From contig NZ_JBBGZW010000001.1 of NCBI RefSeq assembly GCF_037479095.1, positions 1,736,001-1,800,000 of the forward strand: a DNA stretch of 64,000 nt. Direction: 5' to 3'. The position numbers were made by a program, and so were the translations under genes. Positions 1 through 64,000 of the stretch are shown here, piece after piece. This stretch comes from Pantoea nemavictus (GTDB lineage Bacteria; Pseudomonadota; Gammaproteobacteria; Enterobacterales; Enterobacteriaceae). The notes beneath the pieces were generated by a model, which was not told where the DNA came from, ran no database searches, and worked only from the letters and a program-made list of their open reading frames with translations. Each line of letters starts with the position of its first letter. Position 1 is the first letter of the stretch.

Positions 1-1
1 T

Positions 2-883
2 CCGCACTGGCAGCGTCTTGACTTGCCGGACGGCGATTTTGTTGATTTAGCGTGGAGCGAAGATCCGGCGCAGGCGCGTCACAAGCCGCGCATGGTGATG
101 TTTCATGGCCTGGAAGGCAGCTTTCGCAGCCCCTACGCGCACGGCTTGATGCAGGCGTGTCAGGCACGTGGCTGGCTGGCGGTAGTGATGCACTTCCGCG
201 GCTGCAGCGGCGAACCGAACCGCCTGGAGCGCATCTATCACTCCGGTGAGACCGAAGATGCCACCTTTTTCCTGCACTGGCTGCAGCGTGAATGGGGCAC
301 GGTGCCGACTGCTGCGGTGGGTGTTTCGCTCGGCGGCAACATGCTGGCCTGCCTGCTGGGATTGCAAGGTAACGATGCGCCCATTGATGCCGCCATCGCC
401 ATCTCAGCACCGCTGGCGCTCGAGCCGTGCAGCACCAAACTGGATGTCGGCTTCTCGCGTTTCTATCAGCACTATTTGCTGACGCGGCTGAAGAAGAACG
501 CCACGCGTAAATTACACGCCTGGCCCGGCACGTTGCCGGTCGATCTCAGCCAACTGCGCGCTTTTCGCCGCTTACGCGAATTTGATGATGCGATAACCGC
601 ACGTGCGCACGGTTTTATTGACGCGAACGACTATTATCAACGTGCTAGCGCCATGCCGCTGCTGACCGGCGTGCGCAAACCGTTATTGATCATCCATGCG
701 CAAGACGATCCTTTTATGACCGATGCCGTGATCCCGCGCCCCGAACAGCTGTCAGCCTCCACGCAGTATCAGCTGACGCAGCACGGTGGCCACGTTGGCT
801 TCGTCGGCGGCAGCTTGCTTAAACCAAAAATGTGGCTGGAACAGCGCGTACCCGATTGGCTCTCAACGTATCTGGATGTGTAA
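2..883 (+). CDS. yheT: YheT family alpha/beta hydrolase, 5' end cut by the window
   Basis: Reading frame is open from base 2, so the first part of the gene lies outside the window; an internal TTG at 23 is not the true start. The product is an alpha/beta hydrolase of the YheT/EMB8 family, probably an esterase of unknown substrate in the cytoplasm. Visible motifs are the oxyanion-side HGLEGS segment, the nucleophile elbow GVSLGGN and a late His in QHGGHVGF that would complete the triad, with a candidate Asp in HAQDDPF. It is followed after 2 bp by yheU and then prkB, the same order as in E. coli. Identification is from remembered family sequence and synteny. Confidence 0.93.
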
Positions 884-885
884 TT

Positions 886-1104
886 GTGATTATTCCCTGG
901 CAAGAACTCGAAGCGGACACGCTGGAAAATCTGATTGAAACCTTTGTGTTACGCGAAGGCACCGATTACGGCGAGCAGGAGCGCAGTTTGCTGCAAAAAG
1001 TTGCCGATGTGCGGCGTCAGCTGGAGCGCGGCGACGTCGTGTTAGTGTGGTCAGAACTGCATGAATCCATCAATATCATGCCGAAGGGTGAATTCCGCGG
1101 CTGA
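886..1104 (+). CDS. yheU: YheU family small protein
   Basis: A 72-residue protein starting at GTG, two bases after the yheT stop, so the two are almost certainly cotranscribed. The GTG is chosen because it gives the 72-residue length of the E. coli homologue and begins at the conserved IIPWQEL segment; an upstream in-frame extension would run back into yheT. The body contains the conserved [15 protein letters not shown] and [15 protein letters not shown] segments of the UPF0270 family. The molecular role is unknown; it is small, charged, without signal peptide or membrane segment. Confidence 0.92.
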
Positions 1105-1165
1105 TGCACCCAAGCGCAATTCGTGGTAACAATGCTCATCGCCGGACCTCACAGGGAGCTCTGTT

Positions 1166-2035
1166 ATGTCAGCCAGGCATCCAATTATTGCCGTCACCGG
1201 TTCCAGCGGTGCCGGAACCACCACCACCAGCCTCGCCTTCCGCAAGATTTTCCAGCAGCTTAATCTGCATGCGGCGGAATTAGAGGGCGACAGTTTCCAT
1301 CGCTTCACGCGTCCGGAAATGGACATGGCGATCCGCAAAGCGCGCGATCTCGGCCGCCACATCAGCTATTTCGGCCCGGAAGCCAACGACTTTGGCTTAC
1401 TGGAGCAAACGTTCAAGCATTATGGCCAAACCGGCCTGGGCGAATCGCGGAAATATCTGCACACCTACGATGAAGCCGTGCCGTGGAATCAGGTGCCCGG
1501 CACCTTCACGCCGTGGCAACCGCTGCCGGAAAACACCGATGTGCTGTTCTATGAAGGCTTACACGGCGGCGTGGTCACACAGCAGCAGAATGTGGCGGAG
1601 CATGTTGATCTGCTGGTGGGCGTGGTGCCGATTGTTAACCTTGAGTGGATTCAGAAGCTGGTGCGCGACACCGGCGAGCGCGGCCATTCACGTGAGGCGG
1701 TGATGGATTCGGTGGTGCGTTCGATGGAGGATTACATCAACTTCATCACGCCACAGTTTTCACGCACGCACATCAACTTTCAGCGCGTGCCAACCGTTGA
1801 CACCTCAAACCCGTTTGCCGCACGTGAAATTCCATCACTCGATGAAAGCTTCGTAGTGATTCACTTCCGCGGGCTGGAAGGTATCGCCTTCCCCTATTTG
1901 CTGGCGATGATTCAGGGATCGTTTATTTCCCACATTAATACGCTGGTGGTGCCGGGCGGCAAAATGGGATTGGCGATGGAACTGATAATGCTACCGCTGG
2001 TTCAGCGACTAATTGAAGGAAAACGGATTGAGTGA
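1166..2035 (+). CDS. prkB: PrkB, phosphoribulokinase-like P-loop kinase
   Basis: A 289-residue P-loop kinase of the phosphoribulokinase/uridine kinase family, the same length as E. coli PrkB. The Walker A region is GSSGAGTTTTS near residue 11, unusual in having Thr where most kinases have Lys, as in the E. coli protein. FYEGLHGG and the DLLVGVVPIVNLEWIQK segment are typical of the family. Enterobacteria lack the Calvin cycle, so the true substrate is not established. A good ribosome binding site (GGGAG) lies before ATG. Downstream are palindromic repeats and the convergent yhfA. Confidence 0.9.
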   Translation: MSARHPIIAVTGSSGAGTTTTSLAFRKIFQQLNLHAAELEGDSFHRFTRPEMDMAIRKARDLGRHISYFGPEANDFGLLEQTFKHYGQTGLGESRKYLHTYDEAVPWNQVPGTFTPWQPLPENTDVLFYEGLHGGVVTQQQNVAEHVDLLVGVVPIVNLEWIQKLVRDTGERGHSREAVMDSVVRSMEDYINFITPQFSRTHINFQRVPTVDTSNPFAAREIPSLDESFVVIHFRGLEGIAFPYLLAMIQGSFISHINTLVVPGGKMGLAMELIMLPLVQRLIEGKRIE

Positions 2036-2059
2036 GGGTTACTCGCCGGTATGGAACCG

Positions 2060-2124
2060 GTCGCCATGAATGGCGACTCTACAAAAAACGCGATGATTTC
2101 GTAGGGTGCGCATTGATGCGCACC
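2060..2124. repeat. Two perfect short palindromes (REP-like unit) between prkB and yhfA
   Basis: Between the convergent prkB and yhfA there is a perfect 8-bp inverted repeat (GTCGCCAT/ATGGCGAC at 2060-2067 and 2070-2077) followed 27 bp later by a perfect 9-bp inverted repeat (GGTGCGCAT/ATGCGCACC at 2105-2113 and 2116-2124). Each is bordered by a CTAC or GTAG tetranucleotide, as in the other palindromic repeats of this window. They resemble REP/BIME units and may also act as terminators for both genes. Confidence 0.65.
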
Positions 2125-2132
2125 TGGAAGCA

Positions 2133-2537
2133 TTAAAGCTCGATCACTTCATAGCTGTGGGTGATTTCCACGCCCTTGCCCAGCATAATCGCCACAGAAC
2201 AGTATTTTTCCGCAGAGAGATCAACCGCGCGCGCTACGGCTTTATCGCTCAACGCTTTGCCGCTGACGATAAAATGCAGGTTGATATGGGTAAAAATGCG
2301 TGGAGCTTCTTCGCGGCGTTCTGACGTCAGTTTGACTTCGCAATCGGCGACATCGCTGCGCCCTTTTTGCAGAATCGACACCACATCAATGGCGCTACAA
2401 CCACCGGCGGCCATGAGCACCATCTCCATAGGACTTGGCGCTTTATCACCGGAATTACCGTCCATTAATACCTGATGACCGGATGAGGATTCTCCGAGAA
2501 AGGTAAGACCTTCCACCCATTTCACTCGTGCCTGCAT
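2133..2537 (-). CDS. yhfA: YhfA, OsmC-family protein
   Basis: A 134-residue OsmC/Ohr-superfamily protein, the same length as E. coli YhfA. The family fold is shown by the MVLMAAGGCSAIDVVSIL segment, with the conserved Cys at the start of the central helix, and by the EKYCSVAIMLGKG segment with a second Cys. These two Cys are the peroxide-reactive pair in characterised OsmC/Ohr proteins, so a thiol peroxidase role is possible but unproven for YhfA. It is divergent from crp, as in E. coli. Confidence 0.9.
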   Translation of the reverse strand: MQARVKWVEGLTFLGESSSGHQVLMDGNSGDKAPSPMEMVLMAAGGCSAIDVVSILQKGRSDVADCEVKLTSERREEAPRIFTHINLHFIVSGKALSDKAVARAVDLSAEKYCSVAIMLGKGVEITHSYEVIEL

Positions 2538-2841
2538 GATTCTTTCTCCTGAAGCGGCGGTTTTGCCGCCAGATTACGCTTTCACCTGATAAACAGCAAT
2601 CCAGACTATTCCCCCGTTTGCTGAAGCGAGACAACACAAGACAGCTCGCAAAAGCTGTGCTACAAACAGTGCTGAAAATATTTTCGTCGTTACAGACGAA
2701 GGCGGGAAGAATCAAAAGCGTAGCTTAAGAATGACCCGGAATAATTTTTCCATTACTGGAAACGCTCGACGATTAAACCGCCTGACAGGGAAAAAATGCC
2801 CCCTGTATTTTGGGCACGATTACAACAGAGGATAATAGCGA
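2538..2841 (+). promoter_or_regulatory. crp upstream region (long leader, autoregulatory type)
   Basis: A 304-bp non-coding stretch between the divergent yhfA and crp. Bases about 2622-2671 (from AGCGAGACAACACAAG to the CTACAAACAG segment) resemble the E. coli crp P1 promoter region, and the leader ends in AACAGAGGATAA before the ATG, also as in E. coli. The intervening leader sequence is different. I could not place a convincing CRP box by eye, although E. coli crp is autoregulated. Confidence 0.5.
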
Positions 2842-3474
2842 ATGGTTCTCGGCAAACCGCAAACAGACCCTACACTCGAATGGTTCCTGTCCCATTGCCA
2901 TATTCACAAATATCCATCCAAAAGCACGCTCATCCATCAGGGTGAGAAAGCGGAAACGCTGTACTACATCGTTAAAGGTTCCGTAGCGGTACTGATTAAA
3001 GATGAAGAAGGCAAAGAGATGATTCTCTCCTACCTCAATCAGGGAGATTTCATCGGCGAACTCGGTCTTTTCGAAGAAGGCCAGGAACGTAGTGCCTGGG
3101 TGCGTGCGAAGTCTGCCTGCGAAGTGGCTGAAATTTCCTACAAAAAATTCCGTCAGCTGATTCAGGTAAACCCGGATATTTTAATGCGACTTTCGTCGCA
3201 AATGGCGCGTCGTCTGCAAGTGACATCGGAGAAAGTGGGCAACCTCGCTTTCCTTGATGTGACAGGACGTATTGCGCAAACGCTGCTTAATCTGGCTAAA
3301 CAGCCAGATGCGATGACTCACCCAGACGGCATGCAAATCAAAATCACCCGTCAGGAGATTGGTCAGATCGTGGGCTGCTCACGCGAAACTGTGGGCCGTA
3401 TCCTGAAAATGCTGGAAGATCAGAATCTGATCTCCGCACACGGTAAAACCATCGTCGTTTACGGCACCCGCTAA
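2842..3474 (+). CDS. crp: CRP, cAMP receptor protein
   Basis: A 210-residue global regulator, the same length as E. coli CRP. The N-terminal two-thirds is the cyclic-nucleotide-binding beta roll, with the phosphate-binding cassette [18 protein letters not shown] around residues 72-89. The C-terminal helix-turn-helix is [21 protein letters not shown], whose Arg-Glu pair reads the TGTGA half-site. It binds cAMP and activates catabolic operons; in this window ppiA/tsgA shows a good site. The ribosome binding site is AGAGGAT. A hairpin terminator follows immediately. Confidence 0.98.
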
Positions 3475-3487
3475 TTTCTTCTCACCC

Positions 3488-3516
3488 ACGGCGTGATGGC
3501 AACATCGCGCCGTTTC
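3488..3516 (+). terminator. crp intrinsic terminator
   Basis: Stem of 11 pairs with one G-T wobble (ACGGCGTGATG at 3488-3498 with CATCGCGCCGT at 3503-3513), a GCAA tetraloop and a short T-rich tail. It lies 13 bp after the crp stop and just before yhfK. Confidence 0.75.
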
Positions 3517-3532
3517 TATTTGCGATGAGCTG

Positions 3533-6899
<3,367 letters not shown>

Positions 6900-6915
6900 C
6901 GAAGGCAAACATAAG

Positions 6916-7491
6916 TTACGCGCTGAGGAAATTAGCCAGCAGTTGGTGGCCTTGTTCACTGAGGATGCTTTCCGGATGGAACTGCACGCCTTCCAGCGGC
7001 AAGGTGCGATGGCGGAAGCCCATAATCTCATCCGGCTCGCCGTCGCGCAGGCTCCACGCGGTGATTTCAAACTCAGCGGGCAGCGTATCACGCGCCACAA
7101 TCAGCGAATGATAGCGCGTTACGGTAAGCGGGTTATTCAGGTTGCGGAACACACCTTGATTGCTGTGTTGTATGCGCGAGGTTTTACCGTGCATCACCTG
7201 CCGCGCACGTACCACCTGCGCACCGTACGCTTGGGCGATCGCCTGATGCCCAAGGCAAACGCCGAGAATCGGTACGCGCCCGGCAAAGTGGCGAATGGCG
7301 GCAAGCGAGATGCCGGATTGATCTGGCGTGCACGGGCCTGGCGAAATCACCAGATGCGTTAGCGGCAACGCTTCAATCTCTTGCAGCGTAATGGCATCGT
7401 TGCGCACCACGCGCACATCCGCGCCGAGTTCGCAGAAGTATTGGTAAAGATTCCAGGTGAAGGAGTCGTAGTTATCGATTAGCAGCAGCAT
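6916..7491 (-). CDS. pabA: PabA, aminodeoxychorismate synthase glutaminase subunit
   Basis: A 191-residue class I glutamine amidotransferase that supplies ammonia to PabB for 4-amino-4-deoxychorismate, the folate precursor. Catalytic landmarks are the nucleophile Cys in [14 protein letters not shown] and the His/Glu of [13 protein letters not shown]; the oxyanion region is [11 protein letters not shown]. The start [19 protein letters not shown] is family-typical. It lies downstream of fic on the same strand, as in E. coli (yhfG-fic-pabA-argD). Confidence 0.95.
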
Positions 7492-7532
7492 AGCGCCCTC
7501 CGGCCAGTAAAAGCGGCGCTATTCTACCCATT

Positions 7533-8126
7533 TTAGCTGACCGGGCTCACCACTTTCGCAAACTGGGCAGTAAGCGGATCCAGATCGCCCGCGACGCCAG
7601 CCGAGATCGCGGCGCGCCACTCCTCGCGTTCGAGTGTTTCCCACGACAGCTGATAACCGGCGTGCAACGCCAGCTGCTCGAAGAAGATGCGCTGCGCGCG
7701 TCCGTTGCCAGCGCGGAATGGATGCAGGACGAAAATCTCACAGTAGTAATGAGCGATGCGCGCCCTGAACGTTTCCGCTGGCAGGTCGGCTAAACCGCGC
7801 TCCTCTTCCAGCGCCTGCATCAGCGTATTGCCCTCTTTCTCGATGTATTCGCAGTGGCAATAGGGCGTTTCATCACGCCAGATATCGATAGTGCGCAGCT
7901 CTCCCGCCCAGCTGTAGAGATCCTGAAACAGCGTGCGATGAATATGGCACAACCGCGGCAAGCCGATGCTGCGCGGCCCCAGTTCTAACGTCGCCAGACG
8001 CGCGCTGCTGAAGGCCAGTTCGGCTTTACGCAGCTGCACTTCGTCGTGAATGTCGAGGCGATTCTTCAGCACGCTGTCGTTATGCCACAGGTAGGGATCG
8101 CGCACCGCTAAGCTGTTATCCGCCAT
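7533..8126 (-). CDS. fic: Fic-domain protein with altered catalytic motif (toxin part of FicTA)
   Basis: A 197-residue Fic-fold protein. Active Fic enzymes transfer AMP to a target hydroxyl and use the motif HxFx(D/E)GNGRxxR. Here it reads HPFRAGNGRAQR at residues 135-146: His135, the anion-hole GNG and both Arg are present, but the Mg-binding acidic residue is Ala139 (codon GCT at 7710-7712). From memory, the E. coli protein is also degenerate, but differently (HPFRVGSGLAQR). The AMPylation activity is therefore doubtful. The gene start overlaps the end of yhfG by 11 bp, so the two are translationally coupled, as class I Fic toxin-antitoxin pairs are. Confidence 0.93.
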   Translation of the reverse strand: MADNSLAVRDPYLWHNDSVLKNRLDIHDEVQLRKAELAFSSARLATLELGPRSIGLPRLCHIHRTLFQDLYSWAGELRTIDIWRDETPYCHCEYIEKEGNTLMQALEEERGLADLPAETFRARIAHYYCEIFVLHPFRAGNGRAQRIFFEQLALHAGYQLSWETLEREEWRAAISAGVAGDLDPLTAQFAKVVSPVS

Positions 8127-8286
8127 ATTGTCTCCTCAGCGACGCCAGTCGTTCTTCGGCGTGTTCTGCATCGATTAAAGGTTCACTCGACGTGTAACCG
8201 GCCAGGCGACAGCTGGCTTGATAGCTCGCAGCACGGCGCTGCTGCCACAACGTGGCTTTCTGTTTCTCGGTGAGTTTGCTGGTCAT
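8116..8286 (-). CDS. yhfG: YhfG, FicA-type antitoxin with altered inhibitory motif
   Basis: A 56-residue partner of Fic. ATG at 8286 is chosen because GGAGG lies just upstream and MTSKLTEKQKATLW matches the family start; an earlier in-frame start would extend it by six residues. Class I Fic antitoxins block ATP binding through an [S/T]xxxE[G/N] motif. Here the helix reads SCRLAG at residues 25-30: the Ser and Gly are kept but the inhibitory Glu is Ala29 (codon GCC at 8200-8202). The remembered E. coli sequence at this point is SRRLEG. The loss parallels the loss of the acidic residue in Fic. Confidence 0.88.
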   Translation of the reverse strand: MTSKLTEKQKATLWQQRRAASYQASCRLAGYTSSEPLIDAEHAEERLASLRRQYGG

Positions 8287-8353
8287 AGCGCCTCCGGCAA
8301 GCAATGAGCCCTAAGTATAAGCAGCAATTTTTTGCTTTGCCGGAGATGAAATG

Positions 8354-8377
8354 ACGCGCCAGGGGAATATGGCGCGT
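8354..8377 (-). terminator. Hairpin after ppiA
   Basis: Perfect 8-bp stem (ACGCGCCA at 8354-8361 with TGGCGCGT at 8370-8377) beginning 8 bp beyond the ppiA stop. On the minus strand it is followed by a loosely T-rich stretch (CATTTCATC), so it is a moderate terminator candidate. Confidence 0.6.
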
Positions 8378-8384
8378 TACGCGA

Positions 8385-8957
8385 TTAAGGCAGGACTTTG
8401 GCGGAGAGGATAACAATCGGTTTTGACGGCACATTTTGGTACGGGCCCACATCTTTGGTCGGCACCTGAGCTATCTTATCGACCACATCCTGGCCTTTCA
8501 CAACTTTACCAAACACCGCATAACCAAAATCACGCTGACCGTGATCGAGGAACGCGTTATCTGCCACGTTGAGGAAGAATTGGCTGGTGGCGCTATCTTT
8601 ATCTGCGGTACGCGCCATTGAAATGGTGCCGCGCAGATTACGCAAGCCGTTGTCGGCTTCGTTTTTGATTGGCGCAACAGTTTGCTTCTGCTGCATATCC
8701 GTCGTGAATCCGCCGCCCTGAATCATAAAGCCAGGAATAACGCGGTGGAAAATGGTGTTGTTGTAGAAACCATTGTTGACGTAATCGACGAAGTTTTTCA
8801 CCGAAACCGGGGCTTTCTGGTTGTTCAGTTCGAGTTCAATATTGCCCGCAGACGTGGTGAGCAGCACATGAGTATCCCCTTTGGCTGCCAGAGCGGCAGA
8901 AGATACAGAAGAGAGCGCTAACAGGGCAACAGCCGCTGTTAAAGTACGTTTAAGCAT
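8385..8957 (-). CDS. ppiA: PpiA, periplasmic peptidyl-prolyl isomerase (cyclophilin A)
   Basis: A 190-residue cyclophilin, the E. coli length. ATG at 8957 is chosen because it starts a signal peptide ([24 protein letters not shown], cleavage after ALA) and has AAGGAA upstream; an ORF start 22 codons earlier lacks this. The mature part carries cyclophilin signatures [15 protein letters not shown] and [14 protein letters not shown]. It catalyses cis-trans proline isomerisation of periplasmic proteins. It is divergent from tsgA with a CRP site between; ppiA of E. coli is known to be CRP controlled. Confidence 0.96.
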
Positions 8958-9090
8958 GAAAGATTCCTTACCATGGAGAGCTAGCTCAAAAACGAGATTG
9001 ATTGTAAAGAGCATGTGATCCAAGAGCCAGCGTTTTACCGATATTTACGTGGATGTTGCGATTGTCATACTTTTGCCGCCACGCAATCAT

Positions 9091-9112
9091 TTGCGTGATT
9101 AAAATCACACTC
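9091..9112. promoter_or_regulatory. CRP binding site between ppiA and tsgA
   Basis: GTGA at 9095-9098, a 6-bp spacer, and TCAC at 9105-9108 give a symmetric GTGA-N6-TCAC core, matching the CRP consensus half-sites except for C in place of the first T. It lies in the 263-bp divergent region between ppiA and tsgA and could serve either gene. Confidence 0.75.
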
Positions 9113-9220
9113 TTAATGAAATAGTTCCCGCTTGTTTCACTCGTTGTTTATTAAGATCACAGTTGCACTTACAATTCATGACACTTTTTTGCCAATCTCG
9201 GCGCTTCACAGGTTCAGAAC

Positions 9221-10399
9221 ATGACAAACCGTAATCGGCTCGGCCTTACCTGGATTAGCTATTTCTCCTATGCGCTCACCGGCGCACTAGTGATCGTAAC
9301 CGGTATGGTGCTGGACAATATCGCGCAGTACTTCCAACGCCCTATCTCAGAAATGAGCAACACCTTTACTTTCCTTAATGCGGGCATTTTGGTGTCGGTG
9401 TTTCTGAACGCCTGGCTGATGGTGATTGTGCCGCTGAAGCGTCAGTTGATTTTTGGCTTCGTGCTGATGATCCTCGCCGTCGCTGGCCTGATGACCAGCC
9501 ACGATCTCACCGTCTTCTCGCTGTGCATGTTCGTGCTCGGCGTGGTCAGCGGAATTACCATGTCGATCGGCACCTTCCTGATCACCCATCTGTACGACGG
9601 TCGTCAACGCGGCGCACGTCTGCTGTTCACCGATTCATTCTTCAGCATGGCGGGCACCATTTTCCCGATTATCGCCGGTATCCTGCTGGCGCGTGCGCTG
9701 CCATGGTATTGGGTCTATGCCTGCATCGGCGTGATTTATGTCGCGATCTTTGTGCTTACGCTGTTCATTGAGTTCCCGGTATTGAAAAGCGAGGCTGCTA
9801 AGCCAGGCGTGGAGAAAGAGAAGTGGGGCATCGGCGTACTGTTCCTGTCGATTGCGGCGCTGTGCTACATCCTTGGCCAGCTCGGCTTCATCTCCTGGGT
9901 ACCGGAATACGCCACCAAATCAATGGGCATGGATATTGCCGCTGCCGGTCAACTGGTAGGTAATTTCTGGACCGCGTATATGGTCGGCATGTGGGTGTTT
10001 AGCTTCGTGCTGCGCTTCTTCGATCTGCAACGCATTCTGATGGTGCTGGCAGCACTGGCAACGGGTTTGATGTATTGGTTCGTCACGTCCAAAGATGCTG
10101 GCATGCTGCACTGGATCATCATGACGCTGGGCTTCAGCTCTAGCGCCATTTACACCACCATCATCACGCTGGGCTCGCTGCAAACCAAGGTCTCTTCCCC
10201 GAAGCTGGTGAACTTCATCCTGACCTGCGGCACCGTCGGCACCATGCTGACGTTCGTGGTGACCGGCCCAATCGTGGCAACCGGTGGCGCACATGCGGCG
10301 CTCTCTACCGCCAACGGTTTGTACGCCGTGGTGTTTGTAATGTGTGTTCTGCTGGGCTTTGTCACCAAACATCGCCAGCATGGCCACGTTACTCACTAA
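9221..10399 (+). CDS. tsgA: TsgA, major facilitator superfamily transporter
   Basis: A 392-residue polytopic membrane protein of the MFS, close to the 393 residues of E. coli TsgA. About twelve hydrophobic helices are visible, the first at [21 protein letters not shown]. There is a hydrophilic central loop around residues 190-205 ([15 protein letters not shown]) between the two six-helix halves. The substrate is unknown. In E. coli it sits between ppiA and nirB; here codA separates it from nirB. A UUCG-capped hairpin follows the stop. Confidence 0.93.
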
Positions 10400-10406
10400 G
10401 TTTGAC

Positions 10407-10426
10407 GGGCGGACTTCGGTCCGCCC
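10407..10426. terminator. UUCG-capped hairpin between convergent tsgA and codA
   Basis: Perfect 8-bp GC-rich stem (GGGCGGAC at 10407-10414 with GTCCGCCC at 10419-10426) closed by a TTCG tetraloop, in the 33-bp space between the stops of tsgA and codA. The T-tail is short on both strands. It likely terminates both genes. Confidence 0.72.
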
Positions 10427-10432
10427 TGCTCT

Positions 10433-11716
10433 TCACCGCTTAAACGTTACCGCTTCTTTTTCCGCTAAATAGATTTCACTGCTGGCTGGCTGCGTCGCTG
10501 CCACTAATACCCCTTTGCGCAGCGAATAACGCACCGGCACCTGACGCCGCACGGCATCAAATCCGCTCTCCGCCGGCAGAATAATCAAACTGGCCTCGTG
10601 GCCCGGCTGAATACCGTAATTCGCCAGCTGCAGGGTTTTGGCGCTGTTCGCTGTAATCAGCTGTAATCCGTTATCGATCTGCTCGTAGCCCATCAACTGA
10701 CAGACGTGCAGTCCCATATGCAACACCTGCAGCATGCTGGCGGTGCCAAGCGGATACCAGGGATCGAACACGTCATCGTGCCCGAAACAGACGTTGATAT
10801 TGGCCTCCAGCAGCTCTTTCACCCGCGTGATGCCGCGACGTTTGGGATAGCTATCAAAGCGCCCTTGCAGATGGATATTCACCAGCGGATTGGCGACGAA
10901 ATTGATATTGGAAAGCTTGAGCAGGCGAAACAGCCGCGACGTGTAAGCATTGTTGTATGAGTGCATCGCCGTGGTGTGGCTGGCGGTGACGCGTTCGCCG
11001 TTGCCATCGCGATGCGCCAGCGCCGCCACCGTTTCGACAAAGCGCGACTGCTCATCATCAATCTCATCACAATGCACATCCACCAGCCGATCGTAGCGAT
11101 TGGCCAGCGCAAACGTCTTATGCAGCGACTCGACGCCATATTCGCGGGTAAATTCGTAATGCGGAATCGCGCCAACCACATCCGCGCCCATGCGCAGCGC
11201 CTCTTCCAGCAAGGCTTCACCGTTGGGATAAGAGAGAATGCCCTCCTGCGGAAATGCCACAATCTGGATATCGATCCACGGTGCCATTTCCGCTTTCACT
11301 TCCAGCATCGCTTTTAACGCGGTAAGCGTGGGATCGGAGACATCAACATGTGTGCGCACGTGCTGAATACCGTTGGCGATTTGCCACTTCAGCGTTTGCT
11401 GCGCGCGCTGTTTAACATCCTCATGGCTGAGCAACGCTTTACGCTCCGCCCAGCGTTCAATGCCTTCAAACAGCGTGCCGGATTGGTTCCATGCAGGCTC
11501 ACCGGCGGTTTGCGTGGTGTCGAGGTGTATGTGCGGCTCGATAAACGGTGCGCTCGCCAGTCCTCCCTCAGCATCCAACGCGTCAGCCTGTACAGCCGTT
11601 TGTGGCGGCTGCGGGCGAAGGTGCGCAATTTTGCCGTTGTCGATTTCGATTTGCCACAAGCCTTGCTGACCCGCTAAGCGCAGGTTGTTAATCCACTTCA
11701 GTGACGGGTTTGCCAT
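10433..11716 (-). CDS. codA: CodA, cytosine deaminase
   Basis: A 427-residue amidohydrolase, exactly the E. coli length and strongly similar along its whole remembered sequence. It deaminates cytosine to uracil in the cytoplasm. Metal-ligand and catalytic segments are [10 protein letters not shown] (HxH), [12 protein letters not shown] (His and catalytic Glu) and [11 protein letters not shown] (Asp). In E. coli codA pairs with the permease codB elsewhere on the chromosome; here there is no codB beside it and it is inserted between tsgA and nirB. A 58-bp perfect palindrome lies just upstream of its start. Confidence 0.95.
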
Positions 11717-11774
11717 GCCGTTCTCCGCTAAAACACAAAATCTTAAGCTAGCATGAAAACCAATGTCACCGCGG

Positions 11775-11832
11775 GCACATTCCGTAGCGGCGCGATTTAT
11801 TGCGCGATAAATCGCGCCGCTACGGAATGTGC
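11775..11832. repeat. 58-bp perfect palindrome of the GTAGCGGCGC repeat family
   Basis: Arms of 26 bp (11775-11800 and 11807-11832) are exact reverse complements, with a 6-base TGCGCG centre. The core GTAGCGGCGCGATTTAT recurs at 49680, 52319 and, as variants, at 57351-57417. Transcripts through it would form a very stable hairpin. It sits between the divergent codA and nirB, upstream of the nirB regulatory sites, so it could insulate the two genes. Confidence 0.85.
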
Positions 11833-11902
11833 GGCGAAGAAAATGATTGGGTAATTATCAACCAAATAAGCCACTTAACTTATTTGTTCAAAATCAGTTA
11901 CA

Positions 11903-11918
11903 TACCTCTAAATAGGTA
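11903..11918 (+). promoter_or_regulatory. NarL/NarP 7-2-7 site of nirB
   Basis: Two inverted heptamers, TACCTCT (11903-11909) and ATAGGTA (11912-11918, i.e. TACCTAT on the other strand), are separated by 2 bp. Both fit the TACYYMT consensus. The centre is 28 bp upstream of the FNR box centre, which puts it at -69.5 if FNR is at -41.5, the arrangement known for E. coli nirB. Confidence 0.82.
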
Positions 11919-11931
11919 TATAAGAGCGCGC

Positions 11932-11945
11932 TTGATGTATATCAA
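11932..11945 (+). promoter_or_regulatory. FNR box of nirB
   Basis: TTGAT-GTAT-ATCAA is a perfect match to the TTGAT-N4-ATCAA consensus. With the usual class II position (-41.5) transcription would start near 11980, and TAAGGT at 11967-11972 is a plausible -10 element. Anaerobic activation of nirBDC is expected. Confidence 0.85.
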
Positions 11946-12003
11946 TAAGCGCCTAAAGCGGCGCGTTAAGGTAGCCGCAGATACCGCAATTTTTGAGGCA
12001 AGC

Positions 12004-14544
12004 ATGAGCAAGCACAGTGTCGTTATTATTGGCAACGGCATGGTCGGCCACCGCTTTATAGAAGAACTTATCGACAAAGATGTTTCGAATCAGTTTTCGA
12101 TAACCGTTTTCTGTGAAGAACCCCGGGTCGCCTATGATCGCGTCCACCTTTCCGCCTATTTCTCCCATCACACCGCTGAAGAACTTTCACTGGTTCGCGA
12201 AGGTTATTACCAGAAGCATCAGGTGAATGTATTGCTTGGCGAACGCGCCATCACCATTAACCGCGACGAAAAACTGATTCACTCTAATACCGGTCGCGCG
12301 GTGCATTATGACACGCTGATTTTCGCCACCGGATCCTACCCATGGATTCCCCCCATCAAAGGTGCGGAAGGCAGCGATTGCTTTGTCTATCGCACCATTG
12401 AAGATCTGAACGCCATTGAAGCCTGTTCCCGTCGCAGCAAACGCGGCGCGGTGATTGGCGGCGGCTTGCTGGGGCTCGAAGCTGCAGGCGCGCTGAAAAA
12501 CCTCGGCATTGAAACCCACGTGATTGAGTTCGCACCCGTGCTGATGGCGGAGCAGCTCGATCCGCAAGGCGGCGAGCAGCTGCGACGCAAAATCGAGCAG
12601 ATGGGCGTACGCGTCCACACCGGCAAAAACACCCAGCAAATCGTCCATCATGCCAAAGGCGGTAAAACGCTAGAGTTTGCCGACGGCAGCGCGCTGGATG
12701 TTGATTTCATCGTCTTCTCTACCGGCATTCGTCCACAGGACAAACTGGCTAAGCAGTGCGGTCTGACGCTAGGTCAGCGCGGCGGCATCGACATTAACGA
12801 TCATTGCCAAACCAGCGATGCGGCCATCTACGCTATCGGCGAATGCGCCGCCTGGCAGAACCGTATTTATGGCTTAGTTGCGCCGGGCTATAAAATGGCA
12901 CAGGTCGCCAGCGATAGGCTGATGGGCCGCAATAATGCCTTTGCCGGTGCAGACATGAGCGCCAAGCTGAAACTGCTGGGCGTGGATGTCGGGGGCATTG
13001 GTGATGCGCATGGCCGCACGCCGGGCGCGCGCAGCTACCTGTGGCTCGACGAACAGAAAAATATCTATAAGCGGCTGATTGTCAGCGAAGATAACCGCAC
13101 ATTGCTGGGCGCGGTGCTGGTGGGTGACACCAGCGATTACGGCAATCTGCTGCAGCTGGCGCTGAATAACATCACGTTACCCGAAAATCCCGAATTGCTG
13201 ATCCTGCCTGCAGGCAGCGGCGAGAAACCGGCAATGGGCGTTGATTCGCTGCCGGATAGCGCACAGATCTGCTCCTGCTTCGACGTGAGTAAAGGCGATA
13301 TCGTCAAGGCCGTGCAGGGCGGTTGCCACACCGTAGCGGCGCTGAAAGCCGAAACCCGCGCCGGAACCGGTTGCGGCGGCTGCATTCCCTTGATTACGCA
13401 GGTACTGAACGGTGAACTGAGCCGTCAGGGCATCGAAATCAACAATCATCTGTGTGAGCACTTCCCTTACTCGCGTCAGGAGCTGTATCACCTGATTCGC
13501 GTAGAAGAGATCAAATCGTTTGACGCGCTGCTGGCCAAATATGGTCAGGGCTACGGCTGCGAAGTGTGTAAGCCCACCGTGGGTTCGCTGCTGGCCTCGT
13601 GCTGGAACGAGTACGTACTGAAGCCACAGCTGGCACCGCTGCAGGACAGCAACGATCTGTTCCTCGGCAATATTCAGAAAGATGGCACTTACTCGGTGAT
13701 CCCGCGCTCAGCCGGAGGTGAAATTACCCCGGAAGGGTTGATGGCGATTGGCGCCGTGGCGCGCCAGTACAATCTTTACACCAAAATCACCGGCTCGCAG
13801 CGTATTGGCCTGTTTGGCGCGCAGCGTGACGATCTGCCTGCCATCTGGACACTGCTGATTGAGGCCGGTTTTGAAACCGGACAGGCGTATGCCAAAGCGC
13901 TGCGCATGGCGAAAACCTGCGTCGGCAGCGTCTGGTGCCGCTTTGGCGTTGGCGACAGCCTTGGCTTCGGCATCGAGCTGGAGAATCGCTACAAAGGCAT
14001 TCGTACCCCGCACAAGATGAAGTTTGGCGTCTCCGGCTGCACCCGTGAATGCGCGGAAGCTCAGGGCAAAGACGTAGGCATTATCGCCACCGAAAAAGGC
14101 TGGAACCTGTATGTGTGCGGCAATGGCGGCATGAAACCTCGTCACGCCGATCTGCTGGCTGCCGATCTCGATCGCGACACGCTGCTGCACTATCTGGATC
14201 GCTTCATGATGTTCTACATCCGCACCGGCGACCGCCTGCAGCGAACTTCGCTATGGCTGGAAAGCATGGATGGCGGTATCGACTATCTGCGCAGCGTCAT
14301 TGTTGACGACAAGCTTGGCCTCAATGCGCAGCTTGAAAGCGAGCTGACTCGCCTGCGCGGCGAAGTTGAGTGCGAATGGACCGCGACGGTGCAACATCCG
14401 CAGCAGCACAATCACTTCAACACCTTTATCAACAGCGATCAGCGCGATCCGCTGGTGCAGCATATTAACCAACGCGATCAGCATCGCCCGGCGCGTCCCG
14501 ACGAGCGCATTGCGATCACCCTGATTGAGGAGATCGACGCATGA
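12004..14544 (+). CDS. nirB: NirB, NADH-dependent assimilatory/dissimilatory nitrite reductase large subunit
   Basis: An 846-residue cytoplasmic enzyme that, with NirD, reduces nitrite to ammonium using NADH. ATG at 12004 is chosen because it gives the family start MSKHSVVIIGNGMVG with GAGG upstream; an upstream in-frame ATG would run through the FNR site and the palindrome. Domains: FAD (GNGMVGHR, residues 8-15), NAD (GAVIGGGLLGLEAAG), BFD-like [2Fe-2S] domain (CSCFDVSKG and CGGCIP), then the siroheme/[4Fe-4S] reductase half with Cys639, Cys645, Cys679 and Cys683. It overlaps nirD by 4 bp (ATGA). Confidence 0.97.
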   Translation: MSKHSVVIIGNGMVGHRFIEELIDKDVSNQFSITVFCEEPRVAYDRVHLSAYFSHHTAEELSLVREGYYQKHQVNVLLGERAITINRDEKLIHSNTGRAVHYDTLIFATGSYPWIPPIKGAEGSDCFVYRTIEDLNAIEACSRRSKRGAVIGGGLLGLEAAGALKNLGIETHVIEFAPVLMAEQLDPQGGEQLRRKIEQMGVRVHTGKNTQQIVHHAKGGKTLEFADGSALDVDFIVFSTGIRPQDKLAKQCGLTLGQRGGIDINDHCQTSDAAIYAIGECAAWQNRIYGLVAPGYKMAQVASDRLMGRNNAFAGADMSAKLKLLGVDVGGIGDAHGRTPGARSYLWLDEQKNIYKRLIVSEDNRTLLGAVLVGDTSDYGNLLQLALNNITLPENPELLILPAGSGEKPAMGVDSLPDSAQICSCFDVSKGDIVKAVQGGCHTVAALKAETRAGTGCGGCIPLITQVLNGELSRQGIEINNHLCEHFPYSRQELYHLIRVEEIKSFDALLAKYGQGYGCEVCKPTVGSLLASCWNEYVLKPQLAPLQDSNDLFLGNIQKDGTYSVIPRSAGGEITPEGLMAIGAVARQYNLYTKITGSQRIGLFGAQRDDLPAIWTLLIEAGFETGQAYAKALRMAKTCVGSVWCRFGVGDSLGFGIELENRYKGIRTPHKMKFGVSGCTRECAEAQGKDVGIIATEKGWNLYVCGNGGMKPRHADLLAADLDRDTLLHYLDRFMMFYIRTGDRLQRTSLWLESMDGGIDYLRSVIVDDKLGLNAQLESELTRLRGEVECEWTATVQHPQQHNHFNTFINSDQRDPLVQHINQRDQHRPARPDERIAITLIEEIDA

Positions 14545-14867
14545 GCCAGTGGCATCCGGTGTGTGAACTCAACCAAATTCTCCCGGCGACCGGCGTTTGC
14601 GCCCTCGTCAAAGGCCAGCAGATTGCCATTTTCCGACCGCGCGATGATGAGCAGCTCTACGCATTAAGCAATATTGATCCTTTCGCCCAGGCCAGCGTGT
14701 TATCACGCGGTTTGATTGCTGAGCACCAGCAAGCGCTGTGGGTGGCAAGCCCACTGAAAAAGCAGCGCTTCCGCCTGAGTGATGGCTTTTGTCTGGAAGA
14801 CGAAGCGCGTTCCGTGGCGAGCTATCCGGTGCGCGTCAGCGCAGGCAAGGTTGAGATATGTGCCTGA
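14541..14867 (+). CDS. nirD: NirD, nitrite reductase small subunit
   Basis: A 108-residue protein, the E. coli length, with a Rieske-like beta fold. As in enterobacterial NirD, the Cys/His ligands of a true Rieske cluster are not evident; the sequence around residues 40-60 reads YALSNIDPFAQASVLSRG. It is required with NirB for NADH-nitrite reductase activity. The start codon overlaps the nirB stop, so translation is probably coupled. Confidence 0.95.
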   Translation: MSQWHPVCELNQILPATGVCALVKGQQIAIFRPRDDEQLYALSNIDPFAQASVLSRGLIAEHQQALWVASPLKKQRFRLSDGFCLEDEARSVASYPVRVSAGKVEICA

Positions 14868-14897
14868 CCGCATTCCTTCACTTTATGAGACGTCACT

Positions 14898-15701
14898 ATG
14901 TTTACTGACACCCTGAATAAATGCGCCGCCAATGCGGCGCGCATTGTGCGTACTGCACAGCACAGTCCGCTGGCTTTTTGGATCGGTTCAGCAATGGCCG
15001 GCGCCTATGTGGGCCTGGCAATTATCCTGATCTTCACGCTCGGTAATCTGGTCGATGCGGCTTATCGTCCACTGCTGATGGGAGCGACCTTTGGGATTGC
15101 GCTGACGCTGGTGATCATCGCCGGTTCCGAGCTGTTCACCGGTCATACTATGTTCCTCACCATTGGCGTGAAAGCCGGCACCATCAAACAAGGTCAGATG
15201 TGGTGCGTGTTGCCGCAAACCTGGTTAGGAAATTTGGTCGGCTCGGTGCTGGTGGCACTGATTTATTACTATGCCGCGGGTCCGCTGCTGCCAAATGCTG
15301 GCTCGCTGATCCACAGCGCAGCGCTGGCGAAAACCACGCAGCCGGCCATGGCACTGTTCTTTAAAGGCGCACTGTGTAACTGGCTGGTGTGCCTGGCGAT
15401 CTGGATGGCGGTGCGTACGGAAGGGACGGCGAAGTTTATCGCCATCTGGTGGTGTTTACTGGCGTTTATCGCTTCCGGCTATGAGCACTCGATTGCCAAC
15501 ATGACGGTCTTTGCGCTGTCGTGGTTTGGTCAGCATAATGCAGACCTCACAATGAGCGGTATCGGCCACAATTTGCTGTGGGTGACGCTGGGCAATATGT
15601 TCTCTGGCATGGTGCTGATGGGCCTTGGCTACTGGTATGCCACGCCGCAGGCGCAACGCCCGCAGCCCGAAGCGCAAGCCGCGCCGCTCAAAGCGGTATA
15701 A
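14898..15701 (+). CDS. nirC: NirC, nitrite channel of the formate/nitrite transporter family
   Basis: A 267-residue inner-membrane protein of the FNT (FocA/NirC) family, with six hydrophobic helices that assemble as a pentameric channel. Family landmarks include AGAYVGLAIILIFTLG, GSELFTGHTMFL and GALCNWLVCLAIWMA (the FNT GxxCNxxV-type signature), and GYEHSIANMT with the conserved His of the pore. It imports nitrite for NirBD and may export excess. It is third in the nir operon, 30 bp after nirD, and is followed by a good terminator. Confidence 0.95.
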   Translation: MFTDTLNKCAANAARIVRTAQHSPLAFWIGSAMAGAYVGLAIILIFTLGNLVDAAYRPLLMGATFGIALTLVIIAGSELFTGHTMFLTIGVKAGTIKQGQMWCVLPQTWLGNLVGSVLVALIYYYAAGPLLPNAGSLIHSAALAKTTQPAMALFFKGALCNWLVCLAIWMAVRTEGTAKFIAIWWCLLAFIASGYEHSIANMTVFALSWFGQHNADLTMSGIGHNLLWVTLGNMFSGMVLMGLGYWYATPQAQRPQPEAQAAPLKAV

Positions 15702-15710
15702 CACTTTTTT

Positions 15711-15734
15711 AGCCCGCCCCGTGCGGGCTTTTTT
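15711..15734 (+). terminator. Intrinsic terminator between nirC and cysG
   Basis: Stem AGCCCGC (15711-15717) with GCGGGCT (15723-15729), 5-base loop and a run of six T. It lies 12 bp before the cysG start, so it should separate nirBDC from cysG or make cysG expression depend on readthrough or its own promoter. Confidence 0.85.
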
Positions 15735-15745
15735 CAGGATGAGCT

Positions 15746-17110
15746 ATGGACTACTTTCCGCTGTTTTGCCGCCTGCAGGGCAAACGTTGTTTATTGGTTG
15801 GCGGTGGTGATGTGGCTGAGCGCAAAGCGCGTTTGCTGCTGGATGCCGGTGCCGATCTGCACGTGGGCGCGCTGGATTTCTCCCCTGCCTTCCAGCAGTG
15901 GGCACAACAGGGAAAGTTGACTTTACTACCCGGCGCGTTTGATGAGCGCTGGCTCGACGGCTGCTGGCTGGTGATTGCCGCCACCGACGATGACGCGGTC
16001 AATCAGCAGGTTGGCGATGTGGCTGAGCAGCGTCGCATCTTCTGTAATCTGGTGGATGCACCACAGGAAGCCAGCGCCATTATGCCATCGATAATTGACC
16101 GCTCACCGCTGATGATTGCGGTGTCATCCGGCGGTCGTGCGCCGGTGCTGGCGCGTTTACTGCGGGAAAAACTCGAAGCGATGCTGCCACAGCATCTCGG
16201 TGAGCTGGCTGCACTAGCCGGTTCGTTGCGCAGCCGTGTGAAGCGCACCTTCGCCAGCATGGCGCAGCGCCGCGCGTTCTGGGAACGTTTTTTTGTCAGC
16301 GATCGCCTGGCACAAACCCTGGCAAATAATGATCGGCCGCGCGCGGAGCATATCGTCGAGACCTTATTCGATGCGCCGCTGTCGCAGCAAGGCGAAGTGG
16401 TGCTGGTGGGCGCCGGGCCGGGCGATGCCGGATTGCTGACGTTGAAAGGCCTGCAGCATATTCAGCAGGCCGATGTAGTGGTGTATGACCGCTTAGTCTC
16501 CGAGCCGATTCTCAATCTGGTGCGCCGCGATGCTGAGCGTATCTTCGTCGGCAAACAGGCGGGCCATCACTGCGTGCCGCAAGCGCAGATCAATCAGGTT
16601 TTGCTTGAGCAGGCGCAGAGCGGCAAGCGCGTGGTGCGACTGAAAGGCGGCGATCCCTTTATCTTTGGTCGCGGCGGCGAAGAGCTTGAACTGTTGGCGC
16701 AGCACCATATTCCGTTTAGCGTGGTGCCGGGCATTACTGCCGCATCGGGCTGTGCTGCCTACAGCGGCATTCCGCTTACGCATCGCGACCACGCGCAAAG
16801 CGTGCGTTTCGTGACCGGCCATTTGCAGCAGCACGGGGAAATCGAATGGCGCAAGCTGGCCGCCGAGCAGCAAACGCTGGTGTTCTATATGGGACTGGCG
16901 CAGGCGCCTGAGATCCAGCAGCAGCTGTTGCAGCACGGCATGGATGCGACCATGCCAGTCGCGATTGTGCAGAATGGCACCACGCCGCAGCAGCGGGTCG
17001 AAACCGCAACCCTGGCTGAGCTGGCGACGTTAGCGCAGCAGTTTGTCAGTCCAGCTCTGATTATTGTTGGTCGCGTTGTGGAACTGCGCTCACAGTTACG
17101 CTGGTTCTGA
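15746..17110 (+). CDS. cysG: CysG, trifunctional siroheme synthase
   Basis: A 454-residue enzyme (E. coli 457) that converts uroporphyrinogen III to siroheme, the cofactor of NirB and sulfite reductase. The N-terminal half (1-about 200) is the NAD-dependent precorrin-2 dehydrogenase/ferrochelatase ([40 protein letters not shown]). The C-terminal half (from about 215) is the SAM uroporphyrinogen III methyltransferase ([59 protein letters not shown]). Position after nirC supports coordinated supply of siroheme. Confidence 0.96.
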
Positions 17111-17185
17111 AGCGGCAAAAAACTGTACAGCGCTGCGCTTTGTCGCCAGACTAATAGCCATCTTTCTCATTGATAAGGAGTTTCC

Positions 17186-17632
17186 ATGCGCGTTGCTTCA
17201 CTGGTTTGCGCGTTGCTATTGCCGCTAAGCGCGGTTGCCGCTGCTGCACCCGTTACCTGGTCGAACGTCGTCGGCGAATGGCAGGTGGTGGCGGTAACAC
17301 CTAAGAAGGAGATGGGTCAGATCTACATTAAGAATGACCCGCAGTTTATGGGTGCGCGCGTGGCGTTTAAGCCGAATGCGATCAACTGGACGCGCGGTAC
17401 CGCCGAACGCAGCATCAATCCTTCGGTCGATAACTGCGCAACTAAACCGCGTCTCACTGCCGCCAATGGCGCGGGGCAAGATCGTGATTTCACTTTCCGC
17501 TACGGTTTCAACGTGAGCTGTGGCAATAAGTCGTGGGGACCAGCACCGGGTGCCGTGCTGAGCGTGCTGGCTGACGGCAATGCCCGTCTGTTCTGGGATG
17601 GCGCCGAACTGGCGTTACATCGCATCAAATAA
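17186..17632 (+). CDS. Unrecognised small exported protein
   Basis: A 148-residue protein with a clear cleavable signal peptide (MRVASLVCALLLPLSAVAAAA, about 20 residues) and a ribosome binding site AAGGAG before ATG. The mature part of about 127 residues looks beta-rich (TWSNVVGEWQVVAV, FTFRYGFNVSC, VLSVLADGNARLFWDGAELALHR) and has two Cys that could pair in the periplasm (DNCATK and NVSCGNK). I do not recognise the family; the GEWQVV start and terminal barrel-like strands recall lipocalin-like or META-type folds, but that is only an impression. E. coli carries yhf genes at this position instead. Confidence 0.8.
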   Translation: MRVASLVCALLLPLSAVAAAAPVTWSNVVGEWQVVAVTPKKEMGQIYIKNDPQFMGARVAFKPNAINWTRGTAERSINPSVDNCATKPRLTAANGAGQDRDFTFRYGFNVSCGNKSWGPAPGAVLSVLADGNARLFWDGAELALHRIK

Positions 17633-17660
17633 AAACGGCGGGTCATGATGACCCGCCGTT
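17630..17660. terminator. Strong terminator shared by trpS and the upstream exported-protein gene
   Basis: A 27-bp near-perfect palindrome (17634-17660; 13-bp arms around a single central G) lies between the convergent genes. On the minus strand it is followed by a T5 run, making a classical intrinsic terminator for trpS; on the plus strand the T-tail is poor. Confidence 0.85.
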
Positions 17661-17681
17661 CTGCTCTATGCTGCAAGCCGT

Positions 17682-18686
17682 TTATGGCTGTGCGACAAAA
17701 CCTACCGCTTCGTACACTTTCTTTAGCGTTTCCTGCGCATGCGCTCGGGCTTTCGCTGCGCCATCGCGCATCACCTGATTGAGCAGCTCTTCATCGTTGC
17801 GGAAACGATGATAACGCTCCTGCAAATCGGTCAGCATGCCTGAAACTGCATCCGCAACCGCGCCTTTCAGATGGCCATACATTTTGCCTTCAAACTCCTG
17901 CTCCAGCTCGGCAATGGTTTTGCCTGTGACGCCAGCGAGAATGTCCAGCAGGTTAGAAACACCGGCTTTCTCTTTGATGTCGTAGCGCACCACGGGCGGC
18001 TCGGCAGAGTCAGTCACTGCGCGTTTGATCTTCTTCACCACCGCTTTGGTGTCTTCCAGCAGACCAATCACGTTGTTACGGTTGTCGTCTGACTTGGACA
18101 TCTTTTTGGTTGGCTCAAGCAGCGACATCACACGCGCGCCCGATTTCGGAATGAACGGCTCAGGCACTTTGAACACGTCGCCATACAGCGCATTGAAGCG
18201 CTGTGCGATATCGCGGCTCAGTTCCAGATGCTGCTTCTGATCTTCGCCCACCGGCACCTGATTGGTTTGATACAACAGGATGTCTGCCGCCATCAGCACC
18301 GGATAATCAAACAGGCCGGCAGTGATGTTTTCCGAGTAACGCGCTGATTTATCTTTGAATTGCGTCATGCGGCTCAGCTCGCCGAAATAGGCGTAGCAGT
18401 TCAGCACCCAGCTCAGCTGCGCATGCTCTGGCACATGCGACTGAACAAAGATGGTACTTTTGGCCGGGTCGATGCCGCAGGCAAGGTACAGCGCTAAGGT
18501 ATCCAGCGTGGCTTTACGCAGCGCAACCGGATCCTGACGTACGGTGATGGCGTGCAGATCGACGATGCAGTAAATGCAGTGGAAATCATCCTGCATCTGC
18601 ACCCACTGACGCAGCGCACCCATATAGTTGCCAATGGTCAGTTCACCGGAAGGCTGGGCGCCGCTGAAAACGATGGGTTTGCTCAT
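17682..18686 (-). CDS. trpS: TrpS, tryptophanyl-tRNA synthetase
   Basis: A 334-residue class I aminoacyl-tRNA synthetase, the E. coli length. The HIGH-type motif appears as [13 protein letters not shown] near residue 13 and the KMSKS motif as KKMSKSDDN near residue 195. It charges tRNA-Trp. It is the last gene of the minus-strand series aroK-aroB-damX-dam-rpe-gph-trpS, 15 bp after gph, and is followed by a strong terminator. Confidence 0.98.
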
Positions 18687-18701
18687 GTTATGTCCTGATA
18701 A

Positions 18702-19379
18702 TCACAGCCCGATAGCGGGCAAAAGTTCGTCAAAAGAGTCGAGAGTTAAATCGGGTTGGCTTGTCGCAATCGGCTCGCCGTAGTTGTAGCCAAATGTCAT
18801 GCCTATATTCGGCACGCCTGCTGCCTGGGCCGCGAGAATATCATTGCGCGAATCGCCGACAAACAGCAATTGTCCGGGAAGCACGCCAAAATGGCCAAGC
18901 ACGAGGAAAATGGCCGCCGGGTGGGGTTTTTTCACCACCACATCATCGCCGCCGATAATCTGCGTAAAGTAATCAGCAATACCGAGTGACTTAAGCAGCG
19001 GCGCAACAAACGGCGTCGGTTTGTTGGTGACGATCGCCAGCGGCAGGCCTTGCGCCTGCAGCGCTGCCAACGTCTCTTTCACCTGCGGGAACAGCGTGCT
19101 GCCCGCTTCCACCGTTTGGGCGTAATATTTATCGAACAGTGCACGCGCATCACGTTGCTCTTCGGCATGCGGTTCGCGTCCCAGCGCCCACGTCAGCGCG
19201 CGGGTCATCATCACGTCGGCACCGTTACCAATCCAGGTGGAGGCTAATGCCAAACCCGGCGGCGGCAATTGCAGATCGGCCAGCGCATGATCGATGGCCT
19301 GCGCCAAACCCGGCGCGCTATCGACCAGCGTACCGTCAAGATCGAACGCCAGCGCGCGGATATCAGTGAAATGAGCCAT
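18702..19379 (-). CDS. gph: Gph, phosphoglycolate phosphatase
   Basis: A 225-residue HAD-superfamily phosphatase that hydrolyses 2-phosphoglycolate arising from DNA repair. Motif I is [10 protein letters not shown], motif II the IVTNKP segment, and motif [12 protein letters not shown] plus [14 protein letters not shown] at 19379 is chosen because GGAG lies 7 bases upstream and [16 protein letters not shown] matches the family start. It overlaps the end of rpe by 17 bp. It is shorter than E. coli Gph (252 residues) at the C-terminus, which I judge ordinary variation. Confidence 0.95.
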
Positions 19380-20046
19380 TAACTTTCTCCAGTTCGCCAC
19401 GCATCTCGTCGATCACTTTCTTGTAATCCGGATGACCAAAGATCGCAGAACCCGCGACAAACATGTCGGCACCGGCAGCAGCAATCTGGCCGATGTTGTC
19501 GATTTTCACGCCACCATCCACTTCCAGACGAATGTTATAGCCGCTTTGATCGATCAGGCGACGCGCTTCGCGCAGTTTGTCGAGCGTACCGGGAATGAAG
19601 GATTGACCACCAAAACCAGGGTTCACCGACATCAGCAGAATGATATCCAGCTTATCCATTACGTAGTCGAGGTAGTCGAGCGGTGTCGCAGGGTTGAATA
19701 CCAGACCCGCTTTGCAACCGTGCTCTTTGATCAGCTGCAGCGTGCGATCAACATGCTCGCTGGCTTCCGGGTGAAAAGTAATAAAGGTAGCGCCCGCTTT
19801 AGCGAATTCCGGGATCAATGCATCCACTGGTTTTACCATCAGATGCACATCAATAGGTGCAGTGATGCCGTAATCGCGCAGCGCTTTCAGCACCATCGGC
19901 CCCATGGTCAGATTAGGAACGTAGTGGTTATCCATCACATCGAAATGGACCACATCACCACCTGCCGCCAGCGCTTTGGCTGTGTCTTCGCCCAGACGAG
20001 CGAAATCAGCAGCAAGAATTGAAGGGGCCAGTAAAAATTGTTTCAT
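19363..20046 (-). CDS. rpe: Rpe, ribulose-phosphate 3-epimerase
   Basis: A 227-residue TIM-barrel enzyme interconverting ribulose-5-phosphate and xylulose-5-phosphate in the pentose phosphate pathway. Conserved segments are [16 protein letters not shown] at the start, [18 protein letters not shown] with the metal-binding His/Asp, [15 protein letters not shown] and LEVDGGVK with the catalytic Asp. It lies between dam and gph, as in E. coli. Confidence 0.97.
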
Positions 20047-20111
20047 CCGAATCTCCCAATTTTGTGCGCCAGCCGGAGCTGGCGTAATGCGTTGGTCGCG
20101 GACGAAACAGA

Positions 20112-20924
20112 CTAGCGGAAAAGCGCCAGCAGTTCGTCGACCTGAGTGCGACCACTTATGCTTCGGCTGATGGAACGCCGGGCTTTAACTACGTGTAAAT
20201 CCGCATTCTGATACCACTCGCGCGTGAGCACCGTATCGTGGTTAGAAATCAATACCGGGATGCGATTTTGCTGCGCCAGCTTATTGGCCAGTTCTGCCAG
20301 ATGCTGCTGCTCGCGCAGGCTAAAACTGTTGGTGTGATACGCGGTAAAATTCGCCGTTGCCGAGAGCGGCGCATACGGCGGATCGCAATAAACCACTGAG
20401 CCTTCAGCGGCGTTGTTCAGAGTAACATCGTAAGATTCACAGACAAAGGTCGCTTTTTGCGCCCGTTCGGCAAACCACAGCAGCTCCGCTTCCGGGAAAT
20501 AGGGCTTACGATAGCGACCAAAAGGGACGTTAAACTCCCCGCGCAGATTGTAGCGGCACAGCCCGTTATAACCATGGCGATTGAGATACAGGAACAGCAC
20601 CGCGCGCTGATATTCATCTTTGCTGGCATTGAATGCGATACGCTGCGCGTAGTAGGTTTCCGCCGTGTTACCTTCGGCGTTGAAAAGCTGGCGCGCGTCT
20701 TCAATGAACGCTGCAGTACGCGTTTTGACGATGTTGTAGAGATTGATGAGATCACCGTTGATGTCCGCCAGGTGATAGCGGTCATAATCGGTATTGAGGA
20801 ATACTGAACCGGCGCCGACAAAGGGTTCGATTAGACAATCACCTTGTGGCAAATGACGACGGATGTCATCAAGGAGCGGGTATTTCCCTCCGGCCCATTT
20901 CAGGAAAGCGCGATTTTTTTTCAT
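20112..20924 (-). CDS. dam: Dam, DNA adenine methyltransferase (GATC)
   Basis: A 270-residue D12-class N6-adenine methyltransferase. SAM-binding motif I is [15 protein letters not shown] at the N-terminus and the catalytic motif IV is [12 protein letters not shown] around residue 180. It methylates GATC and controls mismatch repair, replication timing and gene expression. It lies between damX and rpe in the aroK-trpS series. It is slightly shorter than the 278 residues of E. coli Dam. Confidence 0.97.
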
Positions 20925-21020
20925 GCTGTCGTGGTTATTACATCTTAATTATTGGCTGTGGTGAAACCGACAGCAGCTCTGCGCTTTAAACGGGGCCACA
21001 TCTGCGCAGCCCCACATCAA

Positions 21021-22061
21021 TTACTGACTTTCTTTCTTCACCTGACTGAGCGGTTTCACCCATGGATTCGCCGCACGCACTTCTGCTGGCAGCGATGCCA
21101 CCGCGCGTTTCGCATCGGCTGGCGTGGCGTAAGCACCACTCACCAACACATACCATGGCTGGCCGTTGCGCGTGGTTTTATACACGTGATAACCGCTCAG
21201 GTTCTGTTTTCTCGCCCAGGCGTTCAGGCTCTCTTCTTTCGACGCACCGCTCAACTGCAGCGTGTAGTTGCCGCCCGATGGCAACGATTTGCTGGCGCTG
21301 CTGCTCGCAGGCGCCGCATTACGCGCTGGCGTAGTGTGCGTGTTGTTCTCTTTCACCGGCGTCGATTTAGTCGCTGCCGGAGCTTTGTGCGTGGTGGTGC
21401 TGGCAGCGTGCGTCTCGCGTGCACCGTTGCTGGCATTACGCGGTGGGGTTTCCGCACGCATCGCTGGCGGCGTCATCGCCTTACCGTTGCCACTGACCGT
21501 TGCCGGTGCGGTTGGCAGCGAACTGTTACCCTGTGCGCCTTGTGCCGCAGCATCCACAGAACCCTGCTGATTGTTCAGCGCGGTGTTGAGATCGCCCGGC
21601 AGCGTGACACGCTGTTGGTTCGCTGGAGTATCAACGGTTTCGGCCTGAGTGGGCGTTGAGGATACCGGTGGCATCGAGATGGACTGGGCGTCGTTGCCCG
21701 CAGGTGCAGCCGCTCCCGCTGTAGTTTGCGCAGCGCCGCCATCAGCAGAAGGTGTGGCATTTTGCTGGCCGCTCATGGACGTCGAACCTGAAAGGTCGAT
21801 GTTCTTTTCGCTGCCACCGGCTGAAGGTGCCGCGCCATTATTTGCGGTATTAGTTGCTGGTTTCTTCTCATCTGGACCGGTTAACGCCGAACCAATTCCC
21901 AGCACCACCAACAGCAGAACTAAAATACCAATACCCATCATCATATGCTGACGAGAAACCGGTACTTTCACTTTCGGCGCAGAAGACGATTTGCGTGACC
22001 GCGTCGGACGGCGGTCACTGGCGTCAGGTTTTAACTCGTCTTCCGGTTTGAACTCATCCAT
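21021..22061 (-). CDS. damX: DamX, SPOR-domain cell-division protein
   Basis: A 346-residue bitopic inner-membrane protein: basic cytoplasmic N-terminus (1-38), one membrane helix (about 39-61, MMMGIGILVLLLVVLGIGSA), a long low-complexity Ala/Thr/Ser/Pro-rich periplasmic linker, and a C-terminal SPOR domain (about 263-340, starting GNYTLQLSGASKEESLNAW). SPOR domains bind denuded septal peptidoglycan, and DamX takes part in division. The E. coli protein is 428 residues; the difference is in the linker. Confidence 0.93.
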   Translation of the reverse strand: MDEFKPEDELKPDASDRRPTRSRKSSSAPKVKVPVSRQHMMMGIGILVLLLVVLGIGSALTGPDEKKPATNTANNGAAPSAGGSEKNIDLSGSTSMSGQQNATPSADGGAAQTTAGAAAPAGNDAQSISMPPVSSTPTQAETVDTPANQQRVTLPGDLNTALNNQQGSVDAAAQGAQGNSSLPTAPATVSGNGKAMTPPAMRAETPPRNASNGARETHAASTTTHKAPAATKSTPVKENNTHTTPARNAAPASSSASKSLPSGGNYTLQLSGASKEESLNAWARKQNLSGYHVYKTTRNGQPWYVLVSGAYATPADAKRAVASLPAEVRAANPWVKPLSQVKKESQ

Positions 22062-22125
22062 TTAGCCTCCTCCGTAAAACGACGCGCTTCCCACACGCCG
22101 CATCACCACTCATCACTTCTAATAA

Positions 22126-23214
22126 TCAGGGTTTCTGGCAATCATTGATTGCTGCCAGCACCATATCATGAGCCACACCTGCACGCACTTCAGAGCGGCC
22201 AATAGCGAGAGGCAGCACCAGACGCAACTCGCCGGCCAGCACTTTTTTATCGCGCATCATGTGAGGCAGATAATCTTCCGCCGCCATGCTCGCCGGGCCA
22301 TGCACCGGTAAACCGGCGCGCAATAGCAGCGCGATAATGCGATCGGTTTCAGCTGAAGTGAACTGCCCCAAACGCTCGGCGGTACGCGCGGCCATCACCA
22401 TGCCAGCCGACACCGCTTCGCCGTGCAACCAGTTGCCGTAACCCATATGCGCTTCAATCGCATGACCAAAAGTATGGCCCAGATTAAGCAGTGCACGCAC
22501 ACCGGTTTCGCGCTCATCAGCCGCGACCACTTCGGCTTTAAGCTCGCAGCAGCGACGAATGCAGTAAGCCATGGCTTTTTCATCCAGTGCCAGCAGAGCA
22601 TCAAGATTCTGCTCCAGCCACAGGAAAAATTCGCCATCAAGAATAATGCCGTATTTGATCACTTCCGCCAGACCCGACGCGAGTTCGCGCGGCGGCAGAG
22701 TGGCCAGGCAATGGGTATCCACAACCACAGACGCGGGCTGGTAAAACGCCCCAATCATGTTTTTGCCAAGAGGATGGTTTACCGCGGTTTTGCCACCCAC
22801 GGAGGAGTCAACCTGAGACAGCAACGTGGTCGGCACCTGAATAAAGCGCACGCCGCGCTGATAGCTGGCCGCAGCAAATCCGGTCAGATCACCAATCACT
22901 CCACCGCCCAGTGCAATCAGCGTGGTATCACGACCGTGCGGCTTTTTCAGCAGCGCGGTGAACACCTCGTCCATTACAGCCAACGTTTTGTACTGCTCAC
23001 CATCAGGCAAAATGACCTGATCTACCTTCACTCCAGCCTTGCTGAGTAGCGCTGCCAGGGGTTCCAGATAGATCGGCGCCAGTGTCTGGTTTGTTACCAG
23101 CATGGCATTGTCGCCTGCTTTGAGCGGCCAAAAAGAAGCCGGATCGTTAAACAGTCCGGCAGCGATGGTGATGGGGTAACTGCGATCCCCGAGTGAGACA
23201 GTGATCTTCTCCAT
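22126..23214 (-). CDS. aroB: AroB, 3-dehydroquinate synthase
   Basis: A 362-residue enzyme, the E. coli length, that makes 3-dehydroquinate from DAHP, step two of the shikimate pathway, using NAD and a divalent metal. Segments include [74 protein letters not shown] (metal His) and [11 protein letters not shown]. It follows aroK after 39 bp, the same operon order as in E. coli. Confidence 0.98.
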
Positions 23215-23253
23215 GATGACCGATACCTATTACTGAGCCCTCAGGGCGCTGGA

Positions 23254-23775
23254 TTAGTTCTTTTCCAGCATGTTGATGATCTGATTGGCCACCACTTTTG
23301 CACTCTGATCGTCAGTGCGAATAGTGACATCAGCGATCTCTTCATAAAGCGGATTACGTTCACCTGCTAGCGCTTCCAGTACTTCGCGCGGCGGTGATTC
23401 AACCTGCAACAGCGGACGCTTTTTATCACGCTGGGTACGAGCAAGCTGCTTTTCGATGGTGGTTTCTAGGTATACGACCACACCACGGGCGGAGAGACGA
23501 TTACGGGTCTCGCGGGATTTGACGGAGCCACCACCGGTCGCCAGGACAATGCCCTGCTTCTCGGTCAGCTCATTAATGATCTTTTCTTCACGATCGCGGA
23601 AGCCTTCTTCGCCTTCCACATCAAATACCCAGCCTACATCCGCTCCGGTGCGTCGCTCAATTTCCTGATCGGAATCGAAAAATTCCATATTGAGTTGCTG
23701 AGCCAACTGACGACCAATAGTGCTTTTGCCGGCACCCATCGGCCCAACCAGAAAGATATTGCGTTTCTCTGCCAT
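23254..23775 (-). CDS. aroK: AroK, shikimate kinase I
   Basis: A 173-residue P-loop kinase, the E. coli length. ATG at 23775 is chosen because it gives [19 protein letters not shown] with the Walker A loop at residues 11-18; an in-frame ORF extends 40 codons further upstream without homology. Shikimate-binding residues lie in [24 protein letters not shown] and LATGGGSV. It starts the aroK-aroB-damX-dam-rpe-gph-trpS series. Confidence 0.97.
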
Positions 23776-24256
23776 TTTATCGGTATTACTAAGAATTCGT
23801 TGATGATACCCCGCGTTCAGCATAGCTGGCGGGACAGGAACTGAGACCTCATGAGCGTTAACAAGAGTCAGACGGAAAATTATCTCAACACTCATGGCCG
23901 TTTGGCAACCGAATAAATTGCCCCCGGCGACCTCTTAACAGGACCGGTCTGTGGTTCGCGAGACGGTAACGCACCTCCGCTAATCCGCTATATTTCGTGC
24001 TACAGGCACGCTGGCCGGGGTCATCCACCGTAATCGCTTACCGATGTAAGCACAGTGAATTCACTCATTTAACGTCCTACTGGAGCTCGAATTATTTTGG
24101 AGATATTTCTTTTGACGTCAGTATCGCTTGTGACCGACGTCATTCGGAAGGTTATTCTGCCGCGTTCCGTTACACCGTTTTGAAAATCGCTAAACCTTGT
24201 AAGCTAATTCCAGCCCTGCGTCAACGCAGTTGGCCTCACAGAACGAATTTTCCGCT
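23776..24256 (-). promoter_or_regulatory. Non-coding interval between hofQ and aroK
   Basis: About 480 bp without a convincing gene. It must hold the aroK promoter and, as in E. coli, a long leader. Short palindromes are present (for example GACCGGTC near 23942 and two TGACGTCA/GACGTCA motifs near 24114 and 24137) but I can assign no regulator to them. Confidence 0.35.
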
Positions 24257-25516
24257 TTATCCGGCAGTAAGCGCTGCTTCCCTGACCAGTCTTGGGGTAA
24301 TAAAGATAACCAGCTCCTTTTTTTTCTGCTCGTCGGTCTGCTGACGGAACAAATTCCCCAGCAGCGGCAATTCACCCAGCCAGGGAACGCGTTTTTCGCT
24401 CTGCGTACGCTGCTGCTGGAAAATGCCGCCGAGCGCTAAGGTTTCGCCATCTCGAAGCGTTACCTGGGTTTCAATCTCCTGCTTATCAATACTCAGTACC
24501 TGATTATCGCCAATGTTGACGCTCCTTCCCGGCAGGTTCTGGCTCAATCTGAGTTTTAGCTGGATGCGTCCATTACCTAATACCACGGGCGTGACCTCCA
24601 TACCCAGCACCGCTTCTTTAAATTCAATCGCCGTCGCCCCGCTATTACCCGACTTCACCTCATAGGGGATTTCCGTTCCCTGCTTGATAGTGGCGGTCTG
24701 TTGATGCGCGGTAAACAGGCGCGGGCTGGCGATAATTTCGATTTGGTTCTCCTGCTCCAATGCGCTTAATTCGAGGTTCAACAATTCGCCACTCACCTGG
24801 CCCAGCGTCACGCCGGCACGAAACGCCGGATTGCCCACCGCCAGGGGAATATCCAGCAGTGGATTACGCAGCGCCTGGGTCACGACTTCTGCTGGTGAAG
24901 TGCCCCAGTTAACGCCCAGCTCGCGCAGATGCTCTTCATTGATGGTGACGATGTGTGCAGCCAGCTCAACCTGCTCCAGCGGTAAATCTAATGCTTTTAA
25001 CCAGCGCTCAGTGTCACGCAGCGCCTCGGTCGTATCGCGCAACAGCAGACTGTTGGTGCGACTGTCCACCGTCACGCTGCCACGTGGCGTCATCAAGGAT
25101 CGCTCGGCTTGTAAGCTACGATAAATATCGCTGGCGCTGGCGTAATGCAGCGTCACGGTTCGTTGTTCCAGAGGCGTTTGCTGTTTTTCCTCCTCACGCT
25201 CTGCCTGCGCTTGTTGCGCCTGCAACTGTTGCCAGCTTTCTGGGTAGACCAACAGCACGCCCTCTTCCTGTACCACGGTAAGTTTTGCCAGCTGTGTCAC
25301 CAGGGCGAGCGCGCGCTCCCAACCCACATTATCTAAGCGCAGCGAGAGGCGGCCCTCAACACCCGGTGCAATCAGCAGGTTGGTCTGCTGATAATCCGCC
25401 AGCGCCTGTAAAATGCGTTCAACCGGTGCATCATCAAACGTCAGGCTCAGGCGATCGTCACTGGCGCGCAGCGGGGCGCTCAGAGACAGCAGTATCAGTA
25501 ACGTCATCCATTTCAT
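24257..25516 (-). CDS. hofQ: HofQ, secretin-like outer-membrane protein (PilQ homologue)
   Basis: A 419-residue protein with signal peptide (MKWMTLLILLSLSAPLRA), STN/AMIN-like N-terminal domains (LSLTFDDAPVERILQALADYQ), an N1-type domain and a C-terminal secretin domain (about 230-412) ending in VPWLGELPLLGNLFRQQ and ELVIFITPRLV, the secretin signature. It would form the outer-membrane channel of a type IV pilus/DNA-uptake-like machine; in E. coli hofMNOPQ is linked with use of DNA as nutrient. GGAGG precedes its ATG, which lies inside hofP, giving a 59-bp overlap. Confidence 0.92.
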   Translation of the reverse strand: MKWMTLLILLSLSAPLRASDDRLSLTFDDAPVERILQALADYQQTNLLIAPGVEGRLSLRLDNVGWERALALVTQLAKLTVVQEEGVLLVYPESWQQLQAQQAQAEREEEKQQTPLEQRTVTLHYASASDIYRSLQAERSLMTPRGSVTVDSRTNSLLLRDTTEALRDTERWLKALDLPLEQVELAAHIVTINEEHLRELGVNWGTSPAEVVTQALRNPLLDIPLAVGNPAFRAGVTLGQVSGELLNLELSALEQENQIEIIASPRLFTAHQQTATIKQGTEIPYEVKSGNSGATAIEFKEAVLGMEVTPVVLGNGRIQLKLRLSQNLPGRSVNIGDNQVLSIDKQEIETQVTLRDGETLALGGIFQQQRTQSEKRVPWLGELPLLGNLFRQQTDEQKKKELVIFITPRLVREAALTAG

Positions 25517-25844
25517 AAAAACCTCCTTTTATTACCCATGTGATTTGCTGGGGCGAACAACTTTGTGTCGCGTTCAGCACCAGCGTGCGTGCCGTAAGCT
25601 GCACGACTTGCCAGGGCGGCAGCGGAAAGGGTGTTTGCTCGGTCAGCCGATGACTTTTTCCCTGCGGAGAAACCAGCCACGCCACATAGTGCGGCGCTGC
25701 ACCAATGATGCCCTGCAAACGCCAGCCTTGCGGCGCGGCAACCTGTGCCTGGCAAAGCGTTTCTGTCAGCGGCTGGAAAGGATCGCGCGCTAGCGCAAGG
25801 GAGCTGCAGAGCAGCAACAGCAGCGCGCTACTCCGCATCGTCAC
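25458..25844 (-). CDS. hofP: HofP, PilP-like periplasmic protein
   Basis: A 128-residue protein with an N-terminal signal or anchor segment (MRSSALLLLLCSSLALA) and two Cys. The segment RDPFQPLTET at the mature start and GWRLQGIIGA are typical of PilP/HofP-type proteins that link the inner-membrane platform to the secretin. Its 3' end overlaps hofQ by 59 bp in another frame. Weakly conserved; identification leans on operon position. Confidence 0.82.
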   Translation of the reverse strand: MTMRSSALLLLLCSSLALARDPFQPLTETLCQAQVAAPQGWRLQGIIGAAPHYVAWLVSPQGKSHRLTEQTPFPLPPWQVVQLTARTLVLNATQSCSPQQITWVIKGGFYEMDDVTDTAVSERPAARQ

Positions 25845-26322
25845 TCTCCAGCCAAAGTTGCGTGTTCAGTACGCCCTGCTCGGCTTGCAGCTGAAAACGC
25901 TGTGGCACGGCTAAGCGGGTCGTGGCGAGCTCGCTAAACAGCGGCAGAAACTGTGGCCAGATGAGCCGCAGCTGTAGCTGTTGCGGCTGGCTATCCGGAT
26001 GCCAGGCTTCCAGCTGGCTACCCCGTGCAGCAACAATTGTCTCCAGCGTTTGCTGCGCCGCCATATCCGGCGCAGGTTGCTGCAGCGTGGCGATCTCATC
26101 CTGCAACAGCTCAATGTCTGGAAAGAGTGCCAGCTGTTGCAAACGCTGTTGCTGTTGTTGCCTCATTTTTCCCAGCTGTTGCTGTTGCGCTTCATGCATC
26201 TGCTGCTGCGGACGAAGCACCACCCACCACATCAGCGCGAACAGCAGCAGCGATAGCAGCAGTAATGCTACGATGCGTAGCGGTAGCGTTAACATCAGCC
26301 AGCGTTGCAGCAGATCATTCAT
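25828..26322 (-). CDS. hofO: HofO, PilO-like membrane protein
   Basis: A 164-residue bitopic inner-membrane protein with a membrane helix (about 17-37, IVALLLLSLLLFALMWWVVL) followed by a Gln-rich coiled coil (EAQQQQLGKMRQQQQQRLQ) and a small periplasmic domain, the layout of PilO. ATG at 26322 is chosen because of AGGAG upstream and because it overlaps hofN slightly; an upstream in-frame ATG lacks this. It should pair with HofN. Confidence 0.83.
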   Translation of the reverse strand: MNDLLQRWLMLTLPLRIVALLLLSLLLFALMWWVVLRPQQQMHEAQQQQLGKMRQQQQQRLQQLALFPDIELLQDEIATLQQPAPDMAAQQTLETIVAARGSQLEAWHPDSQPQQLQLRLIWPQFLPLFSELATTRLAVPQRFQLQAEQGVLNTQLWLESDDAE

Positions 26323-26857
26323 CGGCCAACTCCTGTATGCGCGCATGCAGGGCGAAGCGATAATCGCCGCCGGACTGGCGCTGCACACCGCCCTGCTTCA
26401 CGCTGCTGAACAACGGCTGCGTTATCAATTGATGGCGAAAATCACTCACTGCCGCCATGCTCTGCGCCTGCCCCTCCAGCACCAACTGCCCTTGCCGCCG
26501 CTCAAGGCGATGTAGCCATAAGGTTTCAGGCATTAGTTCCGGCAATTGCTGCCAGAAATGCTGCCAGCGGTGGTGCTGATCTTGCCGCTGTTGCTGGGCG
26601 CGCTGCGCCTGAAGAAGTGACTCACGCAACTGCAGCAGCGATTGCTGCTGCTCAAGCTGCTGTTGCAGTGTGGTGAGGATGAAGGTGATATCCATCAGGG
26701 CTTCCGCCTGTAGCTGCCGTGCGATTGCGCCACGCCACCACAGCGCTGAAAGGATCAGCAAGGTGCACACCAACGTCAGTGCCAGCAGCGTGATGCTCTG
26801 CTGGCGCCGCCGCTGCCATTGCTGGATGCGCCAGGGCAGCAAGTTGACCGCCAGCAT
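26315..26857 (-). CDS. hofN: HofN, PilN-like membrane protein
   Basis: A 180-residue bitopic protein beginning MLAVNLLPWRIQQWQ, the cytoplasmic peptide by which PilN binds PilM. A membrane helix (about 20-41) and a Gln-rich coiled coil (about 60-100) follow, then a periplasmic domain. Length matches E. coli HofN. It starts on the last base of hofM and overlaps hofO by 8 bp, so the series is tightly coupled. Confidence 0.86.
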   Translation of the reverse strand: MLAVNLLPWRIQQWQRRRQQSITLLALTLVCTLLILSALWWRGAIARQLQAEALMDITFILTTLQQQLEQQQSLLQLRESLLQAQRAQQQRQDQHHRWQHFWQQLPELMPETLWLHRLERRQGQLVLEGQAQSMAAVSDFRHQLITQPLFSSVKQGGVQRQSGGDYRFALHARIQELADE

Positions 26858-27666
26858 CAGGCATCCTCCGGGCGCAGTGCCAACCCAAGCGCGATAGCAA
26901 ACTCACCCTCCTGCTCGGGCAAAGGCGGTTGCAGATAGTGCAGCAGCGTAAACGGCTTGCAGCGTTTAACCTGCTCCTCAGGCAAAACCTGGGGTGACGT
27001 GCAGAGCACGCTCTCCATCTGTGGAAAGGTGTCACGCAGTTGCGCGAGAGTGAGGGGTTCGGTGGCTGCGCCTGAGGTGGTGCTTTCACCTGCCAGCGTC
27101 CATAGCCAGTGATCGCTAAGCGGATGAATCAACAGCTGGTTGTGGCGTAAAGGCATACGCATGCCGATTTGCGTCAGCGCCAGACTACTCAGCTCAAATA
27201 CGTCAGGTCTCAGACCCGCCTGTTTGAGCGGTGTCAGCCATTGGGCGATCACCTCGCGCCGCGCCGCAGTGACGCAAAGCTGCGAAGCCTTACCCGGCGA
27301 TCGATAATCCAGCGATAGCGAAGCCGGCTCAACCGGGAAAAGACGCTGTGCGGAAGCCGCCACATAACGCCCTAATGCTGGTTCACGCAACGAGGTTTCC
27401 GGCAAGGGTAAGGTTCGTTGCAACACCAGCTGTGGCGGCAGACCAACGCGCAGCGAATAACGTTTCGGCAGATGGCGCTGCCAGCGTCCTAACATATCCA
27501 GTAACGCAGGCGTGGTTTGCAGCACACCGTTTCTTAACGTATCTTGCGGCAGCGTTTGTTGCCACCAGTGTCGCAACTGCCAACCATGACGACGGCGTTC
27601 AATGCCAAGGGCACAGATCTGCCCATTTTGGATGTCCAGTCCGATTTGCCAGCGCTCAAAAGCCAT
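26857..27666 (-). CDS. hofM: HofM, PilM-like actin-fold ATPase homologue
   Basis: A 269-residue cytoplasmic protein of the PilM family (E. coli HofM about 259). The opening WQIGLDIQNGQICALGIERRRHGWQL is the phosphate-1-like segment of the actin-fold; further matches are YSLRVGLPPQLVLQRTLPLP and the DVFELSSLAL segment. It would be the cytoplasmic partner of HofN. It is the first gene of hofMNOPQ and is divergent from mrcA, as in E. coli. Confidence 0.87.
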   Translation of the reverse strand: MAFERWQIGLDIQNGQICALGIERRRHGWQLRHWWQQTLPQDTLRNGVLQTTPALLDMLGRWQRHLPKRYSLRVGLPPQLVLQRTLPLPETSLREPALGRYVAASAQRLFPVEPASLSLDYRSPGKASQLCVTAARREVIAQWLTPLKQAGLRPDVFELSSLALTQIGMRMPLRHNQLLIHPLSDHWLWTLAGESTTSGAATEPLTLAQLRDTFPQMESVLCTSPQVLPEEQVKRCKPFTLLHYLQPPLPEQEGEFAIALGLALRPEDA

Positions 27667-27709
27667 GCGCGCGATCTCCTTATCATTACCATTGAAGGGA
27701 CTTAGGCCA

Positions 27710-27834
27710 ATACTCGAAAGAATTGGCGTTGCAGGAAGTCGGCAAGTGCATGAATCTCCAGCCGCTTACATGAGTTAGTGACTAGGGGGATTACACCTGG
27801 CCAACGCACCGGCAACTTCAAGTCTGACGGGTAT
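27710..27834. repeat. ERIC element upstream of mrcA
   Basis: About 125 bp closely resembling the enterobacterial repetitive intergenic consensus. The diagnostic core is at 27758-27790 (TGAATCTCCAG, GCTTACATGAGTTAGTGACT), and the ends (ATACTCGAAAGAATT and GACGGGTAT) form the outer inverted repeat. Element identity is from the remembered ERIC consensus. It lies between the divergent hofM and mrcA; a possible mrcA -10 (TATACT, 27857-27862) is just outside it. Confidence 0.85.
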
Positions 27835-27914
27835 ATCAAAGCGTCAGGCTTGTCTTTATACTACCGCGCGGTTGCTTATAAACTGCTCAAACGACAACAG
27901 ATGGGAATTCTCAG

Positions 27915-30461
27915 GTGAAGTTCGTAAAGTATTTATTGATCCTTGCAGTGTGTTGCATTTTGCTGGGAGCCGGCACGGTTTATGGTTTGTACAAATACAT
28001 AGAGCCGCAGCTGCCCGATGTGAACACATTGAAAGATGTGCGCCTGCAAACGCCTATGCAGGTTTACAGCGCGGATGGCGATCTAATCGCCCAATACGGT
28101 GAGAAGCGCCGTGTGCCGCTGACCCTAAAGCAGATGCCGCCTGAGTTAATCAAAGCGTTTATTGCCACCGAAGACAGCCGTTTCTACGAGCATCACGGTG
28201 TCGATCCGGTGGGGATTTTCCGTGCTGCCAGCATTGCACTGATGTCAGGTCACGCATCGCAGGGTGCCAGTACCATCACCCAGCAGCTGGCGCGTAACTT
28301 CTTCCTCAGTCCAGAGCGCACCTTAATGCGTAAAATTAAGGAAGCGTTCCTGGCGATCCGCATTGAGCAGCTGCTAAGCAAAGATGAAATTCTTGAGCTG
28401 TACCTCAACAAGATTTATCTCGGCTATCGCGCGTACGGTGTGGGCGCTGCGGCGCAGGTCTACTTTGGAAAATCCATTGATCAGCTGTCGCTGAGCGAAA
28501 TGGCGGTGATTGCCGGGTTGCCAAAAGCGCCTTCCACCTTCAACCCGCTCTATTCTCATACGCGTGCACTGTCGCGTCGTAATGTGGTGCTGGCACGTAT
28601 GCTGGATCAAAACTACATCACGCAGCAGCAATATAACGAAGCGCGTAATGCACCGTTGACGGCCAGCTATCACGGCCCGGAAATCGCCTTCTCCGCACCT
28701 TATTTGAGTGAAATGGTGCGACAGGAGATGGTGAAGCGTTACGGCGATAAAGCGTATGAAGATGGCTATAAGGTTTACACCACCGTGACCCGCCACCTGC
28801 AGGAAGCCGCACAGCAGGCGGTGCGTAACAATGTGATGGCCTACGATATGCGTCACGGCTATCGCGGTCCGACTAACGTGCTGTGGAAAGTGGGTGAAGC
28901 TAGCTGGGATCAAACCCGCATCCAGAGCGCGCTGAAAAACTTGCCGACTTATGGCCCGTTGAATGCCGCAGTGATCACCAGTGCCAGCGCCGATCAGGCC
29001 ACGGCTATGCTGAAAGATGGCAGTAGCGTCTCACTGAGCATGGCGGGCGTGCGCTGGGCGCGCCCTTACAAATCTGACACGCTGCAAGGCCCAACGCCGC
29101 GTAGCGTGACGCAGGTGCTGCAAGCCGGTCAGCAGATTTGGGTGCGTAAAGTGAATGATGATTGGTGGCTCGGCCAGGTTCCCTTGGTGAACTCCGCGCT
29201 GGTGTCGCTCAATCCAGAAGATGGTGCCGTACGCGCCCTGGTCGGCGGTTTCGACTTCAACCAGAGCATGTTTAACCGCGCTACCCAGGCGCTACGCCAG
29301 GTCGGCTCCAATATCAAACCGTTCCTGTACACCGCGGCGATGGATCGCGGTTTAACGCTGGCATCGATTCTCAATGACGTGCCGATTTCGCGCTGGGATG
29401 CGGGTGCAGGCGCCGACTGGCGTCCGAAGAACTCGCCACCTACCTATGCCGGTCCTATCCGTTTACGTCAGGGCTTGGGCGAATCGAAAAACGTGGTGAT
29501 GGTGCGTGCGATGCGTGCAATGGGCGTAGATTACGCGGCGGAATACCTGCAGCGTTTCGGCTTCCCGGCGCAGAACATCGTGCATACCGAATCGTTAGCG
29601 TTAGGCGCGGCTTCGTTCACGCCAATGCAGGTGGTGCGCGGTTACGCGGTGATGGCAAACGGCGGCTTCCTGGTCGATCCGTACTTCATCACCAGGATTG
29701 AGAACGAACAAGGCGGCGTGATCTTTGAAGAGAAACCGAAAATTGCCTGCCCGCAGTGCAACTTGCCGGTGATCTATGGCGATACCAAAAAGTCGGTGGC
29801 GCTGAACGAAGAGAGCATTGAGAATGTCGCCACTTCCGAGCAATCGCAGAACCAAACTGTGCCGCAACCGGAGCTGGAGCAAGTCCCCGCGCAGCCGCAG
29901 CCGGGTGGCGATCAGCAATATGCACCGCACGTGATCAACACGCCACTGTCATTCCTGATCAAGAGCGCGCTAAACACCAACATCTTCGGCGAACCCGGCT
30001 GGATGGGAACCGGTTGGCGTGCAGGTCGTGACTTAAAACGTAACGATATCGGCGGTAAAACCGGTACCACCAACAGCTCGAAAGATGCGTGGTTCTCCGG
30101 TTACGGTCCGGGCGTAGTGACCTCAGTGTGGATTGGCTTCGATGATTCACGTGCGCTCGGTCGTTCAACGATGTCAGGCGCGATTCCGGACCAAATCTCC
30201 GGTTACGAAGGCGGTGCCAAGAGTGCTCAGCCAGCGTGGGATGATTATATGAAATCCGCGCTGGAAGGCGTGCCGGTTCAGCCGCTGACACCGCCAGATG
30301 GCGTAGTCACCGTTAATATCGATCGCGGTACCGGTAAACTGGCCAACGGCGGCAACTCGCGTCAGGAGTACTTCATCAACGGCACGCAGCCAACGGAATA
30401 TTCGGTGCATGATGTAGGAACCACCATCATGGACAATGGCCAAAGCCACGAACTGTTCTGA
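27915..30461 (+). CDS. mrcA: MrcA, penicillin-binding protein 1A
   Basis: An 848-residue bifunctional class A PBP (E. coli 850). It has an N-terminal membrane anchor (about 5-25), a GT51 glycosyltransferase domain with EDSRFYEHHGVDP, GASTITQQLARNFFLS and RIEQLLSKDEILELYLN, an OB-type linker domain, and the transpeptidase with QVGSNIKPF (SxxK Ser), SKN and KTGTTNSSKD motifs. It polymerises and crosslinks peptidoglycan in the periplasm. A hairpin terminator follows. Confidence 0.97.
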   Translation: MKFVKYLLILAVCCILLGAGTVYGLYKYIEPQLPDVNTLKDVRLQTPMQVYSADGDLIAQYGEKRRVPLTLKQMPPELIKAFIATEDSRFYEHHGVDPVGIFRAASIALMSGHASQGASTITQQLARNFFLSPERTLMRKIKEAFLAIRIEQLLSKDEILELYLNKIYLGYRAYGVGAAAQVYFGKSIDQLSLSEMAVIAGLPKAPSTFNPLYSHTRALSRRNVVLARMLDQNYITQQQYNEARNAPLTASYHGPEIAFSAPYLSEMVRQEMVKRYGDKAYEDGYKVYTTVTRHLQEAAQQAVRNNVMAYDMRHGYRGPTNVLWKVGEASWDQTRIQSALKNLPTYGPLNAAVITSASADQATAMLKDGSSVSLSMAGVRWARPYKSDTLQGPTPRSVTQVLQAGQQIWVRKVNDDWWLGQVPLVNSALVSLNPEDGAVRALVGGFDFNQSMFNRATQALRQVGSNIKPFLYTAAMDRGLTLASILNDVPISRWDAGAGADWRPKNSPPTYAGPIRLRQGLGESKNVVMVRAMRAMGVDYAAEYLQRFGFPAQNIVHTESLALGAASFTPMQVVRGYAVMANGGFLVDPYFITRIENEQGGVIFEEKPKIACPQCNLPVIYGDTKKSVALNEESIENVATSEQSQNQTVPQPELEQVPAQPQPGGDQQYAPHVINTPLSFLIKSALNTNIFGEPGWMGTGWRAGRDLKRNDIGGKTGTTNSSKDAWFSGYGPGVVTSVWIGFDDSRALGRSTMSGAIPDQISGYEGGAKSAQPAWDDYMKSALEGVPVQPLTPPDGVVTVNIDRGTGKLANGGNSRQEYFINGTQPTEYSVHDVGTTIMDNGQSHELF

Positions 30462-30466
30462 TCAAA

Positions 30467-30498
30467 AAAGCCGGCAACTCTGCCGGCTTTCTTTTTTT
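30467..30498. terminator. Bidirectional terminator between mrcA and nudE
   Basis: Stem of 10 pairs (AAAGCCGGCA at 30467-30476 with TGCCGGCTTT at 30481-30490), ACTC loop, and a T-run to 30498 on the plus strand. The preceding A-run gives a T-run on the minus strand, so it can stop both convergent genes. Confidence 0.9.
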
Positions 30499-30514
30499 AA
30501 GCGATGCTCAAAGA

Positions 30515-31081
30515 TTAGTAGCTTAAACGTCCCTGCTTCACCAACCATTCGCGCACCATAAACAGGGCGCTGACGTTACGCGCTTCGCGGAAATCAGGTT
30601 CCTCCAGCAGCGCCAACAGGTTATTTAACGGCCAGCGATGAACAATCAGCGGCTCCGGCTCATCACCTTCCAGCTTCTCTTCGTACAAACCTTCCGCGAC
30701 CACAATGTTCATCTTGCTGGAGAAGTAAGAGGGCGCCATGGTCAGCTTGCCGAGCGCTTCCAGTTTAGTGGCACCAAATCCCGCCTCCTCTTTCAGCTCG
30801 CGGTCGGCGGCTTCAAAGGCACTTTCACCGGGATCGATCAGCCCTTTCGGGAAACCGAGTTCATAGCTTTCCAGACCCACGGCGTACTCCTGTATCAGGA
30901 TCACGTCATCGCCGATAATCGGCACAATCATCACCGCTTCCCGATCGGAAGGCTTCATGCGTTCATAGACGCGACGCGCGCCATTGCTGAAAGCGAGATC
31001 GACCGCTTCTATGGTGAACAAACGGGAGCGGGCAACCGCTTCCACATTGAGGATGTCAGGTTTTTTCATTGGGGTTTTCAT
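30515..31081 (-). CDS. nudE: NudE, ADP compounds Nudix hydrolase
   Basis: A 188-residue Nudix hydrolase (E. coli 186) acting on ADP-ribose, NADH and similar adenosine diphosphate compounds. The Nudix box GX5EX7REUXEEXGU is visible as GLIDPGESAFEAADRELKEEAGFG. The ATG at 31081 has GAGG five bases upstream. It is convergent with mrcA and divergent from igaA, as in E. coli. Confidence 0.95.
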   Translation of the reverse strand: MKTPMKKPDILNVEAVARSRLFTIEAVDLAFSNGARRVYERMKPSDREAVMIVPIIGDDVILIQEYAVGLESYELGFPKGLIDPGESAFEAADRELKEEAGFGATKLEALGKLTMAPSYFSSKMNIVVAEGLYEEKLEGDEPEPLIVHRWPLNNLLALLEEPDFREARNVSALFMVREWLVKQGRLSY

Positions 31082-31478
31082 ATCAGCCTCAAACTTAGCA
31101 CAACCCTGTGAAACGTGATGACGCCAGCATACCGAAGCCCGAACTATTGTGCGAGACGCGGTGTAGGTAAACTATGGTGACATACATTCACTCACTGCCG
31201 CTAACAACTTCTTGTTATCTATGCAGTTAAAAATTCACAATAAGTCAACGATGTTGTGCACAATTCAGATAATGCCGATATTTAATTGAGTTTTATCTGG
31301 TTAACATCCCGTTAAGGAATAATCTACCAAACTATAATTAAATGATTTTGCGCGTTATTTTATCTGACTTTTCCCTTGTCAGAATCACTTCTGCTCGCCA
31401 AAATTGACTTGTATTGATGGATTCACCGGGAGTACATCGTTAACGTGAAGGCAGTTTTTTGGCTGGATTGAGCAAAGC
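31082..31478. promoter_or_regulatory. AT-rich interval between nudE and igaA
   Basis: About 400 bp, AT-rich from 31190 on, with no credible ORF. It must hold the divergent promoters of nudE and igaA. A TTGACT hexamer at 31404-31409 could be a -35 element for igaA but I see no well-spaced -10. No repeat element was recognised. Confidence 0.35.
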
Positions 31479-33620
31479 ATGAGCACTTACATTGTCATTC
31501 TGGCAGTCATGCTCGCCTGTTCGTTACTCGCAGGTATCGGCTATTGGTACGCTATGCGGCATCGTCCGCCGTTGGCGAAACCTCTGCCGTTTATCAGTCC
31601 GCCTCATCGCAAGCTTACTGACGAAGAACGTGATGCCGTTGAAAAGTACATTGCGTTGCTGGCCAAACAGCAGCAACACAGCAGTACCCGTTCTGCAAAG
31701 AAGTCACGCGAACCCGAAGCGCTGACGCTCACCGCGCAAAGCAGTAACGTTTATCCTGTCACTCGTTCCATCACCCGCTATGGCCTCTCCACCGACGATC
31801 CGCAGAAATGGCGCTACTATCTCGACGAAGTCGAGGTGCATCTGCCGCCGCTGTGGGAGCAGTACATCGCCGATGAAAACTATGTTGAGTTGATCCGTAC
31901 GCAAACGCTGCCGCTGGTGATTTCGCTCAACGGTCATTCACTGGTGAGCTACGCCGTTGAACAACCGGCGCTGCCGCCGCTGGTACGACCGATGTCAACC
32001 AACGCCTCTATTCGTAAAGAAGAGAGCGAGAACGTTGAACTGCTGCAGGTGCGCAAAGAGACCTCGGAAGAGTATCAACTGTCACGCGCCGACGGCACGC
32101 GTGAAGCGGTCGCCATCTGTTTCGCTTTCCTCTTGTTCTTCCTTAGCCTGGTGCTGCCCGGCAGCCTGATGGTATGGATTGCCCTGCTCGGCTGCCTGAT
32201 GATCGCCGTCAGCCTATGGTTCCTCTACCGCTTCCCGGGTGCGAATGGTTTGCGTGACGTCCACTGCCTGCGCGGTGCGCCCAAGCGCTGGGGATTGTTC
32301 GGCGAATCAAATCAGGAGCAGAGCAACATCTCGCTTGGCATTATTGATCTGATCTACCCTGCACACTGGCAGCCTTATGTGGCGCATGATCTAGGCCAGA
32401 TCACCGATGTTGAGATGTACCTCAATCGTCAGGTGGTGCGTCAGGGCCGCTTCCTGTCGCTGCAGGACGAAGTGCGTAACTTCCCGGTGCAGCGCTGGCG
32501 TAAAAACCTGGTGCTGGCGTGTGGTTCGCTACTGGTGCTGGTGATGCTGTTCACCTGGATTCCGCTCAGCATGCCGATCAAACTCAGCCTCGCGTGGGTA
32601 AAAGGCACCGAGAGCATCGAAGTGAACAGCGTTGATAAGCTGAATGCGCTGCCACTGCACATCGGCGACAGCCTGAAAGTGGGCGGCACCGGTATGTGTT
32701 CGGTGCCAGGCAACTACCAAAGCAATCGCAGTTACGCCTACATGCCGTTTGACTGCTCAGCCATTTACTGGAACAACGCCGCGCCGCTGCCACAGCCGCA
32801 ATCGGATATCATCGATAAAGCTTCCGCGTTGCTCGACACCACCACGCGCCAGCTGCATCCGGAAACCAACACCGATCCGAAGCTCAACCCGCAGCTGGCC
32901 TCGGCGATTCAAAAATCCGGCATGATTCTGCTGGATGACTTCTCCGATCTGGTGCTGAAAACCCAGGAGCTGTGCAGCCAGCAGCAGGATTGTGTGCGCC
33001 TGAAAAATGCGCTGGTAAATCTGGGCAACGCCAAAGATTGGGATTCACTGATCCACCGCGCAGATTCCGGCAAGCTGAATGGCATGAATGTGCTGCTGCG
33101 CCCGGTTAGCGCTGAAGCGCTGGAAAATCTGGTCAACACTGCTACTTCTACCTTCTTCGCGCGCGAGACCCGTCGCGCGGCAGAAAACCTCAATAGTCCG
33201 CCGCCGGGTGGTTTCCTGATCATTAGTGATGAAGGTCGCCAGATGGTGACGCAGCCGCAGCCGTCAGTTTCACTGTTTGATCTTGATGCCCCTTCGCAAT
33301 GGCGTGAGCTACAGCGCATGTCTGAAATGCTGCTGCATACGCCGTTCGCCGCCAGCGGCATCATCACCAGTATTACCACTGATGCTAACGGTACCCGTCA
33401 TATCGCGCTGCATAACGAGCCAGATGCGATGGCGCAATGGCGCTATCTAGGCACCGCGTTGCTGATGCTGGTACTGATTGCCAGCGCGGTGATCAACGGC
33501 TTGCTGGCGCTGCGTCGTATTCACCGTAATCGTCTGCGTATGGCGGAAATTCAGCAATATTACGACAAGTGCTTCAACCACAATCTGAACACTATGCAGA
33601 GCGTGCGCTCGCTGTTCTGA
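31479..33620 (+). CDS. igaA: IgaA (YrfF), inner-membrane brake on the Rcs phosphorelay
   Basis: A 713-residue polytopic membrane protein (E. coli/Salmonella about 711). Membrane helices are visible at residues about 2-22, 207-250 (two helices), 343-363 and 655-675, with cytoplasmic domains between the first helices and a large periplasmic domain (about 365-650) containing several Cys (GMCSVPG, DCSAIYW, LCSQQQDC). In relatives it restrains RcsD/RcsC signalling and is essential unless Rcs is inactive. A yrfG-hslR-hslO block follows. Confidence 0.94.
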   Translation: MSTYIVILAVMLACSLLAGIGYWYAMRHRPPLAKPLPFISPPHRKLTDEERDAVEKYIALLAKQQQHSSTRSAKKSREPEALTLTAQSSNVYPVTRSITRYGLSTDDPQKWRYYLDEVEVHLPPLWEQYIADENYVELIRTQTLPLVISLNGHSLVSYAVEQPALPPLVRPMSTNASIRKEESENVELLQVRKETSEEYQLSRADGTREAVAICFAFLLFFLSLVLPGSLMVWIALLGCLMIAVSLWFLYRFPGANGLRDVHCLRGAPKRWGLFGESNQEQSNISLGIIDLIYPAHWQPYVAHDLGQITDVEMYLNRQVVRQGRFLSLQDEVRNFPVQRWRKNLVLACGSLLVLVMLFTWIPLSMPIKLSLAWVKGTESIEVNSVDKLNALPLHIGDSLKVGGTGMCSVPGNYQSNRSYAYMPFDCSAIYWNNAAPLPQPQSDIIDKASALLDTTTRQLHPETNTDPKLNPQLASAIQKSGMILLDDFSDLVLKTQELCSQQQDCVRLKNALVNLGNAKDWDSLIHRADSGKLNGMNVLLRPVSAEALENLVNTATSTFFARETRRAAENLNSPPPGGFLIISDEGRQMVTQPQPSVSLFDLDAPSQWRELQRMSEMLLHTPFAASGIITSITTDANGTRHIALHNEPDAMAQWRYLGTALLMLVLIASAVINGLLALRRIHRNRLRMAEIQQYYDKCFNHNLNTMQSVRSLF

Positions 33621-33673
33621 GCCCTTCCCTTCTGTGCTACCCTGTCGCCCACTTTTTTGCGGCGAGAAAGAAA

Positions 33674-34342
33674 ATGCAGGTTACGCTTAACTGGTCAGAG
33701 ATTGATACCGTGCTGCTGGATATGGACGGCACGCTGCTCGACCTCGCCTTTGATCGCCACTTCTGGCTGGAACACGTTCCCGAAACCTTAAGCCGTGAAC
33801 GCGCGATCACCCTGGGTGAAGCCCATCAGCTGATTGAGCAGAAGTATCAGGCCGTGATGCATACGCTAAACTGGTATTGTCTCGATTACTGGTCGCAGGA
33901 ACTGGCGCTGGATATTCGCGCCATGACGTGGGAAAAGCGCCATCGCGCCGCAATGCGTGAAGATACGCTGCCGTTATTGCAGGCGCTACGCGCCGCAGGC
34001 AAACGCACCATTCTGCTGACCAATGCGCATCCTTATAATCTGGATGTCAAACTGGAGCAGACCGGATTAGCTGCCCACCTTGATTTATTACTTTCCACCC
34101 ATACCTTTGGGTATCCGAAAGAGGATCCGCGTCTCTGGCAGGCTGTTCAGCAGCACACTGCGTTTGAGAGTTCGCGCACGCTATTCATTGATGACAGCGA
34201 AGCGATTTTGGATGCGGCGACAAGCTGGGGCATTCGCTGGTGTTTAGGCGTCAGCAATCCGGATTCCGGTCGGCCCGATCAATCTTTCCAGCGTCATCCG
34301 GCGGTACGAGATTATCGTCAACTGTGTGAGACGCTGCGTTAA
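33674..34342 (+). CDS. yrfG: YrfG, HAD-type GMP/IMP nucleotidase
   Basis: A 222-residue HAD phosphatase, the E. coli length. ATG at 33674 is chosen because MQVTLNWSEIDTVLLDMDGTLLD begins with the catalytic DxDGT motif and AGAAAG is upstream; the longer frame starting inside igaA has no homology. Other motifs are LLTNAHPYNL and FIDDSEAILDAA. E. coli YrfG dephosphorylates purine nucleotides. It is followed by hslR and hslO. Confidence 0.93.
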   Translation: MQVTLNWSEIDTVLLDMDGTLLDLAFDRHFWLEHVPETLSRERAITLGEAHQLIEQKYQAVMHTLNWYCLDYWSQELALDIRAMTWEKRHRAAMREDTLPLLQALRAAGKRTILLTNAHPYNLDVKLEQTGLAAHLDLLLSTHTFGYPKEDPRLWQAVQQHTAFESSRTLFIDDSEAILDAATSWGIRWCLGVSNPDSGRPDQSFQRHPAVRDYRQLCETLR

Positions 34343-34355
34343 AGCAGGAGCCGCA

Positions 34356-34757
34356 ATGAAAGAGAAAATCAGCGAAGGGGTCCGCCTCGACAAATGGCTG
34401 TGGGCCGCGCGCTTCTATAAAACCCGTGCGCTGGCTCGCGAGATGGTGGAAGGCGGCAAAGTGCATTACAACGGTCAGCGCAGCAAGCCCAGTAAACTGG
34501 TGGAGCTGAACGCCGAGCTGACGCTGCGTCAGGGCAATGATGAGCGCACCGTGGTGATCACCGCGGTCACCGATCAGCGTCGTCCCGCCACCGAAGCGCA
34601 AGCGCTGTATGCCGAAACCGACGCCAGTATCGAAAAGCGAGAGAAAACCGCGCTGGCGCGCAAGATGAATGCGTTAACCATGCCGCACCCCGATCGTCGC
34701 CCGGATAAGAAAGAGCGCCGCGATCTGATGAAATTTAAATTGTCGGGCGATAAATAA
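34356..34757 (+). CDS. hslR: HslR (Hsp15), heat-shock ribosome-associated protein
   Basis: A 133-residue S4-domain RNA-binding protein, the E. coli length. ATG at 34356 is chosen for AGGAG upstream and the family start MKEKISEGVRLDKWLWAARFYKTR. Hsp15 recycles 50S subunits still carrying a nascent chain after heat shock. The C-terminus is strongly basic (HPDRRPDKKERRDLMKFK). It lies 14 bp after yrfG and 24 bp before hslO. Confidence 0.96.
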   Translation: MKEKISEGVRLDKWLWAARFYKTRALAREMVEGGKVHYNGQRSKPSKLVELNAELTLRQGNDERTVVITAVTDQRRPATEAQALYAETDASIEKREKTALARKMNALTMPHPDRRPDKKERRDLMKFKLSGDK

Positions 34758-34781
34758 CGCGCCCCCAACGAGAGAAACACT

Positions 34782-35654
34782 ATGTCTGCAAACGATCAAC
34801 TGCACCGCTACCTGTTCGAAAATGTCGCCGTGCGCGGTGAGCTGGTTAACGTGACGGAAACCTGGCGTGAAATTGTCAAAAATCACGACTACGTTGAGCC
34901 GGTAAAAACCTTGCTGGGCGAGCTGCTGGTGGCCACCAGTCTGCTGACGGCAACGCTGAAGTTTGATGGTGATATCACCGTACAGTTGCAGGGCGATGGT
35001 CCGCTGACGCTGGCGGTGATCAACGGTAACAACCGCCAGGAGCTGCGTGGCGTGGCGCGCGTCAAAGAAGATGCCGAGATCGCACCGGGCAGCAGCCTGA
35101 AAGAGATGGTCGGTAACGGCTATCTGGTGATCACCATCTCGCCAGAGAAAGGCGAGCGTTATCAAGGCGTGGTGGGCCTGGAAGCGGATACGCTGGCGGG
35201 TTGCCTGGAAGATTACTTCATGCGCTCTGAGCAGCTGCCAACGCGCCTGTTTATCCGTACCAGCGAGAAAGGCGCGGCGGGCATTCTGCTGCAGGTGCTG
35301 CCAGCGCAAGAGCCGAGCCCGGATGATTTCAATCATCTCGCCACGTTGACCGAAACCGTGAAGAGCGAAGAGCTGATCGAACTGCCCGCCACCGACGTGC
35401 TGTGGCGTCTGTATCATCAGGAAGAAGCCACGGTGTTTGATCCGTCGCCGGTTAGCTTCAAATGCACCTGCTCACGCGAGCGTTGCGGCGAAGTCCTGAG
35501 TACGCTGCCGATTGAAGAAGTGGATGAAATCCTCGCAGAGGATGGCAAAATCGATATGCATTGCGACTACTGCAATTCGCACTATGTGTACGATGCGGTG
35601 GATATTGCCGCCATTCGTAACGCGCCAACCAACAACAGCGATCAAGTGCATTAA
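34782..35654 (+). CDS. hslO: HslO (Hsp33), redox-regulated chaperone
   Basis: A 290-residue holdase activated by oxidation and unfolding. The zinc-binding redox switch is intact: Cys228-x-Cys230 ([12 protein letters not shown]) and Cys261-xx-Cys264 ([13 protein letters not shown]), matching the CxC and CxxC pairs of E. coli Hsp33. It is last in yrfG-hslR-hslO and is followed by a short GC-rich hairpin. Confidence 0.97.
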
Positions 35655-35662
35655 TTTCCTGC

Positions 35663-35681
35663 CGGGCGGTTCAGCCGCCCG
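35663..35681 (+). terminator. Hairpin after hslO
   Basis: CGGGCGG (35663-35669) pairs perfectly with CCGCCCG (35675-35681) around TTCAG, 8 bp after the hslO stop. The tail (CATTTCC) is only weakly T-rich. Confidence 0.55.
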
Positions 35682-35930
35682 CATTTCCCTCTGAACGTAT
35701 CCCTATCATTTATCACGGTTATTAGCTAAATAACGCTGACTTTAATTACATAAGTGGCAGATTTCTCTACTTGTCACGTTCCAGCTCGCATTTCTGACTA
35801 TCTTCTCTTTTCCGCTGTGCTCATAAGAGTACACTGCGCGCGATCTGCCCTGTGTGGCTATGCACGGCAGGCAGCAGAATCCCCCCATAAAAAATACGCA
35901 GTAACAGATACCGATTAAAGGAGCAGTCAC

Positions 35931-37550
35931 ATGCGCGTTAACGGCCTGACATCGCAAGACCTCGCCTCTATGGGCATCAGCGGCACCACCGAAGTGGTGT
36001 ACAACCCTGACTTCGACACGCTATTTCAGGAAGAGACCCGCCCAGAGCTGGAAGGTTATGCGCGAGGCACTCTGACGCAGAGCGGCGCCATTGCCGTGGA
36101 TACCGGCATCTTTACGGGTCGCTCGCCCAAAGATAAATATATCGTTCGCGATGACACCACACGCGACACGCTGTGGTGGAACGATGTTGGCAACGGCAAA
36201 AATGATAACCAGCCGCTGTCGCAGGAAACCTGGCAGGCGTTGAAAGATCGCTGCACCCAGCAGCTTTCCGGCAAACGTCTGTTTGTGGTTGATGCGTTCT
36301 GCGGTGCCAATCCCGATACGCGCCTGAGCGTGCGCTTCGTGATGGAAGTGGCCTGGCAGGCGCACTTCGTCAAAAACATGTTTATCCGTCCGAGCGAGAG
36401 CGAGCTAGCTGACTTCAAGCCAGATTTCGTGGTGATGAACGCCGCGCAGTGCACCAATCCGGACTGGCAGGCGCAGGGTCTGCACTCTGAGAACTTCGTC
36501 GCCTTCAACCTCACTGAGCGCATGCAGTTGATTGGCGGCACCTGGTACGGCGGCGAGATGAAGAAAGGCCTGTTCGCCATCATGAACTACCTGCTGCCGC
36601 TGAAAGGCATTGCGTCGATGCACTGCTCGGCTAACGTCGGCAAAGCGGGCGATGTGGCGGTGTTCTTCGGCCTCTCCGGCACCGGCAAAACCACCTTATC
36701 TACCGACCCAGATCGCCAGCTGATCGGTGATGACGAACACGGCTGGGATGATGATGGCGTGTTCAACTTTGAAGGCGGCTGCTACGCCAAAACCATTAAT
36801 CTGTCTGAGCAGGCGGAGCCGGAAATCTACCGCGCTATCCGCCGCGATGCACTGCTGGAAAACGTGGTGGTGCGCGCCGATGGCAGCGTGGATTACGCCG
36901 ACGGCAGCAAAACTGAGAACACCCGCGTCTCCTATCCGATTGAGCATATCGAAAACATCGTGCAGCCGGTTTCCAGGGCGGGCCATGCGAAGCGGGTGAT
37001 TTTCCTCACCGCCGATGCTTTTGGTGTGCTGCCGCCGGTTTCGCGCTTAACGCCGGAACAGACACAGTATCACTTCCTGTCGGGCTTTACCGCCAAGCTG
37101 GCCGGCACCGAGCGCGGCGTAACCCAGCCGACGCCAACCTTCTCCGCCTGTTTTGGCGCGGCGTTCCTGACGCTGCATCCCACGCAATATTCCGACGTGC
37201 TGGTGAAGCGCATGGAAGCAGCGGGTGCGCAGGCCTATCTGGTCAATACCGGCTGGAACGGCAGCGGCAAGCGCATCTCACTGAAAGACACGCGCGCTAT
37301 CATCAACGCGATTCTGGCCGGTGAACTGGATAACGTGGAAACCGAACAGCTGCCGGTGTTTAACCTGCAGATGCCAAAGCATTTACCGCAGGTGAATAGC
37401 GCAATTCTCGATCCGCGCCGCAGCTGGCCAACAGAAGCGGCCTGGCAGCAAGCCGCGCAGGATCTGGCGCAGCGCTTTATCACTAACTTTGAGAAGTACA
37501 CCGATAACGACGCCGGTAAGGCGCTGGTGCAAGCCGGTCCGCAGCTGTGA
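35931..37550 (+). CDS. pckA: PckA, ATP-dependent phosphoenolpyruvate carboxykinase
   Basis: A 539-residue gluconeogenic enzyme (E. coli 540) converting oxaloacetate and ATP to PEP, CO2 and ADP. Landmarks: [12 protein letters not shown], the substrate-binding [13 protein letters not shown], the kinase-1a P-loop [13 protein letters not shown] around residue 250, and the metal site [29 protein letters not shown] precedes ATG. The 276-bp upstream gap must carry its promoter; no regulator site was clear by eye. A strong terminator follows. Confidence 0.98.
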
Positions 37551-37573
37551 TGTGATGTGGTTGAGGCCATAAA

Positions 37574-37605
37574 AAAGCCGCTATCCTGCGAGGGATAGCG
37601 GCTTT
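37574..37605 (+). terminator. pckA intrinsic terminator
   Basis: Perfect 13-bp stem (37574-37586 with 37593-37605, AAAGCCGCTATCC/GGATAGCGGCTTT) with a 6-base loop and a T-rich tail. The flanking A-run may also serve envZ on the other strand. Confidence 0.88.
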
Positions 37606-37656
37606 GTTGTTTCTGCATCGACGGGTTTTGTAAGGTGATTTGTGCCCACATGGCCA

Positions 37657-39737
<2,081 letters not shown>

Positions 39738-39813
39738 GTTCAACTCCCAAAGGCGCCATTGCCTGAGCCAATATTGTTAAAAAAAGAGGCCTCAGTGTGA
39801 CAGTCATTTATGG

Positions 39814-39841
39814 TTTATATTCTAGCCGAAATTGTTACAAA
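39814..39841 (-). promoter_or_regulatory. Candidate ompR promoter
   Basis: On the minus strand, TTTGTA (39836-39841) and TATAAA (39814-39819) are separated by 16 bp, about 75 bp before the ompR start. Only a visual match to the sigma-70 consensus. Confidence 0.35.
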
Positions 39842-40249
39842 GCATATTAAACAGCAGCTTATATTTATTTTTAGCCCCGAAATGCGCTTCGCTTCGCGTT
39901 TTTTATCTGTGCTTTCAAGCCGCTTAGCGCTTATCTGAAAATTTGGCGCATATTCTTTCTGTTACTGGAACATTACATATTAAATCGCGGCCAGGAAGGC
40001 GCTCAGCGCGATTTGGCTTAAGGTAACGGTGCAGAATATGCCAGTACCAGCTGAAGGGCAGCATAAAATATTGTGCTTTCGCCATCAGCCGCGTATCTGC
40101 TCTCGGAACAATTCCACGCCAGGAAAAAACAAGGCCAGCATTAAATAAAGGCCGATAAATCAGGCAATAAACACGTCTTTCTTATCGCAGCGCGATCTTC
40201 GACACTGCATGCGTACCTGCTGTTATTGAGTTCATGTGGAGAGAGAAAG
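39842..40249. promoter_or_regulatory. Non-coding interval before the YjbE-like gene
   Basis: About 400 bp between the divergent ompR and the YjbE-like gene, AT-rich near 39842-39880 and 39950-39980, with no plausible ORF. I looked for an RcsAB-type box, since yjbE of E. coli is Rcs-controlled, and found no convincing one. Confidence 0.3.
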
Positions 40250-40492
40250 ATGAAAAAAACCGTAATTCTGCTGGGCGCACTGGTACTGACCAGCATCACT
40301 CAGGTTCAGGCGGCCACCAGCGCGGGCGAAGCGGCTGGCGCACAGGCTTCTACCACGGCGAAAGGAAACTCTGACGCTATCGGTATTGGCGCGGTTGGCG
40401 CGTTGCTGGGTGTTGCACTGGCGACCATGAGCGGCGGCGACAAAGGTGGTAACAGTACCTCAACCACCACCGCGACCACGCCAGGCAAATAA
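40250..40492 (+). CDS. Small secreted YjbE-like protein
   Basis: An 80-residue protein with signal peptide (MKKTVILLGALVLTSITQVQA) and GGAGAG before the ATG. The mature part is Ala/Gly/Thr/Ser-rich, with a short hydrophobic segment IGIGAVGALLGVALATMSGGD and a Thr-rich tail (STSTTTATTPGK). Length and composition match YjbE, the first protein of the E. coli yjbEFGH exopolysaccharide operon, as I remember it. No yjbF, yjbG or yjbH follows: the next gene is greB on the other strand. The family call is moderate; another low-complexity secreted peptide is possible. Confidence 0.7.
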   Translation: MKKTVILLGALVLTSITQVQAATSAGEAAGAQASTTAKGNSDAIGIGAVGALLGVALATMSGGDKGGNSTSTTTATTPGK

Positions 40493-40616
40493 TTCATACT
40501 ATTGATGCGCGGCAAGGCTGCGGCGCTTTCCCCTCTTTTACTGTCAGCCCATTTCGCCACCGGAGAATAAGTTGCGCCCCGGCCTCGTTATCCAGGCCAT
40601 TATTCTCCGACTCTTT

Positions 40617-41105
40617 TTAGGGCGTCTCTTTTACATAGTCGATGCTGTTCACAAACCAGATTTTCTGGCCTTCCGGCGTGTTCACCACCACTTCGTCATC
40701 CACTTCTTTCTTGATCAGCGCGCGCGCCATCGGCGAATCAATCGAAATGTACTCTTTCATCGTCTCGCCATAGATTTCATCCGGGCCGACAATGCGAAAC
40801 CGCTTCACGTCACCCTGCTCGTTCTCCACCTGCACCCACGCGCCAAAAAACACTTTGCCTTCCTGCTGCGGTGCGTAATCGACAATTTTCAGGTCGGCGA
40901 GGCATTTACGCAGATAGCGTACGCGGCGATCGATCTGGCGCAGCAGACGTTTGTTGTAGGTGTAATCGGCGTTTTCCGAACGATCGCCGAGGCTGGCCGC
41001 CCAGGAGACAATTTTGGTCACTTCGGGACGCTTTTCGTTCCACAAATGGTCGTGTTCGGCGCGCAGCTTGTTATAGCCTTCGCGGGTAATCAGTTGGGTT
41101 TTCAT
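40617..41105 (-). CDS. greB: GreB, transcript cleavage factor
   Basis: A 162-residue Gre factor that rescues backtracked RNA polymerase by stimulating cleavage of the 3' RNA end. The N-terminal coiled coil starts MKTQLITREGYNKLRAEHDHLW and its acidic tip lies at ASLGDRSENADYTYNKRLLR, with the Asp/Glu needed for cleavage. The C-terminal FKBP-like domain includes FRIVGPDEIYGETMKEYISIDSP. The ENADY and YNKRLLRQIDRR text suits GreB rather than GreA. Synteny ompR-greB-tex is as in E. coli. Confidence 0.96.
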   Translation of the reverse strand: MKTQLITREGYNKLRAEHDHLWNEKRPEVTKIVSWAASLGDRSENADYTYNKRLLRQIDRRVRYLRKCLADLKIVDYAPQQEGKVFFGAWVQVENEQGDVKRFRIVGPDEIYGETMKEYISIDSPMARALIKKEVDDEVVVNTPEGQKIWFVNSIDYVKETP

Positions 41106-41302
41106 GACATCAACTCGTGGTAACGGCGTTTCTTCGCAGCAAAGAGGCTAACAATAAGCGACCGATTCGCCATCAGCAAGAAGCAGACTTTAAAGCGCGC
41201 GCTGCATTCAGAAAAAGACGGATTCACTGGCCCCCGGCTGGCAATTTTCGCCCTCAGCCCGTATAACTGTCCCCTATTTCTAACCCTGTGTAAGCATTGT
41301 TA

Positions 41303-43636
41303 ATGATGATGAAAGATTCGCTGAGCCAGATTATCGCAAGTGAGCTAAAGGCACGCGCCGACCAGGTTGATGCCGCCGTGCGCTTACTTGATGAAGGGAA
41401 CACCGTGCCGTTTATCGCACGTTATCGTAAGGAAGTGACCGGAGGCCTGGACGACACCCAGCTGCGTTTACTGGAGAGCCGTTTAGGTTACCTGCGCGAG
41501 CTGGATGATCGTCGCCAGTCGATTCTTAAATCTATCGACGAACAGGGCAAACTTACCCCTGAACTCGCTACCGCCATCAACAGCACGCTGAACAAAACCG
41601 AGCTGGAAGACCTTTACCTGCCGTATAAACAGAAGCGTCGTACGCGCGGACAGATCGCGATTGAAGCCGGTCTTGAGCCGCTGGCCGAGACGCTGTGGCA
41701 GGATGCGTCGCAGGATCCCGAGCAGCTGGCCGCGGGCTACGTTGACGCCGACAAAGGCGTTGCCGACGTACGCGCCGCGCTGGATGGCGCACGCTACATT
41801 CTGATGGAGCGCTTTGCAGAAGACGCCTCGCTGCTGGCGAAAGTGCGTGAGTATCTGTGGAAGAACGCACATGTGGTTTCTCGCGTGGTGGAAGGCAAAG
41901 AGGAAGAAGGCGCGAAATTCCGCGACTACTTCGATCATCACGAAGCGCTGAGCGGCGTGCCATCGCACCGCGCGCTGGCGATGTTCCGCGGCCGTAACGA
42001 AGGCGTGCTGCAGCTGTCGCTGAATGCCGATCCCCAGTTTGAAGAAGCCCCGCGTGAAAGCTATGGCGAAACGCTGATCGCCGAACACCTCAATCTGCGC
42101 CTGAATAACGCCCCGGCGGACAGCTGGCGCAAGGCGGTGGTGAGCTGGACCTGGCGCATCAAAGTGCTGCTGCACCTCGAAACCGAATTGATGGGCACCA
42201 TTCGTGAACGCGCCGAAGATGAAGCCATCAACGTGTTTGCCCGCAACCTGCACGATTTGCTGATGGCCGCACCGGCGGGAATGCGCGCCACTATGGGTCT
42301 CGATCCCGGTTTGCGTACCGGTGTAAAAGTCGCGGTGGTGGATGCCACCGGCAAACTGGTCGCCACCGACACAATTTATCCGCACACCGGTCAGGCAGCG
42401 AAAGCGGCCGCGGCCGTCGCGGCACTGTGCACCAAACATCAGGTTGAACTGGTGGCGATTGGTAACGGCACCGCTTCGCGCGAGACCGAACGCTTTTTCC
42501 TCGACGTGCAGAAGCAGTTCCCCCACGTTAACGCGCAGAAAGTGATTGTGAGTGAAGCGGGCGCATCGGTTTACTCTGCGTCGGAATTGGCGGCGCTGGA
42601 GTTCCCGGATCTCGACGTCTCGATTCGTGGTGCAGTTTCCATCGCGCGCCGCCTGCAGGATCCGCTTGCCGAACTGGTGAAAATCGATCCGAAATCTATC
42701 GGCGTGGGCCAATATCAGCATGATGTCAGCCAAAGCCAGCTGGCGAAGAAACTGGATGCGGTGGTAGAAGACTGCGTAAACGCCGTGGGTGTTGATCTCA
42801 ACACCGCATCGGTAGCGCTGTTAACCCGTGTAGCCGGTTTAACCCGCATGATGGCGCAGAATATTGTCAGCTGGCGCGATGAGAATGGACGTTTCCAGAA
42901 TCGTCAGCAGCTACTGAAAGTCAGTCGTCTGGGACCGAAAGCCTTTGAGCAGTGCGCCGGCTTCCTGCGTATTAACCACGGCGATAACCCGCTGGATGCC
43001 TCAACCGTGCACCCGGAAGCTTACCCGCTGGTCGAGCGCATTCTGGCCGCCACCGAGCAGGCGCTGAATGAGTTGATGGGCAATCCGGGCAGCCTGCGCG
43101 ATCTCAACGCACGTGAATTCACCGATGAGCGCTTCGGCTTGCCAACGGTGACGGACATCATCAAAGAGCTGGAAAAACCGGGTCGCGATCCGCGCCCTGA
43201 GTTTAAAACCGCGCAGTTTGCTGAAGGTGTGGAAACGCTCAACGATCTGTTGCCGGGCATGGTGCTGGAAGGCGCGGTGACCAACGTCACCAACTTCGGC
43301 GCGTTCGTTGATATCGGCGTGCATCAGGACGGTTTAGTGCACATCTCTTCCCTTTCCGACAAGTTCGTCGAGGATCCCCATCAGGTGGTGAAAGCCGGCG
43401 ATATCGTCAAAGTGAAGGTGATGGAAGTGGATATGCAGCGTAAACGTATTGCGCTCACCATGCGTCTGGATGAGCAGCCAGGTGAAAGCAATGCGCGCGG
43501 GAACAACCGCAGCGCGGGCAAAGAAGCAGCGCGTCCGGCGGCCAATAACAAAGGCCGTGGCAAACCGGCCAGCGCTTCCGCCGGCAACAGCGCGATGGGC
43601 GATGCGCTTGCCGCAGCCTTCGGTAAAAAACGTTAA
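41303..43636 (+). CDS. yhgF: Tex/YhgF, S1-domain RNA-binding transcription accessory protein
   Basis: About 777 residues (E. coli 773). It contains the N-terminal helical Tex domain, a YqgF-like RNase H fold ([22 protein letters not shown]), helix-hairpin-helix repeats ([38 protein letters not shown]) and a C-terminal S1 domain ([30 protein letters not shown]), then a disordered basic tail. Three consecutive ATG codons (41303, 41306, 41309) and a TTG at 41297 are possible starts; none has a strong Shine-Dalgarno. Related proteins aid rRNA/transcription processes and toxin expression. Confidence 0.95.
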
Positions 43637-43651
43637 GATCCTGCCCTAAAA

Positions 43652-43681
43652 ACGCGCGGAGATAACGCTATCTCCGCGCGT
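43652..43681. terminator. Long GC-rich hairpin between tex and the GH13 gene
   Basis: Perfect 13-bp stem (ACGCGCGGAGATA at 43652-43664 with its complement at 43669-43681) around an ACGC loop, 15 bp after the tex stop. There is no T-run after it on the plus strand, so termination may be weak or Rho-assisted; it could also stabilise the tex mRNA 3' end. Confidence 0.6.
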
Positions 43682-43764
43682 ATAAGCCTTGATAAATCTC
43701 CTCGCCCAACTACGCTAAAAATTCTGTGTGAAAAAATGACGCTTCCGCGTGGCCCAGCGATCCA

Positions 43765-45492
43765 ATGGATATTATCAACGCCTTAATCGATGAGATTTAT
43801 CACGGCAGCTTTCCTGCCGCAGCGCGTGAACGCCTGCTTTCGCACATTCGAGCCGCGCGCGATACGGTTAAACTGCCGCGCAAGGCGCACTGGGATGAGA
43901 AAGATGTGGTGCTGATCAGCTACGCCGATCAGTTTCGCGAACCGGAACAACCCACCCTCGCCAGCTTTTCACGCTTTTATCAGCAACATCTGCAATCCAC
44001 TTTCAGCCTGGTGCATCTGCTGCCGTTCTTTCCTTATTCATCCGATGATGGCTTCTCGGTTATCGACTATCACCAGGTCAATCCGATCTGCGGCGAGTGG
44101 CAACATATCAGCGCGCTACATACTGAAACCCGCCTGATGTTCGATTTTGTCTGCAATCATATGTCGGCGCACAGCGCGTGGTTTCGCCATTTTTTGGCGC
44201 AGGATCCCGGCTGGGATGATTTCTTTATCAGCATGCCGCCCGCCACCGATCTCAGCGCGGTCACGCGCCCACGCACTTCACCCTTATTAACACCGTTTGA
44301 GATGGCCAACGGCGAGACACGCTACATCTGGACCACCTTCAGCGCCGACCAAATCGACCTCAACTTCGCCAACCCGGAAGTGTTGATTCGCATGGTCGAC
44401 GTGCTGCTGGATTACCTGATCAAAGGCGCGGATTATGTGCGGCTCGACGCCGTGGGCTACATGTGGAAAACGCCTAGCACCCATTGCATTCATCTGCCGA
44501 AAACGCATCAGCTGGTGAAACTGTTTCGCGCCATCGCCAATGAAGCGGCGCCCGGCACGGTGATCGTCACCGAAACCAATGTGCCGCACAAAGACAACAT
44601 CAGCTATTTCGGCAACGGCAAAGATGAAGCGCAGATGGTGTACCAGTTTTCACTGCCGCCGCTGGTGCTGCACGCCATACACTCCGGTTCGGCGCGTGCG
44701 CTGCGTCAATGGGCCAGCACGCTGGATTTAGGCGGCGGCACCACCACCTTCTTTAACTTTCTCGCCTCGCACGACGGCATTGGGCTGAATCCGGCGCGCG
44801 GTATTTTGTCGGAAGTGGAGATTGTGGCGCTGGTACGCGATTTAGCGCTGGAGGGCGCGCTGGTCTCCTACAAGAACAATGCCGACGGCACCACTAGCCC
44901 TTACGAAATTAACGTCACCTATTTCGATGCGCTGAATCAGCAGAACGACGACGATGACACGCGTTTGCGTCGCTTCCTGCTGGCACATGCAATTCTGCTG
45001 TCGTTTCCCGGCGTGCCCGCCATCTACATTCAAAGCATTCTCGGCTCACGCAACGATAACGAAGGCGTGCGTGCCGCTGGCCACAACCGCGCCATCAACC
45101 GTGAGAAGTACAGCCTGCGCGAGATGGAGGCGTGGATTAGCGGCGGCAATCCGCTGCGACAGCAGGTGTATGAACGTCTCAGCGCGCTGATTCAGCTGCG
45201 CACGCGCCAGTCCGCGTTTCATCCGGACAATCCGATGACGCTGCTGGAGAGCGAGAATACCTTGCTGGTATTGCGTCGCCATAAACCGGATAGCGAAGGC
45301 TTAGTGTGCGTGTTTAATCTCAGCAACCATGATGTAACCACACAGCTGCCGCTGGCGCGCCAGGTGCAGGATCTCATTAGCGGGGAGAAGCTGGATGGCA
45401 GCCAGCCAATAACGCTAGCTGCGTGGCAGTTTATGTGGCTGCGCGGACAAAATTCAGCACCTGCTGACAGAAAGCATCCGGATGGGAAATAA
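43765..45492 (+). CDS. GH13 sugar phosphorylase, glucosylglycerate phosphorylase (YcjM)-like
   Basis: A 575-residue alpha-amylase-fold phosphorylase of the sucrose-phosphorylase subfamily. It is close to remembered E. coli YcjM, which phosphorolyses glucosylglycerate to glucose-1-phosphate. Catalytic residues are visible: nucleophile Asp228 ([13 protein letters not shown]), acid/base Glu270 ([13 protein letters not shown]) and Asp337 ([15 protein letters not shown]). It is cytoplasmic, without signal peptide. E. coli has feoABC at this position, and none of the ycj transport genes are here. It is a lone gene whose 3' end overlaps convergent bioH by 62 bp. No good Shine-Dalgarno at the ATG. 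Sucrose or glucosylglycerol as substrate remains possible. Confidence 0.85.
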
Positions 45493-46204
45493 ATGGCGCA
45501 TGCGCCGCTTTCTCCATCACCACCGATGAAGAAGATGGCCAGCGCGTATCCAGCTCCTGTGCGATACCACGCGGCACCAGCCCATCAAGATAACCATAAA
45601 TGCGCAGAAACGGCAGAGTGAGGTCGTCGAGCGAAGCCCGCAGATCGTCCTGACGCAGAATCTCCAGTCCGCCTTCTAATACCTCGACCGATGGCATCGG
45701 CTGCGACAACACCACCTCTTTCAGCTGACGTGCATCTTGTCGCGCATGCTCGGTGCCCATGGTTTGCAGCGCCAGAAAACGCTCCACAGTGCGTTGGAAA
45801 TCTGTGCTCAGCTGTTGCTGGAAACTCTGTAGCGTCTCAGGCTTGATGCCCGGCCACGCATCACGTGCGGTAAAGCACGGCGATGATGCCACGGAGATCA
45901 GTGCTGTAACACGATCGGGCTGGGTTAAGGCCAATTGGCTGGCGACTAATCCGCCCAGCGACCAGCCGAGCAGCACCGCGCGCGGCGGTAACTGCGGTAA
46001 CAGTTGCTGCGCCATTTCCGCTAAGGTCAGCGGGCCAAAACCCTGGCTGCGACCAAAGCCCGGCAGATCCACCAGGTGCAGGCGAAAATGCGAGCTGAGT
46101 CGAGGAACAATGTTTTGCCACACTTCGGCGTTCAAACCCCAGCCGTGCAGCAGCACAAGATCGCAATCGCCCGTGCCTGTGGTGTGCCAGTAAAGCGAAC
46201 TCAT
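45431..46204 (-). CDS. bioH: BioH, pimeloyl-ACP methyl ester esterase
   Basis: A 257-residue alpha/beta hydrolase (E. coli 256) that cleaves the methyl ester of pimeloyl-ACP in biotin synthesis. Triad candidates: Ser in [15 protein letters not shown], Asp in [10 protein letters not shown], His in [23 protein letters not shown] is the oxyanion segment. Its 3' end overlaps the convergent GH13 gene by 62 bp. It is divergent from gntX, as in E. coli. Confidence 0.95.
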
Positions 46205-46239
46205 CGGTTACACTCCCGAAAAGTGAAAAGGAGGTCGCT

Positions 46240-46917
46240 ATGCTACCAATCCCGGCACTGTGTTGGCTATGCTGCCTGCCGCTGCAGATTGCCGGCCACG
46301 GTTTGTGCAGTCGCTGCGTGCAACAAATTCCACGGCTGCCGGCGCTATGCCCATGCTGCGGTTTACCGGCCAGTGGCGCCCAACCCTGCGGGCGCTGCAT
46401 CCGCCATCCGCCGCCGTGGCAAAGTCTAACCTGCGTCAGTGATTATCTGCCGCCGCTGAGTGATTGGGTGCAGCAGCTGAAGTTTTCTCGCATTACCGCA
46501 CTCAGGGTGATGCTGGCGCGGCTGATTTTGTTAAAATTATTAACAATGCGTCGTGATTACCGGCTGCCGCGTGTAGATTTGGTGCTGAGCGTGCCGCTGC
46601 ATCGTCGGCGCGCCTGGCAACGCGGCTATAATCAGGCGGCGCTGCTGGCAAAACCGCTGGCACGCTGGCTGGGCTGCGAATATCGCGAAGGGGTAAAACG
46701 CGTGCGGCACGGCGCGGTGCAGCATTCATTAAGCGCTAGCGCACGTAAAAAGAACCTGCGCGGTGCCTTTCGCCTTGAAATACCGGTGCGCGGGCGCCAT
46801 ATCCTGCTTATCGACGATGTTGTGACTACCGGAAGTACCGTGGCGGAAATTAGCCGCATCCTGCTGGCGCAAGGCGCGGCCAGCGTACACATTGGTTGCC
46901 TGTGCCGTACCTTGTAG
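46240..46917 (+). CDS. gntX: GntX, ComF-family phosphoribosyltransferase-like protein
   Basis: A 225-residue protein (E. coli 227) with an N-terminal Cys-rich zinc-binding part (CWLCCLPL, CSRC, CPCCGLP, CGRC) and a C-terminal PRTase domain with the PRPP motif HILLIDDVVTTGSTVAE. It belongs to the ComF family, linked to DNA uptake in naturally competent bacteria. This is notable beside an intact hof operon in the same region. The old name reflects a gluconate phenotype. Confidence 0.92.
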   Translation: MLPIPALCWLCCLPLQIAGHGLCSRCVQQIPRLPALCPCCGLPASGAQPCGRCIRHPPPWQSLTCVSDYLPPLSDWVQQLKFSRITALRVMLARLILLKLLTMRRDYRLPRVDLVLSVPLHRRRAWQRGYNQAALLAKPLARWLGCEYREGVKRVRHGAVQHSLSASARKKNLRGAFRLEIPVRGRHILLIDDVVTTGSTVAEISRILLAQGAASVHIGCLCRTL

Positions 46918-46938
46918 AGCGTCGGTGTTGGGCGTATT

Positions 46939-46963
46939 ATAACCAAGTAATTTAGTCAACTAT
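46939..46963 (+). promoter_or_regulatory. IscR type 1 site upstream of nfuA
   Basis: The 25-bp stretch from ATAACC to AACTAT agrees with the type 1 IscR consensus (ATASYYGACTRWWWYAGTCRRSTAT) at 22 of 25 positions by my alignment. It ends 12 bp before the nfuA start. nfuA (yhgI) of E. coli is a known IscR target, so repression by [2Fe-2S]-IscR is expected here too. Confidence 0.78.
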
Positions 46964-46975
46964 TGAGCAATCGCC

Positions 46976-47551
46976 ATGATCGTTATTACTGATGCTGCGC
47001 AAGAGCACTTCTCAAAATTGCTGTCCAAACAAGAAGATGGCACTCAGATTCGCGTATTCGTCATTAATCCGGGTACGCCAACCGCAGAATGCGGTGTTTC
47101 TTACTGCCCACCTGATGCAGTAGAAGCTTCCGATACCGAATTTAAGTTCGAAAAACTGTCAGCCTTTGTTGATGAGCTGAGCGCACCGTACCTTGATGAC
47201 GCGGAAATCGACTTTGTAACCGACAACCTCGGTTCGCAGCTGACGCTGAAAGCGCCAAACGCCAAAATGCGTAAGGTCTCTGACGATGCGCCAATGGTTG
47301 AGCGCGTGGAATATCTGCTGCAAGCGCAGATTAACCCGCAGCTGGCTGGCCACGGCGGTCGCGTATCGCTGATGGAAATCACCGATGACGGCATCGCCAT
47401 TCTGCAATTTGGCGGCGGCTGTAACGGTTGTTCGATGATCGACGTCACCCTGAAAGATGGTATCGAGAAAGAGCTGCTGGCAGCCTTCCCTGAGCTGAAA
47501 GGCGTGCGTGATTTAACCGAGCACCAGCGCGGTGAGCACTCGTACTACTGA
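46976..47551 (+). CDS. nfuA: NfuA, Fe-S cluster carrier
   Basis: A 191-residue protein, the E. coli length: N-terminal degenerate A-type domain (residues 1-about 95) and C-terminal Nfu domain with the CxxC cluster ligand in [18 protein letters not shown]. It holds a [4Fe-4S] cluster at a dimer interface and delivers it to target enzymes during oxidative stress or iron limitation. An IscR-type site precedes it and a terminator follows. Confidence 0.97.
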
Positions 47552-47558
47552 TTCAGCA

Positions 47559-47590
47559 CGCGGCAGCAACCCGATGCTGCCGCGCGTTTT
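47559..47590 (+). terminator. nfuA intrinsic terminator
   Basis: Perfect 10-bp stem CGCGGCAGCA (47559-47568) with TGCTGCCGCG (47575-47584), 6-base loop and TTTT tail, between convergent nfuA and malQ. Confidence 0.85.
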
Positions 47591-47592
47591 AA

Positions 47593-49647
47593 CTACGCTT
47601 TCCGCCCTTCATTTACTGCTTTTAATACCTTCTGCACCTCAGGCGTGAACATCGTTTCCAGCGTGACATTCAACTTGCGACGCCAGTTAGGATATTCATT
47701 GACCGTGCCCGGTACATTGACCGGCGAAGAGATACCGAGCCAATCTTCCGGCTGTAGCCCAAGTAGTGCGCTATGGGTGCGCGCCAAATAACGGTGAAAC
47801 GCCAACGTCAGCGCAGGAGATAAAGCCATGCCATCAGCTCGTTTGCCGCTACGTGCAGGCAGCGCACCGGCCTGATGCAGTGCATCCAGCAGCGCTTGTT
47901 TTTGTTTCACCCGCTGTTGCTGGAGAGATTGCAGCACGCCGTCGCGAGCATAGATGCCCAGCTTGTCACCCAGCGTTAAATCATCCGCATGCCAGAATCC
48001 GCTCAACGTCGGTAAATCATGCGTGCTGGCACTGGCAATCGACTGGCGCGGATACGCGTGCGGCTGGCGATAGCTGCCGTCGTCATGCTGCTCGAAGAAC
48101 AGCACTTTCCACGAGAAAATGCCGCTGTTGCGCAGCAGGCTGACGATCTCTTGCGGTACCGTACCGAGATCTTCGCCGATCACCATGCAGCGATGGCGCT
48201 GACTCTCCAGCGCGAGGATCGCCAGCAGATCATTCACCGGATACGCCACGTAAGCCCCTTTATCGGCACTTTCGCCGTAGGGAATCCACCATAAACGCAG
48301 CAGCGCCATCACGTGATCGATGCGCAGTGCGCCGCAGTCGCGCATGTTGGCGCGCAGCAGATCGATAAACGGCTGATAACCGCGCGCACGCATCACATGC
48401 GGATCGAGCGGCGGTAACGCCCAGTTTTGTCCCTGCGGACCGAGACGATCCGGCGGTGCGCCGACTGATGCGCCAAGCTTATAGAGTTCCGGATCTTGCC
48501 AGGTTTCGGCACTGCCCTGCGCCACGCCGACCGCCAAATCGCGGTATAACCCTACCGCCATGCCCAGCTGCTGACTGTATTGCCAGCAGGCCGCAAACTG
48601 CTGCTGCGCCAGATACTGCAACCAGCTCCAGAACTGAATCTCCTCTTCGTGTGCAGCACACCATTGCTGCACTTCCGGCAACAAGGCGTTACGCCAGCCT
48701 TCCGGCCAGTTTGCCCAACCCCACTCATCGGGATGTTGCTGGCTGCGCTCGGCGAGAATGCCGTCAAAGGCGGCCTGATAACGCAGATGCTCGGCACCGT
48801 CGGCGATAAATTGCTGGAATTCGACGTCGGCTGCCGCGCGTGGCTGATAGTTTTGCCAGGCAAAACGCAGCGCGGCTAATTTCAGTTCAGCCACCGCGCT
48901 GTAATCGACAAACTCGCTGGCGCGCACTTGCTGCAGAGCCTTGCGCGTTTTAGCGCTTTTCCACCAGCGCTGGCCGTCCTGACTGTGCTGGAAATCCGCC
49001 ACCTGATTGATGTCGAGATACAGCACATTGAGCCAGCGACGCGACGTGGGGCTATAAGGGCTGGCATGTTCTGGCAGCGCCGGATAGAGCGCATGCAGCG
49101 GATTAAGGCCAACAAAATCGCCGCCATGTTTAGCAATCTGTTCCAGCATCAGCCTCAAATCACCGAAATCGCCAATGCCCCAGTTACTTTCTGAACGCAG
49201 CGTGTAGAGCTGCACTAATGCACCCCAGCGTTTTTCGCCCTGTTCCAGCGGCGCTGGCAGATAGCAGCGGCGCGGGGCAATGATGATGCGCGTTTGCCAC
49301 TGCTGGCGACCTTTGCGCAGGGTCAGCTGATGATAGCCCTGCGGCAGACGCGGCGGCAGCGTGAGCGATTCGCCGGCCTGCACCTCGCCGCTGAAGCTTT
49401 TGCCCTGTTCGCTGTGCAACTGCCAGGAAAAGCTGCCGCTGCCTTGCGGCGTCAGTTGGCGTTTGGCGCGGGCGGCAAACACCTGCACCGGCGGTAGCGG
49501 TGGAGCCTTGCCGACTGGGGTTTCCATCACCGCCAGCAATGCGCGTTTGGTGGCATCGCTGATCGTTTCCGGCTCGCCATGGGCATTGATAAAGCGCAGC
49601 GCGATGCCGGCATCCTGTGCCGCCTGATCCAACTTATTGAGCGTCAT
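47593..49647 (-). CDS. malQ: MalQ, 4-alpha-glucanotransferase (amylomaltase)
   Basis: A 684-residue GH77 enzyme (E. coli 694) that transfers dextrin units between maltodextrins and releases glucose. Family landmarks: GALVQLYTLRSESNWGIGDFGDL, the nucleophile Asp in CGALRIDHVMALLRLWWIP, the acid/base Glu in MVIGEDLGTVP, and ASTHDLPTLSGFW. An N-terminal domain of about 140 residues precedes the barrel, as usual in enteric MalQ. It is downstream of malP; a palindromic repeat sits in the 133-bp gap. Confidence 0.96.
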   Translation of the reverse strand: MTLNKLDQAAQDAGIALRFINAHGEPETISDATKRALLAVMETPVGKAPPLPPVQVFAARAKRQLTPQGSGSFSWQLHSEQGKSFSGEVQAGESLTLPPRLPQGYHQLTLRKGRQQWQTRIIIAPRRCYLPAPLEQGEKRWGALVQLYTLRSESNWGIGDFGDLRLMLEQIAKHGGDFVGLNPLHALYPALPEHASPYSPTSRRWLNVLYLDINQVADFQHSQDGQRWWKSAKTRKALQQVRASEFVDYSAVAELKLAALRFAWQNYQPRAAADVEFQQFIADGAEHLRYQAAFDGILAERSQQHPDEWGWANWPEGWRNALLPEVQQWCAAHEEEIQFWSWLQYLAQQQFAACWQYSQQLGMAVGLYRDLAVGVAQGSAETWQDPELYKLGASVGAPPDRLGPQGQNWALPPLDPHVMRARGYQPFIDLLRANMRDCGALRIDHVMALLRLWWIPYGESADKGAYVAYPVNDLLAILALESQRHRCMVIGEDLGTVPQEIVSLLRNSGIFSWKVLFFEQHDDGSYRQPHAYPRQSIASASTHDLPTLSGFWHADDLTLGDKLGIYARDGVLQSLQQQRVKQKQALLDALHQAGALPARSGKRADGMALSPALTLAFHRYLARTHSALLGLQPEDWLGISSPVNVPGTVNEYPNWRRKLNVTLETMFTPEVQKVLKAVNEGRKA

Positions 49648-49679
49648 CCTTTCTCCTGATCATGAAATTTGCACTTACC

Positions 49680-49757
49680 GTAGCGGCGCGATTTATCGCG
49701 CGTTTTGATGGCAGCACCGCGCCCCTCCAGGCGTTGCGCAATAAATTGCGCCGCTAC
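49680..49757. repeat. GTAGCGGCGC-family palindrome inside malP-malQ
   Basis: Arms 49680-49701 (GTAGCGGCGCGATTTATCGC...) and 49736-49757 (ending TGCGCCGCTAC) are reverse complements over 22 bp with two mismatches, around a 34-base centre. It lies between malP and malQ on the same transcript, so it could form a hairpin that adjusts the relative amounts of the two products. Confidence 0.75.
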
Positions 49758-49780
49758 ACAGCGCTGACGGATGTAATACA

Positions 49781-52186
49781 TCAACGCGCCGCCTGCCAAA
49801 TCAACTGCTGATAATCACGAATCGATCGGTCAGAGCTAAAACGGCCAGTGTGCGCGGTATTCAGGATTGCCGCGCGCGTCCAGGCTTCCGGGTTTTTCCA
49901 CAGCGCTTCCACCTGCTGCTGGGCCGCGATGTAGGCATCGAAATCGGCCAGCACCAGCCAGGGATCGCCACTCTTCGTCAGGCTGTGCAGCATCAGATCA
50001 AACGCGTGCTTATCTCCCTCGCTGAACTTGCCCTTCTCCAGCTCCTTCAGCAAACCATCGAGGTAAGGATGGTGCTTACGCAGCTTTTTCGGGCTGTAAC
50101 CGACCGCCTTCAGCGCTTTAACCTCGTCCACGCTATTGCCGAAGATAAAGATATTCTTCTCGCCCACCGCTTGCGCAATCTCCACGTTGGCGCCGTCCAG
50201 CGTGCCAATGGTCAGCGCACCGTTTAGCGCCAGTTTCATGTTGCCGGTACCGGAGGCTTCATAACCGGCGGTTGAGATCTGCTCAGAGAGATCGGCGGCC
50301 GGGATCATTAATTCGGCGGCGGTAATGCGGTAATCCGGAATAAACACCACTTTCAGGCGATCGCCGACCCGCGGATCGTTGTTAATCACCTCCGCCACTT
50401 TGTTAATCGCATAGATGATGTTTTTGGCAAGGTAGTAGCCGGGCGCGGCTTTGGCGCCAAACAGAAATACACGCGGCACGAAGTCGGGATTATCCGGATT
50501 ATCGCGCAGCTGACGATAGCAGTGCAGCATATGCAGCAAGCTCAAATGCTGACGTTTGTACTCGTGCAGACGCTTGATCTGCACGTCAAACAGCGCATCC
50601 GGATTGATATCAATACCGGTCAAGCGTTTAACGTAAAGCGTCAGCCGCTGCTTATTTTGCTGTTTGATGGCGCGAAACTGTTGGCGGAACGTTTTCTTGC
50701 GCGCGAACGGCGCCAGCCATGCCAGCGCATCGAGATCGTTAGCCCATTCCACCTGCAAACTGTCATCAATCAGCGTCGACAGCAGCGGGTTACACTGCTT
50801 TAACCACCGGCGCGGCGTAATGCCGTTGGTGACGTTATGGAATTTGTTCGGCCACAGCTGGTGATATTCCGGAAACAGATCTTTCACCACCAGCTCGGAG
50901 TGCAGCGCCGCCACGCCGTTCACCGCGAAGCAGCTCACCACGCACAGATTCGCCATCCGCACCTGGCCTTCAGCCACCACTGCCAGCTTGTGCCACATCG
51001 CCTTATCGCCCGGCCACTGCTGTTTCACCCGCTTTTTAAACCGGCGATTAATTTCGCGGATGATCAGCCAGTGGCGTGGCAGCAAATCGCGCACCAGCCG
51101 TTCGTCCCAGCGCTCCAGCGCTTCCGGCATCAGCGTGTGATTGGTGTAGGCAAAGGTGCGGCTGGTGATGTGCCACGCGTCGTCCCAACTCAACTGATGT
51201 TCATCCAGCAGCACGCGCAGCATTTCCGGAATGGCGATGGTGGGATGCGTGTCATTGAGCTGAATCACTTCGAAATCAGGCAAGCTGCGAATGGCGCGCC
51301 CGGCGAGATGATGACGGCGCAGAATATCGCCCACCGCGCAGGCGCACTGGAAATATTGCTGCATCAGGCGCAGGCGCTTACCTTCCGCATGATTATCATT
51401 GGGATAGAGCACCTTAGTCAGCTTGTCGGCCTCGATGCCTTGCTGCTCGGCCTGCAGGAATTGGCCGTTGTTAAACGCGGTGAGATCGAACGGCTGCGCG
51501 CTGCTGGCTTTCCACAATCGCAGCGGCAGCGTGATGCCATTGCGATAACCCACCACCGGTAAATCCCAGGCTTCTCCTTTCAGCAGGATGTTGGGACGCC
51601 ACTGAAGGCTGCCATCGTGATTCTCTTTTACCTTGCCGCCGATGCCGACCTGTACATCCAGCGCCGCGTTGTGACGGAACCATGGATAGCGATCGCGCTG
51701 CCAGTCGTCCGGCGCTTCCTGCTGCTGCCCGTCGGCAAACGTCTGACGAAACAGCCCATATTGATAGTTGAGGCCGTGGCCCATCGCAGCCTGACCGACG
51801 GTTGCCATCGAATCCATATAGCAGGCGGCTAAGCGCCCCAACCCGCCGTTGCCGAGTGCCGGATCCACTTCCTCCTCCAGCAGTTCGCTCAGCTCAACCT
51901 GATGTTCCGCCAGCGCGGCTTGCACGTCGTTGTACCAGCCAAGGTTAAGCAAGTTATTGCCGGTCAGGCGACCAATCAAAAACTCCATCGACAGATAATT
52001 GACGTGGCGCTGCCCTTGCTTCGGCGGTGCCGGTGGCTGGGCCGCCAGCATTTCGGCCAGCACGCTGCTCAGCGCTTGCCACCATTGATGCGGTGTCATT
52101 TGCTGGGCGGAAGTGAGTCCAAGGTGCTGCCATTGGCGGGTGAGAGCGGCGTCGAAACGTGTTTTATTGAATTTTTGCTGCGACAT
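49781..52186 (-). CDS. malP: MalP, maltodextrin phosphorylase
   Basis: An 801-residue GT35 phosphorylase (E. coli 797), PLP-dependent, releasing glucose-1-phosphate from maltodextrins. ATG at 52186 is chosen because AAGGG lies upstream and [12 protein letters not shown] is a family-type start; the frame extends further without homology. Landmarks: [37 protein letters not shown], and the PLP-lysine region [25 protein letters not shown]. In E. coli malT lies divergent upstream; here there is a repeat and an IS110 element. Confidence 0.96.
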
Positions 52187-52318
52187 ATCAATCCCTTCGT
52201 GTCCGTTAACGGTAAAGCCGGGGCGAGCGCAAGAGGTGAATGGATAAGTAAAGCTGCGGGCGCAGAAAAAAGCGACAGGGAAATGCGCGTGTGGTGAAAA
52301 ATATCGAGGCTGATGGTT

Positions 52319-52356
52319 GTAGCGGCGCGATTTATCGCGCAATAAAGTGCGCCGCT
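52319..52356. repeat. Left part of a GTAGCGGCGC palindrome interrupted by the IS110 element
   Basis: GTAGCGGCGCGATTTATCGC... begins at 52319 and the opposite arm runs to GCGCCGCT at 52356, where the expected final ACA is missing. The missing bases occur at 53566-53568, immediately beyond the right end of the IS element. Joining the two flanks at a shared CT restores a repeat like the copy at 49751-49758. Confidence 0.75.
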
Positions 52357-52370
52357 TGTATCTTGAATGT

Positions 52371-52538
52371 GTTGCTGGTTAGCTACCAGCAACATGAAAC
52401 GGAGGCAGCTTTTTGCGCCGCTTAAGACCCGATCTTGCTTCGTAGCTTTAAGCCCTCCGTTTCTCCTTTCACGCCAGCAACTACTCTGAACGGTAACCAG
52501 AAGCTCTGACTTCGTATGTACAAGGCTAGATGGCGTGA
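52371..52538 (+). ncRNA. Candidate bridge RNA of the IS110 element
   Basis: Three perfect stems lie in order upstream of the recombinase gene: GTTGCTGGT/ACCAGCAAC (52371-52379, 52385-52393; 5-base loop); GAAACGGAGG/CCTCCGTTTC (52396-52405, 52454-52463; about 48-base loop); TCACGCCA/TGGCGTGA (52469-52476, 52531-52538; about 54-base loop). A 5' hairpin followed by two large-loop stems is the known plan of IS621-type bridge RNAs, where the two loops pair with target and donor DNA. Length, about 170 nt, also fits. The RNA itself is inferred, not shown. Confidence 0.68.
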
Positions 52539-52564
52539 TGGTTTAAGTGAAAGGGAGATATCCG

Positions 52565-53548
52565 ATGTTCTGTCTTGGTATTGATGTCAGCAAAAACAAA
52601 CTCGACCTCTGCCTGTTCCCCGGCAACGGCAAAAAGAAAACGAAATCCATCAAAAATCAGGTCGGCGTAGAACGTGACATCTGCGACTGGCTCCAGAAGC
52701 AGAAGTGCCCGCCAGAGCAGGTGATGGTGGTGATGGAAGCGACCAGCGTCTATCACGAAAACGTCGCTTACGGGCTGCACGGGAACACGCCCGTGACGGT
52801 CTGTATCGGCAATCCGCAACGGGTCAGGGAGTTTGCCCGCGGAATGGGTATCCGGACCAAAAATGACGCGGTCGACGCCGGGGTGCTGGCCCGTTACGGC
52901 GAGCTGAAACAGCCCGATGCCTGGGTTCCGCCGCCACCGGAAGTCCGCAAGCTGAAAGACCTGCTGCGTCTGCGTGACGCCATCGTTGAAGATGTGCAGC
53001 GCGCGACGAACAGGCTCGAGAAGGCGAACTCAACCCAGACGGCGGGCGAGGTGACCGACTCGCTTGAAAGAACAAAAAAATCGCATGAAAAGGAGCTGAA
53101 GCGAATAAACGCGCTGATTGACGACCACATGGATAAGAATGATGGTCTGAAAGATGATCTTAAGCTGCTGGAGTCGATAAAAGGTATCGGCGGCGTAGTG
53201 GGAACGACCATGCTGTCGGTGCTGCGTACGTGCCAGTTCCGCAATGCGGGTCAGGTAGCGGCGTGGCTGGGCGTGGTGCCGGTCGAGAAGACGTCAGGCA
53301 GTTCGGTGAGAGGGCTGGCCCGGATGTCGAAAACCGGTCCCGCCGACGTGAGAGCGAAGCTGTATATGGCCGCGATAGTAGCGGCAAGGTGGAATCGCCC
53401 CGTAAGAGCGCTGTATGAAAGGCTGATGGCGAAGGGCAAGCCAGCCAAAGTGGCGCTGGGAGCGGTGATGCGCAAACTGGTCCATCTCTGCTTCGGTGTG
53501 CTTAAAACACGAGAGCCGTGGAACGAAAACTACGTAGCTACCGCTTGA
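52565..53548 (+). CDS. IS110-family DEDD recombinase (transposase)
   Basis: A 327-residue protein with an N-terminal RuvC-like DEDD domain and C-terminal Transposase_20 domain. The acidic tetrad is intact: Asp7 (GIDVSKNKLD), Glu58 (VVMEATSVYHE), Asp101 and Asp104 (KNDAVDAGVLARY). A Lys/Glu-rich coiled coil (about 165-205) leads to the helix-hairpin-helix segment LLESIKGIGGVVG and the SG motif (EKTSGSS, Ser244) that should be the nucleophile. ATG at 52565 has GGGAG upstream; a GTG six codons earlier is less likely. No frameshift is seen, so it may be active. Confidence 0.95.
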   Translation: MFCLGIDVSKNKLDLCLFPGNGKKKTKSIKNQVGVERDICDWLQKQKCPPEQVMVVMEATSVYHENVAYGLHGNTPVTVCIGNPQRVREFARGMGIRTKNDAVDAGVLARYGELKQPDAWVPPPPEVRKLKDLLRLRDAIVEDVQRATNRLEKANSTQTAGEVTDSLERTKKSHEKELKRINALIDDHMDKNDGLKDDLKLLESIKGIGGVVGTTMLSVLRTCQFRNAGQVAAWLGVVPVEKTSGSSVRGLARMSKTGPADVRAKLYMAAIVAARWNRPVRALYERLMAKGKPAKVALGAVMRKLVHLCFGVLKTREPWNENYVATA

Positions 53549-53571
53549 CGTTCAAGACGGTAGCTACAGCC

Positions 53572-54330
53572 TTAACAGAGTTCCAGATGAACTTCGTGCT
53601 GTTCAATCACTTTCAGCACGCTGGCCGGCGGGCTTTGATCGGTATACATGTAATCAATCAGGCTCATATTGCCGAGGTTAACCATCGCATTACGGCCGAA
53701 CTTCGAGTGATCCACCACCAGCATCACGCAGCGCGAGTTTTCGATAATCGCGCGTTTGGTGCGCACTTCGTGATAGTCAAACTCCAGCAGCGAACCGTCC
53801 ATATCGATGCCGCTGATACCGAGAATGCCGTAATCAAGCCGGAACTGCGAGATGAAGTCCAGCGTCGCTTCGCCCATGATGCCGCCATCGCGCGTGCGTA
53901 CTTCACCACCGGCGATGATCACGCGAAAATCCGGTTTCGCCATCAACAGAATCGCCACGTTGAGGTTGTTGGTGACCACGCGCAGATTGTTGTGATTAAG
54001 CAGCGCGTGCGCCACCGCTTCCGGCGTGGTGCCGATATCGATAAACAGCGTGGCGCCATCCGGAATCTGGCTCGCCACACGCTCGGCGATGCGCGCTTTC
54101 TCCGCTGACCACATCATCTTACGATCCTGCCAGGCGGTGTTCTCGGAACTGGACGGCAACGCCGCCCCGCCGTGATGGCGCATAATTTTATTCTGATCGG
54201 CCAGGTCGTTGAGATCGCGCCGAATGGTTTGCGGGCTGACCTCAAAGTGCTCTACCAGCTCTTCGGTACTGACATATCCCTGACGCCGGACCAGATCGAT
54301 AATGGCGTCATGACGTTGCGTCTGCTTCAC
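53572..54330 (-). CDS. glpR: GlpR, glycerol-3-phosphate regulon repressor
   Basis: A 252-residue DeoR-family repressor, the E. coli length. The N-terminal helix-turn-helix reads GYVSTEELVEHFEVSPQTIRRDLNDLADQNKI; the C-terminal sugar-phosphate sensor domain contains IGTTPEAVAHAL and GDGS-type segments. It represses glp genes until glycerol-3-phosphate is bound; three operator-like sites lie before glpD. Last gene of glpE-glpG-glpR; the IS110 element ends 7 bp beyond its stop without damaging it. Confidence 0.97.
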   Translation of the reverse strand: MKQTQRHDAIIDLVRRQGYVSTEELVEHFEVSPQTIRRDLNDLADQNKIMRHHGGAALPSSSENTAWQDRKMMWSAEKARIAERVASQIPDGATLFIDIGTTPEAVAHALLNHNNLRVVTNNLNVAILLMAKPDFRVIIAGGEVRTRDGGIMGEATLDFISQFRLDYGILGISGIDMDGSLLEFDYHEVRTKRAIIENSRCVMLVVDHSKFGRNAMVNLGNMSLIDYMYTDQSPPASVLKVIEQHEVHLELC

Positions 54331-54371
54331 ATCTCTCTCCTCGGCTCGAAGCCGCTGTTTTATTCGCGCTG

Positions 54372-55199
54372 CTAACGACGCGCGATGTTGCGCGTATCAA
54401 CAAATGCCATCGCTAAACCGACCAGCAAGCCGGTAACGTGCGCCGCGTTGGCAATCGCCAGGCCAAACGCGCCGTAAAAACCAATCACCAACCACACCAC
54501 CGCGAAGCCAATCAGGCCACGCTCCAGATAAATGCCACTTTCGGGATCGCGCTCACCGCGTAACCAGCAATATCCCATCAGCGCGTACACCACGCCCGAC
54601 AAACCACCAAACAGCACGCCGCTAAACTTCGCCTGCATCCAGCCGGTGAGCAGCGCCGAGATCAACATAATCACAAACAGTTTGCCGGTGCCGAGACGTT
54701 TCTCGACCGCACCGCCGAGGTACCACCACCACATCAGGTTAAACAGGATATGCAGCAGCGAGAAGTGCAGCAGCGCATGACTGAACCAGCGCCACACCTG
54801 GAAATATTGCGACGCATCCGCCGGCCACGCCAGCCAGTCCAGCGCCACGTCATCGCCGACGATCTGCATCGCGATAAACACCGCGATACAGGCAATCATG
54901 ATGCTCATGGTGAGCGGACCGGCGCGCTGGCGAATGTTCGCCCAAATGTGGGTGCGCTCATAGCGCAGGCCGCTGGCGGTATTACCGCTATGCCAGCTGG
55001 CAGCCTGATAACGCGGATGGTTGGGATCGCGCACGAACTGCGCGAGTTCGTTTTCGACCATCTCCAGCTTACTTTCATCATCCAACATAATGACAAAGTG
55101 GCTTTCGCGCTCAATACGTAACTTCACGCCGCGCGTCGCCATGTAGTCGACAAACGCCTGCGCCATGCGCGGATTATTAAACTGGGTGATGCGCATCAT
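54372..55199 (-). CDS. glpG: GlpG, rhomboid intramembrane serine protease
   Basis: A 275-residue protein (E. coli 276): an N-terminal cytoplasmic domain (1-about 90) and six membrane helices. The catalytic dyad falls at Ser201 ([13 protein letters not shown]) and His254 ([12 protein letters not shown]), the same numbering as in E. coli, and the [22 protein letters not shown] segment carries the conserved His/Asn of the oxyanion hole. It cleaves membrane-embedded substrates; no fixed role in glycerol metabolism. Confidence 0.97.
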
Positions 55200-55228
55200 G
55201 CGGTGCTCTCCTTCCTTATGCGATGGGC

Positions 55229-55555
55229 TTAGGCGTCGCCGGTGGCAACCTGCGCCGGGAATGCCGCGCGCCAGGCGTCAAAGCCGCCGTCAATGCTATA
55301 GGCCGCGTTAAATCCCTGTCCAAGCAGGAACTGCGCCGCGCCTTTACTGCTGTTGCCGTGATAGCACATCACCAGTACCGGTAAATCCTGATTGGCCTTG
55401 GCGATGAAGTCCGCCAGGTTATCGTTGGTCAGATGCTGCGCGCCTGCGGCGTGGCCCATCATGAAACTTTGCGGATCGCGGATATCCACCAGCTGCGCAC
55501 CTTGTGCCAGATGCTCTTGCGCCTGCAGGACATTAATACATTCGAAGGTTTCCAT
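55229..55555 (-). CDS. glpE: GlpE, thiosulfate sulfurtransferase (single-domain rhodanese)
   Basis: A 108-residue rhodanese, the E. coli length. ATG at 55555 (METFECINV) is chosen over upstream in-frame starts for length and for GAGAG upstream; an ATG four codons earlier is possible. The catalytic Cys64 lies in the loop [11 protein letters not shown], and [14 protein letters not shown] is the rhodanese N-terminal signature. First gene of glpEGR, divergent from glpD. Confidence 0.96.
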
Positions 55556-55709
55556 GGTGTCTCTCATTACTTCGTCACAATTAGCGCCTAGTTTACCCTG
55601 AGAATCTGTCGCGATAACCTGACAAGTCCTGTGGTTATGTGATTTTTTTCCTGTCGGAATGTTAGCTATATCACGCAAAAATGTTTTTATTCAGTTAACC
55701 GCTGGCGTC

Positions 55710-55770
55710 GATGTTGGTTTCCGATTATTATTACGCTCGAAAACGAACATTTTAGAACTATTCCGAACAT
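55710..55770 (+). promoter_or_regulatory. GlpR operators before glpD
   Basis: A site at 55732-55751 (CTCGAAAACGAACAT core) agrees at 19 of 20 positions with the GlpR consensus WATKYTCGWWWWCGAMCATW by my alignment. A weaker copy begins at 55710 (about 15 of 20), and a third shows only the right half (CCGAACAT, 55763-55770). The roughly 20-22 bp spacing suggests co-operative binding on one face, across the glpD promoter. Confidence 0.75.
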
Positions 55771-55783
55771 CGGAGGAGATGAC

Positions 55784-57292
55784 GTGGAAACCAAAGACCT
55801 GATCGTGATCGGCGGCGGCATTAACGGAGCCGGCATTGCAGTGGACGCTGCAGGACGCGGACTGTCGGTGCTGATGCTGGAGGCGCGGGATTTGGCCTGT
55901 GCAACCTCCTCCAACAGCTCGAAGCTGATTCACGGTGGCCTGCGCTACCTTGAACACTATGAATTCCGCCTGGTTGGCGAAGCTTTAGCCGAGCGAGAAG
56001 TGCTACTGAAAATGGCACCGCATATCGCTTTCCCGATGCGCTTCCGTCTGCCGCACCGCCCGCACCTGCGTCCGGCGTGGATGATCCGCATGGGCCTGTT
56101 TATGTACGATCGCCTCGGCAAACGTACCACGCTGCCGGGCAGTAAAAGCCTGCGTTTTGGCGCGGATTCGGCCCTCAAGCCGGAAATCACGCGCGGTTTC
56201 GAATATTCCGACTGCTGGGTTGATGATGCACGCATGGTCGTGCTCAACGCGCAGGAAGTGGAAAAACAGGGCGGCGAAGTGCGCACCCGTACTCGCGTGA
56301 CCCGCGCCTGGCGTGAAGCCGGTTTGTGGATGGTGGAAGCCGAAGATATTGATAGCGGCAAAACCTATACCTGGCGCGCCAAAGGTCTGGTCAACGCGGC
56401 TGGTCCATGGGTAAAAGAGTTCTTCGACGACGGCCTGAAGCTGAAATCGCCGTACGGCATTCGTCTGATCAAAGGCAGCCACATCGTGGTGCCGCGCGTC
56501 CATCGCGAAAAGCAGGCGTATATCCTGCAGAACGAAGATAACCGTATCGTATTTGTCATTCCGTGGATGGATGAGTTCTCCATCATCGGCACCACCGACG
56601 TGGAGTACAAAGGCGATCCGAAAGACGTGAAGATTGATGACAACGAAATCAGCTACCTGCTGAAGGTGTTCAACGGACACTTCAAACAGCAGCTGAGCAA
56701 AGATGACATCGTTTGGACTTACTCGGGCGTGCGCCCGCTGTGCGATGACGAATCGGATTCGCCGCAGGCCATCACCCGCGATTACACGCTGGATGTGCAT
56801 GATGACAACGGCCAGGCACCGCTGCTGTCGGTGTTTGGCGGCAAGCTGACCACCTATCGTAAGCTGGCGGAACACGCGCTGGAAAAACTGACCAAGTACT
56901 ACCCGAATATCGGCCCAGCCTGGACCAAAAGCGCGGTATTGCCGGGGGGTGATTTCTCCGGTACGCGTGAAGATTACGCTGCGGGCCTGCGTCGTCGCTA
57001 TCCGTTTATCAGCGAAGGTATGGCGCGCCACTTTGCCCGTACCTACGGCAGCCTTACCGAAGTGCTGCTGGAAGGCGCGAAGAGCATTGATGATTTGGGT
57101 GAGAACTTCGGTCACGAGTTCTACGAAGCCGAGCTGCGCTACCTGGTGAAAAACGAATGGGTGCGCGAGCTGGATGATGCGATTTGGCGTCGTACCAAAC
57201 AAGGTATGTGGCTGAGCGAAGCTGAACAGGCGCGCATTCGTGAGTGGCTGGCGGTCAACGCACAGAAACCGGCGCTGTCGTTAGCCTCGTAA
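55784..57292 (+). CDS. glpD: GlpD, aerobic glycerol-3-phosphate dehydrogenase
   Basis: A 502-residue FAD-dependent membrane-associated dehydrogenase (E. coli 501) feeding electrons from glycerol-3-phosphate to quinone. FAD motif DLIVIGGGINGAGIAVDAAGRG at the N-terminus; FAD-domain signatures SSNSSKLIHGGLRYLE and LLSVFGGKLTTYRKLAE. The start is GTG with a strong GGAGGAG. GlpR operators lie upstream and a good terminator downstream. Confidence 0.98.
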   Translation: METKDLIVIGGGINGAGIAVDAAGRGLSVLMLEARDLACATSSNSSKLIHGGLRYLEHYEFRLVGEALAEREVLLKMAPHIAFPMRFRLPHRPHLRPAWMIRMGLFMYDRLGKRTTLPGSKSLRFGADSALKPEITRGFEYSDCWVDDARMVVLNAQEVEKQGGEVRTRTRVTRAWREAGLWMVEAEDIDSGKTYTWRAKGLVNAAGPWVKEFFDDGLKLKSPYGIRLIKGSHIVVPRVHREKQAYILQNEDNRIVFVIPWMDEFSIIGTTDVEYKGDPKDVKIDDNEISYLLKVFNGHFKQQLSKDDIVWTYSGVRPLCDDESDSPQAITRDYTLDVHDDNGQAPLLSVFGGKLTTYRKLAEHALEKLTKYYPNIGPAWTKSAVLPGGDFSGTREDYAAGLRRRYPFISEGMARHFARTYGSLTEVLLEGAKSIDDLGENFGHEFYEAELRYLVKNEWVRELDDAIWRRTKQGMWLSEAEQARIREWLAVNAQKPALSLAS

Positions 57293-57304
57293 TCCGAGCC
57301 AAAT

Positions 57305-57342
57305 AAAAGGCCGTTATTCCAAATTGGATAACGGCCTTTTTT
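57305..57342 (+). terminator. glpD intrinsic terminator
   Basis: AAAAGGCCGTTAT (57305-57317) pairs with ATAACGGCCTTTT (57328-57340) over 13 bp, followed by TT and preceded by an A-run, 12 bp after the glpD stop. Confidence 0.9.
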
Positions 57343-57350
57343 ATGGAAAA

Positions 57351-57417
57351 ACGCGCGATGAATCGCGCCGCTACGAATGTGTGCACATACTGTAGCGGCG
57401 CACTTTATTGCGTCGTT
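57351..57417. repeat. Pair of oppositely oriented GTAGCGGCGC repeats between glpD and iolE
   Basis: One unit (57351-57374) ends CGCGCCGCTAC and a second (57392-57417) begins GTAGCGGCGCACTTTATTGCG, separated by 17 bases with a TGTGCACA centre. This head-to-head pair resembles a BIME. It sits between the convergent glpD and iolE, next to the glpD terminator. Confidence 0.72.
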
Positions 57418-57421
57418 AAGC

Positions 57422-58318
57422 TTACAGCCCCGCATTCTCACGGATGTACTTACGCGCTTTCACCGCATATTCGAACGGATTGGCCAGCGCCGGATCCTGC
57501 TCCGCTTCCACCACCATCCAGCCTTTATAGCCGTAATCGTCGAGAATTTTGAACACCGGTTTGAAATCGATCACGCCATCGCCAGGCACGGTGAAGGTGC
57601 CCCTCTTCACGCCATCCAGGAACGACAACGATTTTTCGCGCACTTCCGCTACCACGCTGTCGCGCACGTCTTTCAGATGCACGTGGAAAATACGCGGCAG
57701 ATATTTAGTCAGCACGTCCAGCATCGCCTGCTGTGACCCTTCGGAGTAATAGATGTGGCCGGTGTCATACAGCAGGCCGACATTGTCATTGGTCGATTCC
57801 ATAAAGCGATCAATCTCGGCGGGCGTCTGGATGCCGGTGCCCATGTGATGGTGCAGCGTTAAACGCATGCCCTTTTTCGCGGCGATCTCGGCCAGCTCGT
57901 TGTAGCCTTCCGCCGTCAAGCGCCACTCTTCATCACTGAAGATCGGCTTCTGCTCCAGCACCGCCAGCGTGGTGCCCTGAATACTTTTGCTCTGCTCAGA
58001 GCAGCCAATCACGCGCGCGCCCATGGCATGCAGGAAGTTCATGTGATTGGTGAATTCGTCGATGGTTTTCGCTTTGTCGCCGTTGGCGAAGAAGGTGCTG
58101 AACCACGCGTTGCAGATCTGAATACCACGGATATCCAGCATCGGCTTGAGAATCGCCGGGTCGCGCGGGTATTTGCTGCCCACTTCACTGCCGGTAAAGC
58201 CGGCCAGTGCCATCTCACTGACGGTTTGCTGGAAGGTGTTTTCGCTGCCCAGCTCCGGCATGTCATCGTTGGTCCAGCCGATTGGCGCAATCGCCAGTTT
58301 TACGTTGTCTTGGTTCAT
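57422..58318 (-). CDS. iolE: IolE, myo-inosose-2 dehydratase
   Basis: A 298-residue TIM-barrel enzyme of the xylose-isomerase-like superfamily that dehydrates 2-keto-myo-inositol (inosose), step two of inositol breakdown. Family text includes [60 protein letters not shown] and HLKDVRDSV, with the metal-binding Glu/Asp/His residues. It is third in iolD-iolG-iolE, 62 bp after iolG. Confidence 0.94.
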
Positions 58319-58380
58319 CTTCAGTTCCCTGATTCACAGAGGCGGCCGCTGAGCCGCCGAGGAGTTAGCGCACAGCTCAG

Positions 58381-59394
58381 TTATTTGGCGTAGAAATCCG
58401 GACGCGGCGGCATAGTTACCGGCTCAATCGCACCGCTGTTCTGCGCTTTCTGGCAGGCATCGGCGGCCACGGAGGCAGCAAAGCCATCCCAGGCCGAAGG
58501 ACCGGTCAACTCGCCGCTTTTTACGTCATTAATGAACGCCTGCAGCTCAACGTCGTAGGCATCAATGAAACGGTCTTTCCAATCGGTCAACAGCGGAACG
58601 CCGAGACGCGCGTTTTTGCGCGTTTGAATAGCAGAAGGTTCAGGCAGTTTCGCGATGCCCTCTTCACCCACCACTTCACACTGGATGTCGTAGCCGTACG
58701 CGCAGTTAACGAAAATCTCCACATCAATACGGATGCCTTTCTGCGTTTCGAACAGCACGATTTGCGGATCTTTCAGTTTGGCATGAGACTTCGACGTGGT
58801 ACGCGGGAACACCACCTGCACGGTTTTATAATCGTCTTCCGTCAGCCAGCGCAGCACGTCCAGCTCGTGAATCAGGGTGTTGGTGATCGCCATATCGGTG
58901 GTGTAATTCTCGCCGACGCTCTGGTTGCGGTGCGCGCAGTGCAGCATCAGCGGTTCGCCGATTTCACCGTCGGTAATCACTTTTTTCAGCGCGCGATAGC
59001 CGGAATCATACGGGCGCATAAAGCCCACCTGCACCAGACGTTTGCCGTGTTTGATCTCGGCATCGACGATGCGACGGCAGCCTTCGGCGCTCAGTGCCAG
59101 CGGCTTTTCACAGAACACCGGTTTGCCCGCTGCGATGGCCGCCAGCGTGAACTCTTCGTGGGTCGGATCCCAGGATGTCACCAGCACGGCATCGACTTCT
59201 GGCGAGTTGATCACCTGATGGCCATCCTGATACACCTCGGCGTCGATATTCAGGCGTTGCAGCGCGGCACGCGCCCCTTCCACGTTGATATCAGAAACTG
59301 CCACCACTTTCGCACCCTGCAAGACGTTATTGCAGCGGCGAATGTGTTCCTGACCAATTGCACCGGTACCAATTACACCGAGTTTGAGCGTCAT
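58381..59394 (-). CDS. iolG: IolG, myo-inositol 2-dehydrogenase
   Basis: A 337-residue NAD-dependent dehydrogenase of the Gfo/Idh/MocA family, oxidising myo-inositol to 2-keto-myo-inositol, the entry step of the pathway. ATG at 59394 starts [20 protein letters not shown] with the Rossmann GxGxxG; the frame upstream runs into a repeat. Catalytic region: [12 protein letters not shown] with the Lys of the EKP motif, and [13 protein letters not shown]. It lies between iolD and iolE. Confidence 0.94.
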
Positions 59395-59421
59395 AATTAC
59401 ACCTGTAGAGTCGGATAAATA

Positions 59422-59487
59422 TCCCTTCATACTTGAGGATGCAGGTACGTTGCCGCCTTCCTGCATCTCGAATTATGTTGGGAATAG
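59422..59487. repeat. Internally deleted ERIC element between iolD and iolG
   Basis: The left part (CCTTCATACTTGAGGATGCAGG...CGTTG) and right part (GCCGCCTTCCTGCATCTCGAATTAT) match the two ends of an ERIC element, but the roughly 60-bp centre with the GTAAGTGACTGGGG core is missing. The remaining ends form an imperfect inverted repeat, so the iolD-iolG transcript would carry a hairpin. Confidence 0.68.
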
Positions 59488-59526
59488 GGTTAAACAAAGC
59501 CGGAGAAGCCCGGCCTAAAAGAGGAT

Positions 59527-61461
59527 TTAGTACTTACGCGCCTGTTCGATATGCACGTTAAGGTTGTCAGCCACTTCCTGCGTGCGGGTCGAAGTTGAGG
59601 TCTGCGCCACACCGACGTGCCACCAGCTGAAGTATTTGTGCACCATGGTTTTTGGCAGCACTTTGATATCGAACAGCGTCGAAACGGTCTGCTGCTGCGC
59701 GTCAATCAGCGCGGCTTCCAGCTGCTCCAGCGTGGTAATGCGGTAAGTTTTGCAACCGTAGCCGCCCGCAATCGCTGCGAAGTCCACCGGCACAAAGCCA
59801 CCATCCAGCTTGCCGCCTTCCGGATTACGGAAGCGGAACTCGGTGGTGAAACTGTCCATGCCGTGTTCCATCTGCAGGTTGTTGATACAACCGTTAGTCA
59901 TGTTATCCAGCAGCACCACGTTGATTTTGGCCCCTTCCTGAATCGAGGTAACCAGCTCGGAGTGCAGCATCATGAACGAACCGTCGCCGACCATGACGTA
60001 GACTTCACGCTGCGGCTGCGCCAGCTTCACGCCCAGCGCGGCATTCACTTCATAGCCCATACAGGAGTAGCCGTACTCAACGTGGTACGAGTTGTAATCT
60101 TTGGTGCGCCACACGCGCTGCAGGTCGCCCGGCAGGCTGCCCGCTGCCGCGACAATCACCGCATCCTTTGGGAGCTGCTCGTTTAAGGTGCCCAGCACGC
60201 TGCTCTGCGTCAGCACCGATTGTGTCAGGCGCTCAAATTCGGCGAATAGCGCTTCACGATCGGCGTGGTCGGCGATTTCTGGAATGAAGTCGTCGGTGTT
60301 ATAGGTCGCGGCGTACACGCGCTGCGTCTCTTTCAGCAGCTTGCTTTGCGACAGCTCAATCTGGCCGCCCCACTGATTTTCGAAACCTTTCAAGCCGCTT
60401 TCCAGCGCCGTCAGGCCTTCACGCGCATCCGCCAGCAGCTGCACCGCATCCAGCTTGTAGCTATCGAAGTTGCTGACGTTAAGGTTCAGATAGCTGACGT
60501 CCGGGTTCTGGAAAATCCATTTCGACGCGGTGGTGAAATCGGTGTAGCGCGTACCAATGCCAATCACCAGATCGGCCTCTTTCGCCAGCAGGTTGGCCGC
60601 CAGACAGCCGGTTTCGCCCACGCCGCCGACGTTCAGCGGGTGGTCGGAAACGATGGTGCCTTTACCGGCCTGGGTTTCAGCAAACGGAATGTTGAAGCGC
60701 TCGGCAAACTTCAGCAGCGCATCACCGGCGTCGGAATATTTCAGACCGCCGCCGACAATGATCAACGGTTTGTGTTTACGCGCAATCAGCGCCAGCGCAT
60801 CGTCTAACTGCGCAGCGGTTGGCAGGCGACGATCCAGACGATGCACACGTTTCTGGAAAAAGTACTCCGGGAAGTCCCAGGCTTCAGCCTGCACATCCTG
60901 CGGCAACGCGATGGTTACTGCACCGGTTTCTGCCGGATCGGTCAGTACGCGCAGGGCATTAATGCAGGCGGTCATCAGCTGCTCTGGGCGGCTAACGCGG
61001 TCCCAGTATTTGCTCACCGCACGGAACGCGTCGTTGGTGCTGATGCTGAGATCGTGACTCTGTTCGATCTGCTGCAATACCGGATCCGGCTGGCGCGTAG
61101 CGAACACATCGCCCGGCAGTAGCAATAAAGGAATGCGGTTAGCGGTTGCGGTCGCAGCGGCCGTGATCATGTTGGCCGCGCCAGGTCCAACAGAGGAGGT
61201 ACAGGCAATGATCTGACGACGCAGCGACTGTTTGGCAAAACCAATAGCAGCATGCGCCATGCCCTGCTCGTTACGGCCCTGATGCACTACCAGATCGCCG
61301 CTGTCCTGCTCCAGCGCCTGTCCCAATCCCAGCACGTTACCGTGACCGAAAATGGCAAAAATGCCCTTCACGAATTTGGTTTCCACGCCGTCAACGTTCA
61401 GGTACTGATTATCAAGGAATTTTACCAGCGCCTGTGCTGTGGTGAGTCTGATTGTGCCCAT
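59527..61461 (-). CDS. iolD: IolD, trihydroxycyclohexane-1,2-dione hydrolase
   Basis: A 644-residue thiamine-diphosphate enzyme that opens the ring of 3D-(3,5/4)-trihydroxycyclohexane-1,2-dione to 5-deoxyglucuronate. N-terminal Pyr domain ([18 protein letters not shown] and the [18 protein letters not shown] segment), a central domain, and a C-terminal PP domain with the ThDP-Mg motif [16 protein letters not shown]...NNLQ type are visible. First gene of the minus-strand iolD-iolG-iolE block, divergent from iolC. Confidence 0.95.
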
Positions 61462-61601
61462 ATGCTTCTTCCTTTACATGCTGGTACCTGCGGTGAGGTA
61501 CATCGCGGTTCGGGTAAAAACTGCCGTTCACGGCGCCCGCGGATTAAGTGAAACGTGAGGCGATTATAAACAAATATTTTTTTCATTAAATACGATTACA
61601 G

Positions 61602-61900
61602 AAGAAACATTTCATTTTGCGATGGAGATCAAATTCAGCGATGAAACGTGCGCTGCATGAGCGCCGAAAGGCGGGAAAGTGGAACAATAAAAGGTCATTT
61701 GCCGGTCATAACGAAATTTCATTTCACTTCAGTAGCTTCCTTGATTCATCGCCACTTTCCTGAGACCTGGCTCACAAGCCTGACTATCACTGAAACGCCC
61801 GGTTTATGCGATGCCACATTGCGCCCTGGCCAGAGTTTTACCTGGCTCACAAAATCGTGATGGATGTTTCATTTCATATTGAAATTGGAATTTTTATTCC
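61602..61900. promoter_or_regulatory. Divergent iolD/iolC control region with IolR-type operator candidates
   Basis: The 549-bp gap between iolD and iolC contains repeated GAAA/TTTC dyads: GAAACATTTC (61604-61613), GAAATTTC (61713-61720), ATTTCATATTGAAAT (61871-61885) and GGAA-N6-TTCC (61887-61900). The last matches the operator reported for rhizobial IolR (RpiR family). No iolR gene is in the window. There is no other gene in this gap. Confidence 0.55.
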
Positions 61901-62010
61901 TCATACTGCGACCAAAGCCAATCAGGCACCATGAAAACCCGGAAGCAAAGCGCTCGATGTTGGGCGGCAGCGCCCGCAGTGTCTGCTTATCACAGAAGGA
62001 AACAACAGGT

Positions 62011-63924
62011 ATGAGTACACAACAGAAGCGGCTTGATGTGATTTGTATCGGACGCATCGCCGTCGACCTTTATGGTCAGCAAATTGGATCACGTCTGGAA
62101 GATATGACCAGCTTCAATAAGTATCTGGGCGGTTCTTCCGGTAACGTGGCTTACGGCACAGCCATTCAGGGCCTGAAATCTGCCATGCTGGCACGCGTTG
62201 GTGACGAACATAATGGCCGCTTTTTGCGTGAAGAACTGCAACGTGCAGGCTGCAATACCGAAGGGTTGATCACCGATAAACATCGCCTCACCGGCCTGGT
62301 GATCCTCGGTATCAAAGATGAAGAGACTTTCCCGCTGATTTTCTACCGCGACAACTGCGCGGATATGGGCCTGGTGCCGGAAGATATCAACGAAGCGTTC
62401 ATTACCTCTTCACGGGCGGTGGCGGTCACCGGCACGCATCTTTCGCATCCGCAAACCCGCGCGGCAGTGTTGAAAGCGCTGGATATCGCCAAACGTAACG
62501 GGCTACGCACCGCGCTGGATATCGATTATCGCCCGGTGCTGTGGGGTCTGACTTCACTCGGCGACGGCGAAACGCGTTTCATTGAATCGGGCGAAGTGAC
62601 GCAACAGCTGCAGGAAGTGCTGCACTATTTCGATTTGGTGGTCGGGACGGAAGAAGAGTTCCATATCGCCGGCGGCAGCACCGATACGCTAACTGCGCTG
62701 AAAAATGTGCGTAAAGCGGGCCAGGCCACGCTGGTGTGCAAACGCGGTCCGATGGGTTGCGTGGTATTTGAAGGTGATATCCCGGATAGCTGGGAACAGA
62801 CCAAATTGCAGAGCGGCGTGCGCGTTGAAGTCCTGAACGTATTGGGCGCGGGCGACGCCTTTATGTCTGGCCTGCTGCGCGGCTGGCTGAATGACGAAAG
62901 CTGGGAGCAGGCGTGCCGTTACGCGAACGCCTGTGGCGCACTGGTGGTTTCCCGCCACGGCTGTGCACCGGCGATGCCAACCAAAGAAGAGCTGGATGAT
63001 TTCCTCAATCGCGATAAAGAGGTGCAACGCCCGGATCTGGATGCGCGTCTGAACCATCTGCATCGCGTCACCACGCGTAAACAGCAGTGGCCAGAGCTGA
63101 ATGTGTTTGCCTTCGACCACCGTAAGCAGCTGGCCGATATGGCGCGCGAAGCGGGCGTTAGCGAAGAGCGCATTCCGCAACTGAAATTGCTGCTGCTGCG
63201 CGCGGCAGAAGAAGCGGCGAATGAAGCCGGTTTGAATGAGAAGAGCGGCATCCTCGCGGATACCACTTACGGCCAAAAAGCCCTCAACGCGATTACCGGT
63301 AAAAACTGGTGGATTGGTCGTCCGATTGAGCTGCCCAGCTCACGCCCACTGCGCCTTGAGCACGGCAACATTGGCTCGCAGCTGGTCGACTGGCCTGCCG
63401 AGCACGTGGTGAAATGCCTGGTGTTTTACCATCCGCACGACAGCGCTGAACTGCGTAAAGAGCAGGATGATCTGGTTCTTGATGTGTGGAATGGCTGTAA
63501 CAAAAGTGGACATGAACTGCTGCTGGAGCTGATTCTGCCGGAGAGCAATCCGGACCGTAATGAATCCTACTATTACGAGATGCTGAGCCATTTCTACAGC
63601 CTCGGTATTCAGCCAGACTGGTGGAAACTGCCGCCGCTGTCAGCGGAGAGCTGGCAGGCCATTAGCGGATTGATCGAACAGAACGATCCGCACTGCCGCG
63701 GCATTCTGCTATTGGGTCTGGATGCGCCAGAAGAGACGCTGAAAGCCGGTTTCGCGGCAGCAGCACAAGCGCCGTGGGTGAAAGGTTTTGCCGTTGGCCG
63801 CACCATCTTCGGCCAGCCGTCACGTCAGTGGCTGCAGGGCGAACTGGACGACAAGGCGTTAATCGAAACCGTGAAAGGTAATTATCTGCGCCTGATCGGC
63901 TACTGGCGTGCGGTGCGCGGTTGA
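62011..63924 (+). CDS. iolC: IolC, 5-dehydro-2-deoxygluconokinase with C-terminal DUF2090 aldolase-like domain
   Basis: A 637-residue two-domain protein. Residues 1-about 330 are a PfkB/ribokinase-family kinase (DVICIGRIAVDLYG at the start, YLGGSSGNVAYGTA, and the catalytic VLGAGDAFMSGLLRG). Residues about 345-637 are a DUF2090 domain (NVFAFDHRKQLADMA, KCLVFYHPHD, AVGRTIFGQPSRQWL), related to TIM-barrel aldolases. ATG at 62011 is chosen for AGGAAA upstream and family start; the frame extends back 49 codons through operator-like dyads. It phosphorylates 2-deoxy-5-keto-gluconate in inositol breakdown, and the second domain may perform the following aldol step. Confidence 0.93.
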   Translation: MSTQQKRLDVICIGRIAVDLYGQQIGSRLEDMTSFNKYLGGSSGNVAYGTAIQGLKSAMLARVGDEHNGRFLREELQRAGCNTEGLITDKHRLTGLVILGIKDEETFPLIFYRDNCADMGLVPEDINEAFITSSRAVAVTGTHLSHPQTRAAVLKALDIAKRNGLRTALDIDYRPVLWGLTSLGDGETRFIESGEVTQQLQEVLHYFDLVVGTEEEFHIAGGSTDTLTALKNVRKAGQATLVCKRGPMGCVVFEGDIPDSWEQTKLQSGVRVEVLNVLGAGDAFMSGLLRGWLNDESWEQACRYANACGALVVSRHGCAPAMPTKEELDDFLNRDKEVQRPDLDARLNHLHRVTTRKQQWPELNVFAFDHRKQLADMAREAGVSEERIPQLKLLLLRAAEEAANEAGLNEKSGILADTTYGQKALNAITGKNWWIGRPIELPSSRPLRLEHGNIGSQLVDWPAEHVVKCLVFYHPHDSAELRKEQDDLVLDVWNGCNKSGHELLLELILPESNPDRNESYYYEMLSHFYSLGIQPDWWKLPPLSAESWQAISGLIEQNDPHCRGILLLGLDAPEETLKAGFAAAAQAPWVKGFAVGRTIFGQPSRQWLQGELDDKALIETVKGNYLRLIGYWRAVRG

Positions 63925-63946
63925 GTTGTTGAATGAGCCTGAGAGA

Positions 63947-63971
63947 AGCGGCAGATGGCCGCTTTTTTTTT
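63947..63971 (+). terminator. iolC intrinsic terminator
   Basis: Stem AGCGGC (63947-63952) with GCCGCT (63958-63963), AGATG loop and nine T. It ends the iolC transcript, so further iol genes, if any, must have another promoter. Confidence 0.88.
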
Positions 63972-64000
63972 GGCACTGTGCGCGCTGGCCCTCATCCTAA

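Follow-up and report, generated by a model that had tools for sequence, protein, structure and literature searches.

The window, by which we mean the whole 64-kb stretch of Pantoea nemavictus DNA that was analysed, carries on its plus strand an IS110-group element of 1209 bp (52357-53565, one core CT being counted at the right end). To judge from the open reading frames, it is flanked by two minus-strand genes, one resembling glgP and the other glpR. The target core CT lies at 52355-52356 and the right CT at 53564-53565. A recombinase gene (52565-53548, plus strand) encodes a protein of 327 aa with DEDD and Tnp domains, leaving 208 non-coding bases upstream of the reading frame and 17 downstream (53549-53565) within the element. 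Both Pfam IS110 domains (PF01548 and PF02371) are present, residues 3-320 align with the structures of IS621 and ISCro4, and D7, E58, D101, D104 and S244 are kept, motif-aligned to D11, E60, D102, D105 and S241, the residues described for IS621. The first-pass annotation had placed three stems upstream of an intact DEDD recombinase gene, and both the inverted repeats and the 327-aa frame are indeed found there.

The P. nemavictus genome (5.19 Mb in two contigs) contains 10 copies of the element with DNA identities of 99-100%, and the left and right boundaries are identical in all 10. Each copy shows the CT core with no further target duplication, and uninterrupted empty sites were found for three of the five copies tested. 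These come from a second genome of the same species, G486, in which no left end of the element was found: of five joined flank pairs, three align with it along their full 200 bases at 98-99%, while for the remaining two there is a match to 69 bases on one side and none at all, respectively. With the copies nearly identical, no left end in G486 and an empty state there at three of the five sites tested, transposition is, to judge from these comparisons, recent. An empty site at the place of the window element itself was considered and rejected, as G486 has no such palindrome there; the other sites were used instead. That place in G486 (contig C3 near 87746, L143) is occupied by another palindrome, GGTCGCCATTCATGGCGACC, which belongs to the class used as target by a second IS110 type described below. 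The right-end palindrome also occurs alone, with no element, at G000:C1:3108330-3108362 (L050; G000 is the P. nemavictus genome) and G486:C12:90588-90620 (L154), where it may be either an old remnant or a related repeat.

Two further IS110 types reside in the same genome. The second is present in four copies (L051-L054; G000:C1:1715-2638, 1567280-1568203, 3260013-3260936 and 3427901-3428824), each inserted after a GGTCGCC...GGCGACC palindrome, and its guide GGCGACCCC agrees with the left flank at 8/9 positions (tested on L051). The third is a single copy (G000:C1:377025-377954, L055), also with an 8/9 match between guide and left flank. A protein scan of the genome contigs returned in addition one distant locus, which was left out of the analysis. 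Among 5426 E. coli genomes none has a place covering 80% of the window element; a partial match occurs in 297.

Architecture and covariation of the predicted bridge RNA

The non-coding left end is predicted to specify a bridge RNA (52370-52563, plus strand) whose 5' end would lie near 52371, downstream of a promoter-like site at the circle junction. Model R1 and covariation, both described below, support the assignment. Three stem-loops follow one another on this strand, each seen as an inverted repeat and supported by covariation: a 5' stem-loop (52370-52394; stem 52370-52379/52385-52394, 10 bp with 5 nt between the arms), a target-binding stem-loop (52396-52463; stem 52396-52405/52454-52463, 10 bp with 48 nt) and a donor-binding stem-loop (52469-52538; stem 52469-52476/52531-52538, 8 bp with 54 nt). 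The first-pass annotation had given stems of 9, 10 and 8 bp, of which the second and third stand and the first is longer by a pair; its description of a small first loop and of two others of about 50 bases holds. Predicted folds of 52364-52564 and of 52370-52546 are each more stable than 200/200 dinucleotide shuffles, with z values of -3.3 and -4.0, respectively. A search of the window with Rfam 15 gave nothing at the gathering threshold.

Covariation was evaluated in a set of 19 left ends (MAFFT alignment A1), for which RNAalifold returns three stem-loops with compensatory changes in 19 of 38 predicted pairs. We scored 36 named stem pairs, mostly taken from the RNAalifold prediction, and found two-sided changes that preserve pairing in 22 of them and in 65 cells, as compared with means of 10.4 pairs and 20.7 cells in shuffled controls and with 5-9 pairs and 7-22 cells in slid versions; these counts were matched by none of 500 shuffles. 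Pairing is retained in 90.7% of the cells of the 36 named pairs, versus 83.3% (shuffled) and 36-44% (slid). The number of further pair types does not rise above the shuffles, 88/500 of which equal it. In alignment A1 the 5' stem of G000, G029, G041 and G163 is one column off, so that this helix is undercounted.

A covariance model, R1, was built from 14 of the 19 left ends, those of the more distant relatives, excluding G000, G029, G041, G081 and the Erwinia sequence. It matches 52357-52563 with 181.8 bits, the sole match up to an E value of 10 on both strands of the 64-kb window. When applied to 22 further loci R1 finds 14, five of these with more than 160 bits; the eight loci with no match all belong to more distant elements. 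The compensatory changes and the model match, together with the agreement of both loops with target and donor that is described below, argue for the reading as an IS621-type bridge RNA that had been proposed from the stems and the gene order. At two loci, L117 (G046:C2) and L128 (G052:C27), bridge RNAs scoring 189 and 165 bits are accompanied in the protein search by no more than a short recombinase fragment nearby, and the sequence preceding the element is alike in both.

The inverted-repeat listing and the alignment point to one more pairing. The start of the ribosome-binding region, GTGAAAGG (52547-52554, plus strand), is complementary to 52465-52472 at the start of the donor stem, with 8/8 pairs in 16 of the 17 aligned sequences that have letters there. 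Variation in this pairing is by wobble only and hence does not amount to proof by covariation; it is possible that folding of the bridge RNA and translation of the recombinase are mutually exclusive.

Guides, targets and the circle junction

Loop 1 contains a left target guide, TGCGCCGCT (52414-52422, plus strand), that is identical at 9/9 positions to left target plus core, and a right target guide, GTAG (52442-52445, plus strand), the complement of CTAC, so that the loop accounts for the target TGCGCCG-CT-AC over 9/9 positions on the left and 4/4 on the right, core included. The left guide rests on the flanks of the copies and on a test across elements, and the right guide on a comparison of right ends. 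In all 10 copies the left flank reads TGCGCCGCT and the right flank CTAC. The target is one arm of a REP-like palindrome, half of which lies at 52321-52356 (an inverted repeat, 83%) and ends in the left target at 52348-52356.

Loop 2 similarly contains ACGGTA at 52490 and TACAAG at 52519, and the joined ends of the element read ACGGTAG-CT-TGTATC. The left donor guide ACGGTAACC (52490-52498, plus strand) agrees at 7/9 positions with the left donor ACGGTAGCT (53557-53565), and the right donor guide TACAAG (52519-52524, plus strand) is complementary at 6/6 positions to the CTTGTA of the circle junction; both matches were obtained by reading alone. The target GCGCCG-CT-ACA and the junction GGTAG-CT-TGT named in the first-pass annotation are thus both present, and loop segments complementary to target and donor, which it had anticipated, were found.

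Joining the ends also places a -10-like TATCTT (52359-52364, plus strand) at a distance of 17 nt from a -35-like TTGACG (53545-53550, plus strand), which overlaps the recombinase stop codon. The resulting TTGACG-17-TATCTT agrees with the sigma-70 consensus at 9/12 positions, a match of sequence only, and would predict an RNA start at 52371, some 7 nt after the -10 element. In the inserted form there is no promoter-like site between 52200 and 53700 (0.7 are expected by chance per 1.5 kb). Junctions could be built for 15 of 16 elements, from right-end motifs set by hand, the left end of the skipped one not being readable; 11 of them share the position of the promoter-like site, in the other four the best site lies 7 nt further left with the -10 spanning the core, and all score 8-10/12. 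The junction site agrees with the reconstitution of a promoter on excision described in the accessible text of PMC11208160.

In the test across elements, left and right ends of 30 elements were taken from loci with a protein match; 28 left ends could be read, giving 23 distinct loops. Left out were L093, whose left end is truncated by the end of its contig, the two elements G167 and G244, for which no left end was found, and other distant or partial loci. The left target matches its own loop with a mean best score of 8.26/9, compared with 5.65 for the loops of other elements, and none of 20,000 permutations equals the mean for own pairs. The own guide matches at 9/9 positions in eleven elements, at 8 in eight, at 7 in three (G439, G378 and G033) and at 6 in one (G248); these last four of 23 are the weak matches (7/9 or less), and in G033 and G248 the best match is away from the guide position. 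Mismatched pairs reach 8 or 9 in 17/506 cases, in part through shared guides, and the 23 elements are not all independent.

On the right side the two bases that follow the core are those expected from the guide in 11/11 elements with an assigned right end (of 19), and these comprise four types, CTAC, CTCA, CTGA and CTGT. Right ends were assigned by eye, choosing the match that carries the left donor sequence. Four of the 19 elements gave no right-end match; G032, G007 and Halv gave loose-motif matches that lack the donor sequence and are followed by bases at odds with the guides, and were counted as not assigned. The right flank of G029, CTAC, was seen at its copies and stands outside this count. 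Because the targets differ widely while the guide follows the flank, the comparison is indicative of natural reprogramming, as already reported in the accessible portions of PMC11208160 and PMC11187229.

REP-like arms and a one-base guide difference

Empty arms of the palindrome are abundant in the P. nemavictus genome, the 11-mers TGCGCCGCTAC (T-type) and CGCGCCGCTAC (C-type, CGCGCCG-CT-AC) occurring 113 and 114 times, respectively, compared with 14 and 45 for reversed-pattern controls. Insertions are nonetheless T-type in 10/10 cases despite the equally common C-type arms (hypergeometric probability 0.0012). In G029, a relative from the same genus, the guide is CGCGCCGCT and all 13 copies read, from 20 fetched loci of which 13 have a readable left end, lie in CGCGCCG-CT. 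Because 568 of the 621 empty arms in G029 are C-type and 53 are T-type, these sites alone prove nothing about the choice of arm (hypergeometric probability 0.32 for 13 C-type sites). Two more members of the genus have C-type sites, G059 at 6/6 loci read (of nine matches) and G041 in its single copy. Every copy read sits in the repeat arm that carries its own guide base. Sister elements within the one genus differ by a single guide base (T or C at the first left-guide position). We consider it a tentative proposition, somewhat short of even odds, that these elements co-evolve with the palindromic repeats of the host.

Two observations on individual relatives may be added. In G029 many copies match recombinase residues 236-327 and some show a short N-terminal piece alone in the protein search. 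Bridge-RNA-only, internally deleted derivatives were considered as an explanation and rejected in favor of assembly gaps: N is flagged in 13/13 loci with a readable left end, and a run of 100 N is present in the four that were read fully. In L056 (G041:C3) the recombinase stop codon is separated from the right end by about 200 bases that contain palindromic repeats, which suggests that repeats have moved into this element.

Rival readings and relation to known systems

The boundaries, RNA structure, covariation, guide-target and guide-donor matches, target use and empty sites can be read directly from the genomes compared, and on this basis we put at about 95% the probability that the left end of this IS110-group insertion sequence specifies a bridge RNA of the IS621 type, with a DEDD/serine recombinase after it. 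The suggestion that the stems are accidental, or an ordinary terminator, draws on the fact that short inverted repeats are common, nine being listed in 351 bases. We attach practically no weight to it in view of the fold statistics (z -4.0), the match to R1 and the covariation, by which chance stems are already refuted, and no terminator-like site was found on the plus strand of 52200-53700. Also very improbable, in our judgment, is an account in which the palindromic repeat is recognized by the recombinase protein itself, the RNA-like structure serving as a leader or a translation control. We know of no guide RNAs in the IS3, IS4, IS256 and IS5 families. Targeting of REP sequences is reported for these families as well, with protein recognition of the palindrome suggested, in the accessible text of PMC1525189, and the 3' region of the RNA considered here can pair with the ribosome-binding region. 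Recognition by protein does not, however, sit well with a loop sequence that varies together with the flank in a set of 23 distinct elements, with relatives of the same genus whose guides differ by one base and that sit in correspondingly different sites, or with the use of T arms by 10/10 copies when C arms are just as common.

Slightly less improbable, and still unlikely, is that a formerly guided element is now inactive with the RNA persisting as a relic. The genus does hold elements with a recombinase fragment only, and activity of the present element is a prediction from its sequence. Against this, the ten copies share 99-100% DNA and 96-100% protein identity, all with an open 333-codon frame; the catalytic-motif residues are kept; and the lack of a left end in G486 together with the empty sites there speaks for recent transposition.

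Under the preferred reading, a bridge RNA acting with the recombinase, excision would join the ends at the CT core and so create the promoter-like site, from which RNA would start near 52371. Loop 1 would pair with one arm of the host REP-like palindrome, TGCGCCG-CT-AC, and loop 2 with ACGGTAG-CT-TGTA, the sequence of the joined ends; strand exchange by the recombinase would take place next to CT in target and donor. Expression, promoter use, RNA binding, strand exchange and recombination may be expected by analogy with the published IS621 work; for RNA-programmed recombination, what we can put forward is the natural agreement of guide and target.

RNA-guided recombination by IS621-type bridge RNAs was first described in 2024, and its mechanism is published (accessible text of PMC11208160 and PMC11208158). 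As far as that text goes, IS621 of E. coli (PDB 8wt6) resembles the window element in having the RNA upstream of the recombinase, a 5' stem-loop with target and donor loops, target guides of 9 nt (left) and 4 nt (right), a CT core, a REP target and a junction promoter (here promoter-like). It differs in its diverged protein (phmmer E 1.4e-50) and in guide and target, the natural IS621 target being ATCAGGCCTAC in place of TGCGCCG-CT-AC. ISCro4 (PDB 9t56), compared by protein only, has a homologous recombinase (E 6.7e-51). Elements from Pantoea (L139), Erwinia (L142), Klebsiella (L138), Hafnia (L140) and Arsenophonus (L141), as well as G029, G041 and G059, share the RNA architecture and the donor loop; their target guides differ, most following their own flanks. 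The seekRNA elements of the IS1111 group likewise have a DEDD recombinase guided by RNA from a non-coding end, which according to the accessible text of PMC11187229 is a long region downstream of the gene, with subterminal inverted repeats (11-13 bp in this group); in the window element the long non-coding region precedes the gene, with a right end of 17 nt.

The kind of system is thus already known, and this element adds another example. The novelty within the lineage implied by the first-pass annotation is weaker than supposed: relatives in Pantoea and other Enterobacterales already bear the annotation 'IS110 family transposase', in a few cases 'RNA-guided', and the mechanism has been published. 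In a literature search whose scope took in few subscription papers, no printed description of an IS110-family bridge RNA in Pantoea was found. What is modestly new is that guides differ by one base in step with the repeat arm occupied. The locus offers a clean example of a bridge-RNA element that moved recently, is present 10 times and has observed empty sites. If the proposed co-evolution with host repeats is correct, a bridge RNA would discriminate between single bases in nature, and drift of the guide would let an element settle in the repeat set of a new host. Sister elements with guides that differ by one base, together with about 110 copies of each arm within one genome, make a natural test of guide specificity and of the way in which such elements follow the repeats of their host.
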